NCBI RefSeq assembly: GCF_004114615.1
Contig: NZ_CP035300.1
Span: 2,790,001-2,854,000 of the forward strand
DNA: 64,000 nucleotides
Direction of reading: 5' to 3'
From: Dyella sp. M7H15-1
GTDB taxonomy: Bacteria > Pseudomonadota > Gammaproteobacteria > Xanthomonadales > Rhodanobacteraceae
Shown here: one piece after another, positions 1-64,000 of the stretch
How the letters are laid out: each line of letters begins with the position of its first letter
How positions within the stretch are numbered: the stretch's first letter is position 1
The notes under the pieces: model-generated
Told to the model about the DNA's origin: nothing
Database searches by the model: none
The model's input: the letters and a program-made list of their open reading frames with translations, nothing else
Made by a program: the position numbers and the translations under genes

Positions 1-381
1 TTCGCGGGCGACAAAGTCGATCGCCTTTGATGCGGTGAGCGAACTGGTCGGATCCACCGCGACCTTCGCGCCTACCAAGCCGACCAACACGTTGGGTTTG
101 CGTTCTTTCAGCAACTCTGCGAACTTGGCGTCGGTCGGGAACGACGGCGTGCTGGTGTGGATGATCACCAGCTCGTAACCCTCGGCGATGCGCAGGCTAT
201 CTTCAACCGAGATCTCATCGGCGGGCGCGTCGAGCACGCGCGAATCGGGCACCATCGCCGCCGGTTGGGCCAGCCAGGTCGGATACCAGAAGCTCTTGAT
301 TTCGCGTTTGGCTTGATAGCGCGAACCAGCGCCGCCATCAAAGCCGTCGAAGGAGGGAGCTTGCAGAAAAAGCGTTTTCAT
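1..381 (-). CDS. hpnJ: HpnJ, radical SAM hopanoid enzyme (N-terminal part)
   Basis: This is a partial gene that runs off the window start, leaving 127 N-terminal residues. It begins with ATG at 381 (MKTLFLQAPSFDGFDGG...) and shows the B12-binding-like N-terminal region typical of HpnJ, with YQAKREIKSFWYPTWLAQPA and VIIHTSTPSFPTDAKFAELLK. The radical SAM cysteines lie outside the window. In the known pathway HpnJ converts glucosaminyl-bacteriohopanetetrol into the cyclitol ether. It follows hpnI by 66 bases on the same strand, which is the usual hpnI/hpnJ/hpnK neighbourhood. Family assignment rests on the N-terminal sequence and this context. Confidence 0.85.
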   Translation of the reverse strand, partial: MKTLFLQAPSFDGFDGGAGSRYQAKREIKSFWYPTWLAQPAAMVPDSRVLDAPADEISVEDSLRIAEGYELVIIHTSTPSFPTDAKFAELLKERKPNVLVGLVGAKVAVDPTSSLTASKAIDFVARE

Positions 382-447
382 TACGGAAGACTCCTGCGGA
401 GGCGCATACCGTGCCCAGGGACGGCCGATAGTTTAAAAATCTTAGGT

Positions 448-1593
448 CTACGGCGCTGAACCGCCGCTTCGAGCATGCATAACCTGGCCGCGCCATCTTA
501 CCTGCCAACCGGCGAGAGCCGCTGCCCATTCCATCAGCAATAAGGTGTCGCGGAGGGGGATCAACAGGACTTCATGCCAGGCAAAGGCTCGGTCACTGGT
601 GCGCCGTTGCAAAAAGTGTAGCAAAACCCGTGCGGCGCCACCGAGTAGGGCGAGGCCGGTTGTGATCGGGCCCGGTGCCAGACACATTCCGAGCAACAAT
701 AAGGGCGATGTAAAGCACACGAAAGTCATGGCAAAACCCGCCGGGGCAATGGACCGGATGGTGCGTAACCAACGCAGTTCGTGCGACCACAATGCTTTCA
801 GTTGGCTTTCGCCGACATCGGTGCCTACTACTACTTCCGACAGCACGGTACGTAAGCCCGCGCGCCGAGTGAGTTCACCCAGCCAAAAATCATCGGCCAG
901 CGTATCGCACAGCGCCTCGAACCCGCCGATGGTCTGCAAGGCATCGCGACGCAGCGCGATCGTTGAGCCGAATGCAAAACGGGTTGAGCCGAATGCGTGC
1001 GACAAGCGCACCGAGGGCGCGAACCAGTCATCGATAAACAATCGGCCCAGTCGTGACCAGAAGGAGGGGCCGGGAATGCCGTAGTAAAGGCAGGTAACGA
1101 TACCCACGCCCGGATCGGCGAGCGGTGCCGTCACGCGCGTCAGATAATCCACCGGCACGTTGATGTCGGCATCGGCCAGCACCAGCCAATCGTGCTGTGC
1201 GTGTGGCAGCATGTTCATCAGGTTGCTGACCTTGTGGTTGCTGCCGTATACGCGCGAATCGACGGCCAGTGCAATGGCGTGCCGCGGAAATTCCTCGCGT
1301 AACCGCTGTATCACGGCAAGGGCGGGGTCATCCTGCTTTTGCACGCCGAACACCAATTGATAGTCAGGGTGTGCCTGCAGGCAGAAGCTGTGCAAGTTCT
1401 CGTACAGGCGCGGTTCGGCACCATGCAAGGGCTTGAGCACCGTGACAGGCTGCGGTTTTTGGGTGCTGTCGGTGATCGTCCGCCGTGCTTTCCCTATCGC
1501 CCACAGAGCCACGCAGGCATAGCCTGTTGCAGCAAAGGTCAACCCGATGCCGAGTCCATGGATAATGGCAGGGACAATCCAACTCAAAGACAT
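448..1593 (-). CDS. hpnI: HpnI, hopanoid glycosyltransferase (ceramide glucosyltransferase-like)
   Basis: This 381-residue membrane glycosyltransferase is of the GT21/ceramide glucosyltransferase type. An N-terminal membrane segment (about residues 5-30) is followed by the catalytic domain. Visible motifs are QKQDDPA, the DxD-like LADADINV, a later acidic motif ADDFWLGE and the Q/RxxRW-type motif HELRWLRT, then C-terminal hydrophobic segments. In characterised systems HpnI adds N-acetylglucosamine to bacteriohopanetetrol, upstream of HpnK and HpnJ. It precedes hpnJ on the same strand with 66 bases between, probably one operon. The ATG at 1593 has no strong ribosome-binding site. Confidence 0.9.
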   Translation of the reverse strand: MSLSWIVPAIIHGLGIGLTFAATGYACVALWAIGKARRTITDSTQKPQPVTVLKPLHGAEPRLYENLHSFCLQAHPDYQLVFGVQKQDDPALAVIQRLREEFPRHAIALAVDSRVYGSNHKVSNLMNMLPHAQHDWLVLADADINVPVDYLTRVTAPLADPGVGIVTCLYYGIPGPSFWSRLGRLFIDDWFAPSVRLSHAFGSTRFAFGSTIALRRDALQTIGGFEALCDTLADDFWLGELTRRAGLRTVLSEVVVGTDVGESQLKALWSHELRWLRTIRSIAPAGFAMTFVCFTSPLLLLGMCLAPGPITTGLALLGGAARVLLHFLQRRTSDRAFAWHEVLLIPLRDTLLLMEWAAALAGWQVRWRGQVMHARSGGSAP

Positions 1594-1669
1594 AGATGCT
1601 TATGCTACTTAAGACGCATTACCCGAAGGGGCGGGACATAAGGGCCAGCCATCATCCGTGCAAGGGCGC

Positions 1670-2251
1670 ATGATGAAGATGATGCGATGTGAACGCTTGC
1701 TTTGGTCGTTGCCCTTGTATGTATTCGCTTTTTTTCTGCTTTGCGCCGGGGCCGGCAGTGCCCTGGCAGAGGATGGCGATGGTGCCTACATGCCCTCCAG
1801 TTCTTCGGCGATCGTCGGCGACTGGCTGGTGCAAAGCCGAGATGCCGTGATCCGTATCGAGCAGATCGGGGACGAATATCAGGGCTACATCCTCTGGCAG
1901 CTCCATGACACCTATGGCCCGGAGGATGGCCCGAAGCTCAACGGCAAGATCGTCACCGATCGCAACAATCCGGATCCCGCCTTGCGTTCCCAACCCTTGA
2001 CCGGCCTGCGACTGCTCAAAGGGTTGCACTATAACGCCAGTAACAGGAAGTGGATCGGTGGACGGGTTTATAATTCCGATAATGGACGGACGTATAATTG
2101 TTTAATCCGGTTGTTGAACTCGAATCGGCTGCGGCTTCGTGGCTACATCGGTATCAGCCTGTTTGGCGGAAATACGGTGTGGAGCCGGGTCACCATGCAA
2201 ACCCCCGTTGATGGTGGCCTTCCCTTTGTAATGGCCGTGCCGGACAAGTAA
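1670..2251 (+). CDS. DUF2147 family secreted protein
   Basis: This is a roughly 193-residue protein with a signal peptide (hydrophobic stretch LPLYVFAFFLLCAGAGSALA, cleavage after ALA). The mature part matches the DUF2147 pattern: IVGDWLVQSRDAVIRIEQ near its start, then YQGYILWQL, GLRLLKGL and the C-terminal half with GGRVYNSDNGRTYNC and LRGYIGISLFGGNTVWSR. DUF2147 proteins are periplasmic or outer-membrane associated with no settled function. Several ATGs lie close together (1670, 1673, 1679, 1682) behind an AAGGG at 1661-1665, so the exact start is uncertain. It sits between the divergent hpnI and the mevalonate operon. Confidence 0.8.
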   Translation: MMKMMRCERLLWSLPLYVFAFFLLCAGAGSALAEDGDGAYMPSSSSAIVGDWLVQSRDAVIRIEQIGDEYQGYILWQLHDTYGPEDGPKLNGKIVTDRNNPDPALRSQPLTGLRLLKGLHYNASNRKWIGGRVYNSDNGRTYNCLIRLLNSNRLRLRGYIGISLFGGNTVWSRVTMQTPVDGGLPFVMAVPDK

Positions 2252-2320
2252 TTCCCGGATAAGTAACCCTTTGTCAGGTAAGTGCTTTTTTATTGACTTG
2301 CCCCTTCCCCTGCGAGACGT

Positions 2321-3352
2321 ATGAACTTCGAACCACGCGCCGATGTATCCGCCGGAGAGCTCCATGCTGCCTCGCAAGCCCAGCCGAACATCGCGCTGGT
2401 CAAGTACTGGGGTAAGCGCGACGTTGCATTGAACCTGCCGGTGGTCGGTTCCATTTCGATCACCCTGGATAGCCTCTGGACCCGCACCGAAGTGCGCTTT
2501 GTGCCAGGGCAAAAACAGGATCAGGTAAGCCTCAACGGCCGCAGCGACGAAGCCGAATCCCGGCGTGTCACCGCCTGTCTGGACCTGCTGCGCCAGCGTG
2601 CAGGCGTCGATTACGGTGCGAAAGTGACGAGCCAGAACAACTTTCCCACCGCGGCTGGGCTGGCTTCCTCCGCCTCGGGTTTTGCGGCGCTGGTGCACGC
2701 AGGTGCGCACGCGCTGGGCTTGGCATTGAGTCGGGTGGAACAGTCAGTGCTGGCGCGCCGTTGCTCCGGCTCGGCAGCACGCTCCATCTTCGGTGGTTAC
2801 GTTGAATGGGCACACGGCAAGCTGGCCGATGGCACGGATTCGGTCGCCCGGCCGTTGCTGGACGCCGATGCATGGCCGTTGCGCGTTGCCGTGGCGATTA
2901 CGTCCAAGGCAGCCAAGCAGGTGGGTTCCACCGAAGGCATGCGTCGTACGGCGCGGACCTCACCTTATCAATCGGCCTGGGTCGACACCCAGGAAGCCGA
3001 TCTCGACGTGGCACGCAACGCCATTCTTGCGCGTGACTTCGATGCGCTTGCCGCGATTTCCGAACATAGCTGCCTCAAGATGCATGCGCTGGCCATGGCC
3101 GCGCAGCCGGGCCTGCTTTACTGGAAGGGCGCTACGGTGGAATGCATGCACCGCGTGCGCGTCCTGCGTCAGCAAGGCGTGCCGGTGTTTTTCACCGTCG
3201 ATGCGGGTCCGCAATTGAAGGCGGTATGCGTACCATCGGCCATCGAGCAAGTGAAAGCGGTCCTGTGCGATGCTCCTGGTGTGCTTGATGTGCTTGATGC
3301 TGGCCTCGGCGCGGGCGCGCGCGCGATGCCGGTGGGTGAGCTGGCGACATGA
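2321..3352 (+). CDS. mvaD: Diphosphomevalonate decarboxylase
   Basis: This 343-residue GHMP-superfamily enzyme performs the ATP-dependent decarboxylation of mevalonate diphosphate to isopentenyl diphosphate. The family signature NIALVKYWGKRD is at about residues 24-35. The phosphate-binding motif FPTAAGLASSASGFAAL is at about 107-123, and RRCSGSAARSIFGGYVEW follows with the conserved serine/arginine region. It is the first gene of a rightward mevalonate operon. Its TGA overlaps the ATG of the next kinase (ATGA), indicating translational coupling. Sequence length fits bacterial MvaD. Confidence 0.93.
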   Translation: MNFEPRADVSAGELHAASQAQPNIALVKYWGKRDVALNLPVVGSISITLDSLWTRTEVRFVPGQKQDQVSLNGRSDEAESRRVTACLDLLRQRAGVDYGAKVTSQNNFPTAAGLASSASGFAALVHAGAHALGLALSRVEQSVLARRCSGSAARSIFGGYVEWAHGKLADGTDSVARPLLDADAWPLRVAVAITSKAAKQVGSTEGMRRTARTSPYQSAWVDTQEADLDVARNAILARDFDALAAISEHSCLKMHALAMAAQPGLLYWKGATVECMHRVRVLRQQGVPVFFTVDAGPQLKAVCVPSAIEQVKAVLCDAPGVLDVLDAGLGAGARAMPVGELAT

Positions 3353-4467
3353 TGGAATTCACCGCAAGCGCTCCCGGCAAGCTGGTGCTGCTGGGCGAAT
3401 ATGTCGTACTGGAAGGTGCGCCTGCGCTGGTGCTCGCGGTGAATCGTCGCGCCGAGGCGCGCATTGAAACGCGCGAGGACGATGTATGTGAAGTGCATGC
3501 GCCAGACCTGGGCGTAAGCGGTGCACGCATGGCTGTCGACAACAGCGGTACGTTGCGTTGGCTGTGTGATGAAACCAGCGCCGCCAAGTTGTCGCTGGTT
3601 GAGCATGTTTGGCAAGGACTGGTGCGCGAAAAGCTGGCACCCCAGGCAGGCCAGGGGTTCAGCCTGCATCTGGATACCTCGGGCTTCTTCAACGCTGACG
3701 GTGCCATGCGCGCAAAGCTTGGCCTCGGCTCCAGTGCCGCACTGACGGTTGCGCTGGCTTCTGCGTTGGCGACATTCGCCGGCCATACCGATGTGCTGAC
3801 TGATCGCACGCAGTGGCTGCGTCGATTGCTCCATATGCATGGCGGTTGGCAAGGTGGCCGCGGCAGTGGTGTCGATGTGGCTGCCAGTGTGGCGGGTGGC
3901 TTGATCCGTTATCAGTTAGCGGGACGGAGGCGTGAACCGACCTTCACACAACTCCCATGGCCAATGAGTCATGTGCATTGCTTGTTCGTGTGGTCGGGGC
4001 AGTCGGTATCGACCCATGATTTTCTACAGCGCCTGGCACAATGGCGCGCGAGTTATGCAGCGGACTATGCATCGCATATGAATGAACTTGGCGCCCTTTC
4101 CGAGGCGGCCTTCGATGTGCTGTATCGCGAGGACGCCAAGTCCTTTATCGGCTTGACCAAAGAATATGCGTTGGCTTTGCAGCAGTTCGGCGAGGCGTGC
4201 GGTCTGGAAATCTATTCGCCAGCGCAGAAAAAGCTGGCGCAGATGGCTTCCGAAGCCTGCGTCAGCTACAAGCCCTGCGGTGCGGGTGGCGACTTCGGCG
4301 TGGTTTTTGCCGATGATGTGGAAAGGTTGGTGACATTTGAACGCGCCATTGTTTCGGCCGGCATGCATGTCGTTCCCCTGGGGCTTGATTCCGATGGGAT
4401 CATCAGCTATATGCGCCAGACGCGAAATCTTAACCCACCAGAGAATGCCCTGAATGGTTTTACGTAG
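3349..4467 (+). CDS. Phosphomevalonate kinase (GHMP family)
   Basis: This GHMP kinase of about 372 residues begins ASAPGKLVLLGEYVVLEGAPAL, the N-terminal substrate motif of phosphomevalonate kinases. The ATP-binding motif LGLGSSAALTVALASALA lies at about 124-141, and the C-terminal motif PCGAGGDFGVVFADD at about 306-320. Given its place between mvaD and the HMGR/mevalonate kinase gene, it most likely phosphorylates phosphomevalonate. Two adjacent ATGs (3349 and 3352) both overlap the mvaD stop. Assignment to phosphomevalonate rather than mevalonate kinase rests on the separate mevalonate kinase domain downstream. Confidence 0.88.
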   Translation: MMEFTASAPGKLVLLGEYVVLEGAPALVLAVNRRAEARIETREDDVCEVHAPDLGVSGARMAVDNSGTLRWLCDETSAAKLSLVEHVWQGLVREKLAPQAGQGFSLHLDTSGFFNADGAMRAKLGLGSSAALTVALASALATFAGHTDVLTDRTQWLRRLLHMHGGWQGGRGSGVDVAASVAGGLIRYQLAGRRREPTFTQLPWPMSHVHCLFVWSGQSVSTHDFLQRLAQWRASYAADYASHMNELGALSEAAFDVLYREDAKSFIGLTKEYALALQQFGEACGLEIYSPAQKKLAQMASEACVSYKPCGAGGDFGVVFADDVERLVTFERAIVSAGMHVVPLGLDSDGIISYMRQTRNLNPPENALNGFT

Positions 4468-4576
4468 GTGTCACAGGCCCTGTCTGTCCACATGCTTTCC
4501 TCGCTCCTCAAAGCCTGAGTACATCCATGTACTTTCCCCGCGTGCGTGATAACGATTTATACGGAGTACTTATGGT

Positions 4577-6848
<2,272 letters not shown>

Positions 6849-6856
<8 letters not shown>

Positions 6857-7451
6857 CCAAGAGCTCGAGCGTCAAGAGTGGCGCGACTCCAACGACATCG
6901 TGTCTTTCGACGACGAACCCCTGGTGCTGGTCGATTCCAATGACCAGGAAGTCGGCTTCCTTGACAAGGCGTCGGCGCACGAAGGCAAGGGCACGTTGCA
7001 TCGCGCCTTCTCGCTGTTCGTGTTCAACGCGAAGGGCGAACTGCTGCTGCAGCAGCGCGCACCGGGCAAGCGCCTATGGCCGGGTTTCTGGTCCAACACT
7101 TGCTGCAGCCATCCGCGCCGCGGCGAAACGGTGGATACCGCTATCCATCGTCGCCTGAAAGAAGAACTCGGCCTGACCTGCGATCTGCAGTACTTGTTCA
7201 AGTTTGAATACCACGCGCAGTTCGATGCGGACGGTGCCGAACATGAACTGTGCTGGGTGTATGCGGGTCGCAGCGACGATGCGCCGACCGTGAACGTGAA
7301 CGAAATTTCAGGTTTGCGCTATATCTCGCCCGATGCGCTCGATGCGGAAATGGCGGCCAAACCCGAGACTTTCTCCCCCTGGTTCAAGATCGAATGGGAG
7401 AGGATCCGGCATGAGCATGCTCACGTGTTCGCCCCCTTGTCCAAGGGTTAG
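6849..7451 (+). CDS. idi: Isopentenyl-diphosphate delta-isomerase, type I
   Basis: This 200-residue Nudix-fold isomerase interconverts IPP and DMAPP. The frame is open further upstream, but a GGAGGT at 6838-6843 sits five bases before the TTG at 6849, giving MDNQELERQEWRD..., so TTG is the likely start. It overlaps the end of the preceding fusion gene by 8 bases, implying coupling. Motifs: LLLQQRAPGKRLWPGFWSN, the catalytic cysteine in NTCCSHPRRGE, and the Nudix glutamates in RRLKEELGL. It completes the operon that turns acetyl-derived HMG-CoA into both C5 units. Confidence 0.92.
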
Positions 7452-7586
7452 GCAGGATAGACATAACGGCAGCCACTTTGGTGGCTTATACTGAACCCCA
7501 TATAAGCACTTACAGCTTAAGGATGCGCAGGTATCGTCAGACGGCGGACGGCAAGCATCTACGGCATTGACGTATTGGAGATTCCC

Positions 7587-8729
<1,143 letters not shown>

Positions 8730-8741
8730 TCTGGGTCGCCG

Positions 8742-9851
8742 ATGAGCGTGCTGGAGTGGGTTGCCGCGTCACTGCCGGCACTGATGTGGGTGGGCCTGCT
8801 GCTGGCACCGTGGCGGCCTTGGAGCACTCGCGAACGTATTGAAGCCGACCCGCAAGCCGGATCGGTCGATCTCAGCGAAATCACCGTACTCATCCCGGCC
8901 CGCAACGAGGCCGACGTCATCAGCCACACGCTGACTGGTTTGCAGGCGCAAGGCGGCGGCCTGCAAATCGTGGTGATCGATGATCAATCCACTGACGACA
9001 CCGCCAAGATCGCCGCTTCGTTTCCCAACGTGCGCGTGATCAGCGGTCAACCATTGCCGCAAGGCTGGGCCGGCAAGCTATGGGCGTTGGAGCAGGGCAA
9101 GGCGCATGTGCAAACGCCGATCACTTTGTTGCTGGATGCGGACATTCAATTGCAGCCTGGCTTGCTTGCCGCATTGCTGACACACAAGCGTCGCGACAAT
9201 CGCCAATTTGTTTCGCTGATGGCCGACCTGCGCCGCACCAGCTTTTGGGATCGCCTGCTGCTGCCGGCTTTTGTGTACTACTTCAAGCTGATCTATCCCT
9301 TCGCGATATCCAATTCGCGCTCGAAGCTTATCGCGGCAGCGGCGGGTGGCTGCATTCTGGTCGATACCGAAGCTTTACATCGTGCTGGCGCCTTCGCCAG
9401 CCTACGCAACGCACTGATCGATGACTGCACACTGGCGCGACAAGTCAAGAACGCCGGCTATCGCACTTGGCTGGGACTTAGCCGCGGCGTGGTCAGCCTG
9501 CGTCCCTATGGTAGCGTGCGCTCCATCCACGACATGGTTGCACGCTCTGCATTCACCCAGCTTGGTTACTCTACGCCACTGCTGTTGCTGGTCACCGCCT
9601 TGTTCGTGCTCGCTTACGGCGTACCGTTCCTGCTGCTCAGCTCGCCGATCACCTCGCGCCTGGGCGTGCTGGCCCTGGTCGCGATGATGCTCAGCTATCT
9701 ACCCATGCTGCGCTACTACGGCATGCGGCTGGCTTGGGCATTGCTATTGCCATTCGCCGCTGCGCTGTATCTGGGTATGACCTGGAGCTCGGCAATCCGT
9801 TACTGGCGCGGTGTGCGTTCGCGTTGGAAGGATCGTGTTTACAGCACGTAG
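8742..9851 (+). CDS. hpnB: HpnB, hopene-associated glycosyltransferase
   Basis: This 369-residue GT2-family membrane glycosyltransferase has an N-terminal hydrophobic segment followed by the GT-A domain: VLIPARNEADVISHTL, VVIDDQSTDDTA, the GWAGKLWALEQG region and the DxD motif LLLDADIQLQP. C-terminal membrane segments lie around residues 280-345. HpnB is common in hopanoid clusters, but its exact acceptor is not settled. It begins 12 bases after hpnH. The last 26 codons (9774-9851) are repeated in diverged form at 10583-10660, beyond the hicAB cassette. Confidence 0.88.
   Translation: MSVLEWVAASLPALMWVGLLLAPWRPWSTRERIEADPQAGSVDLSEITVLIPARNEADVISHTLTGLQAQGGGLQIVVIDDQSTDDTAKIAASFPNVRVISGQPLPQGWAGKLWALEQGKAHVQTPITLLLDADIQLQPGLLAALLTHKRRDNRQFVSLMADLRRTSFWDRLLLPAFVYYFKLIYPFAISNSRSKLIAAAAGGCILVDTEALHRAGAFASLRNALIDDCTLARQVKNAGYRTWLGLSRGVVSLRPYGSVRSIHDMVARSAFTQLGYSTPLLLLVTALFVLAYGVPFLLLSSPITSRLGVLALVAMMLSYLPMLRYYGMRLAWALLLPFAAALYLGMTWSSAIRYWRGVRSRWKDRVYST
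9774..9851 (+). repeat. 78-bp direct repeat, copy A (3' end of hpnB)
   Basis: This copy encodes the last 25 residues and stop of HpnB. Copy B at 10583-10660 matches it at 71 of 78 positions by my reading. Five of the seven differences are synonymous third-position changes; the other two change one residue each (R to H and S to I). The two copies bracket the 731-base hicAB segment. Confidence 0.9.
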
Positions 9852-9859
9852 TGCGCTAT

Positions 9860-10270
9860 TTACGCAGCTTTGCCGCGTATCACTTGCAGGGCGGCACGAG
9901 TCATAAAGCCAGATCGTGTCTCTCCTGGATGATTGGACACATAGGCATCGATCTTCGAAAGCAACTTACGTGGCACGGTAATGTTGATTTTTTCCGCCTT
10001 GCCTTCGTACTTGGACGTATCGAAGTCGACCACGGCCCATATGCCACCGACGTAATCCGGATTCTGCTGGTGCGCATTGATCAGGCTGGGTTCCGGTAGC
10101 TCGGTCTTGTCGTCTTCCATCATGCCCTCCAGATGCAGGTCGATGGCCTCAAGTACTTGCACGAGGGCGTCATCAATAGAATCGCCTGCCGAATAACAGC
10201 CAGGCAAATCCGGGACGATGACGCCGTAGTGCAGGCCGTCATCCGTATGGAGAACAACTGGGAATCGCAT
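9860..10270 (-). CDS. hicB: HicB-type antitoxin
   Basis: This 136-residue antitoxin has a partial RNase H-like N-terminus (MRFPVVLHTDDGLHYGVIVPDLPGCYSAGD). A C-terminal ribbon-helix-helix-like DNA-binding segment (INITVPRKLLSKIDAYV...GFMTRAAL) is the part expected to autoregulate the operon. The start at 10270 is chosen because AGGAGG lies immediately upstream on this strand; an in-frame ATG at 10288 overlaps that site. It follows hicA by 8 bases, and the two form a toxin-antitoxin pair. Only 8 bases separate its end from the hpnB stop on the other strand. Confidence 0.9.
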   Translation of the reverse strand: MRFPVVLHTDDGLHYGVIVPDLPGCYSAGDSIDDALVQVLEAIDLHLEGMMEDDKTELPEPSLINAHQQNPDYVGGIWAVVDFDTSKYEGKAEKINITVPRKLLSKIDAYVSNHPGETRSGFMTRAALQVIRGKAA

Positions 10271-10278
10271 AGGGCCTC

Positions 10279-10473
10279 CTATTTCCATCCCGCCTGCTTG
10301 GCGATGCTATGGAAAGTACCTTTCGGAGTATCGGCTTTGGGGTGCGGGACAGTTACAAGGCCGGGCTTTGCTGGATGTTTGAACTGGTGATGTGAACCCT
10401 TGATTCGGCTAAGCATCCAGCCCTCGGCTTCCAGCCGCTTGATCACATCCGCGCTCTTTATGGTGGGTATCAT
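10279..10473 (-). CDS. hicA: HicA-type mRNA interferase toxin
   Basis: This small protein of about 64 residues has the HicA double-stranded-RNA-binding-like fold signature: KSADVIKRLEAEGW, then GSHHQFKHP with the catalytic histidine, and TVPHPKAD. HicA toxins cleave mRNA during translation and are neutralised by HicB. The ATG at 10473 gives MIPTIKSADVIK...; a longer upstream frame exists, but the family normally begins near this point. No strong ribosome-binding site is visible. Gene order hicA-hicB and 8-base spacing are standard. Confidence 0.9.
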   Translation of the reverse strand: MIPTIKSADVIKRLEAEGWMLSRIKGSHHQFKHPAKPGLVTVPHPKADTPKGTFHSIAKQAGWK

Positions 10474-10582
10474 ACCCACAACGAAAAGGCTGTCAACACT
10501 ATACCTGTTGCCCTTCGGTCCACTAGTCCCCCGATTGTTGACTTTGTCCAATTTGCACCGTGCTCTGTAAAGGTGGCGATTC

Positions 10583-10660
10583 GGTATGACCTGGAGCTCG
10601 GCAATCCATTACTGGCGCGGTGTGCGTTCGCGCTGGAAAGACCGCGTGTACATCACGTAG
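10583..10660 (+). pseudogene. Diverged duplicate of the hpnB 3' end (copy B)
   Basis: This stretch encodes GMTWSSAIHYWRGVRSRWKD followed by RVYIT and a stop, in the same frame arrangement as the HpnB tail at 9774-9851. The sequence just upstream (10560-10582) does not match hpnB, so the copy is truncated and has no start. Mostly synonymous differences from copy A show that both copies evolved under coding constraint before they were placed together. This points to replacement or insertion involving a related strain's hpnB tail rather than a recent local duplication. Confidence 0.85.
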
Positions 10661-10692
10661 GTTGCCATGAACGCTTCTGTCTTGAGGCTGGG

Positions 10693-11454
10693 CTAACGCG
10701 TCAACGCTGCGTTATGCGGGACAATCTGGCCGTAGTCATCAATGCTGGTAAATCGCACCTCGGATTTTGTGTCCACGGGCAAAGGGATGTCCTCAAGCAC
10801 AAAGCGCTGCGTGCCGCCGGGCGCAATCATCTGTGGATCGTCGTTTTTAACTTCCTTGCCGTTTACGGCCAGCGACACGTTCTCAAAGGAAACATAATAG
10901 GCGCTAGGATTTTCCGCCTGGAGCACTTGCTTTGAGCCTTCCCGCAGTAATTTCCAATTTAGCTGACTTGGCGCATCTTTAACCGCCCCCTTCAAACCCT
11001 TCGGCCGGAAAAACAATTTGACGCGCGTGCGAAACGCCAGTTGCAAGGTGTTCTTCGCTTCGCCTTTGGCAGCCTTGGGTTTGGGCGGCACTTCCAGCAC
11101 GTTCAACCAGAACACCGATTCTTTGTCGGTGGGCAACGGCTTGTCTTGCAGATAGGTGATGCGCAGCGATTGCCCTTTGCCTGGTTCCATCCTGAACATC
11201 GGTGGTACCAGCAAGAAGGGAGCGTTGATCTGGTCTGGTGTGCTTTTCTCATCGCCGTCGTCAATCCACGCCTGCACCAATATCGGCAGATCCTTGTTGT
11301 CGTTGGTAAGGGCTACGGTGATCTGGCGTTCTTGCGCCGGATAAATCACGCGGGTTGTATCCAGCACTACACCTGCTTGTGCGGGTGCGACAAGCAGATG
11401 GATCAGGCAGGCGGACGCCACCAAACATAAGTTGAAAATCAAACGAATCGTCAT
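10693..11454 (-). CDS. Fimbrial periplasmic chaperone (PapD-like), copy 1
   Basis: This 253-residue protein has a signal peptide ending near LLVAPAQAG and the two-domain Ig-like PapD fold. Visible signatures are VLDTTRVIYPAQERQITVALTN, LVQAWIDDG, PPMFRMEPGKGQSLRI, FWLNVLEVPPKP and LAFRTRVKLFFRP. PapD chaperones cap pilin subunits in the periplasm and deliver them to the usher. The start at 11454 has GGAG upstream; a longer frame reaches 11496. It is the last gene of the leftward fimbrial cluster and one of three chaperones. Confidence 0.9.
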   Translation of the reverse strand: MTIRLIFNLCLVASACLIHLLVAPAQAGVVLDTTRVIYPAQERQITVALTNDNKDLPILVQAWIDDGDEKSTPDQINAPFLLVPPMFRMEPGKGQSLRITYLQDKPLPTDKESVFWLNVLEVPPKPKAAKGEAKNTLQLAFRTRVKLFFRPKGLKGAVKDAPSQLNWKLLREGSKQVLQAENPSAYYVSFENVSLAVNGKEVKNDDPQMIAPGGTQRFVLEDIPLPVDTKSEVRFTSIDDYGQIVPHNAALTR

Positions 11455-11520
11455 CGCGTTCTCCGGTAGGCGAGTCGATCGCCCGGTAACCCTCATCGCG
11501 GGCTTTGGTCATGCATGCGA

Positions 11521-12285
11521 CTACAACTTCGCGGTATGGTCGACGGCGGTGCCGTAGTCGTTGACCGTCGTAAAACGTATCGTGGCCGCACCCGTTGGTG
11601 GCTGGGTCAAATCCTTGAGCACGTATCTGCCAGTGGCACCCGGGGCGAGCATGGGAGGGGGCTCGCTCTTGACCTCCCGGCCATCGACAACCACGGCGAT
11701 GTTGGCAAAAGAGATGTGATAGGCGCTGGGGTTATAGGCTTCCAGGGTTTGCTCATTTCCATGGGAAACACGTTTCCATTGCAATTGTGCCGGTGCTTGC
11801 TCCGCATCGCCGGCAAGCCCTTCGGGACGGAGGAAAAACTTAATGCGCGTACGGATGGCGAATTTGAGGAGATTTTGACTTTTCGCGTTACTGGGATCAG
11901 GCGGCACCGACAACACGTTTAACCAAAACAAGGATTCCTTGTCCTTGGGAAGCGGGTTCGCGGCGCTGTTTTCGTGGGTATAGACGATGCGCAACACCTG
12001 GCTTTTGCCCGCGTCCAGACGAAACACCGGTGGCATCAACTCAAACGGCACATGGATTTGATCGGGCGGAGTATCTACCTGCCCATCGTCGATCCAGGCT
12101 TGTACCAAACGAGGTTGCGTCTTTTCGTCATTGGTCAGCGACAGGGTGATTTCACGCTCTTGCGCCGGATAGATCACGCGTGTCGTGCTGAGGACTACAT
12201 CGGCCGATGCCGGCAAGCTGAGCAACGCCGCAAGGCACGCAGAAGCCCATGGGCGCGCTGTGCGAAATAACGAGGCGATGTGCAT
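11521..12285 (-). CDS. Fimbrial periplasmic chaperone (PapD-like), copy 2
   Basis: This 254-residue PapD-like chaperone has a signal peptide (ACLAALLSLPASA), then VVLSTTRVIYPAQEREITLSL, LVQAWIDDGQVD, PPVFRLDAGKSQVLRIVYT, FWLNVLSVPPDP and FAIRTRIKFFLRPEGL. It is a clear paralogue of the flanking chaperone at 10693-11454, about 66 bases upstream of it. Having two adjacent chaperones at the end of the cluster suggests dedicated partners for different subunits. Confidence 0.9.
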   Translation of the reverse strand: MHIASLFRTARPWASACLAALLSLPASADVVLSTTRVIYPAQEREITLSLTNDEKTQPRLVQAWIDDGQVDTPPDQIHVPFELMPPVFRLDAGKSQVLRIVYTHENSAANPLPKDKESLFWLNVLSVPPDPSNAKSQNLLKFAIRTRIKFFLRPEGLAGDAEQAPAQLQWKRVSHGNEQTLEAYNPSAYHISFANIAVVVDGREVKSEPPPMLAPGATGRYVLKDLTQPPTGAATIRFTTVNDYGTAVDHTAKL

Positions 12286-12524
12286 GTTCTACTCCCGACG
12301 TGAAATAACAAAAGGGGACGTGCTGTGTCCCGGCGTAGCCCGTGCACCCATTGTCTGCTTGCATTTCTGGATGTTCAGCGTAAAGGCAAAAACGGGTATC
12401 AAGCCGGACTTTGACGAAAGTCTGAAAGACTGTGGCTCCCTGCTGGACGGCGCTGTCTTGGCGGCGCGATTGACATCACCCGGTGCGTACGAGCCCAATT
12501 GAAAAGCATCGCCTTGCGTTCACT
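12286..12524. other. Intergenic stretch between chaperone 2 and the pilin pseudogene
   Basis: This 239-base gap on the fimbrial strand has short open frames but none with a recognisable product or good initiation signals. It is consistent with decayed fimbrial sequence next to the pseudogene. Confidence 0.5.
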
Positions 12525-12771
12525 TCATTTATAGTCGACTGTGACCGTAACGGTGGTGTTAACCGAACCGGCTGTCACGGTGGGTGCCGTTTGGATATAA
12601 CGGGCCGCGAAAGTGTACATGCCACTTGCGACCTGCGACCTGCGGCGCAAAATTAATGGGCGTATTGCTATTGGGGATGGCTTGCGAGCCGTTTGACTGC
12701 CATAGCTCCAATGCCACACCTGTAGTGGTCCCCTGATTGGCAAACGCGCTGCCATATGGTGCCGTTCCTTA
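12525..12771 (-). pseudogene. Fimbrial subunit remnant (3' end only, frameshifted)
   Basis: On the minus strand this encodes the conserved pilin C-terminus GMYTFAARYIQTAPTVTAGS...TVTVDYK, closely matching the end of the adhesin gene at 14613-15587. A 7-base tandem duplication (GCGACCT at 12628-12634 and 12635-12641) is absent from the intact homologue and breaks the frame. Upstream of it the other frame still reads like the homologous NGSQAIPNSNTPINF region. Similarity ends near 12771, so the N-terminal portion is lost. It is evidently a dead copy of the adhesin/pilin family. Confidence 0.85.
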
Positions 12772-12861
12772 CAAAGCATTCAGTCATATACATCTGGATG
12801 CAAAATATTAAAGCAGGTCTTGATGTCAAAACCGAATATTGAATTGGATTTGAAAAAAGCT

Positions 12862-13416
12862 TCAGTTGTAAGAAAGCATCACCGTGACGGTGCCGTTGGC
12901 CGGGCCAGGTGTCACAGCAGCCTTGGTCTGCATATAGCGCGCGCGCATGGGATACGTGCCGCCGATAGCCTCCGGCGTCCAGGTGATCAATTGTGCGGTG
13001 CTGTTTGGAATGACGATGGTGTTGGCCGCATCCAGGCCCTGCAACTGGATGCCCAAGCCCGTTGCTCCGCCCGGTGCCACCGCAAACACATTTGCATTAT
13101 CCGTATCGGCGGTGCCGTCGAACCCCATGTGCAGCGTCACGATGTCGGCCGCGCACCCCTGCGAGGTGATGGCGAAATTGACCCATTGGGTAGGCGCTCC
13201 AGGCGTATTGAATTCGCCCAGATTATGGGCGCCTAAATTCACGGGATCCGTCGATATGGCACAGGAACCACCCGAAATGCTGCCTGTCACCTCAATGTTG
13301 GCGTCCTGTGCCATCACTATGCCTTCTGCAAGCATTAGCCACCCACCAACGAGGCAAATAGCCATTGCTTTATGCCGCCTCTGCCAAGACATCCTTGATT
13401 CTGAAGTGCTTCTCAT
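12862..13416 (-). CDS. Fimbrial pilin-like subunit
   Basis: This 184-residue pilin-domain protein has a signal peptide (AICLVGGWLMLAEGIVMAQ) and the typical N-terminal region ANIEVTGSISGGSCAIS with the first cysteine of the pilin disulphide; the second cysteine is in TSQGCAADI. The C-terminus ends RARYMQTKAAVTPGPANG...TVMLSYN, the donor-strand/usher-chaperone interaction motif shared by the other subunits here. Start choice between 13416 and the in-frame ATG at 13392 is uncertain because neither has a strong ribosome-binding site. It lies 10 bases downstream of the next subunit gene. Confidence 0.85.
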   Translation of the reverse strand: MRSTSESRMSWQRRHKAMAICLVGGWLMLAEGIVMAQDANIEVTGSISGGSCAISTDPVNLGAHNLGEFNTPGAPTQWVNFAITSQGCAADIVTLHMGFDGTADTDNANVFAVAPGGATGLGIQLQGLDAANTIVIPNSTAQLITWTPEAIGGTYPMRARYMQTKAAVTPGPANGTVTVMLSYN

Positions 13417-13426
13417 GTTCGGGCCA

Positions 13427-13957
13427 TCAGGTATATGTAATCAAGACGGTAATTGTCGCGTTACCGGGACCAGTCGTAATGGCGTCGGTCGTTTGTACGT
13501 AACGTGCGGCGAATGAATAGCCTTGACCTGCCGGAGCAGGTGTAAACGTAACAGGCCTGCTCGTATCGTTCGGTACCGCGCACTCACCAGAGGCACTCCC
13601 GCCGCTCTTGCACACTTCAATACCAACGCCCTCCGCACCACCGGTCGCCTTGAATAAACTTGAGTCGTTGGCGTCAGCCGTTCCACTGAAGGTCATTGAT
13701 ACCAGGGATGCATCACAGCCGGCCGAAACTAGCTGTACATTCGGCGACCAAGGCGATGTGCTGCCAATGCCGGTAAATGTCGATTTATCCACATTGCCAA
13801 TGGGAAGGGTGATACTGGAGGTTTGCAGGGAACACGTCGAGCCGGTAATCGTACCGGTTACATGGATGGTTGCATTTTCTGCCCACACTGCGTTCGGTGC
13901 GATGCAGGCAGCGATCAGCAGGCTTGGAAAGAGAGCTTTTATTGTTGAACGTTGCAT
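13427..13957 (-). CDS. Fimbrial pilin-like subunit (tandem paralogue A)
   Basis: This 176-residue subunit has a signal peptide ending NAVWA. The mature start is ENATIHVTGTITGSTCSLQ, with a cysteine pair (STCSLQ and SAGCDAS) plus a second pair (EVCKSGGSASGECAVP). The C-terminus is FAARYVQTTDAITTGPGNAT...ITYT. It is nearly the same length as the neighbour at 14070-14600 and largely identical, so the two are tandem duplicates. Both are probably minor tip or adaptor subunits of the fimbria. Confidence 0.88.
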   Translation of the reverse strand: MQRSTIKALFPSLLIAACIAPNAVWAENATIHVTGTITGSTCSLQTSSITLPIGNVDKSTFTGIGSTSPWSPNVQLVSAGCDASLVSMTFSGTADANDSSLFKATGGAEGVGIEVCKSGGSASGECAVPNDTSRPVTFTPAPAGQGYSFAARYVQTTDAITTGPGNATITVLITYT

Positions 13958-14069
13958 GATGTTTTCCTTATCTGCAATAGAGGGTAGTTGAGGTGGGAGC
14001 TTTACCGGTTGTTACCGTGAGTCTGCTTTTGAGCACAGGCTTTCCATTCCGGTGTTAATGCTCGGATCG

Positions 14070-14600
14070 TCAGGTGTAGGTGATCACTACGGTAATCGTT
14101 GCGTTACCCGGCCCAGCGGCAATGGTTCCGGCCGTCTGAACATAACGTGCGGCGAATGAATAGCCTTGACCTGCCGGAGCAGGCGTAAACGTAACGGGCC
14201 TGCTCGTATCGTTCGGCACCGCGCACTCGCCAGCGGCACTACCGCCGGTCTTGCACACTTCAATACCAATGCCCGCCGCACCACCGGTCACGGTAAATAA
14301 ACTTGAGTTGTTGGCATCGGCTGTTCCGCTGAAGGTCATCGATACCAGGGAGGCATTACAGCCGGCCGAAACTAGCTGTACATTCGGCGACCAAGGTGAA
14401 CTACTGCCAATGCCGGTAAATGTCGATTTGTCCACGGTGCCGATGGGGATGGTGATGTCGGACGTTTGCAGCGAACAGGTTGGCCCGCTGATCGTGCCAA
14501 TAAAGTTTATCTGTGCGTTCTCCGCCCAGACCGCGTTCGACGCAAGACAAGTAGCAAGCAAAAAGCCAGGCAAGAGGACTTTGTTGGCCGATGGACGCAT
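14070..14600 (-). CDS. Fimbrial pilin-like subunit (tandem paralogue B)
   Basis: This 176-residue pilin is paralogous to the 13427-13957 gene. It has a signal peptide ending SNAVWA, mature ENAQINFIGTISGPTCSLQ, the same disulphide spacing, the shared central block STSPWSPNVQLVSAGC (here SSSPWSPNVQ...) and the same C-terminal FAARYVQT motif. Twelve bases separate it from the adhesin gene upstream. Differences cluster in the N-terminal strand region and at scattered positions, consistent with duplication followed by divergence. Confidence 0.88.
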   Translation of the reverse strand: MRPSANKVLLPGFLLATCLASNAVWAENAQINFIGTISGPTCSLQTSDITIPIGTVDKSTFTGIGSSSPWSPNVQLVSAGCNASLVSMTFSGTADANNSSLFTVTGGAAGIGIEVCKTGGSAAGECAVPNDTSRPVTFTPAPAGQGYSFAARYVQTAGTIAAGPGNATITVVITYT

Positions 14601-14612
14601 GAGGTTTGTCCC

Positions 14613-15587
14613 TTATTTGTAGTTGACCGTGACCGTCACGGTGGCGTTGACCGAGCCGGCTGTCACAGTCGATGCCGTCTGGATATAGCGCGCCTGGAAC
14701 GTGTACCTTCCACCTGCGCCCTGCGGCGTAAAATTGATGGGCGTGCTGCTGTTGGGGATGGCTTGCGAGCCGACTGCCTGCCATAGCTCCAGCGCCACGC
14801 CCGTGGCGGTGCCTGCGTTGGCAAAAGCGTTGCTGTACGGAGCCCCCGCAGCGGTTCCTGCGAAGGTCATGGAGACGGTGCTGGCATTGCAGCCACCCGA
14901 GACAAGGGATTGGTTGGCTACCCACTCCTGATGACTGCCTGGGCCGCCAGTAAAGGCGGTCGTCAACACGGAGCCCATGTTGAAGGTGGCGCTGGAGGTG
15001 GAAAGTGAGCAAGTCGGCGCGGCAGGTTGAACCGTCACTCCACTTACAGACAACCTCAGGCCATACCAGTCGTCCGGCCCTCCACCACCACCTGTGCCAC
15101 ACCCGGAACAGTTGTAGTAGTAATTGATGGGATTGAGCGTCGAAGTGGACGTAACCGAACCGGTTTTAATCAGTTCCAATTGCATCGATGCGGTGTAAAA
15201 TTCTTGGGGGAACCTAAGTTGCTGAGTGCCGCTGCCATTGACCTGCGCACTTCCGTAAGTGACGCGCAAGCCCACACCTGGGACATTTGTATTCCAGGTA
15301 CCACCATTGGCGATAGCGCCGCTTACATACCAACCCACAGTACAGTTAGCGAAAAGATTATGTGCTGCACTAACAAAAGTGCCGAAGTTATTATTTGGAC
15401 TTCCGACTAGTGTGGCAAGGACAGTTCCGTTCGCTGAGGCGCTATCCACGATAATCGGATCGGGCCACGACGAATTTTGGACCCATCCGGGATTTACCAT
15501 GATGCAGCCGTTAAACTGGGCAAGTACTCCTTTACTCGCTAAGAGCGATAAAAGAAGTGTTGCTGAAATAATGAATATTTTTAACAT
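14613..15587 (-). CDS. Two-domain fimbrial tip adhesin
   Basis: This 324-residue secreted protein has a signal peptide (IFIISATLLLSLLASKGVLA). An N-terminal domain of about 170 residues is rich in aromatic residues, Asn and Gly, with a CSGCGTGGGGG linker. A C-terminal pilin domain follows (APTCSLSTSSATFNMGSV ... RYTFQARYIQT...TVNYK). This layout, a receptor-binding domain followed by a pilin domain, is that of chaperone-usher tip adhesins. Its position directly after the usher supports the role. The first half is visibly less GC-rich than the neighbours, suggesting exchange of the binding domain. The ligand cannot be predicted. Confidence 0.8.
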   Translation of the reverse strand: MLKIFIISATLLLSLLASKGVLAQFNGCIMVNPGWVQNSSWPDPIIVDSASANGTVLATLVGSPNNNFGTFVSAAHNLFANCTVGWYVSGAIANGGTWNTNVPGVGLRVTYGSAQVNGSGTQQLRFPQEFYTASMQLELIKTGSVTSTSTLNPINYYYNCSGCGTGGGGGPDDWYGLRLSVSGVTVQPAAPTCSLSTSSATFNMGSVLTTAFTGGPGSHQEWVANQSLVSGGCNASTVSMTFAGTAAGAPYSNAFANAGTATGVALELWQAVGSQAIPNSSTPINFTPQGAGGRYTFQARYIQTASTVTAGSVNATVTVTVNYK

Positions 15588-15662
15588 ATTAACCTCTCAC
15601 TAAGAGATTTATTTAATGAAAATATTATTCGAATGAAAAACATTCCAATGTTTTTGAGTCGT

Positions 15663-18473
15663 TCATTGGCCACCTCTCACAGGGACATTTGGGAGATTCT
15701 CCCAATCGTTCATATCGGCTTTCGATTTCTGTGACTCGCGCGACTCAATCGGGTTCGATGCCTTCGGCTGCATCACTTCAGGTAACAAAGTTGCTGTAAC
15801 GTTGACCTTGCAACGGGCTTGCACTGTTTGCAGCTCAGCCTGTTGCCCCTTCTTCGCTTCGGGCAATTGCACATTGATCTGGCACGAATCGGTGGTTTCC
15901 TCGCCCCATTTCACCGTCAACACACCTGAATCCGGCAAGTCACGAATGAACAAGCGGCTGCCTTGACCGGCCACGCCCACGCTGTTGCCTTGCGCATCGA
16001 ATACTTCGGCGCCAAAGGGTACGGGGCGGCCGTCTGGAAGGGTCGTTTCGACCATGACGGCACGACCATGCGTGGTGTCGTATTTCAGTTTGACGACAGA
16101 GCCTGCGCGCGGAGCCACGTTGGCTGTGGTGGATTTCAGTTCCAGGCTGGCGTCGGCACCCTTGGGATCGAGCGCGACCGTATTGAGCTGATAGGGCATC
16201 AGGTTGGGCACGATCGCGTAGCCGCTCCCATTCACCTTGGCGCCTTGACTGTTGGATACGGTAGCGCCCGCTGCGTTGGGTGCATCGACGAGGCCGATGG
16301 TGTCGCCGGTAGGCGGCCCAAAGGTGACGCCGCCACGGTGCACCACGACACTGCCTGTAGCACCTCCGTTGAATTGTTGGTAGCCACCACCTTGGCTGTA
16401 GCCACCCGCCAACTGTGCTAGTGGACTGCGATACTGTGCGTTGAGCGAGCCGCTAGTGCCGCTGCCGTCCGTTTGGCCGGCCGTTGCGCCATAAGTGAAG
16501 CGGCTGTCTGCGCCGAGGCTGCCACTCACTGTTGCCTGACTGCTGCTGCCGCCGTCCCTGTCGCGATTGACCATGGCGGTGAGCTGTGGCGCGCGATCGC
16601 TGCGTCCCAACGGCACGCTGACGGTGAAGAGAATTTGCGTATCGCGGCGTCCCGGAATCGAGGCAACATTGTAGCCGCTCGGCAGTCCGGGAATTTGGTC
16701 AAGCGATGCGTTGCCCGGCACGAATTGCTGGCTATCGCTTTGCAGCACACGTTGGGCGGTAAAGCTGTAATTGAATGATTTCCAGTGATTGCCGTATCCC
16801 GCTGAGAAGTTCACCTGGCGACCGGCGCCGCCCCAGTAGTTGAGCATCGAACCCTGGAGGAACAACTGGCCGAAGGTATCGCCCAACGATTGGTTGATGT
16901 TTACGTCAAGGCGGCTGCGCTGGCGCCATACATCACTGTAGGGATAGCCGCGCGCCCAGGCATCGCGCAGCGCCACGGCGTCGGCCAAGCCGACATAGCC
17001 TTTGGTGGAATACCTGTACGCGGCCACCGAGAAGTTGGTGCCGGTGTCGACGAGGTTTTTGTTGTACCCGACCCTTAAGCTTTGGCCGTTGGTGGTGCCT
17101 TGGTTCGGCGCCTGATGGGTGGCGTGCGTGATGTCGAGCGAAAAGGCGCCCACCGAGGTGTTAAGCGCGGCACCCGCGAGCATCGCGCCGTAGCCATTGG
17201 CGAAGGTGGCGCCCGCGTAGCCCGTGATGAGATTGCTGATGCCGCGCTGATAGGTGCCTTGCACGATGTATGGTGTGTCGAGCAGATTCAGTTGCTCAAC
17301 CTTGCCGGCGGTGATGCTCCATCGGCTTTGTCCCGGGCGGAGCAGTTGCGTGACGGCGGAGAACGGCACGGTAAAGCGCTGTACGCGTCCATCGGCTTCG
17401 GTGACTTCGACATCCAGGTCACCGCCGTAGCCGGTGGGATAAAGGTCTTCGATAACGAACGGACCCGGTGCGACGTTGGCATCGTAGATGATGTAGCCGT
17501 GCTGGCGGACAACCACGTGCGCATTGGTCTGGGCGATACCACGCACGATCGGCGCATAGCCGCGCATGGACTGGGGCAGCATACGATCGTCGCTGTACAG
17601 GCGTGCTCCACGTACACGAACGCTGTCGAACATGTCGCCCGGCGTGAAGGTGTCGCCGGCAACCAGTTGCGCCTGCAGCACGGGGATGTCGTGTTGCAGA
17701 TAGGTAGCGGTATTCTGATAATGCGTGCCGCCACGCTGCGTCCAGCTCAAGGAGCCGAGTGTGTTGAGATGCCACGAGCCCAGGCTTGCCGAGGCATTGA
17801 GGCCAACGTAGCCACTGGTCTGGCTCTGTCCCCTGGTGGTATAGCGATACACGTTGGAGGAGTAATTAAGAACCCCGGCGTTGATGCCCGCATCCCACTG
17901 CGAGGGATCGACATAGCCGCGCGCAGCCTGATTGGTGTAGATCTGTGGCACGGACAAGGATAGTTCCTGCGTGCCCATGTCAAAATCGGCCGTGGCGCCG
18001 GGTATGTAGTCGCCGATCGGGCCACAGAATTTCCCTTCCGGTATCTTCTTGAGGGAGGGGTTTTCCTTTTGCGTAAGCACCTTTTTCAGGTCCACGCCGA
18101 TACGGATCAACAGGGCCGGGTCGTAGCAGGGCGCCGCGCTGTCTTTCCCCGGAACGCTGACGAACACCAGGTCGGTACGCGCTTGCCATGTTTTGTTGAG
18201 ACGTATGTCGGCGCGATACGTTCCGGGCAATACGACGTTGCCCTTTTCGAAGCGCGACAGGTCCACCTTCGGTGCCATGCCGGTTGGAAAGAAGGAGTTG
18301 TCGAAGCTCACCGGGTCCGCTGCACTCGGTGCTGCTGGATCAGCGGGTGATGCGGGAGCCGCTGCGTAAGCCGATGACGCCAATGCATTCAAAAGCAACG
18401 CAGGCAGCAAACGTCGCTGCAAGCCGACATCTTTATGGGCAATCGATAGGTTGGCGATTGCGTTGGCTTGCAT
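15663..18473 (-). CDS. Fimbrial outer-membrane usher (FimD/PapC family)
   Basis: This 936-residue usher assembles and secretes pilins through a 24-strand beta-barrel. The signal peptide ends near SSAYA. The N-terminal chaperone-binding domain contains FDNSFFPTG, VDLSRFEKGN and YRADIRLN, with CYDPALLIRIGVDL. The barrel follows with typical YTTRGQSQTSGYVGL, PGPFVIEDLYPTGYGGDLDVEVTEADG and FSAVTQLLRPGQ, then the carboxy domains with GADASLELKSTTANVAPRAG. The start at 18473 has AGGAG seven bases upstream; a longer frame reaches 18563. About 40 polar residues extend beyond the last conserved strand, which is unusual. Confidence 0.93.
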   Translation of the reverse strand: MQANAIANLSIAHKDVGLQRRLLPALLLNALASSAYAAAPASPADPAAPSAADPVSFDNSFFPTGMAPKVDLSRFEKGNVVLPGTYRADIRLNKTWQARTDLVFVSVPGKDSAAPCYDPALLIRIGVDLKKVLTQKENPSLKKIPEGKFCGPIGDYIPGATADFDMGTQELSLSVPQIYTNQAARGYVDPSQWDAGINAGVLNYSSNVYRYTTRGQSQTSGYVGLNASASLGSWHLNTLGSLSWTQRGGTHYQNTATYLQHDIPVLQAQLVAGDTFTPGDMFDSVRVRGARLYSDDRMLPQSMRGYAPIVRGIAQTNAHVVVRQHGYIIYDANVAPGPFVIEDLYPTGYGGDLDVEVTEADGRVQRFTVPFSAVTQLLRPGQSRWSITAGKVEQLNLLDTPYIVQGTYQRGISNLITGYAGATFANGYGAMLAGAALNTSVGAFSLDITHATHQAPNQGTTNGQSLRVGYNKNLVDTGTNFSVAAYRYSTKGYVGLADAVALRDAWARGYPYSDVWRQRSRLDVNINQSLGDTFGQLFLQGSMLNYWGGAGRQVNFSAGYGNHWKSFNYSFTAQRVLQSDSQQFVPGNASLDQIPGLPSGYNVASIPGRRDTQILFTVSVPLGRSDRAPQLTAMVNRDRDGGSSSQATVSGSLGADSRFTYGATAGQTDGSGTSGSLNAQYRSPLAQLAGGYSQGGGYQQFNGGATGSVVVHRGGVTFGPPTGDTIGLVDAPNAAGATVSNSQGAKVNGSGYAIVPNLMPYQLNTVALDPKGADASLELKSTTANVAPRAGSVVKLKYDTTHGRAVMVETTLPDGRPVPFGAEVFDAQGNSVGVAGQGSRLFIRDLPDSGVLTVKWGEETTDSCQINVQLPEAKKGQQAELQTVQARCKVNVTATLLPEVMQPKASNPIESRESQKSKADMNDWENLPNVPVRGGQ

Positions 18474-18566
18474 AAAAACGCTCCTGATATGGCCAGCACT
18501 CCGCTGACCACCTGTTAAAATCTGATTTTTTGGGCGAGATGGGGAATGCGTTAAAGCAAGCAATAC

Positions 18567-19319
18567 TTAGGGCGCCAGCGGTTGCACTATCGTGCTGACA
18601 GCGCCGTAGTCGCTGATGACATTGAACTGCGCTTTCACCTCGCCACCTGTAGGCCGGCTGGTGAGTTCCTTGATCGGAAATATCGCTGTGCTACCCGGTG
18701 CCACCATGCCACCGCCGCGTGTCCGAACGCTGCGCTCGCCGACGCTCAAGCCCACTTCAGCGAAGTTGACGTAGTACGGCGTCGGGTTGATAGCTTGCAG
18801 TGCAACGCCCTTGCCATCCTCGCCATCGACCAGCTTCCAGGTGAGCTTATGTGCAGCACTCGCAGCATTCCCAGGCAGGCCGGCGGGACGAAAGAGCACT
18901 TTGATACGGGTACGGAAGGCAAACTCCAGCATATTCTTGGTGCCGTCGTTCGCCGATTTCGGCGGAACCTCAAGTACATTCAGCCAGAACAGGCTTTCTT
19001 TGTCGCTGGGTAGCGGCTCTTTGCTATAGATCATGCGCACTGACGCACTCTTGTCCGCGTCCAGGCGAAACAAGGGTGGTGTGATCGTAAAGGGCACCTT
19101 GGCACTTTCTGGCGTGGACTTTTCATCACCTGCATCGAGCCACACCTGCACCAGCGAAGGCGTGTTGCCTACATTTTGAAGCCCAACGGTGACCTCACTT
19201 TCCTGAGCGGGATACACCACACGTGTACCGTTGATCACCACAGTCGCTTCGGTTCGGTTGGCCAATAGTGCCGCACAGAGAAGCAAGCCTGTCATGACAT
19301 GGCGCAATCCATTAGTCAT
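18567..19319 (-). CDS. Fimbrial periplasmic chaperone (PapD-like), copy 3
   Basis: This 250-residue PapD-like chaperone lies between the major pilin and the usher, the classical position. It has a signal peptide ending ANRTEA, then VVINGTRVVYPAQESEVTVGL, SLVQVWLDAGDEKS, PPLFRLDADKSASVRMIYS, FWLNVLEVPPKS and FAFRTRIKVLFRPAGL. Its position suggests that it serves the major pilin. It is more diverged from the two distal chaperones than they are from each other by eye. Confidence 0.92.
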   Translation of the reverse strand: MTNGLRHVMTGLLLCAALLANRTEATVVINGTRVVYPAQESEVTVGLQNVGNTPSLVQVWLDAGDEKSTPESAKVPFTITPPLFRLDADKSASVRMIYSKEPLPSDKESLFWLNVLEVPPKSANDGTKNMLEFAFRTRIKVLFRPAGLPGNAASAAHKLTWKLVDGEDGKGVALQAINPTPYYVNFAEVGLSVGERSVRTRGGGMVAPGSTAIFPIKELTSRPTGGEVKAQFNVISDYGAVSTIVQPLAP

Positions 19320-19401
19320 ACGTCACCTTTGGGGGATTGAGCACATCGATGGCGGTACTTTGACCGCCATCGATGCCAGCTAGCGTTACTGCATGGGTTG
19401 A

Positions 19402-19974
19402 TTAGTTGTAGTTCACTGCGTACACGACGCTGGTGCTGATCAGGCCCGGCGTAGCCGCGCCGCCAACCGCCAGATACTGAGCGGAGAACGGAATGGATGC
19501 CGTGTTGTTCGCAATCTCTGGCGACTGCTGGCTGTAGCTGGGATCTGCCAGATTGATCGCGCCGTTGCTATCGGTCAGCTGGATTTGCACGTTGGTGGCT
19601 TCGCCGGACAGAGCGTTCTTCAGCGCGCCCGTTGCCGCATCGATCCGCGGGCTGGAGGTCAGGAACGACATGCTAGCGACCTTGCCGTCGGTGCAGGAAC
19701 CCTGACCTGGGGCGCCGATTTGAACGGTGAAGGCCTTCGGTTCGGAGGTATCGCCAGCGGCGGCCAAGTCGGATGGCTGGGTGTTGTCGAGGGCTACACT
19801 GAAGTTGCCTTGGCCACCGTCGGTACCACTACCGCCGGTGACGGTGCAGGTGGTGTCAGCCACCGTACCCGTGAAGGTGATGGTGCCGCCGTTGGAGGAT
19901 GCAGCGCTGGCTACGCCAGCAAAGGTAATACCCATGGCGATGGCAACCGCTGAGGCAAGCTTGATGTGCTTCAT
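19402..19974 (-). CDS. Major fimbrial pilin
   Basis: This 190-residue pilin has a signal peptide (LASAVAIAMGITFAGVASA), mature start ASSNGGTITFTGTVADTTC, and paired cysteines (DTTCTVTGG and GQGSCTDG). The C-terminal strand is SIPFSAQYLAVGGAATPGLI...VYAVNYN. It is the first gene of the leftward cluster, followed by chaperone, usher and adhesin, as in type 1-like operons. Being promoter-proximal and without an extra domain, it is the probable shaft subunit. Confidence 0.9.
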   Translation of the reverse strand: MKHIKLASAVAIAMGITFAGVASAASSNGGTITFTGTVADTTCTVTGGSGTDGGQGNFSVALDNTQPSDLAAAGDTSEPKAFTVQIGAPGQGSCTDGKVASMSFLTSSPRIDAATGALKNALSGEATNVQIQLTDSNGAINLADPSYSQQSPEIANNTASIPFSAQYLAVGGAATPGLISTSVVYAVNYN

Positions 19975-20010
19975 ATGTGTCTATCCTTAAGTTAGATCTT
20001 CATTGAGAAG

Positions 20011-20061
20011 TTCGCCGATTGGCGAAGGTTCTTTGCCGTGCGCCACGTGGCGCACGGCAAA
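20011..20061. promoter_or_regulatory. Tandem palindromes upstream of the major pilin
   Basis: Two inverted repeats sit in the 5' region of the pilin gene. One is a 6-base stem TTCGCC/GGCGAA with a 4-base loop (20011-20026). The other is a perfect loopless 30-base palindrome at 20032-20061 with arms TTTGCCGTGCGCCAC and its exact complement. The larger palindrome is 57 bases from the pilin ATG, so it could be an operator, an mRNA hairpin in the leader, or an invertible or cruciform-forming site. No T-run follows on either strand that would make it a plain terminator. Confidence 0.55.
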
Positions 20062-20310
20062 GCGGGGCGGATCGAGCGCTGGCATGCGCAGATCCAGGAT
20101 TGAGTGTGTTCCGGAAGCGCTTTAGCTACTCAAGCGGGCCGGCGTACTTTTACTCGGAAAATCTTAGGCGTGACGGCGACTCGTTAGAATCGGAATAGCC
20201 CGAAATTTTGCTCAGGCATTGCCCTACGTTGCGCCTTTACCAGCGATTCAATGTGCGTGAGGCGCTAGCGATTTTTTGACAAGCGCTATTGAGGTGTCTC
20301 GCCGTGCATT

Positions 20311-20340
20311 TTGACTAATGATGCAAGCGATCCATATAGA
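20311..20340 (+). promoter_or_regulatory. Putative sigma-70 promoter for the M3 peptidase gene
   Basis: TTGACT at 20311-20316 and TATAGA at 20335-20340 are separated by 18 bases, a reasonable sigma-70 arrangement about 175 bases upstream of the peptidase ATG. This is pattern matching only. The rest of 19975-20513, apart from the palindromes, shows no gene. Confidence 0.35.
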
Positions 20341-20513
20341 AATCGTTTGAAATTGCTGCGAGTGCAGGTCGCGATGTGATAAGCAAAAGTGGGTGGGCGT
20401 CCGTTAGCCCCTATCTGAGCCCTCTAGGAGGCTTGGAACAGACAGCAATCATGGTTACAGTCATCGGTTTCACATCCACGCCCAGGAACGGGCGTCTCAC
20501 CGGGAAACCGCTC

Positions 20514-22727
20514 ATGCCTCGTCTTCGCGTACTTGCGATCGCCTTGTCCGTCGCGCTTGCTGCCTGCTCACCGTCTTCCCATAACGAAAACGGCAACACG
20601 CCCGGCGCTGCCAGTACTGCTCCGGCCAAGACCAGCACGGCTGCCGTGGCGGAAGCGCCGGCCAGCAATCCGTTCTTCACCGCCAGCACCTTGCCGTATC
20701 AGGCGCCGCCGTTCGACAAGATCAAGGACAGCGACTACCAGCCGGCGATGGAGGAGGGCATGAAGCAGCAGCTCGCCGAGGTCGAGAAGATCGCCAACAA
20801 CCCTGAGGCGTCGACGTTCGAGAACACTTACGTGGCGCTGGAGAAATCCGGTGTGCTGCTTACCCGCGTGATGAACGTGTTCAACGCGATCACCGCGGCC
20901 AATACCGACGATGCGCTGCAAAAGGTGCAGGAAGACGAAGCTCCCAAGCTAGCCGAGCACGCCGATGCCATCCACTTGAACGACAAACTGTTCCAGCGCA
21001 TCCAGACGGTCTACGACCAGCGCGATTCGCTCAAACTGGATCCGGAGTCGCAGCGCCTGGTCGAGGTGGTTTATCGCCAGTTCGTCATGGCCGGCGCCAA
21101 GCTATCCGAAGCCGACAAGACCAAGCTGAAGGAATACAACAAGGAAGAAGCCGGCCTGGAAGCGCAGTTCAACAAGAAGCTGCTGGCCGCGGCCAACAAC
21201 GGCGCTTTGGTCGTCGACGACAAGGCCAAGTTGGCCGGCCTTTCCGATGAGGATATCGCCGCTGCGGCGCAGGCTGCCAAGGATCGTCATCTGGACGGCA
21301 AGTGGGTGCTCACGCTACAGAACACCACCCAGCAGCCGCTGTTGCAGGATCTCAGCGATCGCGCCACGCGCCAGGCCCTGTTTGAAGCCTCATGGAACCG
21401 CGCCGAAAAGGGCGATGCCAACGACACCCGCGACACCATCGAGCGCATTGCACAGCTGCGTGCGCAGAAAGCCAAGCTGCTCGGCCTGCCCAACTTTGCC
21501 GCCTGGACCCTGGAAGACCAGATGGCGAAGACGCCTGAGACGGTCATGAGCTTCATGGATAAGCTTGCCCCCGCCGCCGTGGCGCGCGCGAAGCTTGAGG
21601 CTGCCGATATCCAGAAGCAGATCGACAAGGACCAGGCCGCCCTCAAGCAGCCGACCTTCAAGCTGGAAGCCTGGGATTGGGAGCACTACGCCGAAGAAGT
21701 GCGCAAGGCCAAGTACGATCTCGACGATGCGCAGATCAAACCCTACTTCGAATTGAACAATGTGCTGCAGAACGGCGTGTTCTTTGCTGCCAACCAGCTC
21801 TACGGCCTGACCTTCAAGGAGCGCAAGGATATTCCGGTCTACAACCCGGATGTGCGCGTGTTCGAAGTGTTCGACAAGGACGGTAAATCGCTGGCCCTGT
21901 TCTATTGCGACTACTTCAAGCGCGACAACAAGAACGGCGGCGCCTGGATGGATATTTTCGTCGGCCAGTCCAAGCTGATGAGTACCAAGCCGGTGATCTA
22001 CAACGTTGCCAACTTCACCAAGCCGGCCGCTGGCCAGCCTGCGCTGTTGTCGATGGATGACGTGATCACCATGTTCCACGAGTTCGGCCACGGACTACAT
22101 GGCCTGTTCTCCGACGTGCAATACCCGACCTTGTCCGGTACGGCCACCGCACGTGACTTCGTGGAATTCCCCTCGCAATTCAACGAGCATTGGGCCAGCG
22201 ATCCGAAGGTGTTCGCCAACTACGCCAAGCACTACCAGACCGGCGCACCGATGCCGCAGGAACTGGTCGAGAAGATCAAGAAAGCCCGCCTGTTCAACAA
22301 GGGCTACGACATGACCGAGCTGGTCGCCGCAGCGATGCTCGACATGAACTGGCATATGCTCGGCGCCGACCAGCCCAAGCAGGATGACGATGCGTTCGAA
22401 GTGGCTGCGCTGAAGAAGGATGGCGTGGATCTGTCCTACGTACCGCCGCGCTATCGTTCCAGCTATTTCCTGCATATCTGGAGCAATGGTTATGCGGCCG
22501 GTTACTACGCCTATCTGTGGACGCAGATGCTGGCCGATGATGCCTTTGAAGGCTTCGAGCAGCACGGTGGGTTGACGCGCGAAAATGGCGATCGTTTCCG
22601 TGCCGGCATTCTGTCGCGCGGCAACACGGTGGAATTGTCCAAGCTGTACAAGGATTGGCGCGGTCAGAACCCGAGCATCGAGCCGATGCTGATCGATCGA
22701 GGATTGAAGCAGGTGCCTGCGAAGTAA
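20514..22727 (+). CDS. dcp: M3 family peptidyl-dipeptidase (lipoprotein form)
   Basis: This 737-residue zinc metallopeptidase of the Dcp/thimet oligopeptidase family removes dipeptides from peptide C-termini. The catalytic motif FHEFGHGLHGLFS (HExxH) is near residue 522, with the downstream glutamate region EFPSQFNEHW. The N-terminus from the ATG at 20514 is MPRLRVLAIALSVALAACSP, a lipoprotein signal with an LAAC lipobox, so the protein is probably anchored facing the periplasm. A longer in-frame start at 20376 would bury the signal and is less likely. A bidirectional terminator follows the gene. Confidence 0.92.
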   Translation: MPRLRVLAIALSVALAACSPSSHNENGNTPGAASTAPAKTSTAAVAEAPASNPFFTASTLPYQAPPFDKIKDSDYQPAMEEGMKQQLAEVEKIANNPEASTFENTYVALEKSGVLLTRVMNVFNAITAANTDDALQKVQEDEAPKLAEHADAIHLNDKLFQRIQTVYDQRDSLKLDPESQRLVEVVYRQFVMAGAKLSEADKTKLKEYNKEEAGLEAQFNKKLLAAANNGALVVDDKAKLAGLSDEDIAAAAQAAKDRHLDGKWVLTLQNTTQQPLLQDLSDRATRQALFEASWNRAEKGDANDTRDTIERIAQLRAQKAKLLGLPNFAAWTLEDQMAKTPETVMSFMDKLAPAAVARAKLEAADIQKQIDKDQAALKQPTFKLEAWDWEHYAEEVRKAKYDLDDAQIKPYFELNNVLQNGVFFAANQLYGLTFKERKDIPVYNPDVRVFEVFDKDGKSLALFYCDYFKRDNKNGGAWMDIFVGQSKLMSTKPVIYNVANFTKPAAGQPALLSMDDVITMFHEFGHGLHGLFSDVQYPTLSGTATARDFVEFPSQFNEHWASDPKVFANYAKHYQTGAPMPQELVEKIKKARLFNKGYDMTELVAAAMLDMNWHMLGADQPKQDDDAFEVAALKKDGVDLSYVPPRYRSSYFLHIWSNGYAAGYYAYLWTQMLADDAFEGFEQHGGLTRENGDRFRAGILSRGNTVELSKLYKDWRGQNPSIEPMLIDRGLKQVPAK

Positions 22728-22744
22728 CGTTATCCGTCACAGCA

Positions 22745-22770
22745 AAAAGCCCGGCCTGAGCCGGGCTTTT
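22745..22770 (+). terminator. Bidirectional rho-independent terminator
   Basis: An 11-base stem AAAAGCCCGGC/GCCGGGCTTTT with loop CTGA lies between the convergent dcp and ompA-like genes. It has a T-run on one side and an A-run on the other, so it can terminate transcription from both directions. Confidence 0.9.
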
Positions 22771-22793
22771 CATGACGCCTTGCAGTCGTCCGA

Positions 22794-23924
22794 TTACTGC
22801 TGAACCTGCAATTCCGTACGACGGTTGCGTGCGCGACCGGCGGCGGTCTTGTTGGTGTCGATCGGATCGTTCAGACCATGGCCGATCGGACCTTCCAGAC
22901 GGCTTGCATCGATACCGTGCGAGGTTAGGTAGTCGTACACGATCTTCGCACGACGTTCCGACAGGCCCTGGTTGTAAGTGGCCGTGCCCACGCTGTCGGT
23001 GTAACCGGCAACGGTGACATGCACCTGCGGGTAACGCTTGAGCGTATCCACCGCCTGATCCAGGATCGCCATTGAATCGGATGCCGGCACGGCCAGCGTC
23101 GGTTCGATGTTGGTTTCGTGCTTCTTCGGACGGTCGAACTTGAAGTTCACGCCCTTCAAGTCGATCACGACCTTCTGCGGACAGCCATCCGGACCGACGA
23201 TCGTGCCTTCCGGCAGATCCGGGCACTTGTTGTCGCACAGGTTCACACCGTTGCGGAACTGCTTGGAGCAATCAGGCTGGGGTGGCGGAGGCGGTGCGGG
23301 TGGTGCGGCCGGGGCTGGCGGCGGGCCAAGACGAAACAGCAACATGAAATCCACCATGGCATCACCATAGCCGTTACGCCGGGGGAAGGTCTTGTCGTCC
23401 CAATCGTAGCGATACTTGATTTCGCCGCGGAAATCGATATTTTCGGTGATCGTCTTGGCAAGACCGACACCGCCTTCGGCTGCCGGATCAACCTTGCGAT
23501 TGAAGGTGTTGACGTGCTGGCTGGCCATCACGCCGCCAACCACGTACGGACGCCACGCATTCCAGTCGAGAAAGTAGTAGCGCGCGTCGACGCCAAAGTT
23601 GTTGCTCGACCAGCGGCCGGCATCGAGATAACCATGGAAGGTACGGCGTGTGCGATCTGCAAAGATATCGATCGACACGTTCGGTGAAATGAACTTGCCG
23701 AGCACGAGACCATAGTAGATCTGGTTTTTATTGGTAAGACGCTTGGTATCGTTGTGGTAGTAACCCACCGTCGGGCCCAGATACCAGCGGTCATCATAGG
23801 TGGTGTTGGTGACGTCACTGCTCGAACTGCCAGCGGCAATCGAAGTATTGTCTTGCGCATGCACGACACCCGCGCCGCCCAAAGCAAGTGCAACTAAAAA
23901 ATACAGACTCCTACGCTTTACCAT
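22794..23924 (-). CDS. OmpA family outer-membrane protein
   Basis: This 376-residue protein has a signal peptide (FLVALALGGAGVVHA), an N-terminal beta-barrel of about 200 residues, and a proline/alanine-rich hinge (PPPAPAAPPAPPPPP). A short cysteine-containing block follows (DCSKQFRNGVNLCDNKCPD), then a C-terminal OmpA peptidoglycan-binding domain. The last includes VTVAGYTDSVGTATYNQGLSE, RRAKIVYDYL and the closing RARNRRTELQVQ. It anchors the outer membrane to peptidoglycan. It ends next to the shared terminator with dcp and has its own upstream region of about 440 bases. Confidence 0.9.
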   Translation of the reverse strand: MVKRRSLYFLVALALGGAGVVHAQDNTSIAAGSSSSDVTNTTYDDRWYLGPTVGYYHNDTKRLTNKNQIYYGLVLGKFISPNVSIDIFADRTRRTFHGYLDAGRWSSNNFGVDARYYFLDWNAWRPYVVGGVMASQHVNTFNRKVDPAAEGGVGLAKTITENIDFRGEIKYRYDWDDKTFPRRNGYGDAMVDFMLLFRLGPPPAPAAPPAPPPPPQPDCSKQFRNGVNLCDNKCPDLPEGTIVGPDGCPQKVVIDLKGVNFKFDRPKKHETNIEPTLAVPASDSMAILDQAVDTLKRYPQVHVTVAGYTDSVGTATYNQGLSERRAKIVYDYLTSHGIDASRLEGPIGHGLNDPIDTNKTAAGRARNRRTELQVQQ

Positions 23925-24363
23925 GAGGTGTCTCCTCTTTATGTGTTATCGGCACCTGTCCAGTAGGGATCAAGCGCCACCAGCTTTATGCAGCCGATGC
24001 GGCCTGTTAAATACCAACAGCTTGGCGGGTGTGCGCCAAGGTCCTACGAATCCATCCGCACTTCATGTGTGACTTTGAATTTTCTCCCTTGAATGGAGCG
24101 TAACGTAGATGTTCGCCCTGGGCTTTCGTGTGAAAGCCTGAGCGATATTGCTTTAACGCGATCTTTATTGTGAACACGAGGCGTCTTGGATATGTCGTCA
24201 AATTGTGAAAATCGCCTTCACGGTTCGTTGTGAAAAAGGGTGAAATTGCCTTCCCCTGCTGTGACAGACGTCGCGAGTTGCTGCGAACAGACAGGGCTGG
24301 TGACGACGGCGATACTTATTCAGCGTTGCCTTAAGGTAAGCAGACTGAGGGGTGGGGTGACTT
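23925..24363. other. Divergent intergenic region between the OmpA and hydrolase genes
   Basis: This stretch of about 440 bases contains no convincing open frame. It is relatively A/T-rich around 24070-24250, where short direct repeats of the TTGTGAAAA type occur (near 24201 and 24227). It presumably holds the promoters of both flanking genes, but no clear -35/-10 pair could be chosen. Confidence 0.4.
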
Positions 24364-25248
24364 ATGGAACGACACGGGCAAGTGCAAGCCGACAATCGTC
24401 ACGCAACCGATCAATCGGGCGCGACATGGCTGACCATGCCGGACGGACAAGTGCTGTATCTGCGCGACTGGCCGAATCCGTCTGCGCGCGATGCCGTGTT
24501 GATCGTGCATGGACTGGGCGAGCACAGCGGACGTTACGAACGGCTCGCCCGATGGTTTCTGACACGCGGTTATGCAGTGCGCAGCTATGACCAGCGCGGC
24601 CACGGCCATACGCCAGGCCAGCGCGCCGCCATCAGGCGCAGCGACGACCTGCTGCGGGATCTGGCGGTTGTCTACAACGATTACACCGCCAGTTTTGGCA
24701 GGCAACCCCTGCTGCTTGGCCACAGCATGGGTGGTGCAGTGGCGCTACGCACTGTGCTCGATGGTCGGGTTGAGCCACCGGCCCTGATTCTTTCCTCTCC
24801 CGCCTTGCGTACTTACGAGGCGCTGTGGCTGCGCCGGCTGGCGGCTTTGTTGACACGCATCCTGCCCAATCTGCCCTTGCGTAACGGTTTGCCGCTGGAT
24901 GGTTTGTCACACGATTCCAAGGTGATTGAAGACTATCGTAACGACGCGCTTTGCAACCCGGGAGCGATCACGCCACGCTTGGCGGATTTCATCTTTCGCG
25001 CTGGCGTGTCTAGCATCGCTGATGCGTGGCGTCTGAAGGTGCCGACACTGTTGCTGGTCGCGGGCAGCGACCGGTTGGTCGACCCTTCAGGCAGTCGTGA
25101 TTTCGCGGATGGCGCGTGGGTGACGAAACAGCTCACCAGCCGCTTCTTTGACACGCTGTTCCATGAGCTGTTCAACGAAACGGAAACGGGACGCCATCAG
25201 GTGCTTGCCCAGTTGAGTGATTGGTTGCGACGCAGTAGCGCGGTCTGA
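24364..25248 (+). CDS. Alpha/beta hydrolase, monoacylglycerol lipase-like
   Basis: This 294-residue alpha/beta hydrolase belongs to the serine aminopeptidase S33/monoglyceride lipase group. The oxyanion region LIVHGLGEHSGRYERLA is near residues 45-61, followed by YDQRGHGHTPGQR, the nucleophile elbow LLGHSMGGAVA (Ser near 120), the acid in VAGSDRLVDP and a histidine near the C-terminus (LFHELFNETETGR). There is no signal peptide, so it is cytosolic. It probably hydrolyses a lipid ester; the substrate is unknown. It stands alone between a divergent OmpA gene and a convergent CsbD gene. Confidence 0.82.
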   Translation: MERHGQVQADNRHATDQSGATWLTMPDGQVLYLRDWPNPSARDAVLIVHGLGEHSGRYERLARWFLTRGYAVRSYDQRGHGHTPGQRAAIRRSDDLLRDLAVVYNDYTASFGRQPLLLGHSMGGAVALRTVLDGRVEPPALILSSPALRTYEALWLRRLAALLTRILPNLPLRNGLPLDGLSHDSKVIEDYRNDALCNPGAITPRLADFIFRAGVSSIADAWRLKVPTLLLVAGSDRLVDPSGSRDFADGAWVTKQLTSRFFDTLFHELFNETETGRHQVLAQLSDWLRRSSAV

Positions 25249-25363
25249 AGTAGCGAGCATTTTTTGCACGATCTTTGATCCGTCACCCCGCGCCAGCCAT
25301 AACGCGTTCTGCTCGGTAACGCGCGCTGGTGCGGGGGCACGGTCAAACGATGAACGAAAGATA

Positions 25364-25591
25364 TCAGTGGTGCCGGTTGGACGAGGTGTGACTGCCTATT
25401 TGAGTCTCGAACTCGCGAACCTGTTTTTCGGCTTCGGAGTGGCTGATGCCATAGCGTTTCTCTACCTTGTCAGTCAGATAATTGATGCTGCCATCGCTGA
25501 CTTTCAGATCGTCATCGGTCAGCTTTCCCCAATGCTGTTTGATGTTTGGGGTGAGACTCTTCCACTGTTCCTTGATCATGTCCTGGTTCAT
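25364..25591 (-). CDS. CsbD family stress protein
   Basis: This 75-residue hydrophilic protein has the CsbD pattern: MNQDMIKEQWKSLTPNIKQHWGKLTDDDL near the start, then a central YLTDKVEKRYGIS and AEKQVREFE. CsbD proteins are small general-stress proteins of unknown mechanism. It is a single gene with no partner in the same direction. About 220 bases upstream (25592-25813) contain no other gene. Confidence 0.87.
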   Translation of the reverse strand: MNQDMIKEQWKSLTPNIKQHWGKLTDDDLKVSDGSINYLTDKVEKRYGISHSEAEKQVREFETQIGSHTSSNRHH

Positions 25592-25813
25592 GACGCTACC
25601 TCTTCATCTTAAAGGAATGCACTGAGCGGATATGTGCCTAGTGCGGGTACCGATTCGATCACTTTGGGTGTAAATCATTCGTCCTTTGTTTGTATAGCTA
25701 GATTGTGAACGTTCACCTATATGAAAGCGCGTCCATGCACCGCGCCATGGGCATTCACGACGAGAGCGTAATGTTTGTGTGTCGTTTTTATTATCAGGCT
25801 GTGTAGTGCGCGA

Positions 25814-26629
25814 TCACAGCATTGTCATGGGAGCTTGTGTCGTGTGCGTCAAGTACGCAGCGCCCGTGGGCAAATCGCCAATCATGCGTGTGGCGAGGCC
25901 GTCATAGTCGTAGTTGAAATGGTGATCACCCGGCATTTCGTAGACTTTCACCCATTTGGGCAGTTTGTGATCATCGCAGATGGTGTCGTCGCTGTCGTCG
26001 TGGCCGTAATAGCAGATCACAGGAGGTTTGTTTTGTAACGCGGTAATGGGTGGCATTGCAGGGTAGTGCGGCACTGGGTTGATCCACTGCATCACTTCCT
26101 TGATATGTGTCTTGAGCCAGTTCTCGCGCATCATGATGTAGCCTTCCAGTTCCACCTCGAAGCTCACGTCCTGGCTGGGCGAGAGCAGCACCATTTGTAC
26201 GATGCGCTCGCGATTGGCGCGGCTCAGCTTGTTGACGATAGTGGGAAGCACGTCGGCGCCAAACGAGAAACCGATCAACCACACTTTTTGCTTGTGCCAT
26301 TGCATGGTGTACTTGGTGATCAGTGCATCGAGTTCCTGTGCGGATTGTTCGGGCGAACGATTGCGCCAGTAGTAGTCCAGGCAGCTCACTCCAAGCACCG
26401 GTACACCGCGCGCGACCAGTCGCTTGCCCATTTCCTTGTCCAGATCGCGCCAGCCGCCGTCACCCGAATAGAACACGGCCAGTACATCGTCATGCCCAGC
26501 CGGCGCCGGCACGGTGGGCATCAGCTTGACGGTCGCGTCCTCAAGCCGCGGGCGGAGCGGGGGCGTCCAGATGATGATGGCAGCGGCGATCGCCAGGCAG
26601 ACTATGATCGCGGTAACGCGAAATTTCAT
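25814..26629 (-). CDS. AcvB/VirJ-like lysyl-phosphatidylglycerol hydrolase
   Basis: This 271-residue protein has an N-terminal membrane anchor or signal (VTAIIVCLAIAAAIIIW). A VirJ/AcvB alpha/beta-hydrolase domain follows: VLAVFYSGDGGWRDLDKEMG, LGVSCLDYYW, the nucleophile motif LIGFSFGADVLP, an acid in YYGHDDSDD and a histidine in MPGDHHFNYD. In Agrobacterium AcvB hydrolyses lysyl-phosphatidylglycerol made by LpiA. Here the gene starts inside the end of the mprF/lpiA homologue (ATGA overlap at 26626-26629), giving the same pairing. Unlike full AcvB, only one VirJ domain is present. A longer upstream frame exists but lies within mprF. Confidence 0.85.
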   Translation of the reverse strand: MKFRVTAIIVCLAIAAAIIIWTPPLRPRLEDATVKLMPTVPAPAGHDDVLAVFYSGDGGWRDLDKEMGKRLVARGVPVLGVSCLDYYWRNRSPEQSAQELDALITKYTMQWHKQKVWLIGFSFGADVLPTIVNKLSRANRERIVQMVLLSPSQDVSFEVELEGYIMMRENWLKTHIKEVMQWINPVPHYPAMPPITALQNKPPVICYYGHDDSDDTICDDHKLPKWVKVYEMPGDHHFNYDYDGLATRMIGDLPTGAAYLTHTTQAPMTML

Positions 26630-29256
26630 CGACGCACAACTCCAGTAAGGCCGCCCGAGATCAGGCTGGCGACATTGGTGAGCACCACCGGCAAGGCGAT
26701 GCCGCCCGGCACTGCCATGTAGCGCGGCTCCCACTCGGGATCGAACTTGTCTTTGTAGCGGTGCAGGCCCTGGAAATTATAGAAGCGTTCGCCACGACCA
26801 AAGATGAGCGCGCCGAAGCGGTTCCATAACGGCGCCTGTCGGCGGCTCTGCAGGCCCGACAGCGACGCCATCCCTAAGTTGAACCAGCGGTAGCCTTGCG
26901 TCCTCGCCCACTGCATCAGTTCCACGAATAGATAATCCATCAGACCCGCGGGGCCGTCCGGCAAATGCCGCATAAGATCCACCGAGGCTTCTTCCATGCT
27001 TTCGCACAGGAACATGTTGGCGAAGGCGATCGGCTTGTTGTCCTGCCACACCACTGCCATCGGCATGCGCGATAGGTATGGTTCGTCGAAGGCGCCGAGC
27101 GAGAAACCTTTCTCGCGGACACGCTTGTCGCGCAGCCAGGCATCGGAAACTGGCTTGAGCCGTGGCAGCAGCGCAGGCACTTCAGCGGTCGGCACGATCT
27201 CCAACCGCAGGCCGTCGCGGTTCAGCTTGTTGACGGTGCCGCGCAATGTTTTCTTCGATTTGCCATCGAGGTTGAACTGCTCCAGCTTGACGCGAGCTTC
27301 CTCGCCGATTTTGAGCAGGCTCATACCTACTTCGAGATAAAGATCCAGATCGGCCGGCGCTACCTGGTAGAACACCGGCCAGCCGCCACCGCGTTCGCAG
27401 CGCTCGTGGAAAGTCCACACCAGTTCCTGTCGCGCGCGATCGTCCCGGCCCACTGGATCGCCCATCGCCACCCAGCTTCGGCCTTCGATGCCGTACATCA
27501 GGAAGGCCCTATCTTCTAGATCGAACAACAGGCTCTTGTCACCCATCAAGGCCAGATGCGCCTGTGCGCAGTGGTAGTGCTTGATCAGCGGCAAGGCACG
27601 CGCCAGTTCGGCTTCATGCGGCAGGGTGGGGCGTGGGCGTGCGGAACGGATCAGTGTGGTTAGCGCAAACAACAGCGCCACGCCCGTCGCGCCGACCAGC
27701 GCACGCAGCGCGCGTGGCGCATTGCCGTGGTAGAAGCTGAATTGCCACCACAGGTCACGGCTGTATTCCACATGCTGGTAGCTGAAAAACACCAGCCACA
27801 CGGTGCAGCCCAGCACCGTTGCGCACGCCAACAACCAACCGAACGAGAACGTGACTTCGAATAGCGAAGCACGTCGGTAGAACAATCGATGCGCAGGCGC
27901 CAGCGCTATGGCAAGCAGGATCAGCAGCCCAGCTTCTTCGTAATCGATGCCTTTCAGCAATGAAGCCACTGCACCGGCGATCAGCAGCACCAGTGTCAGC
28001 CAGTACGCCGCGTCGAGCCGGCGTTGCAGGCCGCGCGCAAGAATCAGCAGCGACATGCCGATCACGCTGCTGAGAAAGTGCGAAGCTTCCATCACCGGCA
28101 GCGGCAACAGATCGCTGAGCAATTCCAGGCGTCCCGGCAACACCGCCGTGGCGCCGGAGAACAGCAGCACCGCCCCGGATACGAGCGTGAGTCCAGCGAA
28201 GAATGGCGGCAAGATACCGTTGAACCACGGCGAGAGCAGTGTGGCCTGGCGCAATCCGCGCGTTTCGCGGATCACCACTGCGACGGTTGCCGCGCAGAGT
28301 GGCAGCAGATAGTAGACGCCGCGATATGCGGCCAGCGCACCCAGGATGGGCGCCGAAAGCGCCTGATTGCCGGTGGCGCCGAAGCCCGCCAGCATCACCG
28401 CTTCGAATACCCCCAGTCCGCCCGGTACGTGGCTGATCAGGCCGGCAATTTGCGCCAGCGCAAAAATCGCCAGGAACGAGCCGAAATGCAAGGCCATCGC
28501 ATCCGGCATTAGCGCATACAGCACGGCAGCAGCCAGGCCCCAATCCAGTGCGCCGACAAAAATCTGCCGCAAGCCGATGGTGATCGGCGGCATGTGCACA
28601 TGCCAGCGCCACAAGCGGATCGGCTTGCGCAGCACCAGACCGCCGATCAACCACAGCAGCGGAATCGCACATAACACCACACCCAGCAGCAGTCGCGCGG
28701 AGGCCAGCGGCATACCTGCCGGCAAGGGCACCAGCAGCAGCGTGACCCCGGTGATCGCGAACAGGCCCAGCCAGAAGCTGATCGTGCAGAACAGTACGAT
28801 CTTGGCAACTTCCAGCGTCGACAAGCCAGCCTGGATATAGAAGCGGTAACGAATCGAGCCCGACACCAGCATTGCCATGCCCAGCGTGTTGCTGAAGGCG
28901 TAGCTGATGAAAGAGATCAGTGCCACGCGTGGACGCGGCAGCTTGCGGCCGATCGAGCCGAGTGCGAACAGATCGTAGAGCGGCATCACCGCATAGCCGA
29001 GCGCAGTCAACACGATGGCCTGGCCGATGCGGCCGCGGCGCAGGCGATGCATGTATTCGCCGACCTGGTGATAGCTCACCTCGCCGGCCAGCCGGTACAG
29101 CGCCCACAACGCCAGGCCCAGCATCAACACCGACAAAGCTGGACCGCCAAACCGACGCAACCAGACCGGGCCCGGCCGGCTCAAGGCATCTTCCTGGCTA
29201 AGGACTTCGGCCCCGCCTTGTTGCTCCACGCTAAAACTCTCTTGATTCCCCAGCAT
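26626..29256 (-). CDS. mprF: MprF/LpiA lysyl-phosphatidylglycerol synthase-flippase
   Basis: This 876-residue protein has the two MprF parts. The N-terminal part (residues about 35-550) consists of multiple membrane segments, including a flippase-like region with SNTLGMAMLVSGSIRYR and ISHVPGGLGVFEAVML. The cytosolic C-terminal DUF2156 GNAT-like synthase (about 560-870) has LMGDKSLLFDLEDRAFLMYG, VAMGDPVG and LMDYLFVELMQWA. It transfers an amino acid, usually lysine, from tRNA to phosphatidylglycerol, lowering surface charge against cationic peptides and acid. It is translationally coupled to the acvB-like gene. Confidence 0.92.
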   Translation of the reverse strand: MLGNQESFSVEQQGGAEVLSQEDALSRPGPVWLRRFGGPALSVLMLGLALWALYRLAGEVSYHQVGEYMHRLRRGRIGQAIVLTALGYAVMPLYDLFALGSIGRKLPRPRVALISFISYAFSNTLGMAMLVSGSIRYRFYIQAGLSTLEVAKIVLFCTISFWLGLFAITGVTLLLVPLPAGMPLASARLLLGVVLCAIPLLWLIGGLVLRKPIRLWRWHVHMPPITIGLRQIFVGALDWGLAAAVLYALMPDAMALHFGSFLAIFALAQIAGLISHVPGGLGVFEAVMLAGFGATGNQALSAPILGALAAYRGVYYLLPLCAATVAVVIRETRGLRQATLLSPWFNGILPPFFAGLTLVSGAVLLFSGATAVLPGRLELLSDLLPLPVMEASHFLSSVIGMSLLILARGLQRRLDAAYWLTLVLLIAGAVASLLKGIDYEEAGLLILLAIALAPAHRLFYRRASLFEVTFSFGWLLACATVLGCTVWLVFFSYQHVEYSRDLWWQFSFYHGNAPRALRALVGATGVALLFALTTLIRSARPRPTLPHEAELARALPLIKHYHCAQAHLALMGDKSLLFDLEDRAFLMYGIEGRSWVAMGDPVGRDDRARQELVWTFHERCERGGGWPVFYQVAPADLDLYLEVGMSLLKIGEEARVKLEQFNLDGKSKKTLRGTVNKLNRDGLRLEIVPTAEVPALLPRLKPVSDAWLRDKRVREKGFSLGAFDEPYLSRMPMAVVWQDNKPIAFANMFLCESMEEASVDLMRHLPDGPAGLMDYLFVELMQWARTQGYRWFNLGMASLSGLQSRRQAPLWNRFGALIFGRGERFYNFQGLHRYKDKFDPEWEPRYMAVPGGIALPVVLTNVASLISGGLTGVVRR

Positions 29257-29462
29257 TGAAATGGTGCCACATCAAGCATGACGGGCAATAATTTGCGGCG
29301 TGCTACGCGACCGCATGTCTACGACAGATGGTCCATTCCGGACGGTCCACCACAGACGTTTGAGCCTGGATGCTTTTGCAACCATGCACGCGACAAGGAC
29401 ATGTTCAACAACAAAAGGGCGCCCGTGTCGGATCGCCCCGGAGTCCATCATCTCGGCAAGGC

Positions 29463-30071
29463 TCAGCTCTTCTTGACCTCGAAGGTCTTGCTCTGCACCT
29501 GCTTGCCGTTGAGCGAGATGTCTACCTTGTACTTGCCCTCCGGCCACAGGTTCGGGTTCTGCACGCGGAAGGTGGTGGTGGCTGGGCCGTCGGCGATGAT
29601 CGACTGGCTGGTGTTGGTTACCAACTGGCTATTGCCTTCCAGATAACTCCACTTCGCATTGAGCGTGGCGCCGGGGGTGCTGCCACGGGTGTCGACGCTG
29701 ACATAGATGGTCTTCTGGTTCGGCGAGAAGGTGGTGACTTCCTTCTTCACCTTGTGATCCGGATTGACCGCATCACCCAGGGTGATGCCACTCACCTGGA
29801 AGCCGTTGTCGGTAGCTACCGGCGTGGCTGCGGCAGGCGCCGGAGTTGCGGTGCCGGCGTGGGCAGGGGCCGTGGTGGTGCTTGCCGGGGCTGCGGCCGT
29901 GCCGGCAGCGGCGGGGTGGGCGGTGGTGCTCGGTGCGGATGGTGCGGGCGCAGTGCTGGGAGCGGCGGGCTTGTTCGCAGGCTGCTGCTCGTTCTTGCCG
30001 CAGGCGCTGAGCGCCAGCAGGCCGGCAAACGTGATGCTGTAGAGGGCGGCAGAACGTGCGGAGAGTTTCAT
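29463..30071 (-). CDS. Lipoprotein with Ala/Pro/Thr-rich linker and beta-sandwich domain
   Basis: This 202-residue predicted lipoprotein has the signal and lipobox ITFAGLLALSACGKN and a low-complexity linker of about 60 residues rich in Ala, Pro and Thr. A C-terminal domain of about 105 residues reads like an Ig-type beta sandwich (ISGITLGDAVNPDHKV...SVDTRGSTPGATLNAKWSYL...NLWPEGKYKVDISLNGKQ). The domain pattern suggests a surface or periplasmic binding module; I do not recognise the family. The frame extends upstream, but the ATG at 30071 gives the lipoprotein signal. It stands alone between mprF and queF. Confidence 0.7.
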   Translation of the reverse strand: MKLSARSAALYSITFAGLLALSACGKNEQQPANKPAAPSTAPAPSAPSTTAHPAAAGTAAAPASTTTAPAHAGTATPAPAAATPVATDNGFQVSGITLGDAVNPDHKVKKEVTTFSPNQKTIYVSVDTRGSTPGATLNAKWSYLEGNSQLVTNTSQSIIADGPATTTFRVQNPNLWPEGKYKVDISLNGKQVQSKTFEVKKS

Positions 30072-30196
30072 GTGTGGGATTCCGAAATAAGGGAGCGGGA
30101 GAACCGAGGCTGACGACTTCGGACCAGAAAACAAGGCTAGCGCCGTCGATCTGAAGTGCCGATGACCAAAACGATGAAGTTTACCTGCTTGCGGGG

Positions 30197-31021
30197 TTAT
30201 TGCCTTGCTCCCCGCACATTGACTGGCAGGCTTCTGCCTGTGCTGCGGAAGGGGTTGATATCCAGTCCACCACGACGCGTGTAACGCGCATAGACGCTGA
30301 GCTGCTCCGGCGTGCAGCGCTTCATTACGTCGACAAAGATGCGCTCCACGCATTGTTCGTGGAATTCGTTGTGCAAGCGGAACGACACTAGATAGCGTAG
30401 CAAGCCCTCACGGTCGATCGCGGGGCCGCGATAGGTGATCTGCACGCTGCCCCAATCAGGCTGGCCGGTCACTGGGCAGTTGGAGCGAAGTAGGTCGGAA
30501 ACCAGCGTTTCCTCGACGCTATCACTGGCTGTGCTGATATGCAGGTAATCGGCCTTGGGCGGACCGTAGTCGTCGATCTTTACCGACAAGCTGTCAATCA
30601 ATTCACCTTCGAGATCTGCAAAAACATGCTTTGCTGCGCGTGGCTCGCGGATGTACACCATCACCGGCGCACCGGCTGCGCGAGACAAATCCTGTTGCAG
30701 CAGCGCACTCAATGCGGCAGCGTTCGCCACGGGCTCCTGTGCGAAGCCATTGAGGTACAGCTTGAACGACTTCGATTCGATGATGTTGGGCGATGTGGCC
30801 GGTATGTGAAATTCCGCCACCGCTGCTGTTGGCTTGCCATGCATGTCCAGCCAGGACAATTCATAGGCATTCCAGATATCCACACCATGGAAAGGCAGTG
30901 GCTGGTGCACGTCGATGTCATCGCGCTTGGTTTGCCGTGGAATTGGGAACAGCAGGCTGGGATCGTAGCGGTTGGCGTAGACGGTGTGCTTGCCGAGCGG
31001 GGAGTATTCGGGGGCAGTCAT
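30197..31021 (-). CDS. queF: NADPH-dependent preQ0 reductase QueF
   Basis: This 274-residue long-form (unimodular) QueF reduces 7-cyano-7-deazaguanine to preQ1 in queuosine synthesis. It begins with [23 protein letters not shown] and contains the QueF motif [12 protein letters not shown]. The catalytic cysteine is in [14 protein letters not shown] and the C-terminal half contains [17 protein letters not shown]. All family-defining residues are visible. No preQ1 riboswitch was recognised upstream. It is transcribed alone, opposite to the following S9 peptidase. Confidence 0.95.
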
Positions 31022-31193
31022 TTTCTTATTCTAAACCAATAACAAGCACCTCCCGTTGTTGCGCAAACGGAATCCGTAACATGAGTACCTTTGGCATGGG
31101 TAGGGAGCGACACGCAGGGTTACGATCAACGGTTTGGGAGTAGCGGTGGTGCCAGCCATGCCGGCCTTTTCTGCAAGTTCAATGGGAGCAAAC

Positions 31194-33527
31194 ATGCGTT
31201 CGACAATCGGTTCGACAATCGGCATGTCGCGTCTGTACGGCGCACTGGTGTGTGGACTGCTGGCGGTGGCGTGGAGTCCTGGCAGTGCGATGGCCGATGG
31301 TCGGGTTCTGACCGCGCAAGATTATGCGCAAGCCGAGCGTTTCATGGTGTACAACACGGCGCCGCTGCTGGATCACGCAGTCAGTACCGTGCATTGGCTG
31401 GATGGTACGCATTTCTGGTATGTGGATCATGACGCCACGGGCGATCATTACCTGCAAATGGATGCCAGCAACGGCACCGTCTCGCCGCTGCTCGACCAGG
31501 CGAAGCTGGCGACGGCACTGACCGAGGCTGGCGAAAAATCGATCAAGGCCGACAAGCTCGGTCTTACCGATTTCCGTGTCGCCACGGATGGGCGCGACCA
31601 GATCGAAATGGGCGGCAAACACTATCTGTGCGACCTCAAGACCGAAGGCATATGCACGCTCGTGAAATCCGGCAAGGAACCGGGCGTGTTGTCGCCCGAT
31701 CGCAAGCAGCAAGCCTTTATCCGCAACTGGAACCTGTGGTTGCGCGATGTCGCCACCGGCAAGGAAACCCAGCTCACCACCCACGGCGTGGAAAACTACG
31801 GTTACGCCACCGACAATGCCGGTTGGAAGCATACGGATAACGCGATTCTGGAATGGTCACCCGATTCGAAGCAGATCGCTACGTTCCAGCAAGATCAGCG
31901 CCTTGACGGTGACATGTACCTGGTCACCACCAAGGTGGGTCATCCGGCACTGCAATCGTGGAAATATCCCTTGCCTGGCGACCAGCATGTCACCTTGATC
32001 GAGCGTGTGATCATCGATGTGTCGACCCGCAAAGTGGTACGCCTGAAAACGCCACCGGACCAGCATCGTTCCAGCCTGTGCGACGACATAAGCTGTGGCG
32101 ACAAGGGTGGCTGGGATGATGTGAAGTGGGCGCCGGACAGTAAGACGCTTGCCTTCGTCTCCACCTCGCGCGATCACAAGCATGAAACCTTCCGCATCGC
32201 TGACGCGAAAACCGACGAAGTGCGCACGGTGTTCCATGAAGACGCGCCCACTTACTTTGAAAGCGGCAACGGTGCGGTGAACTGGCGTTACCTGCCGGGT
32301 TCCAATGAGGCAATCTGGTACAGCGAGCGCAGCAACTGGGGCAACCTGTACCTCTACGATCTCGCCCATGGCCAGCTCAAGCATGCGATCACCACCGGTG
32401 AGGGCAATGTCACCGAGATACTGAAGGTGGACGACAAAACCCGTACCGTGTGGTTCCGTGGTGTGGGCCGCACCTCCGGCGTCAATCCGTACTATCAGCA
32501 ATTCTGGAAGGTGAGCCTGGATGGCGGACAGCCGGTGTTGCTGACGACTGAGCCGGCCGATCACACCATCACCATGTCCGATGACGGTAAGTATTTCATC
32601 GACAGTTATTCAACGCCCGTTACACCTCCGGTTGCCGTGCTGCGTGACGCGAACGATGGCCGCATCCTCACGACGGTGGCCAAGGGCGACATCAAGCGCC
32701 TGTTGGCAACGGGCTGGCATCCGCCGGAGCTGTTCACGGTGAAAGCACGCGACGGCAAGACGGATCTGTATGGCCTGATGTTCAAGCCCACGCATTTCGA
32801 CCCGCGGAAGAAGTATCCGATTGTCGACTACGTTTATCCGGGTCCGCAGAGCGGCTCCGTCGCGAGTTTCGGGTTCCTGCCTGCACACTATGACAATCAG
32901 TCGCTGGCTGAGCTGGGTTTTGTGGTGATAGCGATCAACGGCATGGGCACGCCGTGGCGCTCCAAGGCGTTCCACGACACGTGGTACGGCAACATGGGCG
33001 ATAACACCTTGCCGGACCAGGTGGCTGGTATCAAGGAGCTTGGTCAGCGTTATCCGTGGATCGACCTGGATCGGGTCGGCATCTGGGGTCACTCAGGCGG
33101 CGGCAACACAACGGCGGATGCGTTGTTCCGCTATCCGGATTTCTTCAAGGTCGGCTGGGCCGAAAGCGGCAATCACGACAATCGCGAGTACGAAGATGAT
33201 TGGGGCGAGAAATACCAGGGGCTGCTGGTCGGCAATAATTATGACAACCAGGCGAACCAACTCATTGCCGGTCATCTCAAGGGCAAGTTGATGCTGGTCC
33301 ACGGCATGATCGACGACAACGTGCCGCCGTACAGCACTCTGCTGGTCGCCGATGCGCTGATCAAGGCTAACAAGGATTTCGACATGCTGCTGCTGCCGAA
33401 CCAGCACCATGCCTACGACACGGACATGCCGTACGTCACCCGTCGTCGCTGGGATTACTTCGTGCACAACCTTGCCGGCGACACACCGCCGAAGGAGTAC
33501 GCACTCAAGCCCTGGCCCTGGCATTGA
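31194..33527 (+). CDS. S9 family serine peptidase (DPP IV-like), secreted
   Basis: This 777-residue peptidase has a signal peptide (LYGALVCGLLAVAWSPGSAMA), a DPP IV-type N-terminal beta-propeller (about 60-520) and a C-terminal alpha/beta-hydrolase domain. The nucleophile motif is GIWGHSGGGNT, the acid is in LVHGMIDDNVPP and the histidine in NQHHAYD. The family cleaves dipeptides or tripeptides from N-termini, often after proline. The ATG at 31194 has GGGAG upstream. The first codons contain a tandem 12-base repeat (TTCGACAATCGG twice), and an in-frame ATG at 31224 could also begin a good signal peptide. Confidence 0.9.
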   Translation: MRSTIGSTIGMSRLYGALVCGLLAVAWSPGSAMADGRVLTAQDYAQAERFMVYNTAPLLDHAVSTVHWLDGTHFWYVDHDATGDHYLQMDASNGTVSPLLDQAKLATALTEAGEKSIKADKLGLTDFRVATDGRDQIEMGGKHYLCDLKTEGICTLVKSGKEPGVLSPDRKQQAFIRNWNLWLRDVATGKETQLTTHGVENYGYATDNAGWKHTDNAILEWSPDSKQIATFQQDQRLDGDMYLVTTKVGHPALQSWKYPLPGDQHVTLIERVIIDVSTRKVVRLKTPPDQHRSSLCDDISCGDKGGWDDVKWAPDSKTLAFVSTSRDHKHETFRIADAKTDEVRTVFHEDAPTYFESGNGAVNWRYLPGSNEAIWYSERSNWGNLYLYDLAHGQLKHAITTGEGNVTEILKVDDKTRTVWFRGVGRTSGVNPYYQQFWKVSLDGGQPVLLTTEPADHTITMSDDGKYFIDSYSTPVTPPVAVLRDANDGRILTTVAKGDIKRLLATGWHPPELFTVKARDGKTDLYGLMFKPTHFDPRKKYPIVDYVYPGPQSGSVASFGFLPAHYDNQSLAELGFVVIAINGMGTPWRSKAFHDTWYGNMGDNTLPDQVAGIKELGQRYPWIDLDRVGIWGHSGGGNTTADALFRYPDFFKVGWAESGNHDNREYEDDWGEKYQGLLVGNNYDNQANQLIAGHLKGKLMLVHGMIDDNVPPYSTLLVADALIKANKDFDMLLLPNQHHAYDTDMPYVTRRRWDYFVHNLAGDTPPKEYALKPWPWH

Positions 33528-33805
33528 AGTCACGCATGCGAGCCGCAGTAAAAGCATTTGCCTGCTGCTACGGCTTCATCTTGTTTCACCTTTGTGCTGC
33601 CTGCACAGGCTGACATGCATGCGATGTCGGCGCGGGTGTGGTCAATAGGCCATCTGGCCTGTTTCATCCAAGCCGGATGAACTGAACATCAACCACATGG
33701 AAATCGTTCCCGCACTCCATGCGCCTCTTGAGGTCACATATCCGGTGCATATTTCCAGCACGACCGGCGTTGGCCGGCACTCGTATACAGCGCAACGGTG
33801 ATCTC
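33528..33805. other. Intergenic region before the DUF2076 gene
   Basis: In these 278 bases I see no credible gene, strong terminator or RNA structure. Presumably it holds the 3' end of the peptidase transcript and the promoter of the DUF2076 gene. Confidence 0.4.
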
Positions 33806-34453
33806 ATGACTCCTCAGGAACAACTCCTCCTCGATGATTTCCTTCAGCGCCTGGCCGCCGTGAATGGCGTAGCCAAGGACACCCAGGCCGATGCGCTGAT
33901 TCGCCAGCGCCTGGCCAGCCAGCCCGATGCGCTCTATTTGCTGGTGCAGCGCAGCCTGCTGCAACAGCATGCGTTGGATGCCGCCAAGGCCCAGATTTCG
34001 CAACTTCAAGCCCAGTTGGGTGGACAGCAGGGTGGCGGCAGCTTCCTGGGTGGCCAGCAGTCGTCCGCATGGGGCGCCGCACCGCCGGCTTATCCGCCGA
34101 TGCCGCCACCACAACAGGCCCCAGCCCCCACTTGGCGTGAACGCCTGTTCGGTAGTGCGTCTGCCACAACGCAAGGTGGTGGTTCCAGTTTCTTGTCCAG
34201 CGCGGCCACCACGGCGGCGGGTGTTGCGGGCGGCATGTTTCTGTTCAACGGTATTGAAGATTTGCTGGGCGGTCACCGCGGTGGTGGTTTCTTCGGCGGT
34301 GGTCAGCCGGAAGTGATCGAGAACGTCACCGAGAACAATTTCTTCGATGACGGCAATCTGTCGAACGGTGGCGGGCAGGATTTTTCGTCTACCGATTTCG
34401 ATGATGCCAACTTCGATAGCGGTGGCTTTGACGACGACAATAGTTGGACCTGA
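33806..34453 (+). CDS. DUF2076 family protein
   Basis: This 215-residue protein has the DUF2076 N-terminal region: MTPQEQLLLDDFLQRLA, DALIRQRLASQPDALYLLVQR and a short coiled-coil AKAQISQLQAQL. A Gly/Gln/Pro-rich stretch follows, then a small hydrophobic segment (AGVAGGMFLFNGIEDLLGG) and an acidic Asp/Asn/Phe-rich tail ending DDDNSWT. DUF2076 proteins have no assigned function; the architecture resembles periplasmic ligand-binding-associated proteins. The start at 33806 fits the conserved MTPQE beginning. A terminator hairpin follows at 34478. Confidence 0.85.
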   Translation: MTPQEQLLLDDFLQRLAAVNGVAKDTQADALIRQRLASQPDALYLLVQRSLLQQHALDAAKAQISQLQAQLGGQQGGGSFLGGQQSSAWGAAPPAYPPMPPPQQAPAPTWRERLFGSASATTQGGGSSFLSSAATTAAGVAGGMFLFNGIEDLLGGHRGGGFFGGGQPEVIENVTENNFFDDGNLSNGGGQDFSSTDFDDANFDSGGFDDDNSWT

Positions 34454-34477
34454 GTTCGCCGCGTCATGCGGCAACAA

Positions 34478-34508
34478 AAACGCCTGGGCCATTTGGCTCC
34501 GGGCGTTT
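34478..34508 (+). terminator. Probable rho-independent terminator
   Basis: AAACGCC (34478-34484) pairs with GGCGTTT (34502-34508), extended inward by further G-C pairs and wobbles, and is followed by TTTGTTTGG after the stem on the plus strand. The GGGCGTTTGTTTGG segment is repeated once more just downstream. Confidence 0.55.
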
Positions 34509-34748
34509 GTTTGGTTCGGGCGTTTGTTTGGTATGAAGCAAGCACTCGTGCTAACCCCAATGGCACTAACTTAAGCCACTCTCTCTTCAGGAAAGCTTAA
34601 GAGCTAACCTGATCGACCAGGCCCCATTCTTCGCAAGAAGGGTTACCAGCTGATGCTAAGCTTCGCGACTCCCCGTCGCGGGCGGGACCTCAAGTGATCA
34701 TCGTCGACTCATCCATACGGCTGATGATCCTAGACTGGCAGCACAGCT
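34509..34748. other. Non-coding boundary of the defence-type island
   Basis: This region of about 240 bases precedes the helicase gene. It holds small hairpins (for example CGCGAC/GTCGCG around 34664-34680) but no tRNA or gene that I can support. The sequence is less GC-rich in its first half. It may contain the island junction and the helicase promoter. Confidence 0.35.
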
Positions 34749-37673
34749 ATGAGAATTCTTGAATACATCGGCCTGGATACCGCAGGCTTTGCCAAGCCCT
34801 ACCGCAAGGTCGCCGAAGCGATTGGCGCGGGTGATTTCCGTGCCGCGCAAGTCAAGAAACTGTCCAATCTGGCGCACGGCAAGTTCTATCGCGCCAAGCT
34901 GGACGACACCAATCGCTTGCTGTTCAGTCTGGTTCGGCATGGCGACGAGGTATGCGTGCTGATGCTGGAAGTGATCGCCAACCACGATTACGACAAATCA
35001 CGCTTCCTGCGCGGCGCCGCCATCGACGAGAGCAAAATTCCCGACATTGATGTCGTTGAGGCCGGTCGCGATGCGCAACTGCTGCGCTACCTGCATCCCG
35101 AGCGGACCACGCTGCACCTGCTCGACAAGCCCATTTCGTTCGACGATACCCAACATGCGATCTATCACACGCCTGCACCGCTGATCGTGATCGGCAGCGC
35201 TGGCAGCGGCAAGACCGCCTTGACGCTGGAAAAGCTCAAGCAGGCCAAGGGCGACGTGTTGTACGTCACCCACTCGGCTTATCTGGCGCAGAGCGCGCGC
35301 GACTTGTACTACGCCAACGGCTTCGAGCACGCGGAGCAGGATGCCGTCTTCCTCTCTTATCGCGAATTCATAGAGTCGATACACGTGCCGCAGGGCAGGG
35401 AAGCGCATTGGCGCGACTTCGCGGCCTGGTTCGCGCGCATGAAGCAATCCTTTCGCGACATCGACGCACATCAAGCGTTCGAAGAAATCCGCGGCGTGCT
35501 TTCCGCGTCGGCGAGTGGCGTGTTGTCCCGCGAAGACTACCGCGCACTGGGCGTGCGGCAATCGATCTTCGCCGAAGACAAACGCGACGCACTGTATGAC
35601 CTCTTCGAGAAATACCGCGCCTGGTTGACCGAGTCCAACCTGTTCGACCTGAACCTGGTGGCGCAGGCTTGGATGGCCCGCGCACAAGCGCGCTACGACT
35701 TCGTGGTGATCGACGAAGTGCAGGACATCACGCCCGTGCAACTGGCGCTGGTGCTGAAAACGCTCAAGCAGGCGGGTCATTTCCTGTTGTGCGGCGATTC
35801 CAACCAGATCGTCCATCCCAATTTCTTCTCCTGGTCGCAGGTCAAGAGCCTGTTCTGGAAAGATCCGGCGCTGGCCGAGCGGCAGGAGCTGCGCGTGCTG
35901 TCGGCCAATTTCCGCAACGGCCAGCAAGCCACGCGCGTGGCCAACCAGTTGCTGAAGATCAAGCACAACCGCTTCGGCTCCATCGATCGCGAAAGCAACT
36001 ACCTGGTGCAACCGGTGGGCGGTGATGTCGGTGCCGTGCATCTATGGCCGGACAAGGACGCCAGCAAGAAAGAGTTGAATCAGCAGACCGCCAAGTCCAC
36101 GCAGTTCGCCGTACTGGTGATGCGCGACGAAGACAAGGCCGAGGCCAGAAAACATTTTTCCACGCCGCTGCTGTTTTCCATACACGAAGCCAAGGGTCTG
36201 GAGTACGAGAACATCGTGCTCTACCGCTTCGTATCCAGCCATCGTGCCGAGTTTTCAGAAATCGCCAACGGTGTCGATCGATCCGCCCTGGCCGCCGAAC
36301 AACTCGACTACCGGCGTGCCAAGGACAAGAGCGACAAATCGCTGGAGGTCTACAAGTTCTTCGTCAACGCGCTTTACGTAGCCTTGACGCGTGCGATCCG
36401 CAATATCTATGTGATCGAATCCAATACCCAGCACGAACTGTTCCCCTTGCTGGAATTGTCCGTGGCCAGCCAGACGCGCGTCGAAGCCCGGCAGTCGACC
36501 CTGGAAGAGTGGCAGAAAGAGGCACGCAAGCTCGAACTGCAAGGCAAGCAGGAGCAGGCCGATGCGATCCGGCAAAGCATTCTGAAGCAGAAGCCAGTGC
36601 CTTGGACCGTGCTGGACCAAGCGCAATCGCAATCGCTACTGGCGACCGTGTTCCAGCAGCAGGCGCCGGGCGGTAAGCCGAGGCAGCAGTTGCTGGAAAT
36701 TGCCGCCTGTCATGACATACCGGTCGTGGCCTCCGCGCTGGATCGGATGAATTACGGTGCGGCTAAAACGTTCTTGCAACAACGTAACTTCCTGGCGCGT
36801 AAAACCTACGACAGCTACTTCCTGCCCAGCTTCAAGAACGTGCTGCGCCAATGCGACGAGCATGGCGTCGAACACCGCCTGCCAATGAACCTCACGCCGC
36901 TGATGGCGGCGGCATCCGCCGGCAACATCGCCTTGGTCGAGGCTTTGCTGGAACGCGGCGCCGATCGCGAAGCGAGCGATCATTTCGGCGCGAACGCGTT
37001 GCACTGGGCCATGCGCGAGGCCTTCGCCGATGCCAAATTCGCCCGCGAGCGTTTCGCGCGGCTCTACGATCTGTTGGCGCCCTCATCGGTGGACGTGAAC
37101 ACCGGCGAGCGCCTGGTTCGTCTTGATCGTCACCTGTCGGAATATTTCCTGTTCCAGACGCTGTGGGCCTTATTCAAAACCTGCTTTACCCATCCACAGC
37201 GGCACGCCCACGCCGCCTTCGAAGCAAGGATGATTATCGAAGCCTGGGAGTCCTTGCCGGGCGCCGTCGTCAGGGCGGAGCGCAAAAAGCGCACCCACGT
37301 GAACCAGGTATTGGCACGCAACGAAGTGGCCCGCGAATACGCCTACAACCGCGATCTGTTCATCCGCGTCGCGCAGGGCTGGTACCAGTTCAACCCCGAC
37401 TTATCGGTACGGCGCAAGATCAATGGCGAGGAAACTTGGGTGCGGATGTTCCAGGTCTTGAACCTGCCGTTTCTCAAGGAACTGGCATGGCCGCAAAACG
37501 CAGCGCGGGTCGATGACTATCTGGGGTTTGCACTGCTGCCGGAGCAGCCACCCGGCGTGCTCACCCAATGGCTGGCCAGCTTGCCCAGGCAAGCCGCCGA
37601 GCCAAAATCGGTGGCAGCCGCGACGCGGAAACCCAGTCACGCGGCCGGGCGTGGCGTGAAGCGGCGCTGGTAG
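34749..37673 (+). CDS. RelE-like/SF1 helicase/ankyrin multidomain protein
   Basis: This 974-residue protein has an unusual domain order. Residues about 1-90 resemble RelE/ParE toxins (VKKLSNLAHGKFYRAKL, RLLFSLVRHGDEVCVLMLEV, HDYDKSRFL). Residues about 140-560 are a UvrD/Pif1-like SF1 helicase core: Walker A GSAGSGKTA at 149-157, Walker B VVIDEVQD at 319-326, CGDSNQIVHPN at 348-358, SANFRN at 385-390, HEAKGLEYENIVLYRF at 479-494 and LYVALTRA at 542-549. Residues about 713-760 carry one or two ankyrin repeats (TPLMAAASAGNIALVEALLERGAD). The C-terminal 200 residues are unrecognised. It heads an island with a toxin-antitoxin pair and a type I restriction system, suggesting a phage-defence role; this is inference. 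Confidence 0.8.
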   Translation: MRILEYIGLDTAGFAKPYRKVAEAIGAGDFRAAQVKKLSNLAHGKFYRAKLDDTNRLLFSLVRHGDEVCVLMLEVIANHDYDKSRFLRGAAIDESKIPDIDVVEAGRDAQLLRYLHPERTTLHLLDKPISFDDTQHAIYHTPAPLIVIGSAGSGKTALTLEKLKQAKGDVLYVTHSAYLAQSARDLYYANGFEHAEQDAVFLSYREFIESIHVPQGREAHWRDFAAWFARMKQSFRDIDAHQAFEEIRGVLSASASGVLSREDYRALGVRQSIFAEDKRDALYDLFEKYRAWLTESNLFDLNLVAQAWMARAQARYDFVVIDEVQDITPVQLALVLKTLKQAGHFLLCGDSNQIVHPNFFSWSQVKSLFWKDPALAERQELRVLSANFRNGQQATRVANQLLKIKHNRFGSIDRESNYLVQPVGGDVGAVHLWPDKDASKKELNQQTAKSTQFAVLVMRDEDKAEARKHFSTPLLFSIHEAKGLEYENIVLYRFVSSHRAEFSEIANGVDRSALAAEQLDYRRAKDKSDKSLEVYKFFVNALYVALTRAIRNIYVIESNTQHELFPLLELSVASQTRVEARQSTLEEWQKEARKLELQGKQEQADAIRQSILKQKPVPWTVLDQAQSQSLLATVFQQQAPGGKPRQQLLEIAACHDIPVVASALDRMNYGAAKTFLQQRNFLARKTYDSYFLPSFKNVLRQCDEHGVEHRLPMNLTPLMAAASAGNIALVEALLERGADREASDHFGANALHWAMREAFADAKFARERFARLYDLLAPSSVDVNTGERLVRLDRHLSEYFLFQTLWALFKTCFTHPQRHAHAAFEARMIIEAWESLPGAVVRAERKKRTHVNQVLARNEVAREYAYNRDLFIRVAQGWYQFNPDLSVRRKINGEETWVRMFQVLNLPFLKELAWPQNAARVDDYLGFALLPEQPPGVLTQWLASLPRQAAEPKSVAAATRKPSHAAGRGVKRRW

Positions 37674-37772
37674 CGGGTGCGATGGCTGCCATCCATGCCG
37701 CCGGCAGCTGCAAACCTTGCGCTCCGCATCGCCTTACGTCAAAGTAAGGATTGTGAAGATAAGGAGGCGAAC

Positions 37773-38018
37773 ATGGCTTCTGCCACGGTAACATCGAAGG
37801 GGCAGGTCACCATCCCCGTGGACGTGCGCACCCATCTTGGCCTGGCCACCGGGGACCGGATCGAATTCGTCCTCAATGAAGCAACCGGCCGGTACGAGGT
37901 GGTGCCCGCGACGCGTTCAGTCACCGCACTCAAGGGCATCATCCGCAAGCCGGCCAAGCCGGTGACGATTGAGGACATGAATGCGGCGATCGCCGAGCAA
38001 GGCGGTTCGGCCAAATGA
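37773..38018 (+). CDS. AbrB/MazE-type antitoxin
   Basis: This 81-residue protein has an AbrB/SpoVT swapped-hairpin DNA-binding domain (SATVTSKGQVTIPVDVRTHLGLATGDRIEFVL). A C-terminal tail (KGIIRKPAKPVTIEDMNAAIAEQ) typically wraps the PIN toxin. AAGGAGG lies seven bases before the ATG at 37773; a longer frame upstream lacks this support. Its stop overlaps the toxin start (ATGA), so the pair is coupled and probably autoregulated by the antitoxin. Confidence 0.9.
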   Translation: MASATVTSKGQVTIPVDVRTHLGLATGDRIEFVLNEATGRYEVVPATRSVTALKGIIRKPAKPVTIEDMNAAIAEQGGSAK

Positions 38019-38410
38019 TCGGTCTGGATACGAATGTGCTGGTGCGCTATGTCGCGCAGGACGATCCCGTGCAGGCAAAAAAAGCCGGCGCACTCATTGA
38101 ATCGCTGACACCCGAGCACCCGGGCTATGTCACTCAGGTGGCCCTTATCGAGGTCGTCTGGGTGCTTGGCCGGGCGTATGGTGTTGAGCGCGGCGAGATT
38201 GCGCGGGTGATCGAGGCTTTGCTTCGCACCAAGGAAATAGTCGTGGAAGCGGCGGAGACCGTGTGGAAAGCGCTGCGGCTCTACGCGGGCTCATCCGCGG
38301 ATTTCGCCGACTGCCTGATCGAACGGGCCTGCTATCAGGCGCAATGCGAGCACACGGTAACGTTTGATGCCAAGGCAGCCAAAGCGACTGGCATGCGCTT
38401 GATCAAGTAA
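38015..38410 (+). CDS. PIN-domain toxin (VapC-like ribonuclease)
   Basis: This 131-residue PIN-domain RNase has the conserved acidic residues of the fold: [17 protein letters not shown] with the first aspartate, [16 protein letters not shown] with the glutamate, [14 protein letters not shown] with the central acidic cluster, and [15 protein letters not shown] near the end. Such toxins cleave specific RNAs and are neutralised by the AbrB-type protein immediately upstream, with a 4-base overlap. It lies between the helicase gene and hsdM. Confidence 0.92.
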
Positions 38411-38513
38411 GCGGATGGGGCGCGGCGCAGCCAGATGGAAGCGCGCCCCCCCTCGCCACGATCGACTGATTGGCGATCGCACGACTTATAACAACACCCT
38501 ATCCGGATATCCC

Positions 38514-41005
38514 ATGCCTTTGACTCTCCCCCAACTCGAACGCCATCTGTTCAAAGCCGCCGACATCCTGCGCGGCAAGATGGACGCCTCCGAGTTCAAG
38601 GAATACATCTTCGGAATGCTGTTTCTCAAGCGCTGCTCCGACGTATTCGATCAGCGTCGCGAGGAGGTGATCCGCCTGGAGCTGGAGGCCGGCAAAAGCC
38701 AGGCCGAGGCCGAAAAAACGGCTGAAAACGCGCGCTGGTACAAGCTGGAAGGCTTCTTCTGGGTGCCGCCGCAATCCCGCTACGCGTTTCTGGTCAATGA
38801 CGCACATCACGATGTGGGCGATTACCTCAACAAGGCGCTTACCGGCATTGAAACGGGCAATACCAATCTGTACGACGTGCTTGAGCACATCGACTTCAAG
38901 CGCAAAGTGGGCCAAGGCAAGATTCCCGATATCAAGCTGCGCCAGCTGATCAACCACTTCAGCCTGCATCGCCTGCGCAACGACGATTTCGAGTTTCCCG
39001 ACCTGCTCGGCGCCGCCTACGAATACCTGATCGGCGAATTCGCCGATTCCGCCGGTAAAAAGGGTGGCGAGTTTTACACGCCACGCTCCGTGGTGCGCAT
39101 GATGGTGCGCCTGCTCAAGCCGGAGCTGAAGCATGAAATCTACGACCCGTGTTGCGGTTCCGGCGGCATGCTGATCGCCGCCAAGGAATACATTGACGAC
39201 CACGGTGAAGATGGCCGCAAAGCCAACCTGCGCGGCCAGGAATTCAACGGCACGGTCTGGTCCATCGCCAAAATGAACATGTGTTGCACGGCATCAGCAA
39301 CGCCGACTTGCGCAACGAAGACACCCTGGCCGATCCGCAGCACGTGGAAGGCGGCGAATTGATGCGCTTCGACCGCGTGCTCACCAATCCGCCGTTCTCC
39401 ATCAACTGGGGCACCGCGGACAAACAGGCCGACGGCAAAACCCCGGTCTGGCAGCCCACGTTTGCCGATATTCGCTTCCCCTTTGGCCAAGTGCCGCTGG
39501 GCGCGAAGAAAGCCGACCTGATGTTTGTGCAGCACATGCTGGCCGTCACCCGCGACGGCGGCATGGTCGCCACGGTGATGCCGCACGGCGTACTGTTTCG
39601 TGGCGGCGAGGAAAAGACCATCCGCGCCGGCATCATCGAGGACGACCTGCTCGAAGCCGTGATCGGCGTCGCGCCCAATCTATTTTACGGCACCGGCATT
39701 CCGGCCTGTATTCTGGTGCTGCGCCAGCGCGTGCAGAACGGCGCCAGGCGCGTCAGCGGCAAACCCAAGGAACGCCAGGGCAAGGTGCTGTTTATCAATG
39801 CCGATCGCGAATACTTCGAAGGCCGCGCGCAAAACCAACTGCTGCCCGAACATATCGAAAAAATCGTCACCACCTTCGACGCGTTCAAACAGGTCGCCGG
39901 CTTCTCCGTCATCGTCGACAACAGCAGCCTCAAAGCCAACGACTACAACCTCAACATCCGCCGCTACGCCGACAATGCCCCACCGCCCGAACCGCACGAT
40001 GTGCGCGCGCATCTGGTCGGCGGCATCCCCAAGGCCGAAGTCGCGGACAAAGCCGCGCTGTTCCAGGCCCACGGCCTCGATCCCATGGACCTGCTGATCG
40101 AGCGCGACGCCAAGTATCTCGACTTCGCAGCGGCCCTGGCCGCACGGCAGAACCTGAAGCCGGCCATCGAAACCAACCCCAGCCTGGTCGCACGCGAAAC
40201 CGCCTTGCGCGAGGCGTTCGAAAACTGGTGGCAGGCGCACAGCCGCAGCATCGTGACCCTGCACGGTGCGAAAAGCTCCGTGACCACACGCGACGAACTG
40301 CTCACCACCTTCGCCGCATCACTGATGCCCATCGGCATGCTCGATGTCTTCCGCGTGCGCGGCATCAGCGCCGGCTTCTGGTACGACAACCTCAACGACT
40401 TCAAGACCGTGATGGCGCGCGGCCCCTTGGGTCTGATCCGTGGCTGGCGCGACACCATCGTCAGCGAACTGGACGATGAGGAGCTGAAGAGAAAAGCCAA
40501 GCCGCTGGAGCACAAGCTGGTCAAGTTCCTGCTGGGTGATTTCGTCGAGGCGATCAACGAGCTGGAGGCGAAGAAGGCAGAGTTGGATAGTCAGATCAAG
40601 GCAGCCAGTCCGAAGGGGGCTGATGGTGAGGAAGGGGATGAGGCTGTGGAGATGGAGGCTTATGACGGGAATGCTGTGGATGAGGTGCAGGTCAAGGCTT
40701 GGAGGAAGGAGCTTGCCGGGGTCAAGAAGCAGCTCAAGGTGTTGATGGATGACTTTACGAAGCACCTCAACGCTGCGGTCAACAAGCTGTCACCTGAGCA
40801 GGCAGCCGATTTGCTGTTGATCATCTTGCACAATGATATGAAGGCCATTGTTGAGCGCTATATCGCGGCTCAGCGTAAGGCCGTTGTCTGTGCGTTTGAG
40901 GGATGGTGGGATAAGTATCGTGTGACCTTGACCGAGATTGAGAGGGGGCGGGATGCGGCGGCGCGGACCTTGCAAGGATTCTTGAAAGGGTTGCGATATG
41001 CCTGA
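38514..41005 (+). pseudogene. hsdM: Type I restriction-modification methyltransferase HsdM, frameshifted
   Basis: Two frames together encode one HsdM of about 830 residues. The first (from 38514, [21 protein letters not shown]...) contains the N-terminal helical domain and the SAM motif [14 protein letters not shown]. The second, from about 39281 ([15 protein letters not shown]...), contains the catalytic NPPF motif (LTNPPFSINWG) and the C-terminal region. At 39279-39286 the sequence reads ATGTGTTG where ATGTTGTTG would keep one frame, so one T appears deleted. The halves carrying motif I and motif IV are therefore separated. A GTG at 39281 could start a truncated protein, but it would lack the SAM site. 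Otherwise the sequence is undecayed, so the change is recent or a sequencing error. Confidence 0.85.
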
Positions 41006-42269
41006 TTTGCCCTTTTCCTTGATCGCAGAGGTCAATCCGTCCGTTCGAATACCAAATGGCTTGTCAGACAAGGATGCGGTGTCGTTCATACCGATGGGTG
41101 ATGTATCTGAGTCCGGTCATTGGATGTTGAAGCAAGTTCGTCAACTGAAATCAGTTGACGCTGGTCTGACTGCATTTGAAGAAGGCGATGTTCTCGTGGC
41201 AAAGATCACGCCTTGCTTGGAAAATGGCAAAGGTGCTCATGTCGTTGGCCTTGAGAACGGTATTGGTTTCGGGAGTACCGAGTTTCATGTATTGCGAGCA
41301 AAGCGGGGGAACAATGCGCGATTTGTTTTCCATCTCACGCAGTGGCGTAAATTTCGGCATGCAGCAGAGAGTCAAATGGTTGGTTCGGCGGGACAACAGC
41401 GTGTTCCACGTTCGTTTTTCGACGAATTCCTCGTTCCTGATTTCGATGTCGGGCAGCAAACAGCAGTTGCTGAAATCCTCGACACCCTCGACGCCGCCAT
41501 CCAGGAAACCGAGGCGATCATCGCCAAGCTCAAGGCCATCAAGCAGGGCCTGCTGCACGACCTGCTGACGCGCGGCATCGACGCCAACGGCGAACTGCGT
41601 CCGTCCCAGGCGGAGGCTCCGCATCTCTACAAGTCATCGCCACTAGGGTGGATTCCAAATGGGTGGAACGTTCACCCATTAGAGAACTTGGCCGAGGTTA
41701 CTCGAGGAAAGTTTACACATAGGCCACGAAACGATCCTCGGTTCTACGGTGGTCGCCATCCGTTTGTCCAGACGGGGGACATTGCAGCCACCCAAGGCGA
41801 GTACCTTTCTTCATACTCCCAAACACTCAGCGACCGCGGCGTCTCTGTTAGTCAGGAATTTCCTGCTGGCGCTATCGCGATCACCATTGCTGCGAATATT
41901 GCCGATACAGCAATCCTTGCCATACCAATGTACTTTCCTGATAGCGTTGTGGGTGCTGTCGTCAATTCCAACCACAATATTAGATTTGTCGAACTTTCGA
42001 TACGCAAGGCGAAGCGCGGGCTTGATGCAAGAGCCCCCCAGAGCGCCCAAAAGAACATTAACCTGCAAGATCTTCGGCCATTGTTACTAGCGGTGCCGGA
42101 ACGAGCTGAGCAGAATAGGATTGCTGGCAGGTATGAGGCTCTCCAATTGCAACTTCAGAGCGAGCAGGAGGCATTGGCCAAGTACCGATACGAGAAATCC
42201 GGCCTCATGGACGACCTCCTCACCGGCCGCGTCCGTGTCACCCCGCTATTGGAAGGCGCCCCCGCATGA
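40998..42269 (+). CDS. hsdS: Type I restriction specificity subunit HsdS
   Basis: This 423-residue subunit has two target-recognition domains (about 5-150 and 215-370). They are separated by the conserved helical spacer AVAEILDTLDAAIQETEAIIAKLKAIKQGLLHDLLTRGID, with a similar helix at the C-terminus (LQSEQEALAKYRYEKSGLMDDLLTGRVRV). HsdS determines the bipartite DNA sequence recognised by the enzyme. Both recognition domains are visibly less GC-rich than the helical repeats and the flanking genes, as expected for segments exchanged by recombination. It overlaps the hsdM end by 8 bases and the next gene by 4. Confidence 0.93.
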   Translation: MPDLPFSLIAEVNPSVRIPNGLSDKDAVSFIPMGDVSESGHWMLKQVRQLKSVDAGLTAFEEGDVLVAKITPCLENGKGAHVVGLENGIGFGSTEFHVLRAKRGNNARFVFHLTQWRKFRHAAESQMVGSAGQQRVPRSFFDEFLVPDFDVGQQTAVAEILDTLDAAIQETEAIIAKLKAIKQGLLHDLLTRGIDANGELRPSQAEAPHLYKSSPLGWIPNGWNVHPLENLAEVTRGKFTHRPRNDPRFYGGRHPFVQTGDIAATQGEYLSSYSQTLSDRGVSVSQEFPAGAIAITIAANIADTAILAIPMYFPDSVVGAVVNSNHNIRFVELSIRKAKRGLDARAPQSAQKNINLQDLRPLLLAVPERAEQNRIAGRYEALQLQLQSEQEALAKYRYEKSGLMDDLLTGRVRVTPLLEGAPA

Positions 42270-43327
42270 ACGAACGCCCCGTCTCGCTCACCCGACCCCC
42301 AGCCGGCTACACCGTCTGGCTGGCCGAACTGAAAACCCGCATCCACAACGCCCAGCAGCGCGCTACCCTGGCGGTCAACCGCGAGTTGGTCTTGCTGTAT
42401 TGGCAGATCGGACGGGACATTCTGGAGCGGCAGGGGCGCGAGGGTTGGGGCGCGAAGGTGATCGATCGGCTGGCGCATGACTTGCGCAGGGCCTTCCCGG
42501 ACATGAAGGGCTTTTCCCGCGCCAATCTGATGTATATGCGCGCTTTTGCCCAGGCTTGGCCGGATGCCGAAATTGTCCAACAGGCTGTTGGACAATTGCC
42601 CTGGGGCCACAATCTGGTGCTACTTACCAAACTGAAAAGCCCGGAATGGCGTCTGGCCTATGCCCAGCGCGCCATTCAGCACGGTTGGTCGCGCAATGTG
42701 CTGGAAATCCATATCGAGACCCGGCGATTGGAGCGCGAAGGCCAGGCCATCACCCATTTTTCCGAACGCCTGCCTGCACCAGACACCGATCTGGCGCGTC
42801 AATCCCTGAAAGATCCTTACCTGTTCGATTTTCTGCGGATTGGCAAGGAGGCAGGTGAGCGGGAAACCGAAAGCGCCTTGGTGCAGCACATCGCACAATT
42901 TCTGCTGGAGCTGGGCGCAGGTTTCGCTTACGTAGGCCGCCAGGTGCACGTAGAAATTGGTGGTGATGATTTCTTTATCGACCTGTTGTTCTACCACCTC
43001 AAACTGCATTGCTATGTGGTGATCGAACTCAAGGCGGATAAATTCAAGCCCGATCATCTGGGGCAGCTCGGCTTTTATCTCACGGCGGTAGACGCCCAGG
43101 TTAAAAGTGAACACGATGGCCCCACCATCGGTCTGCTGTTGTGCAAAAGCAAGAACAAGGTGGTGGCCGAATACGCTTTGCGCGATACGGCGCAACCGAT
43201 GGGCATTGCTGAATACAAAATGCTGGAAGCGTTGCCGGCCGAGCTGCAGACAGGACTGCCCAGCATCGAGCAGATCGAAAGCGAACTGGGTGCATTGAGT
43301 AGCGCTAGCGACACGGAGGAAGGTTGA
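42266..43327 (+). CDS. DUF1016 (YhcG-type) PDDEXK nuclease-domain protein
   Basis: This 353-residue protein matches the DUF1016/YhcG family. The N-terminal helical domain has LLYWQIGRDILERQ, LAHDLRRAFPDMKGFS and NLMYMRAFAQAWP, with LPWGHNLVLLTKLK. The C-terminal PDDEXK-type nuclease region has FYHLKLHCYVVIELKADKFKPDHLGQLGFYL, where the ExK residues lie in ELK. It sits between hsdS and hsdR with coupled starts and stops (ATGA overlaps), so it is part of the restriction operon. The family is frequent in type I loci but its role there is unclear. Confidence 0.88.
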   Translation: MNERPVSLTRPPAGYTVWLAELKTRIHNAQQRATLAVNRELVLLYWQIGRDILERQGREGWGAKVIDRLAHDLRRAFPDMKGFSRANLMYMRAFAQAWPDAEIVQQAVGQLPWGHNLVLLTKLKSPEWRLAYAQRAIQHGWSRNVLEIHIETRRLEREGQAITHFSERLPAPDTDLARQSLKDPYLFDFLRIGKEAGERETESALVQHIAQFLLELGAGFAYVGRQVHVEIGGDDFFIDLLFYHLKLHCYVVIELKADKFKPDHLGQLGFYLTAVDAQVKSEHDGPTIGLLLCKSKNKVVAEYALRDTAQPMGIAEYKMLEALPAELQTGLPSIEQIESELGALSSASDTEEG

Positions 43328-46300
43328 TGGGCTGGGAACTCGAAAACGTCGAAAAACCCTTTATCGCTCAACTACAGGCTTTGGGTTGGAGCCACACCGA
43401 AGGCAGTCTCGATCATCCTTCACTCACCGGCCGACCCCACTTTGCCGACGTCATCCAGGAATCCGTACTGCGCGAACAATTGCGCAGACTGAATCCCGGC
43501 CCGGATGGCCAGCCCTGGCTGGATGATGCCCGCTTGTCCGAAGCGGTTGCGGCCATCACGCGGTTCGCTGCGCCCAAGCTGTTGGAGGCCAACCAAATGG
43601 CCACCGAGCTGTTGACCAAGGGCTTCACCGTCGAAGGCTTGCCGGGTTGGCACGGCGGCCGTAGTCAGACCATCCACTTTATCGATTGGAACAAGCCGGC
43701 GCGTAACCGCTTCACTGTCATCAATCAGTACCGCGTCGACTGTCCGCCTGGTTTCAATTCGGCAAAGCAATTTATCGTGCCCGATCTGGTGCTGCTGGTG
43801 AATGGCCTGCCGCTGGTCGTGGTGGAGTGCAAGAGTCCGTCGATCCCCGAGCCGCTGGCGGACGCGGTCGATCAGCTGCGCCGCTATAGCAATCAGCGCA
43901 AGGCGGCGTTCGAGGTGGATGAGAACGAGGGCAATGAGTCGCTGTTTGCCACGGTGCAGTTGCTGGTCGCCAGTTGTGTGGACGAGGCGCGTGTCGCCTG
44001 CGTTGGCGCTAGCTTTGAACACTACGCGCAATGGAAAACGGTGATCGGCCCCGATGGTCGCGGCTCCGAGACCGACCTGGCGCAGGCGCTGGGCAAGTCT
44101 GCACTCAACGAACAGGAGCGCCTGGTCGCCGGCCTGTTGGCGCCGGCGCATCTGCTCGACGTGATACGCAACTTCATGTTGTTTATGCAGGTGAGCGGAC
44201 AGACCATCAAGACGGTTTGCCGCTACCAGCAATACCGCGCGGTGAATCGTGCGATCGCCCGCTTGAAGCAGGGCCAGACGCGGCTACAGCACGGCGAGAG
44301 TGATCAGCGCGGCGGCATCATCTGGCACACCCAGGGCTCGGGCAAAAGCCTGACCATGGTGTTTCTGGTGCGCAAGATGCGCGGCGATACGCAGTTGCGT
44401 CGCTTCAAGGTCATCGTGGTGACCGACCGCAAAGACTTGCAAGCCCAGCTTTCCACAACCGCCACGCTGACGGGCGAAGCGGTGGAGGTGGCCAAGAGCA
44501 TGGCGGGCGTGCGGGCCTTGGTCAGGCGCCATGGTCCGGGGCTGGTATTCGCCACCATCCAGAAATACCGCAATGCCGATACCGAGAACGACGCGCCGCT
44601 GACCGCGGAGGATTTGCCTCAGCCTGCAATAAGCGGGGTCGCGGAGTCGAAAGAAACGTACCAGGCGAACGAGCCCTTCGAGATAGTGAACGAGGACGAC
44701 AGCATCCTCGTGCTGGTGGACGAAGCGCATCGCACGCAAGGCGGTGACATGCAGGCCAACCTGCTGGCCGGCTTGCCCAACTGCGCGCGCATCGGTTTTA
44801 CCGGCACGCCCATCATCATGGGCGAGAAAAAGCGCACGCACGAGATTTTTGGCGAATTCATCGACCGCTACACCATCAGGGAAGCGGAGGCCGACGGCGC
44901 CACCGTACCGGTGCTGTACGAAGGCCGCACTGCGAACGCCGCTATCAAGGACGGCGCCAGCCTCGACGAACTGTTCGAAGATCTGTTCCGCCAGCAAACC
45001 CCGGACGAGCTGGAGGCGATCAAACAGAAGTACGCCACCAAGGGGCATATTTTCGATGCTCCGGCGCTGATCGACGACAAGGCGCGCGACATGCTGCGCC
45101 ATTACGTCACCAACATCCTGCCTAATGGCTACAAAGCCCAGGTGGTGGCCTATAGCCGCCTGGCGGCGATTCGCTATGTGGCGGCCTTGAAACAGGCGCG
45201 GGATGAGCTGCTGACCGAAGCCCGCAAGCTATCGCCCACCGACCAGGCCCTGGACGACGAAGCGCTCTGCCAGCGATCGCCGAAGGTGCAGGCGGTGATT
45301 CAGGCGTGGCGCTATCGCGACACGCTGGCCGAGCTGGAGTTTGCGCCCATCATCTCCGGCAGCAACAACGATGATCCGGCGTGGAAGCCCTGGACGGATG
45401 GTGCTGCGCAGGAACAGCTGGTCAAGCGCTTCAAAAAGCCGCTGTTGCACGCAGACCCGGCCAAGCGTGATCCGCTGGCGTTCCTGGTGGTCAAGTCGAT
45501 GCTGCTTACCGGCTTCGACGCGCCCATCGAGGGCGTGATGTACCTGGATCGGCCGATTCGCGAGGCCGAACTCTTGCAGGCCATCGCCCGCGTCAACCGT
45601 ACCGGTCACGGCAAGCGCTGTGGCGTCGTGGTGGATTATTACGGCGTTGCGCGGCACCTGAAGGAGGCCTTGGCCGCGTACGCCGACGAAGACGTGCAAG
45701 GCGCGCTGGCCAGCCTGAAAGACGAGGTGCCGATACTGCGCGACAGACATCTGCGCGTGGTGGATATCTTCCGTCGGCGTGGCATCGAATCGCTGGAAGA
45801 CACCGAAGCCTGTATCGATGCACTGGGCAGCGAGAAGCTGCGGGCTGAGTTTGCCGTCAAGCTGAAAGCCTTCCTGGCTTCGCTGGAGATGGTTCTGCCG
45901 CGCCCTGATGCGCTGCCTTTCGCGGCCGATGCCAAACGGCTTGCTTACATCCATGCGCGTGCTCGCAATCGCTACAGGGACACACCCGCGCTGGGCAAGG
46001 ATGTGGGTGCAAAGGTACGCAAACTGATCGACGACCACGTGATCTCGCTGGGCATCGACCCGAAGATTCCGCCAATTCAGCTGACCGATGCCGAGTTCGA
46101 CACGCACTTGGCGCGCGAGGCCAACGATCGTGCCAAGGCGTCGGAAATGGAACATGCGATCCGCTCGCACATCCGCCAGCACGTGGATGAAGATCCGGTG
46201 CTTTACCGCAAGCTCTCGGAGCGCTTGCGCGAGATTCTCAAGAGCCTGGGTGAGCAGTGGGATGAGGTGGTCAGGCAATTGCAGACGATCATCGACGAGT

Positions 46301-46659
46301 TGCGCAATGGCCAGGCGGGCAGGGCTGACACGCCGGCCGATCTGCCCGAACATTGCGCGCCCTTTCTGCGCACGGTGCTGGATGTGGTGTATGCCGGCGC
46401 CGCGCCTGCACCCGCCGAGCTACTGCGTTTGAAAGACGTGACCGTGGAGCTGGTGGACCACTTGGTGCAGGAGCTACGCGGCAACCGCAATCTATGGAGT
46501 CCGCACAAGCGCGCTGCTCAGGAGGGCCTGAATGGGCAGTTGTTCGATCACCTGATGCGCCTGCGCCCGCCCTTGGTGGACAGTGACATGGCCGGCGTGC
46601 TGGCCGACCGGTTGATGGAGCAGGCTCGCGCCAATCACGACAAGTTGGTGGCACTGTGA
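43327..46659 (+). CDS. hsdR: Type I restriction endonuclease subunit HsdR
   Basis: This 1110-residue motor and nuclease subunit has an N-terminal PD-(D/E)xK nuclease (FIVPDLVLLVNGLPLVVVECKSPS, around residues 148-171). An SF2 translocase follows, with Walker A IIWHTQGSGKSLTM near 335, DEAH motif LVLVDEAHRTQGG near 463 and GFTGTPI, plus the second RecA domain with LLTGFDAP and LLQAIARVNRTG. A long helical C-terminus binds the methyltransferase core. It starts one base inside the previous gene's TGA. With hsdM frameshifted, restriction should be inactive because HsdR needs the M2S core for targeting. Confidence 0.94.
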   Translation: MGWELENVEKPFIAQLQALGWSHTEGSLDHPSLTGRPHFADVIQESVLREQLRRLNPGPDGQPWLDDARLSEAVAAITRFAAPKLLEANQMATELLTKGFTVEGLPGWHGGRSQTIHFIDWNKPARNRFTVINQYRVDCPPGFNSAKQFIVPDLVLLVNGLPLVVVECKSPSIPEPLADAVDQLRRYSNQRKAAFEVDENEGNESLFATVQLLVASCVDEARVACVGASFEHYAQWKTVIGPDGRGSETDLAQALGKSALNEQERLVAGLLAPAHLLDVIRNFMLFMQVSGQTIKTVCRYQQYRAVNRAIARLKQGQTRLQHGESDQRGGIIWHTQGSGKSLTMVFLVRKMRGDTQLRRFKVIVVTDRKDLQAQLSTTATLTGEAVEVAKSMAGVRALVRRHGPGLVFATIQKYRNADTENDAPLTAEDLPQPAISGVAESKETYQANEPFEIVNEDDSILVLVDEAHRTQGGDMQANLLAGLPNCARIGFTGTPIIMGEKKRTHEIFGEFIDRYTIREAEADGATVPVLYEGRTANAAIKDGASLDELFEDLFRQQTPDELEAIKQKYATKGHIFDAPALIDDKARDMLRHYVTNILPNGYKAQVVAYSRLAAIRYVAALKQARDELLTEARKLSPTDQALDDEALCQRSPKVQAVIQAWRYRDTLAELEFAPIISGSNNDDPAWKPWTDGAAQEQLVKRFKKPLLHADPAKRDPLAFLVVKSMLLTGFDAPIEGVMYLDRPIREAELLQAIARVNRTGHGKRCGVVVDYYGVARHLKEALAAYADEDVQGALASLKDEVPILRDRHLRVVDIFRRRGIESLEDTEACIDALGSEKLRAEFAVKLKAFLASLEMVLPRPDALPFAADAKRLAYIHARARNRYRDTPALGKDVGAKVRKLIDDHVISLGIDPKIPPIQLTDAEFDTHLAREANDRAKASEMEHAIRSHIRQHVDEDPVLYRKLSERLREILKSLGEQWDEVVRQLQTIIDELRNGQAGRADTPADLPEHCAPFLRTVLDVVYAGAAPAPAELLRLKDVTVELVDHLVQELRGNRNLWSPHKRAAQEGLNGQLFDHLMRLRPPLVDSDMAGVLADRLMEQARANHDKLVAL

Positions 46660-47348
46660 TGATGCGGGTAGACGACCTGCGTTTGGCCGTGCGCCGCAGT
46701 CCGCGCCGCAAGACGCTGGAGATCACCGTAGAGCGCAGTGGTGAGCTGTTTGTCAGTGCGCCGCCTGATGTGAGCGAAGCGCGGTTGCGCCAATTCGTGC
46801 GCGAAAAGAGCTTCTGGATCTACACCAAGCTGGCCGAGAAGGATCGCTTGCAGCGTGTCGTGCTGCGCAAGGAGTTCGTCGGTGGCGAAGGCTTTCTGTA
46901 TCTGGGTCGCAGTCATCGCTTGAAGTGGGTGGCCGAGCAAGAGGCGCCATTGAAACTGATGGCAGGCCGCTTTTGCCTGCGCCAGGATGCTTTGCCCAAG
47001 GCGCGCGAACATTTCGTTCGCTGGTACAGCGAACGGGCGCGGTTATGGTTGGCGGGCAAGGTGGCCGAGTACGAATCGCGTATGGAGGTGCAGCCGGCTG
47101 GCGTAAAGGTGCAAGACCTGGGCTACCGCTGGGGTTCCTGCGGCAAGGGTGATTGGCTTTACTTCCACTGGAAGACCATTCTGCTGCCCGCACGTATCGC
47201 CGAATACGTGGTGGTGCACGAAGTCGCCCATTTGCACGAGCGACACCATACCCCTGCATTCTGGTTGCGCGTGGAGCGTGCGATGCCCGATTACGCGCAG
47301 CGCAAGGCTTGGTTGGCCGAACATGGGGTCGATGTCGAGGGGATTTGA
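46659..47348 (+). CDS. YgjP-like zinc metallopeptidase (DUF45)
   Basis: This roughly 229-residue protein has the YgjP/DUF45 pattern: an N-terminal beta region (RRSPRRKTLEITVERSGELFVSAP), then YLGRSHRLK, a central RWGSCGKGDWLYFHWKTILLP and the zinc motif VVVHEVAHLHERHHTPAFW (HExxH plus downstream histidines). The hsdR stop overlaps its ATG (TGATG), so it is the last gene of the restriction operon. This association is common; proteolytic control of the restriction subunit is a possible role, but this is inference. Confidence 0.9.
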   Translation: MMRVDDLRLAVRRSPRRKTLEITVERSGELFVSAPPDVSEARLRQFVREKSFWIYTKLAEKDRLQRVVLRKEFVGGEGFLYLGRSHRLKWVAEQEAPLKLMAGRFCLRQDALPKAREHFVRWYSERARLWLAGKVAEYESRMEVQPAGVKVQDLGYRWGSCGKGDWLYFHWKTILLPARIAEYVVVHEVAHLHERHHTPAFWLRVERAMPDYAQRKAWLAEHGVDVEGI

Positions 47349-47391
47349 AAAGATGACGGACTATTTCACAAGCGACCACTTCAAGCTGCTA

Positions 47392-47544
47392 CCTGATTAG
47401 TGTCGATCCTCAGCCAGGCTGTTCACTTCACACTCGTCACCCCGGCGAAAGCCGGGGCCTAGCGACTTTCAAGCCAAAGTCGCTAGGCCCCGGCTTTCGC
47501 CGGGGTGACGAAGAAATGGCAACTGAGGATCGACACTAATCAGG
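47392..47544. repeat. Nested inverted-repeat element (REPIN/MITE-like)
   Basis: Outer arms of 22 bases (47392-47413 and 47523-47544) are exact inverted repeats. Inside them, 35-base arms (47435-47469 and 47476-47510) are also exact inverted repeats with a 6-base loop CAAGCC. Each inner arm itself contains a REP-type palindrome, CCCCGGC-GAAA-GCCGGGG. The whole 153-base structure can fold into one long hairpin or a cruciform. It lies 44 bases after the restriction operon. No RAYT transposase is in the window, so it would be non-autonomous. Confidence 0.85.
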
Positions 47545-47661
47545 AGCTGCTAAATAAGTGGAAAGGACAGAAGCGCGATGAGTCCAATCCTGAGCAGAGA
47601 GGCGCTTGCGGGGCGTCGGGGTTTGCGCGCCACCATCACCTGACTTTCCAATTCATGTGGT

Positions 47662-48099
47662 TCAAGTCGCCGCAACCAGCTCCTTGGTCATGAAAACACG
47701 GCTGTTACCTGGCGGGTCGCAGGGAATGTTGCCGAATTCCCACCAGCCATGCTTCTGGTAGAACTCCGGCGCCTGGAAGCTGTTGGTATGTAGCAGGCCG
47801 ATGCGGCAGCCGCGCTGTCTGCCTTCGTTTTCCGCCATCTTCAGCAGCTTGCTGCCCAGACCCGAGCCGCGCATCGACTCAGGCAGGAAGAACACATCGA
47901 TAAACAGTACCCCGCGCGAGGTGCGGCCATTCAGGCCGCCCAGTACTTCACCCGTAACGGGATGCTTGACCAGCAGCGCCACTGGACGCTGATCGTCGAT
48001 ACCACTTGCTACGCGGTTGAATGCATCAAGACCACGACGGATCGCCGCAAGTTCGCTGGCTTCTGGGGTGTCGGTAAGAACGATTTGCGGTGAATCCAT
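47662..48099 (-). CDS. GNAT family N-acetyltransferase
   Basis: This 145-residue acetyltransferase has the GNAT core: GEVLGGLNGRTSRGVLFIDVFFLPESMRGSGLGSKLLKMAE (acetyl-CoA-binding Q/RxxGxG/A as RGSGLG) and the C-terminal NSFQAPEFYQKHGWWEFG. The substrate is unknown. It begins 14 bases after nrdB on the same strand and is probably co-transcribed with the reductase genes. Confidence 0.88.
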   Translation of the reverse strand: MDSPQIVLTDTPEASELAAIRRGLDAFNRVASGIDDQRPVALLVKHPVTGEVLGGLNGRTSRGVLFIDVFFLPESMRGSGLGSKLLKMAENEGRQRGCRIGLLHTNSFQAPEFYQKHGWWEFGNIPCDPPGNSRVFMTKELVAAT

Positions 48100-48113
48100 G
48101 CGTACGATTTTCT

Positions 48114-49121
48114 TCAGAACGACATGTCGAACGCAACTTCACCTTGCACGCCAACCTGGTAAGCCGACACGCGACGTTCGAAAAAGTTGGTGACTTCCTG
48201 CACATCCTGCAGATCCATGAAGTCGAACGGATTCTTGGCGCCGTACTTCTTGGGCAGGTCGAGCTGGGTCAGACGCTGATCGGCGCAGTATTCCAGATAC
48301 TGGCGCATTTCCTTCGCCGACAGGCCCGCCACGCCGCCGGAAAGCACGTCCTCGGCAAATTGCGTCTCGCAGGCGATGGCCTCTTCTAGCATGGCCTCGA
48401 TCTGTCCGCGCATGTCTTCATCAAACAGATCCGGTTCTTCCGCACGTACCTTGCGCACCACTTCGAACGCAAACGCCATATGTCCGGACTCGTCGCGGAA
48501 CACCCAGTTGGTGCCCGAAGCCAAGCCGTGCAGCAAGCCACGCGAGCGCAAGAAGTACACGTAGGCGAACGCGGCAAAGAAGAACAATCCTTCGATGCAC
48601 GCCGCGAAGCAGATCAGATTGAGCAGGAACTGCCGGCGTTGTTCACGCATTTCCAGGCGCTGCAGATTCTGGATGGAGTCGATCCATTTGAAGCAGAACG
48701 CACCCTTCTGTTTGATCGACGGGATGTTCTCGATGGCTGCAAACGCCTTGTTGCGTTCGTTCGGATCGGGAATATAGGTATCAAGCAGGGTGAGGTAGAA
48801 CTGCACGTGCAGCGCTTCCTCGAACAACTGACGCGACAAATACATGCGCGCTTCCGGTGCGTTGATGTGCTGGTACAGGTTCAGCACTAGGTTGTTCGCC
48901 ACGATGGTGTCGCCGGTGGCGAAGAAAGCCACCAGGCGGTGAATAAGGTGGCGGTCCGCATCGGTCATCTTCGACTTCAGGTCGGTGACGTCGAGCGAGA
49001 AATCGACTTCCTCCACCGTCCAGGTGTTCTTGATCGCGTTGCGATACATTTCGTAGAACTCGGGGTAGCGCATGGGGCGCAGGGTGAGTTCGAAGCCGGG
49101 GTCGAGGATGTGTTCGGACAT
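48114..49121 (-). CDS. nrdB: Class Ia ribonucleotide reductase beta subunit NrdB
   Basis: This 335-residue subunit carries the diiron-tyrosyl radical site. The iron-binding helices are visible as LIHRLVAFFATGDTIVANN, SRQLFEEALHVQFY and later NWVFRDESGHMAFAFEVV. The catalytic radical tyrosine and C-terminal tail (YQVGVQGEVAFDMSF) are in place. It lies downstream of nrdA on the same strand with a 317-base gap. Length and motifs fit the NrdB family that pairs with NrdA containing an ATP cone. Confidence 0.95.
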   Translation of the reverse strand: MSEHILDPGFELTLRPMRYPEFYEMYRNAIKNTWTVEEVDFSLDVTDLKSKMTDADRHLIHRLVAFFATGDTIVANNLVLNLYQHINAPEARMYLSRQLFEEALHVQFYLTLLDTYIPDPNERNKAFAAIENIPSIKQKGAFCFKWIDSIQNLQRLEMREQRRQFLLNLICFAACIEGLFFFAAFAYVYFLRSRGLLHGLASGTNWVFRDESGHMAFAFEVVRKVRAEEPDLFDEDMRGQIEAMLEEAIACETQFAEDVLSGGVAGLSAKEMRQYLEYCADQRLTQLDLPKKYGAKNPFDFMDLQDVQEVTNFFERRVSAYQVGVQGEVAFDMSF

Positions 49122-49438
49122 GGATGTTCCTCAGTACTTAGTCGAGTTTGCGCGTGTATTTGCTGCGCACAAAACGGCTGCTGATAAGGTGGAAAGGCCG
49201 ATACCTGCCTGGGACGGCATTTGCATGTTGCGTACATGCATGCGGCCAGGTTTAGCATCGGTGTATTCGTAAGTGCCACCGCGCACGAGGTGCACGAGGT
49301 GCACGAGGATGAAGCCCTTGCCGATCGCATAGGTGCTCACGCCGGAGTGGCGGCTGCGATTGCGATAGGGTTTCAGGCGGGGCATGGGTGTAAGAAAGTC
49401 ACTGGGTCCCGGCTTTCGCCGGGGTGACGGATTTGAGG
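49122..49438. other. nrdA-nrdB intergenic region with REP and short tandem repeats
   Basis: This 317-base gap inside the nrd operon contains three tandem copies of a 9-base unit (GCACGAGGT type, about 49284-49310). It also carries a REP-like palindrome (CCCGGC-TTTC-GCCGGGG, about 49407-49424) of the same family as the element at 47435-47510. No gene is apparent. The palindrome may act as an attenuator or mRNA-processing site that lowers nrdB relative to nrdA. Confidence 0.6.
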
Positions 49439-51946
49439 TTACTGACAGGCCTCGCAATACTCCGGATTCTCCAACGAGCAAAAGACCGCAGCTGTTGCTT
49501 CTTCCTGTGCATTGGGTGTGGGTGCTGCGGCAACTGTCGTTGTCACCGTCGTCTTCGCAATCTTCGTCGCCGGCCGCGAGCGCAGGTAGTACGTGGTTTT
49601 CACCCCCGACTTCCACGCATACATGTACATCGAGCTGAGCTGACCGATGTTCGGATTCTCCATGAATAAGTTCAGCGACTGACTCTGGTCGATATACGCG
49701 CCGCGTGCCGCAGCCAGATCGATCAGCGCCTTCTGCGGCAGTTCCCACACGGTGCGATAGATGGTGCGCAGGCGTTCCGGAATGGCAGCGATACCTTGGA
49801 TCGAACCTTCCGCTAGCTTGATCGCATCGCGGATTTCCGGTGTCCACAGGCCCAGCGTCTTCAGTTCTTCCACCAGGTAGCGGTTCACCACCAGGAAGTC
49901 GCCCGACAGCGTTTCGCGCTTGAACAGGTTGCTGACCTGCGGCTCGATGCATTCGTAGCAGCCGGCGATCGAGGCGATGGTTGCGGTCGGCGCAATGGCG
50001 ATCAGCAGCGAGTTGCGCAGGCCCTTGGCCTTGATCGCCGCGCGCAGAGCATCCCAGCGTGTCGCATCGTGCTGCTGGGAATGGGGCCAGTAGTCGAACT
50101 GCAGCTCGCCGTTGGCGGCACGGCTTTCCTCGAAGCCCGGATGCGCGCCATGCTGTTCGGTCAGCGCGTTCGACTGCGATAGCGCGTTGAAATAGATCTC
50201 TTCCGCAATGCGCGTGGACAACTCCTGTGCTTGGGCTGAATCGAACGGCAGGCGCAACTTGAAGAACACGTCCTGCAAACCCATCACGCCCAGGCCCACC
50301 GGACGCCACTTGCGATTGGCGGTGGCGGCGGTGTCGATCGGGTAGAAGTTGAGATCGATCACACGATCGAGCTGGCGCACTGCCGTGCGTACCGTGGTGG
50401 CGAGCTTGGCGAAATCGAACGTGCCATCCACTACGTGACGAGCCAAATTGATCGAGCCCAGGTTGCACACCGCCGTCTCGCCGGCGTTGGTCACTTCCAG
50501 GATCTCGGTGCACAGGTTCGAGAGGTGGATGACGTTCTCGGTCTTGGCGGTCTGGTTACTGGTAGCGTTGCTGCGGTCTTTGAAAGTCATCCAACCGTTG
50601 CCGGTCTGCGCCAGTGTGCGCAGCATGCGTGCGTACAGCTCGCGCGCCTTCACCGTTTTCACGGCAAGACCTTCGGCTTCGGCCTTGTGATAAGCGCGAT
50701 CGAATGCTTCGCCCCAGGAGTCGACAAAATGCGGCACGATCTTGGGATCGAACAGTGACCAGTTGCCGTCGTGCTCGACGCGGCGCATGAATTCGTCGGG
50801 AATCCAGTTGGCCAGGTTGAGGTTGTGCGTGCGGCGTGCTTCGTCGCCGGTGTTGTCGCGCAGTTCGAGGAATTCCTCGATGTCCGCGTGCCATGGCTCC
50901 AGGTACACGCAGGCGGCGCCCTTGCGCTTGCCACCCTGGTTCACCGCGGCGACGGAGGCATCCAGCGTCTTCAGCCACGGCACCAGGCCGTTGGAGTGAC
51001 CGTTGGTGCCCTTGATCAGCGAGCCGCGCGAACGCACGCGCGAATAGGCCAGGCCGATGCCGCCGGCGAACTTGCTGAGCTTGGCGACGTCGCCGTATTT
51101 CTCGTAAATCGATTCCAGCGAATCGGTAGGCGAATCGAGCAGGAAGCAGGAGCTGAGCTGTTCGTGCGCCGTGCCGGCGTTGAACAGGGTCGGTGAGCTG
51201 GCGATGTATTCCAGCGATGACAGCAGGCGATAAAGTTCCAGCGTCTCGGTAATCTCGCTACCGCCCAGCGCGCAGGCAATGCGCATGAAAAAATATTGTG
51301 GCGTTTCGATCACCTTGCGCAGTTGCGGGTGACGCAACAGATAGCGGTCATACACGGTGCGCAGGCCGAAGTATTCAAAGCGGCGGGTGGCTAGTGGATC
51401 GATCGCATCGTTGAGCTTGCGCGCGTTGGCGGCAACGAAATCACGCAAACGTGCGTTGACGATGCCCAGCTCGGTACCGCGTGCGATGGATTGCGAGAAG
51501 CTCTGGATTTCCTGGCCGCTCACTTCCTTGTCGATAAAGGCACCGAGCAGGCGTGCGGCGAGCTGGCCGTATTCGGGTTCTTCCGCGGTCAGTGCGGCCG
51601 AAGTGCGGATCGAAAGCTGGTCCAGCTCCTGCGTGGTGGCGCCGTCGTACAGGCCGCCGATGGTCTTCAGCGCCACGCGCAGCGGATCGACCGCATGCAG
51701 GCCCTCGGCGCTGCGGGTCACCGCGCGCACGATCTTGTTGACATCGACGATCTCATGGCTGCCGTTGCGCTTGGTCACGCGCATCTGGCCGGGGCTGTGG
51801 GGGGGCGTCAGTGTGAAGGGTGCTTCAGCGGTAGCGGGCATCGTTGCGTGGTTGGCAGTGGCCGGCGCATGGGCGTCGGCGGGAAGGACGGACGAGTCCA
51901 CGCGGGCGTCGGCGCGCTCGCGCGATTCGGTATCGATAGGTTGCAT
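49439..51946 (-). CDS. nrdA: Class Ia ribonucleotide reductase alpha subunit NrdA
   Basis: This 835-residue catalytic subunit reduces ribonucleoside diphosphates. The N-terminal ATP-cone VTKRNGSHEIVDVNKIVRAV is at about 57-76. The catalytic region has SSCFLLDSPTDSLES and GGIGLAYSRVRSRGSLI, plus NAGETAVCNLGSINLARHV and a C-terminal redox cysteine pair (ENPEYCEACQ). An unusually long N-terminal extension of about 55 residues is rich in Ala, Arg and Pro. A GGAGCG ribosome-binding site precedes the ATG at 51946. A cobalamin riboswitch lies 217 bases upstream, so expression is probably lowered when B12 is available. Confidence 0.95.
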   Translation of the reverse strand: MQPIDTESRERADARVDSSVLPADAHAPATANHATMPATAEAPFTLTPPHSPGQMRVTKRNGSHEIVDVNKIVRAVTRSAEGLHAVDPLRVALKTIGGLYDGATTQELDQLSIRTSAALTAEEPEYGQLAARLLGAFIDKEVSGQEIQSFSQSIARGTELGIVNARLRDFVAANARKLNDAIDPLATRRFEYFGLRTVYDRYLLRHPQLRKVIETPQYFFMRIACALGGSEITETLELYRLLSSLEYIASSPTLFNAGTAHEQLSSCFLLDSPTDSLESIYEKYGDVAKLSKFAGGIGLAYSRVRSRGSLIKGTNGHSNGLVPWLKTLDASVAAVNQGGKRKGAACVYLEPWHADIEEFLELRDNTGDEARRTHNLNLANWIPDEFMRRVEHDGNWSLFDPKIVPHFVDSWGEAFDRAYHKAEAEGLAVKTVKARELYARMLRTLAQTGNGWMTFKDRSNATSNQTAKTENVIHLSNLCTEILEVTNAGETAVCNLGSINLARHVVDGTFDFAKLATTVRTAVRQLDRVIDLNFYPIDTAATANRKWRPVGLGVMGLQDVFFKLRLPFDSAQAQELSTRIAEEIYFNALSQSNALTEQHGAHPGFEESRAANGELQFDYWPHSQQHDATRWDALRAAIKAKGLRNSLLIAIAPTATIASIAGCYECIEPQVSNLFKRETLSGDFLVVNRYLVEELKTLGLWTPEIRDAIKLAEGSIQGIAAIPERLRTIYRTVWELPQKALIDLAAARGAYIDQSQSLNLFMENPNIGQLSSMYMYAWKSGVKTTYYLRSRPATKIAKTTVTTTVAAAPTPNAQEEATAAVFCSLENPEYCEACQ

Positions 51947-52100
51947 GTTGGGCGCTCCGGGCTGTGGAGCTGTCCTGGGCCGGACTTCTCGGGTCCGGTT
52001 CGTTCGGGACGAGCTCCAGATTTCAACCGCCTGCTCCCACGCGCAGGGCTGACGTGGCGGTTGCCGCGGTAGGTTGCATCACACGGTTACGGACATCCGC

Positions 52101-52146
52101 GTCATGCGACCCGCCTCTTCGCGGAGGCCGTCACTTTTGGCATGAC
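52101..52146 (-). promoter_or_regulatory. Candidate expression-platform hairpin of the B12 riboswitch
   Basis: Between the riboswitch and nrdA, arms GTCATGC (52101-52107) and GCATGAC (52140-52146) enclose a second stem GCCTC/GAGGC (52113-52117, 52124-52128). The 13-base sequence TGCGACCCGCCTC at 52105-52117 occurs again at 52197-52209 within the aptamer region. It could therefore pair alternatively with the same partner, the type of mutually exclusive folding a switch needs. No long T-run follows the hairpin on the minus strand, so rho-dependent or translational control is more likely than simple intrinsic termination. Confidence 0.45.
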
Positions 52147-52162
52147 ACTCCGGCCACGCCGC

Positions 52163-52345
52163 GTCGGCAGGTCTTCGGACTTGCGGACATGGGTCTTGCG
52201 ACCCGCCTCATCGTCCTGCTTCCCGGCACCCCCTTGGGCCAGTGCACGATGGGCTTTCGTTTCCGCTTACCGCTGCGGGGCAGTCCCGGATTTACACCGG
52301 ATTCCCTCAAGCCGTCCTCGAAACAGTCCGAGAGTGGCGGCCGAC
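52163..52345 (-). ncRNA. Cobalamin (B12) riboswitch upstream of nrdA
   Basis: Read on the minus strand, the conserved cobalamin-aptamer elements occur in order. They are GGGAATCCGGTG and AAATCCGGGACTGCCCCGC, then AGCGGTAAGCGGAAACGAAAG, a variable loop with CACTGG and GGGAAGCAGGACGATGAGGCGG, and finally AAGTCCGAAGACCTGCC. A GCCGAC/GTCGGC pairing at the two ends (52340-52345 with 52163-52168) closes helix P1. The B12-box sequence GCCTGCC-type block and the CCGCAGCGGTAA block are intact. Position and orientation point to control of nrdA-nrdB. Confidence 0.93.
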
Positions 52346-52475
52346 GGGACACAACATATCGGGGTGGCGATGATCGGTCAACCCAATAACTTGTGGATAA
52401 GCCAGTGGATAAGCCGCGGGAAGTCAGACGGGGTGCGGCCTGCGGGAATTTCGTGATTTTTGGGTATCAACCCGG

Positions 52476-52775
52476 TTACTGAACCACCGCAATCACAATC
52501 GCCAGCCACATCAGGATCATGCCTGCGGCAAAGGTCCGGCGGGCCGGGACAATCCGCTCGAAGCCGTCTTCCGGCACGGGGGTGGTGATTAGCCAGATCG
52601 TCGAACCCAGGGCCCCAAGGCTGAGGAAGGCCAAGCAGACCACCAGGATATCGAGCGCCTTCCAGGGGATGGGCTCATGGACACCCCAGTAGCCCAGAAA
52701 AGCCATGCCCATGGCCGACGTCGTGGCGGAGGCGGAACAAAGTCCGACGACCGAACCGGTGGGTGCGCGCATCAC
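52476..52775 (-). CDS. Small membrane protein, function unknown
   Basis: This 99-residue protein has three likely membrane segments: GLCSASATTSAMGMAFLGYWG, ALDILVVCLAFLSLGALGST and TFAAGMILMWLAIVIAVVQ. I do not recognise the family. It lies 130 bases upstream of the B12 riboswitch on the same strand, but the riboswitch begins after it, so it is probably a separate transcript. Its codon use resembles that of its neighbours, supporting a real gene. Confidence 0.6.
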   Translation of the reverse strand: MMRAPTGSVVGLCSASATTSAMGMAFLGYWGVHEPIPWKALDILVVCLAFLSLGALGSTIWLITTPVPEDGFERIVPARRTFAAGMILMWLAIVIAVVQ

Positions 52776-53188
52776 AGGCTCCGACGGGAAGGGGGCGGGC
52801 CGTAGAGTAACGCATGGCTAGGATGCAGATGCAGCTGGCGTGCTCAAGGGATAAAGCGATGAGCGGGTTAGAGTGGAGAAGGATGGGGCTCGATGAGTGT
52901 ACTGGTGTGTGCGATGTTACCGAGAAAGGCGGCCAGATCGGTGTGCAATGCGTTTGCTCAATTCCAAATTGCTCCCACGAATTGAGGGTGGTAGTGGCGG
53001 AGGGTGCCCTTTGCTAGTTATTGGAATCACGCCATCTCTTTACGTCGAAGATTGACTGGTTTCGGTTCTGCCCGATGCGCTTGTGAGTGATTGGCGTAGG
53101 TATCCCACGTGGGCATATAACATAGCTGCGGTAAGGTGCGGGTCCGGGGCGGGTGGGAAAGCGAACCTATGGCGCAGGATGTTTGGCG
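52776..53188. other. Intergenic region upstream of the CNNM-type gene
   Basis: About 410 bases hold no convincing gene. A 67-codon open frame at 52814-53017 has poor initiation signals and an unremarkable composition. The stretch 53020-53110 is relatively A/T-rich and probably contains the promoter for the gene at 53189. Confidence 0.4.
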
Positions 53189-54484
53189 ATGAATGAGTGG
53201 CTAGGCATTTTCACGGTATTTTTGCTGGTGGCAGCCAATGGCTTTTTCGTCGCGGCAGAGTTTTCGCTGGTTGCCATTCGGCGCAGCCGGGTGACCGAGC
53301 TGGTCGCGCAAGGTCGTGCGAATGCCAAGGTCTTGCTGCACACCGTGGATCGTCTTGATGCCAGCCTGGCGGCTACACAGCTTGGTATCACATTGTCTTC
53401 GCTGGCGCTGGGCTGGGTGGGCGAGCCAGCGCTGGCCCACCTGATCGTGCCGCTGCTGGAAGGTTGGGCTGGCAAGTACGCCAGCGTGAGCGCTGAGGTG
53501 ATTGCGGTGGCGATCGCTTTCAGCATCATCACAGCCTTGCATATTGTGCTGGGCGAGCTGGCGCCAAAGAGCCTAGCCTTGCAGCGCAGCGAGGATACAG
53601 CGTTGTGGGTGGTGCGGCCGCTGAACCTGTTTCTGTTGGTGTTTCGCCCGGCCATCGTGGTGCTCAACGGCTTGGGCAATCTCGTGCTGCGCATCTGTGG
53701 GCTGCGCCCCGGCGCGAGTGAAGAAATGCTGCATTCGGCAGAAGAACTCAAGCTGCTGGTTTCCGCCAGTCAGGAGGCCGGCCTGTTGTTGCGCACCCAG
53801 CAAGAGGTGGTAGAGCGCGTCTTCAATATTGGCGACCGGCGTATCGGCGACATCATGACGCCGCGTACCGATATCGTCTGGATCGATATGGACAATGATC
53901 GCAATGAGATCCTGCAAACACTGCGCGAATGCCATCACGAGCATATCCTGGTGGGCCGTGGTGATATCGATGAACTGCTAGGCATGCTGACCAAGCGCGA
54001 TCTGCTCGACCAACACCTCGATGGCCGTGAACTCGATCCGCAGGCCGCGTTGCAAACACCCCTATCGATCCAGGAATCGACACCGATTTTCAAAGTGCTG
54101 GAGCGTTTCCGTGCGGCGCCTGTGCGCATGGCGGTGGTGCGCAATGAATACGGTGGACTGGAAGGTATCGTTACCCAGGCTGACTTGCTCGAAGCGATGG
54201 TGGGACATCTGCCGGATGCCGAAGGCGATATGCCCCATATCGTCGAGCGCGAGGATGGCAGCCTGCTGATCGACGGTGCCTGCCCGATCTTCCAGATGTT
54301 CGAACGGTTGGGATTGCGCCAGCCGGCCGAGCGCAGTGCATATCACACGGCAGCGGGTTTCGTGCTGGCCCAGTTGGCGCACATGCCACAGGTAGGGGAG
54401 TACTGTGTCTACGAAGGATGGCGGCTGGAGGTGGTGGATACGGATGGGCGGCGTATCGACAAAGTGTTGGCGACACGCGCGTAG
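53189..54484 (+). CDS. CNNM/CorC-type transporter (UPF0053, hemolysin-C-like)
   Basis: This 431-residue membrane protein has a DUF21 N-terminal domain (about 1-190) with four membrane segments, starting MNEWLGIFTVFLLVAANGFFVAAEFS. Two CBS domains follow (motif VFNIGDRRIGDIMTPRTDIVWID; second near GLEGIVTQADLLEAMVG), then a C-terminal CorC_HlyC domain (YHTAAGFVLAQLAHMPQVGEYC). Members are linked to magnesium or cobalt efflux; older names call them hemolysins. The ATG at 53189 is chosen over an upstream one because the family starts at the membrane segment. Confidence 0.92.
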   Translation: MNEWLGIFTVFLLVAANGFFVAAEFSLVAIRRSRVTELVAQGRANAKVLLHTVDRLDASLAATQLGITLSSLALGWVGEPALAHLIVPLLEGWAGKYASVSAEVIAVAIAFSIITALHIVLGELAPKSLALQRSEDTALWVVRPLNLFLLVFRPAIVVLNGLGNLVLRICGLRPGASEEMLHSAEELKLLVSASQEAGLLLRTQQEVVERVFNIGDRRIGDIMTPRTDIVWIDMDNDRNEILQTLRECHHEHILVGRGDIDELLGMLTKRDLLDQHLDGRELDPQAALQTPLSIQESTPIFKVLERFRAAPVRMAVVRNEYGGLEGIVTQADLLEAMVGHLPDAEGDMPHIVEREDGSLLIDGACPIFQMFERLGLRQPAERSAYHTAAGFVLAQLAHMPQVGEYCVYEGWRLEVVDTDGRRIDKVLATRA

Positions 54485-54533
54485 GGGTGCAAACCCCAAC
54501 ACCGCCATGCATGGGCGTTGGGGTTTGCACCCC
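54484..54533. terminator. Long hairpin between convergent genes
   Basis: The 17-base arms GGGGTGCAAACCCCAAC (54484-54500) and its exact complement (54517-54533) enclose a 16-base loop. It starts at the last base of the transporter stop codon and ends just before the zapE stop on the other strand. It can act as a bidirectional terminator, although no T-run follows; it is otherwise a repeat-type palindrome. Confidence 0.65.
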
Positions 54534-54536
54534 AGC

Positions 54537-55640
54537 CTACGGGCGATGTTCCAGCGCGAGATATTCCTGGCTCTGCATCTCGATCAAGCGCGACTCGGTA
54601 CGCCCGAATTCCGCGCGCAGGCGATTGCCGTCATACAGCTCGGTGATCGGTGCCGCCGCGGAAAGAATCAGCTTCACATGGCGATCGTAGAACTCGTCGA
54701 CCAACTGGATAAAACGCTTGGCAGGGTCTTCACTGTAGATAGTGAACTGCGGCACGTTGGAGATGATCACGGCCGGGCCGCTCTTCGCCAGTGCGATGTA
54801 ATCGGCCACGGCTCGCGGGCCATCGCATAGGGCTTCAAAGTCGAACCACAGGATATTGTCGGCGCGTTTGCGCATGGGAATCGGCCGGTCGTTGATGATC
54901 AACTCGCCGCCGGCGATGACCTCGCCCTGCGCCTGGCTGGAAAAAATGCGGGACAATTCACGCTCTGCTTCCAGACCGGGGGGCGTGTGATACACCGGTG
55001 CATGCGTCAGTGCGCGCAGGCGCCAGTCGTGCGCCGAGATCATCTCCACCACGCGGCACTGCGCTTGGATCGCCGCAATGGCGGGCAGGAAGCGTGAGCG
55101 TTGCAGACCGTCTTTGTAGAGATTCTCCGGTGCGGTATTGGAGGTGGTGACGAGGGTGACGCCACGCGCAAACAACGCCTCGAACAGGTTCGCCAGGATC
55201 ATCGCATCGCCGATGTCGTTGACCAGGAATTCATCCAAGCACAGCACACGGCAACGCGCGGCAATGCCGGCGGCTACGTCGACCAGTGGATTCTGCCGGC
55301 CGCCCAGTTCGCGCAAACTCTCGTGCACTTCGCCCATGAAGCGATGGAAGTGACGTCGCAGTGTTACGCCATGCGGCAGGCTGGCGGCGAACAGATCCAT
55401 CAGGAAGGTCTTGCCGCGACCCACGCTACCCCACAAATAAAGGCCGGGCACGGCGGCGCGCGCTTCCGCGCCGAGCAGGGATTTCAGCCGGCCGAACAGG
55501 CTGTTGTTGTCGGCGCCCGCGCAGAGTGCGGCCTGTATGCGGTCGAGCTCCGGCAGCACGGCAAGCTGTGCCGGATCGGAAGTCCAGCGGTGCGCGGCGA
55601 CGCCTTCTTGATAACGCGCGCTGGGGGAAATATCTGCCAT
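54537..55640 (-). CDS. zapE: ZapE (AFG1-like) cell-division ATPase
   Basis: This 367-residue AAA-type ATPase of the AFG1/ZapE family has YQEGVAAHRWTSDPAQ near the start, Walker A YLWGSVGRGKTFLMDLF at about 76-92 and the family motif LRRHFHRFMGEVHESL. Walker B is LCLDEFLVNDIGDAMIL, with LVTTSNTAPENLYKDGLQR after it and the C-terminal TELYDGNRLRAEFGRTESRL. In E. coli ZapE links FtsZ-ring stability to stress. The ATG at 55640 fits the family start; an upstream frame extends 21 codons into a repeat. It ends next to the hairpin shared with the transporter gene. Confidence 0.93.
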   Translation of the reverse strand: MADISPSARYQEGVAAHRWTSDPAQLAVLPELDRIQAALCAGADNNSLFGRLKSLLGAEARAAVPGLYLWGSVGRGKTFLMDLFAASLPHGVTLRRHFHRFMGEVHESLRELGGRQNPLVDVAAGIAARCRVLCLDEFLVNDIGDAMILANLFEALFARGVTLVTTSNTAPENLYKDGLQRSRFLPAIAAIQAQCRVVEMISAHDWRLRALTHAPVYHTPPGLEAERELSRIFSSQAQGEVIAGGELIINDRPIPMRKRADNILWFDFEALCDGPRAVADYIALAKSGPAVIISNVPQFTIYSEDPAKRFIQLVDEFYDRHVKLILSAAAPITELYDGNRLRAEFGRTESRLIEMQSQEYLALEHRP

Positions 55641-55665
55641 ATCTGAAAAGTCTCTGCACCAGGAT

Positions 55666-55740
55666 CGTCGTCCCGGCGCAGGTCGGGATCGGGTGTCTTG
55701 CAAAGAAAGTCATGAGGCCCCTGCCTGTGCCGGGACGACG
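55666..55740. repeat. REPIN-like inverted repeat
   Basis: Arms CGTCGTCCCGGCGCAGG (55666-55682) and CCTGTGCCGGGACGACG (55724-55740) are inverted with a single mismatch, separated by 41 bases. The GTC/CCCGGC core resembles the REP palindromes at 47435-47510 and about 49407. It lies between zapE and the next hydrolase gene, both leftward. Confidence 0.75.
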
Positions 55741-55748
55741 GGTTGGGG

Positions 55749-56423
55749 TTAATCGCGAAACGGCGGCAGCCAATCGTGGATCGCGTGCTTGACGGCGCCG
55801 CGCAGATCCATCAACCGACGATGGAAGAAATGACCGGTCTCCGGCATGCGGACCAGTTCCGGTGGCTGCTCAAGACTGTCGATCCAGTCGAACACGGCTT
55901 GCGGTTCCACGATTTCGTCTTCTTCGCCCATTACCGCCAGCCAGGGGCAGGTGGGCAGCGCGAGCACTTCCAGCGACCAGCGGCCGACGGGCGGCGCAAT
56001 ACTGATCAAGGCATCGGCCTTCAAGCGCACGGCGTTGCGCAAGGTGACGTAGCTGCCAAAGGAGAATCCGGCCAGCCACAACGCATCATCGGGGCGTACC
56101 TTGCGCACCCAGGCGACGGCGGCGGCGAGATCTTCGCTCTCGCCGATGCCATGGTCGTATTCGCCCGCCGATTCACCACCGCTGCGGAAATTGAAGCGCA
56201 GCGTGTCCAGGCCCGATTCATGCAGGCTGCGGTCCAGCATGGTGACTACTTTGTTGTGCATGGTGCCGCCATCCTTGGTGTTGGGATGACAGATCACCGC
56301 TGTGCCGCGGCGCGCGCCAGGACGTTCAGCCACATCGCTGATGGCTTCGAGCGGCCCCACCGGACCTTGCAGGAAGAATTCGGTGAGCTGGTCGGGGAAT
56401 GAGGTGGGGGCGGGGGATGTCAT
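55749..56423 (-). CDS. Alpha/beta hydrolase, YsgA/dienelactone-type
   Basis: This 224-residue serine hydrolase has the oxyanion region AVICHPNTKDGGTMHNKVV near residues 42-60, then LDTLRFNFRSGGESAGEYDHG. The nucleophile is in LAGFSFGSYVTLR (Ser near 119), the acid in AVMGEEDEIV and the histidine in MPETGHFFHRRL. There is no signal peptide. It is typical of small cytosolic hydrolases often found near zapE-like genes in this group; the substrate is unknown. Confidence 0.85.
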   Translation of the reverse strand: MTSPAPTSFPDQLTEFFLQGPVGPLEAISDVAERPGARRGTAVICHPNTKDGGTMHNKVVTMLDRSLHESGLDTLRFNFRSGGESAGEYDHGIGESEDLAAAVAWVRKVRPDDALWLAGFSFGSYVTLRNAVRLKADALISIAPPVGRWSLEVLALPTCPWLAVMGEEDEIVEPQAVFDWIDSLEQPPELVRMPETGHFFHRRLMDLRGAVKHAIHDWLPPFRD

Positions 56424-56605
56424 GGGGCTAATGATAGCCGGGCCACATGCTCGTCATCCCGGCTTGTGCCAGTGGGATGATGGTGCAATCCACCCAAGTT
56501 AAGCACAACGCCTTGATTTGAGACAAAAACCAAAAAAGTGCTTGACAAGGCAACGATGTTGCGCGGCTGCCAATAAAGATCATTTTTGGCCTTCATCGAG
56601 TCTTC

Positions 56606-57013
56606 ATGGATTTGGCAGCGGTCTTCTCCGGTCTTTCCGACTATATGCATTCGGCAGAGTTTCGCGATTTGGCGCGACACCCGGAACATCCCAACGCGTT
56701 CACGCGTCAACGCAAACTTCCCCTTCCCACCCTGGTGACCCTCCTGGTGAGTGGTATGCGCAAAAGCTTCCAGGCTGAAGTGGACGAGTTCTTTGCTCGC
56801 GTCAGACAACAGGTTGATTGGGTGCGTGAGGTTATCCTCAGGGCGATCGCGCTATGTTGCGCCCCCAAACAACAGCCCGCATCGATATTCCAACGTTTGG
56901 ACATAGCCACAGTAACACGCACACCAGGAAGCTTAATGCTTTCATTGGAATCCCCTGAAGCTGGAAAACTTCGCCTGTGGAAGTTGACTGTGTGTATTGA
57001 TGCTTACTGGTAG
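56606..57013 (+). pseudogene. IS4-like transposase N-terminal remnant
   Basis: The first 70 or so codons read like the N-terminus of an IS4-family transposase: DYMHSAEFRDLARHPEHP, FTRQRKLPLPTLVTLLVSG and MRKSFQAEVDEFFARV. After about position 56830 the similarity is lost and no catalytic DDE region follows, so only a fragment remains. The following stretch to 57013 is open but unrecognised. It marks the left part of a mobile-DNA patch that includes the ISAs1 copy downstream. Confidence 0.65.
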
Positions 57014-57036
57014 AACGAGATGGCGATGACTTGGTT

Positions 57037-57255
57037 TTATAATTGACTAAGCCAGTGGACGAACATCCAAACGAGAAAAAGTCCGACGATAAATGTTAGC
57101 AAGGTGCCCTTGGCTTTTCGCATGCGCTGCCGACGGCCTGAGCGCGTAAGCGGAATTCCAATTTTGCGAGAAACATTAGCTTTCGCAGACGAAATTCCGA
57201 CCGCTCGCTTCCATGAGAACGACAGCCCCGGAATGCCCTTCCTTCTTCTGGTCAT
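57037..57255 (-). CDS. Small basic protein with C-terminal membrane helix
   Basis: This 72-residue protein has a very strong ribosome-binding site (AGGAGGAG about 6 bases before the ATG at 57255). It is basic at its N-terminus (MTRRRKGIPGLSFSWKRAVG, then SAKANVSRKIGIPLTRSGRRQR) and ends in a single hydrophobic helix (GTLLTFIVGLFLVWMFVHW). The GIPGLSFSWKRA...GIPLTRSGR pattern recurs in small proteins carried on mobile and accessory DNA in Proteobacteria, as far as I recall, but the function is unknown. It lies between the IS4 remnant and the ISAs1 copy. Confidence 0.6.
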   Translation of the reverse strand: MTRRRKGIPGLSFSWKRAVGISSAKANVSRKIGIPLTRSGRRQRMRKAKGTLLTFIVGLFLVWMFVHWLSQL

Positions 57256-57382
57256 CTTCGCTCCTCCTGTAAGTGCGTGCCAAAAGCAGACTTCGCTGGC
57301 TTAGCTATCAAGCCGGCTCTTGGAGCGCTCTGTATATCGTAGCGACCCCAGCATTGAATCTGTCCGCCAACTGAGGCACGGA

Positions 57383-58595
57383 ACAGGGCAAACGCATAAA
57401 AAACCCTATGCCAAGAGCACTTTGGAGCGGAATTCATCGCTCCAAGCTGCCCTCAAGCGTTTTTGTTTGATGCTGCCTTTGCTGGGCTCTTGCTGGAACA
57501 AGTTCAGTACCAGATGGCGGATGGATGCCATGATGGCCGGAGCAGCACCCGTGCGGAGTCGACTTTCGTCCTCACGAAAGGTCACGTCCAAACACCAATG
57601 CAACCCATTTTCGATCCCCCAGTGCCCCCGCACGGCATGAGCAAAGCGCTGCGCATCGGGAGCGATCGCCGCAATGAAATAGCGCGTCTCGCAGGTTTGC
57701 TTGCCATCCTGAATGCATTCTCGCTTCACCATGCCAATACTCTGCAACCCGCGCCACTGCTCCGGTGCCGGCAGGGTGTCCAAACACGGCGTAATCCAGT
57801 ACTTCCGCGTTTCCAGCCGACCATGGCCTTTGTCGGTCTCCTCACGATAGTCATGCGTGACGCCTTGGAAGTCCGACGCGTGTGCGGTAGTGAAAAAGTC
57901 CTGCACCGCCTCGTATAAGTTGTCTTGATTGCCCTTCAGGCCGATCACGTACTCGCCACCCTGTTCCACTATTTGCGCCGCAATGTCGCGTTGGCACCCC
58001 ATGGCGTCCAACATCACGATGCAGCCCTTCAATTCCAGCAACTCCAGCAAGCGCGGGATGGCGGTGATCTCGTTTGATTTCTCATCCGTTGCTTCCTGGC
58101 CCAGCACGAGGCGACTGCTTGTCGCCCACGCGCTGACAAGGTGCAGTGGTTTGCGCCCATGTCGGCGGTTCTGCGAGCCACGCACGGTTTTGCCATCGAT
58201 CGCGATCACTTCATCTCCCAGCTCAGTCTTGATGCTCGCCACCCAGTCACAAAAACACCGTGTGAACTGGGTCGGCGAAAGGCGTGCCATCACATACGCG
58301 ATGCCATCATGCGATGGCACGCCGTGGCGAAGTGGCACGAAGCGCCGCAGCCAATCAAGCTTGTTGTAGCCGAACTCTTGGATCGCCAACCACCCTTCGG
58401 CACCACTGATCACCGCACACACGACCAGCACCAGAATATCCATCAAATCGTGCCGCTTGTGACGCTCAATACGTGGATCTTCTATGCGGGAAAAGTGATC
58501 GATGAAACTCGGCATCGTGTGATTTCCTGATCAGGTCCATCAAGAATCACTTTCACATAGCTGTTTGTAAAATGGTTTTTATGCGTTTGCCCTGT
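57383..58595 (-). mobile_element. Complete ISAs1-family insertion sequence
   Basis: This 1213-base element is bounded by near-perfect terminal inverted repeats beginning ACAGGGCAAACGCATAAAA (57383 onward, and complement ending at 58595). It is flanked by an 8-base target duplication GGCACGGA at 57375-57382 and 58596-58603. It carries one intact transposase gene. The intact ends, target duplication and open reading frame indicate a recent insertion. Confidence 0.93.
57406..58515 (-). CDS. ISAs1 family transposase
   Basis: This 369-residue DDE transposase has the ISAs1 N-terminal motif FSRIEDPRIERHKRHDLMDIL, then VVCAVISGAEGW. The first aspartate is in EVIAIDGKTVRGSQ, the second in GCIVMLDAMGCQRDIA and the glutamate near the C-terminus in HWGIENGLHWCLDVTFREDESR. 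It is full length and undamaged, and lies inside the inverted repeats at 57383-58595. Confidence 0.96.
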   Translation of the reverse strand: MPSFIDHFSRIEDPRIERHKRHDLMDILVLVVCAVISGAEGWLAIQEFGYNKLDWLRRFVPLRHGVPSHDGIAYVMARLSPTQFTRCFCDWVASIKTELGDEVIAIDGKTVRGSQNRRHGRKPLHLVSAWATSSRLVLGQEATDEKSNEITAIPRLLELLELKGCIVMLDAMGCQRDIAAQIVEQGGEYVIGLKGNQDNLYEAVQDFFTTAHASDFQGVTHDYREETDKGHGRLETRKYWITPCLDTLPAPEQWRGLQSIGMVKRECIQDGKQTCETRYFIAAIAPDAQRFAHAVRGHWGIENGLHWCLDVTFREDESRLRTGAAPAIMASIRHLVLNLFQQEPSKGSIKQKRLRAAWSDEFRSKVLLA

Positions 58596-58666
58596 GGCAC
58601 GGAATATTTGTCCTCTTCGCGCAGAAGCTTGACCTGTTTGCCGTGTTGGCGCTCACAGCCGATCAA

Positions 58667-58902
58667 CTACTGCGATGGATCACGTAGCATCTATTCCTCG
58701 CCGTCGCGAACACCCCTCGGTGATGCCCGGGGCAGGCGCCTGCTGTCAAAACGAAGCGTCTGTGAACATTTCTCGACCCATCTTTCGATGTCAACCCACC
58801 AGGACGCGCCCGAATCACCATAATCTTCTGGACCCAGGCGGCAACTGGGTTCGAATCACGAGATGACGAGGGAATTTTGCAAGAGGCTCTCTGGCTATTC
58901 AA
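58667..58902. other. Non-coding remnant sequence
   Basis: This stretch of about 235 bases between the recombinase remnant and the RES toxin gene shows no supported gene. It probably derives from degraded mobile DNA. Confidence 0.4.
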
Positions 58903-59385
58903 TTAGGCCCGGAACCGTCGGTCGTAGACAAACTTCCGAAGCTTGATTGCACTAATGCTTGTCGCATCAGGATGCTTAGGATTGATCAGCACATTACATT
59001 CCTCCGGCACAATCACAGAAGGGACCCGCAAAATAGCGCTGCTGTTAGCGGCAAGCCATGCATCGCCCGTATTGAGTGAAACCGCGCCGGCTGGTTCTGC
59101 ATCCCATCCAACCATGGCGAGATTGCTCGGGTCGACATGCTCAGCCGCGCTCCACACTGGATTGGGAATGTCGAGCCGCACAAGGTATCGATTCAACGGC
59201 AGCGAACCGACCTTGAGATGTACCAATGTCTCAAGACAGGCAAGGGCAACTGACGTTGCGGTGTAGAGCATGTGATTGCCCGGCCGATTCCATCGACCGC
59301 CCGACATTTTGGCGCCAGTTCCCGACTTATCCTCGGCGGTGTAATCCGGCGTATCGGTGCCGATCCTCCATGCGGTGATTGTCAC
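58903..59385 (-). CDS. RES-domain toxin (NAD-degrading)
   Basis: This 160-residue RES-domain protein has the signature TAWRIGTDTPDYTAEDKSG, GGRWNRPGNHMLYTATSVAL, ACLETLVHL and RVPSVIVPEECNVLINPKHPD. RES toxins degrade NAD and are paired with Xre/MbcA-type antitoxins. The start is GTG at 59385, whose GTGA overlaps the antitoxin stop by 4 bases, the arrangement expected for a coupled toxin-antitoxin pair. The frame continues upstream but lies within the antitoxin gene. Confidence 0.92.
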   Translation of the reverse strand: MTITAWRIGTDTPDYTAEDKSGTGAKMSGGRWNRPGNHMLYTATSVALACLETLVHLKVGSLPLNRYLVRLDIPNPVWSAAEHVDPSNLAMVGWDAEPAGAVSLNTGDAWLAANSSAILRVPSVIVPEECNVLINPKHPDATSISAIKLRKFVYDRRFRA

Positions 59386-59993
59386 GCGTAGGCGCCCGAT
59401 TGCGCTTGCGCAAGCAGTTGCGAAACAAGTTCCTGTCCACCCGACGTATCCATGTACTTCGATGGTGGTTCGCCACCCAGCGCAGGCAAAGGCTGTTCCA
59501 ACCAATGGCCAATCCACGCCGAAGCGTCAAACCCTTCAGGGTCACCACTTTCCTGCACCATCTTTTCAACCTGGCCAACCAATCTCATCACACCCAGGAC
59601 CCGCTCAGACGCAGGTAGGTCCAACGGCTTCTGATCTTGAAGGCGCCGATTGAAAGTCGCTTTTGTGACCCCCATGAAACCGAGTAATTCGACTTGTTCT
59701 AGCTTCATGTCCTGGGCCAATGTTTTTACAACCTTGGCGGGCATCCCTGCTTTCACAAGTTCAGCGCGAAGCAGCGGCGGCGATTGAAACAATTCAACGT
59801 AACGTTCTTTGCGCTCTGCAACGCGGTCCCATCCTTTCGGATTGAAGACCATGACGATTTGCCTTTTTTTTCCCACTTTGTGGCGTTTGATGAACTTAGC
59901 GCCAGCATGACCGTGCACCTCGGTGGATTCGGCCAGATGTATCGGAGCGTTTTTAGACCGTTTGGGGTTTGGGGATGAGTGCCGGGTGTTCAT
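59382..59993 (-). CDS. Xre/MbcA/ParS-type antitoxin of the RES toxin
   Basis: This roughly 203-residue antitoxin has an N-terminal basic region, then a helix-turn-helix part (VELLGFMGVTKATFNRRLQ). A C-terminal MbcA/ParS-type domain (FDASAWIGHWLEQPLPALGG and DTSGGQELVSQLLAQAQSG) binds the RES toxin. The ATG at 59993 is preferred over 60041 because a palindromic operator with an overlapping -10 lies at 60017-60039. The pair follows the ISAs1 patch and likely stabilises or defends the mobile region. Confidence 0.88.
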   Translation of the reverse strand: MNTRHSSPNPKRSKNAPIHLAESTEVHGHAGAKFIKRHKVGKKRQIVMVFNPKGWDRVAERKERYVELFQSPPLLRAELVKAGMPAKVVKTLAQDMKLEQVELLGFMGVTKATFNRRLQDQKPLDLPASERVLGVMRLVGQVEKMVQESGDPEGFDASAWIGHWLEQPLPALGGEPPSKYMDTSGGQELVSQLLAQAQSGAYA

Positions 59994-60016
59994 TTTCGCT
60001 TCTCGCACAAATTGCA

Positions 60017-60039
60017 AATGTCTCAACTGAGACATTATC
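60017..60039 (-). promoter_or_regulatory. Palindromic operator/promoter of the RES antitoxin operon
   Basis: AATGTCTCA (60017-60025) and TGAGACATT (60028-60036) form a 9-base inverted repeat with a 2-base centre. On the minus strand GATAAT (60039-60034) overlaps it as a likely -10. The site lies 24 bases upstream of the antitoxin ATG at 59993, as expected for autoregulation by the HTH antitoxin. Confidence 0.65.
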
Positions 60040-60078
60040 ACGGCTCATGTGAGAATGTCGTAGCCCTAGGCAAGGCGA

Positions 60079-60612
60079 TTACTTTGACTGCTCCACTATC
60101 CAGTTCACGGCGGCCTTCACCTGCGCGTCGTTCAAGCTGGGATAGTTGCCCTTCGGCGGCATCGTGTTGCCATCCGGGCCGTGGTAGCCGTTGATGGCGT
60201 GCTGTACCAGGGTGTCGATGCCTTCGGCAATGCGCGGCGCCCACGCTTCCTTGTTGCCCAGCTTGGGGGCGCCGAGCACGCCGGCGGTGTGGCAGCTCGT
60301 GCAGACGCCTTCAAAAATGGTTTTGCCATCGGTGGAGCCGCCAAACGCGACTTGCGCGGCCGCCGCCTTGGCGGCCGCGGCCTGGGCTGCTTCCATCGCT
60401 GCGCGGCCGGTATTGCCGGCGTATACGGCCCCGTTCGGGGCAAGACTGGCGGAAAGTTGTTGCGCGGCGTTTGGATTGATTTCCTTCGGCTCGTGCTCGT
60501 AGATCGTCCAGGCGGTGAAGATAAGGACCAGGGTCAGTACACCAAGGCCGGCGATAAGCAACGAGAACTGATGCAGAAAACTCCGGTCTGACTTGCTCAT
60601 GGAACCACTCAC
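60079..60612 (-). CDS. c-type cytochrome (cytochrome c5-like)
   Basis: This 177-residue membrane-anchored cytochrome has an N-terminal hydrophobic segment (FSLLIAGLGVLTLVLIFTAW) that anchors it facing the periplasm. An Ala-rich linker precedes a single haem-binding CxxCH motif, CTSCHTAG; the axial methionine is in NTMPPKGNYPSL. The C-terminal DAQVKAAVNWIVEQ helix is typical of small c5-type cytochromes. GGAG lies six bases before the GTG at 60612; an in-frame ATG at 60600 is the alternative start. Confidence 0.88.
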   Translation of the reverse strand: MSGSMSKSDRSFLHQFSLLIAGLGVLTLVLIFTAWTIYEHEPKEINPNAAQQLSASLAPNGAVYAGNTGRAAMEAAQAAAAKAAAAQVAFGGSTDGKTIFEGVCTSCHTAGVLGAPKLGNKEAWAPRIAEGIDTLVQHAINGYHGPDGNTMPPKGNYPSLNDAQVKAAVNWIVEQSK

Positions 60613-61054
60613 GCAATACTCCAGTCATCGAACGATCAATCTGGAAAGCCGTCACGACGACCGTAACGTGCCTTGCCGCCACCCCTTGGCGACCATGCGC
60701 CGCGGTCCATGGAGTCCCCGCGGACAACGAGGCTCGAGTATAGACGAAGCCTGCGGTAAGTTTGAAAGCTTGTCCTGCAGGGCTGGGGGAAGTGTGCCGT
60801 CGGCACGTTTCATATCCATGGATAAAGGAGATTGCGCGCGTGGCCATGCAGGCACTGGGTCATGCTTCGCTGTTAGCCTTGGTCATTGCGGGCCCTGCCA
60901 TGGGTCATAAGGCACCTATGTCAACCGGCATTGTCCAATCCCGTTCAGCAGATCCTATGCTTGTCAATCAGAACTTGTAAGCAAGTGGTAGGGCGGGTGC
61001 ATGGTTTTGCGTCGGTGGGGTCGAGTGGCCCCCGTTTATCTCAGGAGTTTCAGC
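60613..61054. other. Divergent intergenic region, possible 46-codon secreted peptide
   Basis: About 440 bases lie between the cytochrome and efflux genes. A 46-codon frame at 60840-60980 has AAGGAG nine bases upstream of a GTG. It reads MAMQALGHASLLALVIAGPA, then MGHKAPMSTGIVQSRS and a short tail, resembling a signal peptide plus tail. It has no recognised family and could be chance. Otherwise the region probably holds the efflux operon promoter. Confidence 0.3.
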
Positions 61055-62332
61055 ATGTCGCGTTTTTGGAAGATCGCGCTCATCGTGATCACGGTGCTTG
61101 TCGTAGGGGGCGTCGCGTTCCGCCTGCTGCATAAACCTGAAGCGACCGGTGGCTATGGCCATCATCGCGAGGCCGGTCAGGGAGGCTCTGCATCGGCGCA
61201 GTCCGGTAACAACAGTCAGGACAACGCGCCGGTACCGGTCACCGTCGAACCCACGGTGAAGCAGAACGTGCCGGTGTATCTCACCGCGCTAGGCACGGTG
61301 ACGGCGTTGAACAGCGTCGTGGTCAATCCGCAGATCGGTGGCCAGCTCTGGACCATCAATTTCAAGGAAGGCCAGGCGGTGAAGAAGGGCGACGTGATCG
61401 CCCAGATCGATCCGCGTACCTACCAGGCCGCCTATGACCAGGCTGTGGCTAAGCAGAAGCAGGACGAGGCCTCGCTCGACACCGCCGTCAGCACGCTCAA
61501 TCGCAACCAAGATCTGGTGGCGAAAGGCTACGTGGCCGCGCTGAACATGGACACCTACCGCAACAACGTGGCCCAATTGAAGGCCACCGTGGTGGCTGAC
61601 GAAGCCAATGCGCGTTCGGCCAAGGTGCAGCTCGATTTCACCAAGATCATCTCGCCGATCGATGGCGTGGCCGGTATCCGCAACGTTGACCCGGGCAATG
61701 TAGTCACCACCACCACCTCGATCGTGACGCTGACCCAGATCCAGCCGGTCTACGTGATCTTCAGCCTGCCCGAGCAGAATCTTGAAGCGGTGCGTGATGC
61801 CTTCCAGAACGGCGCGAACAAGCTGGAAGTGATCGCGCTGGATCGCAGCGATGCACATCCGCTGGATACGACCGGCTTCCTGCAGGTGGTCGACAACCAG
61901 ATCGACACCGCTACGGGCACCTTCAAGCTGCGTGCGCAGTTCACCAATCCCGACAGCAAGCTGTGGCAGGGTCAATTCGTCAACGTGCGACTGCGCGTGA
62001 GGACGGTTTCCGGCGGGCTGGTGGTGCCGTCGCAAGCCGTGCAGCGCGGTCCGGATGGCGATTTCGTCTACAAGCTGCAGGCGGATCAGACCGTGGCCAT
62101 GCAACCGGTGACGGTGGCCGGTGAAGTCGGCGACAGCCACGTGATGGTGAGCAAGGGCCTGGACGAAGGCGACCAGGTCGTCACTGAAGGTCAGTTCCGC
62201 CTCAAGCCGGGTAGCAAGGTGCAGGCACTCAAGCCGGGCGAAGTGCCGGCAGCCCCCGCGGCTTCGGAGGCTGACAAGAAAAAGTGGAAGCAGCAGGGTG
62301 GCGGTCGCCGCGGCGGTGGTGGCGGTGGTTGA
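61055..62332 (+). CDS. RND efflux periplasmic adaptor (membrane fusion protein)
   Basis: This 425-residue adaptor of the MdtA/AcrA type starts with a membrane-anchor or signal segment (FWKIALIVITVLVVGGVAF). The lipoyl-like domain follows (VVVNPQIGGQLWTINFKEGQAVKKGDVIAQIDP), then the alpha-hairpin (DQAVAKQKQDEASLDTAVSTLNRNQ) and the beta-barrel with FTKIISPIDGVAGIRNVDPGNVV and VVPSQAVQRGPDG. The C-terminal tail is rich in Lys, Gln and Gly (KKWKQQGGGRRGGGGGG). CAGGAG precedes the ATG at 61055. It pairs with the RND pump downstream. Confidence 0.92.
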   Translation: MSRFWKIALIVITVLVVGGVAFRLLHKPEATGGYGHHREAGQGGSASAQSGNNSQDNAPVPVTVEPTVKQNVPVYLTALGTVTALNSVVVNPQIGGQLWTINFKEGQAVKKGDVIAQIDPRTYQAAYDQAVAKQKQDEASLDTAVSTLNRNQDLVAKGYVAALNMDTYRNNVAQLKATVVADEANARSAKVQLDFTKIISPIDGVAGIRNVDPGNVVTTTTSIVTLTQIQPVYVIFSLPEQNLEAVRDAFQNGANKLEVIALDRSDAHPLDTTGFLQVVDNQIDTATGTFKLRAQFTNPDSKLWQGQFVNVRLRVRTVSGGLVVPSQAVQRGPDGDFVYKLQADQTVAMQPVTVAGEVGDSHVMVSKGLDEGDQVVTEGQFRLKPGSKVQALKPGEVPAAPAASEADKKKWKQQGGGRRGGGGGG

Positions 62333-62525
62333 TGCAGCCGACGCTTCGCTTTCTCCCTTTTCGGGAGATGACTGGGGTGAGGGCAACGTCGCGCGATGTT
62401 TGTTTCAGGAAAAAGCAAAAGGGCCGTGCTTAGCACAAGATCGTGTCACGCAAGGCAAGCCCGCCCCCTCACCCCAATCCTCTCCCCGGAGGGGAGAGGG
62501 AGCTGACATTTAGACGGTATTCCGC
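62333..62525. repeat. Repeat-rich gap inside the RND operon
   Basis: The gap of about 190 bases contains two related segments with inverted CTCTCCC/GGGGAG-type parts (near 62351-62383 and 62465-62505). They belong to the family of short palindromic elements often dispersed in this group's intergenic DNA. They sit between the adaptor and pump genes and may modulate their relative expression. No gene is seen. Confidence 0.55.
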
Positions 62526-64000
62526 ATGGGATTCTCCACACTCTTCATCCGCCGTCCCATCGCCACCGCGCTCCTGATGGTGGCGGTGATGCTGCTTGGC
62601 GTACTCGGTTATCGCGAATTGCCGGTGTCGGCACTGCCCGAGATCGAAGCGCCCAGCCTGGTGGTCACCACGCAGTATCCGGGCGCCAGTGCTTCCACCA
62701 TGGCCTCGCTGGTGACCACGCCGCTTGAGCGCAATCTAGGCCAGATTTCCGGCCTCGACATGATGACCTCGGATTCATCCGCGGGCCTGTCGACCATCGT
62801 GTTGCAATTCAACATGGATCGCGATATTGATATCGCGGCGCAGGATGTGCAGGCAGCGATCAACCAGGCGCGCGGCACCTTGCCCAGCACCCTGCCGTAT
62901 CCGCCGGTATACAACCGCGTGAATCCGGCCGACGCGCCGATCATGACCCTGATGCTCACATCCGATAGCCGCCAGTTGCGCGACGTGAACGACTTGGCTG
63001 ACTCGATCCTCGCGCAAAAGCTATCGCAGGTGCAGGGCGTGGGCCTGGTGTCGATCGCGGGCAATGTGCGTCCGGCGGTGCGTATTCAGGTGAATCCCGC
63101 GCAGCTCGCCAATCTCGGCCTGACGATGGAAGACGTGCGCAATGCGCTCACCGAGGCCAACGTCAACGCGCCCAAGGGCACGCTCAACGGCGCCACGCAG
63201 TCCTACACTATTTCGACCAACGACCAGCTTGCCACGGCGGCCGAGTACAAGGACACCATCCTCTCCTACAACAGCAGCACCAACGCGCCAGTGCGTCTGT
63301 CCGACGTGGCCAAGGTGGTGGATGGTGTCGAAAACGATCAGCTAGCCGCCTGGGCCAATGGCAAGCCGGCCGTATTGCTGGATATCCGCCGCCAGCCGGG
63401 TGCGAACATCGTGCAGACGGTGGCGCAAATCCGCCAGATCCTGCCGCAATTGCGCAGCGTGTTGCCGGCCGACGTACATCTGGATATCTTCGCCGACCGC
63501 ACCATCACCATCCGCGCCTCGGTGGAAGATGTGCAATTCACCCTGCTGCTTACCATCGCGCTGGTGGTGGCGGTGATCTTCGTGTTCCTGCGCCGCCTGT
63601 GGGCCACGATCATTCCGTCGATAGCGGTGCCGCTATCGCTGCTCGGCACGTTCGGCGTGATGTCGTTCGCCAACATGTCGCTGGACAATCTCTCGCTGAT
63701 GGCGCTGACCGTCGCCACCGGTTTCGTGGTGGACGATGCGATCGTGATGATCGAGAACATCGTGCGCTATATCGAGCAGGGCAAGAGTGGGCAGGAAGCG
63801 GCAGAGATCGGCGCCAAGGAAATCGGCTTCACGGTGCTGTCGCTGACCGTTTCGTTGATCGCCGTATTCCTGCCGCTGCTGTTGATGCCCGGCGTCACGG
63901 GACGACTGTTCCACGAATTTGCCTGGGTGCTGGCCACCGCTGTCGTCATCTCGATGCTGGTGTCGCTGACGCTCACACCCATGATGTGCGCCTATCTGCT
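62526..64000 (+). CDS. RND efflux pump inner-membrane protein (5' part)
   Basis: This partial gene leaves the window end after about 491 codons. It begins MGFSTLFIRRPIATALLMVAVML and shows the HAE1-type pump pattern: LPVSALPEIEAPSLVVTTQYPGAS, the porter-domain DVQAAINQARGTLPSTLPYPP, and later membrane segments with GFVVDDAIVMIENIVRYIEQG and FHEFAWVLATAVVISMLVSLTLTPMM. The proton-relay aspartate pair (VVDDAI) is present. With the adaptor 193 bases upstream it forms a multidrug or toxin efflux operon; the outer-membrane channel may lie beyond the window. Confidence 0.93.
   Translation, partial: MGFSTLFIRRPIATALLMVAVMLLGVLGYRELPVSALPEIEAPSLVVTTQYPGASASTMASLVTTPLERNLGQISGLDMMTSDSSAGLSTIVLQFNMDRDIDIAAQDVQAAINQARGTLPSTLPYPPVYNRVNPADAPIMTLMLTSDSRQLRDVNDLADSILAQKLSQVQGVGLVSIAGNVRPAVRIQVNPAQLANLGLTMEDVRNALTEANVNAPKGTLNGATQSYTISTNDQLATAAEYKDTILSYNSSTNAPVRLSDVAKVVDGVENDQLAAWANGKPAVLLDIRRQPGANIVQTVAQIRQILPQLRSVLPADVHLDIFADRTITIRASVEDVQFTLLLTIALVVAVIFVFLRRLWATIIPSIAVPLSLLGTFGVMSFANMSLDNLSLMALTVATGFVVDDAIVMIENIVRYIEQGKSGQEAAEIGAKEIGFTVLSLTVSLIAVFLPLLLMPGVTGRLFHEFAWVLATAVVISMLVSLTLTPMMCAYL

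Follow-up and report, generated by a model that had tools for sequence, protein, structure and literature searches.

A cobalamin riboswitch ahead of the class I ribonucleotide reductase genes of Dyella sp. M7H15-1 and its co-occurrence with NrdJ in the Xanthomonadales

The closest described system is the nrdABS operon of Streptomyces coelicolor, for which a B12 riboswitch is attributed to Borovok et al. 2006 in the excerpted text of three papers that cite it (PMC3293853, PMC4991794, PMC5962746). A circuit combining a B12 riboswitch, nrdAB and NrdJ is already of a known kind. Members of the cobalamin riboswitch class contain a kissing loop between L5 and L13 (excerpts of PMC10653944 and PMC9600662), and the A. 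halodurans cobT riboswitch is an activating corrinoid riboswitch according to the excerpt of PMC10653944.

The window (the whole 64-kb stretch of DNA analysed) belongs to a host genome of a single 3.52 Mb contig. A cmscan search of the window returned one match at or above its gathering score, and this to one Rfam family only, the cobalamin riboswitch RF00174, on the minus strand at 52360-52149 (95.8 bits, gathering score 31.5, E 1.3e-22). The match covers the full model (positions 1-189/189) at approximately three times the gathering score. It is followed, after a gap of about 200 nt, by an ORF at 49439..51946 (minus strand) that matches the class I alpha subunit NrdA (TIGR02506 NrdE_NrdA, 728.5 bits, cut-off 341.05), with a putative Shine-Dalgarno GGAG at 51955..51958 on the same strand. 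The NrdA proteins of Dyella mobilis and D. flava share 94% identity with that of the window over the best segment. Further along the minus strand, at 48114..49121, lies an nrdB-like gene for the beta subunit, whose best model, NF005550, is reached at 263.5 bits, below the cut-off of 309. Neither class Ib model is satisfied by the nrd genes of the window (TIGR04170, 242.6 of 750 bits; TIGR04171, 69.4 of 355 bits). A preliminary description of this DNA had placed a cobalamin riboswitch ahead of a B12-independent class I nrdA, and the covariance search bears this out; the span it gave, 51947-52345, takes in nearly the whole leader, although the model match starts 15 nt further upstream. The nrdAB leader is thus a cobalamin riboswitch of known kind, and well placed.

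The same description had predicted a B12-dependent NrdJ elsewhere in the genome, and one was found, in an ORF of 715 aa scoring 590.5 bits against TIGR02504 (cut-off 399.95). A covariance search of 14 kb around this nrdJ (locus L065) gave no RF00174 match, and one NrdR-like box upstream of it scores 13/16. Elsewhere in the host genome RF00174 is matched once more, ahead of a TonB-dependent receptor gene. A PduO-type adenosyltransferase (203.9 bits, cut-off 108.45) could produce the cofactor; no match to a CobO-type adenosyltransferase was found in the genome. MetH exceeds its cut-off and MetE has no match in the genome, so that the cell may need B12 in any case. A cobyric acid synthase is also encoded (G000:C1:3131167-3132576, L224), and no other cobalamin gene was seen among the ten ORFs scanned beside it. 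Taken together, the MetH and MetE results, the adenosyltransferases and the cobyric acid synthase suggest that the host is a B12 user, and probably one that salvages the vitamin. The cobyric acid synthase gene adjoins aspS and ruvA, as if it were the remnant of a lost pathway. The match to host metH extends over two adjacent open frames (G000:C1:307630-311237; L225, L226), which cover model positions 2-327 and 320-1182.

For comparison, 38 stretches upstream of relatives' nrdA were combined with the window, and 36 leaders were parsed by pattern. Those left out were L076 and L083, which lack a core match, and L088, which has two; the covariance model detects the aptamer in L076 and not in L083. 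The window contains the promoter-like site TTGACC-17-TATGTT at 52353..52381 (minus strand), a match to consensus rather than proof of a promoter, which is the sole such site within 51800-52600 (mean of 0.1 in shuffles). A looser pattern (TTGAC, then TA...T) stands just 5' of the aptamer in 36/36 leaders. As the site ends at the foot of the aptamer, transcription is predicted to start there. Two NrdR-like boxes on the minus strand span this site with a spacing of 32 bp: box 1, CCACAAGTTATTGGGT (52381..52396), and box 2, CCCCGATATGTTGTGT (52349..52364), which overlaps the -10. Each scores 12/16 against a palindromic consensus, a score shared by four 16-mers of the window and exceeded by none. 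In 31/36 leaders the two best hits are separated by 30-33 bp, and the second-ranked one reaches a score of 10 or more. Boxes of the NrdR regulon occur in pairs about three helical turns apart. Here such a pair is found together with an NrdR encoded in the same genome (202.6 bits, cut-off 124.65), and by this consensus and spacing nrdAB would belong to the NrdR regulon. A DnaA-box-like 9-mer, TTATCCACA (52392..52400, minus strand), and a near-match, TTATCCACT (52412-52404, minus strand), were also noted. A DnaA-box-like 9-mer is present in 16/36 leaders; because it overlaps NrdR-like box 1, it may be nothing beyond that box.

The region between aptamer and nrdA was examined in those 26 leaders for which the start of nrdA had been assigned. 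These were aligned, and 22 of them make up alignment A1, from which the longer L081, L082, L084 and L091 are excluded. Three minus-strand hairpins were named: HP0 (52139..52160), directly 3' of the aptamer; HP-A (52108..52132), proximal and P13-like; and HP-B (52030..52047), CCTGC(GCGTGGGA)GCAGG, distal and L13-like. In this structure 88.8% of the cells of A1 pair vs 82.3% in shuffles, and 49 cells are changed on both sides, compared with 16.4 for shuffled and no more than 17 for slid versions; for further pair types, 38/500 shuffles do at least as well. A closer inspection reveals that HP0 supplies 40 of these 49 cells (7/9 of its pairs show changes on both sides), HP-A six, the HP-B inner stem two and the HP-B outer stem one. 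Covariation therefore backs mainly HP0, and HP-B is backed by conservation: its inner stem is paired in 22/22 sequences and its outer stem pairs in 73.6% of cells. The aptamer element P5-L5 CTGCCCCGCAG (52273..52283, minus strand), which supplies the loop for kissing with L13 in riboswitches of this class, is invariant in 36/36 leaders, partly by construction, since a similar pattern had selected them. Both downstream loops are usually complementary to it. The HP-A loop is CGCGGG in most aligned relatives and CGCGAA in the window, where most of the complementarity is lost and a weak match remains. The HP-B loop is usually GCGCGGGA, complementary to the CCCCGC of L5; in the window the HP-B stem is kept, and pairing of its loop with L5 would include one G-U. 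HP-B is therefore the likelier partner of L5 in the host. The leader of one relative (L077, G014) carries an insertion of ~260 nt with long inverted-repeat ends in the HP-A region, between aptamer and nrdA, with HP-B intact; this may be a REP-type element.

To place the locus among its relatives, the best 80 genomes by NrdA match were surveyed, a sample which is not random, with loci assigned to the Xanthomonadales by taxon name or otherwise by place in an NrdA tree. By covariance model, RF00174 is found upstream of nrdA in 49 and absent in 26, two of the latter (L146, L166) being counted with only ~0.5 kb of upstream sequence. The other five (L123, L160, L161, L164, L173) are unscorable, as the contig begins too near nrdA. 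The Xanthomonadales account for 57 loci, of which 56 are scorable, and 44/56 have the switch before nrdA. The arrangement had been called unusual for this bacterial group in the preliminary description, which these counts contradict: it is common in the Xanthomonadales. Moreover, switch and NrdJ go together within the order. Both are present in 42 scorable genomes, the switch only in two, NrdJ only in one and neither in 11. In other words, NrdJ accompanies 42/44 switches and is missing in 11/12 genomes without one (Fisher p 6e-9, a value that ignores kinship); L131 was scored as NrdJ-positive on a match in pieces below the cut-off. Among the 19 scorable genomes from outside the order, five have the switch before nrdA, all with NrdJ; 12 have NrdJ only and two neither (p = 1). 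Across the best-80 list, then, the switch goes with NrdJ (47/49), and the converse holds inside the order only.

The exceptions within the order are Stenotrophomonas sp. ISL-67 (L151), which has NrdJ without the switch, and L120 and L156, both titled MAG, where the switch is present but NrdJ gave no match. On a quick NrdA tree of 64 rows, drawn from the 75 scorable loci, the riboswitch label requires at least three changes, two of them forced by starred branches. Its switch-less Xanthomonadales fall into two groups, a starred clade of 10 Stenotrophomonas and the pair L144/L148, which would mean two losses within the order provided that the unstarred forks separating them are correct. With so few independent losses, the co-occurrence of switch and NrdJ rests on few events. 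At L124:2077-2373 (-) and L156:2147-2388 (-), a second, divergent cobalamin riboswitch is arranged back-to-back with that of nrdA. Eight Stenotrophomonas genomes with neither NrdJ nor switch (G094, G098, G099, G102-G104, G106, G107) have an extra frame of 823-923 aa that resembles a reductase alpha subunit and matches weakly.

A second set of 61 genomes, host included, shares some assemblies with the best-80 list (e.g. L071 = L105), and the tallies were not summed. Counted by eye, at least 40 of the 61 have a switch on the same strand as, and no more than ~1.1 kb from, an NrdA match, although the NrdA match of one of these (G043) is weak at 220 bits. No NrdA match was obtained in 12 genomes. 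Nine have a full or partial NrdA match and no neighbouring switch among the matches listed, from which weak ones may be missing. Of these nine, G008 and G052 have broken contigs and G023 has its switch downstream, leaving G021, G042, G044, G051, G054 and G057. G021 is a counter-case, having NrdJ and, by covariance model, no RF00174 in ~1.7 kb upstream of the NrdA match. G044, with no NrdJ over the cut-off and no switch at nrdA among the matches listed, fits joint loss. In several genomes NrdJ is split at profile position 281-282 by an intein-like in-frame insertion of ~370 codons, in an open frame of ~1100 aa (G003, G013, G015, G026, G030, G032 and G059; also G061, G074, G075, G082, G086, G089 and G108, some of which are the same assemblies). 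NrdA likewise occurs in unusually long open frames at G022:C2:2992-5883 (1358 aa) and in G030:C35 (1701 aa); in the former, an interruption of the match near profile position 150 suggests an NrdA intein.

Very probably, adenosylcobalamin turns nrdAB down in the host and NrdJ takes over, where we infer ligand, direction and level of control from sequence. The nrdAB operon would be transcribed from a promoter with paired NrdR-like boxes, into an mRNA that starts with the riboswitch. When plentiful, adenosylcobalamin would bind the aptamer; L5 would then form a kissing contact with a P13-type hairpin of the leader, nrdAB expression would fall, and deoxynucleotide synthesis would be left to NrdJ, itself a user of this cofactor. 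Under B12 shortage, the switch would open and the B12-independent enzyme would be made. The single terminator-like site given by a scan is HP-A read backwards, on the plus strand (mean of 0.5 in shuffles), and the nrdA strand yielded no intrinsic terminator. Intrinsic termination is therefore not favoured, and a translation block or Rho-type termination is likelier. Energy folds of 25/26 leaders, which excluded the aptamer and L087 (no recognised Shine-Dalgarno site) and are blind to a kissing loop, gave no consistent Shine-Dalgarno sequestration, with mean unpaired chances of the site of 0.00-0.74 (window 0.68) and no common partner. A leader peptide was considered, as TGA often occurs 3' of HP-B, and rejected because the upstream open frame has no common start or length.

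Two other accounts of the locus can be weighed against repression by adenosylcobalamin. The switch might be decaying in the host lineage and no longer control nrdAB, given that the host genome is among the smaller of its genus, that the cell may always need B12 and that the proximal L13 loop is mutated, from the usual CGCGGG to CGCGAA. Neither MetE nor a CobO-type adenosyltransferase was matched in the genome, and the aptamer score of 95.8 bits is at the low end for nrdA-adjacent aptamers among the matches listed. Decay is nonetheless improbable: the aptamer still fills the model with a score threefold the cut-off, the stem of HP-B is preserved together with a loop able to pair with L5 through one G-U, and both the promoter-like site and the pair of NrdR-like boxes remain intact.

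A reversal of sign is less probable still, and we give it almost no weight. Here the switch would activate nrdAB when B12 is present, as activating corrinoid riboswitches such as that of A. halodurans cobT do exist (excerpt of PMC10653944). Activation by B12 would be hard to rationalise metabolically for an isozyme that does not need the vitamin, and both the P. megaterium metE switch (same excerpt) and the Streptomyces nrdABS switch (as cited in the excerpt of PMC4991794) are repressing. Moreover, the loss of the switch together with NrdJ in relatives fits repression.

Repression by adenosylcobalamin leaves room for an elaboration of the expression platform, which we put forward only tentatively and think rather doubtful: two, sometimes three, serial L13-type hairpins could each pair with the single aptamer L5, which would be handed over from the proximal to the distal one, or for which both would compete. 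In the handover variant, the proximal hairpin may act early, during transcription, and the distal hairpin at a place closer to the ribosome site. Hairpins were counted over 230 nt 3' of the aptamer, a stretch that can reach into nrdA. At least two with L5-complementary loops occur in 30/36 leaders (13.7% in shuffles) and in 37/48 leaders of the best-80 list (14.6%), 48 of its 49 switch-bearing leaders being counted and L134 unparsed; the pattern was chosen after the sequences had been viewed, and related leaders are counted many times. Such loops are also easy to find in G+C-rich DNA, which counts against the proposal, and because L5 is invariant, covariation cannot probe its kissing with the loops. 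The layout is not specific to nrdA, an idea that was rejected on 40 other riboswitch leaders fetched from the relatives, of which 37 were parsed. Nine of these have an nrdA-type L5, six adjoining a MetE match and the others taken as metE by eye. At least two hairpins were seen in 5/9 (shuffles 16.2%), or 6/9 when GGNGG loops are included (19.3%), and a distal CGCGGG or CGTGGG hairpin in 9/9. Leaders with a longer L5 gave 12/28 (shuffles 7.1%), or 15/28 with GGNGG (9.6%). By these sequence counts, some metE and some TonB-receptor (btuB-like) leaders of relatives thus appear to share a twin-type layout. The candidate twin L13 hairpins are the only part of the arrangement that is possibly new. 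Titles and abstract openings of the open-licence literature mention neither an nrdA riboswitch in Xanthomonadales nor a double L13; we make no claim as to whether either is unpublished.

These data indicate that a riboswitch choice between a B12-free and a B12-using reductase is a common state in the Xanthomonadales, where switch and NrdJ tend toward joint loss, and they make the order a setting outside actinobacteria in which the idea of isozyme choice can be tested. The twin L13 hairpins, if true, would be a new detail of how cobalamin riboswitches communicate with their expression platforms. As in Streptomyces coelicolor, which belongs to a different phylum from the host, a cobalamin riboswitch stands before class I nrdA and NrdJ is encoded elsewhere in the genome. 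The Streptomyces nrdABS switch is reported, in the excerpts cited above, to act on transcription, whereas the scan of the nrdA strand in the host gave no intrinsic terminator. The expected role of L5 resembles that in the Priestia megaterium metE, env8 and E. coli btuB riboswitches, in which L5-L13 kissing couples the ligand to the expression platform; the excerpt of PMC10653944 describes one P13 hairpin for these, in contrast to the two or more L5-complementary hairpins of most nrdA leaders examined. Nearer to the host, the metE riboswitches of relatives (e.g. L190, L193, L197) are likewise predicted to put a B12-independent isozyme under B12 control. Their leaders show, by eye, a possible UUCCUC/GAGGAA pairing over the Shine-Dalgarno that was not noticed in the nrdA leaders, yet the two share the L5 CTGCCCCGCAG and L13-like hairpins.
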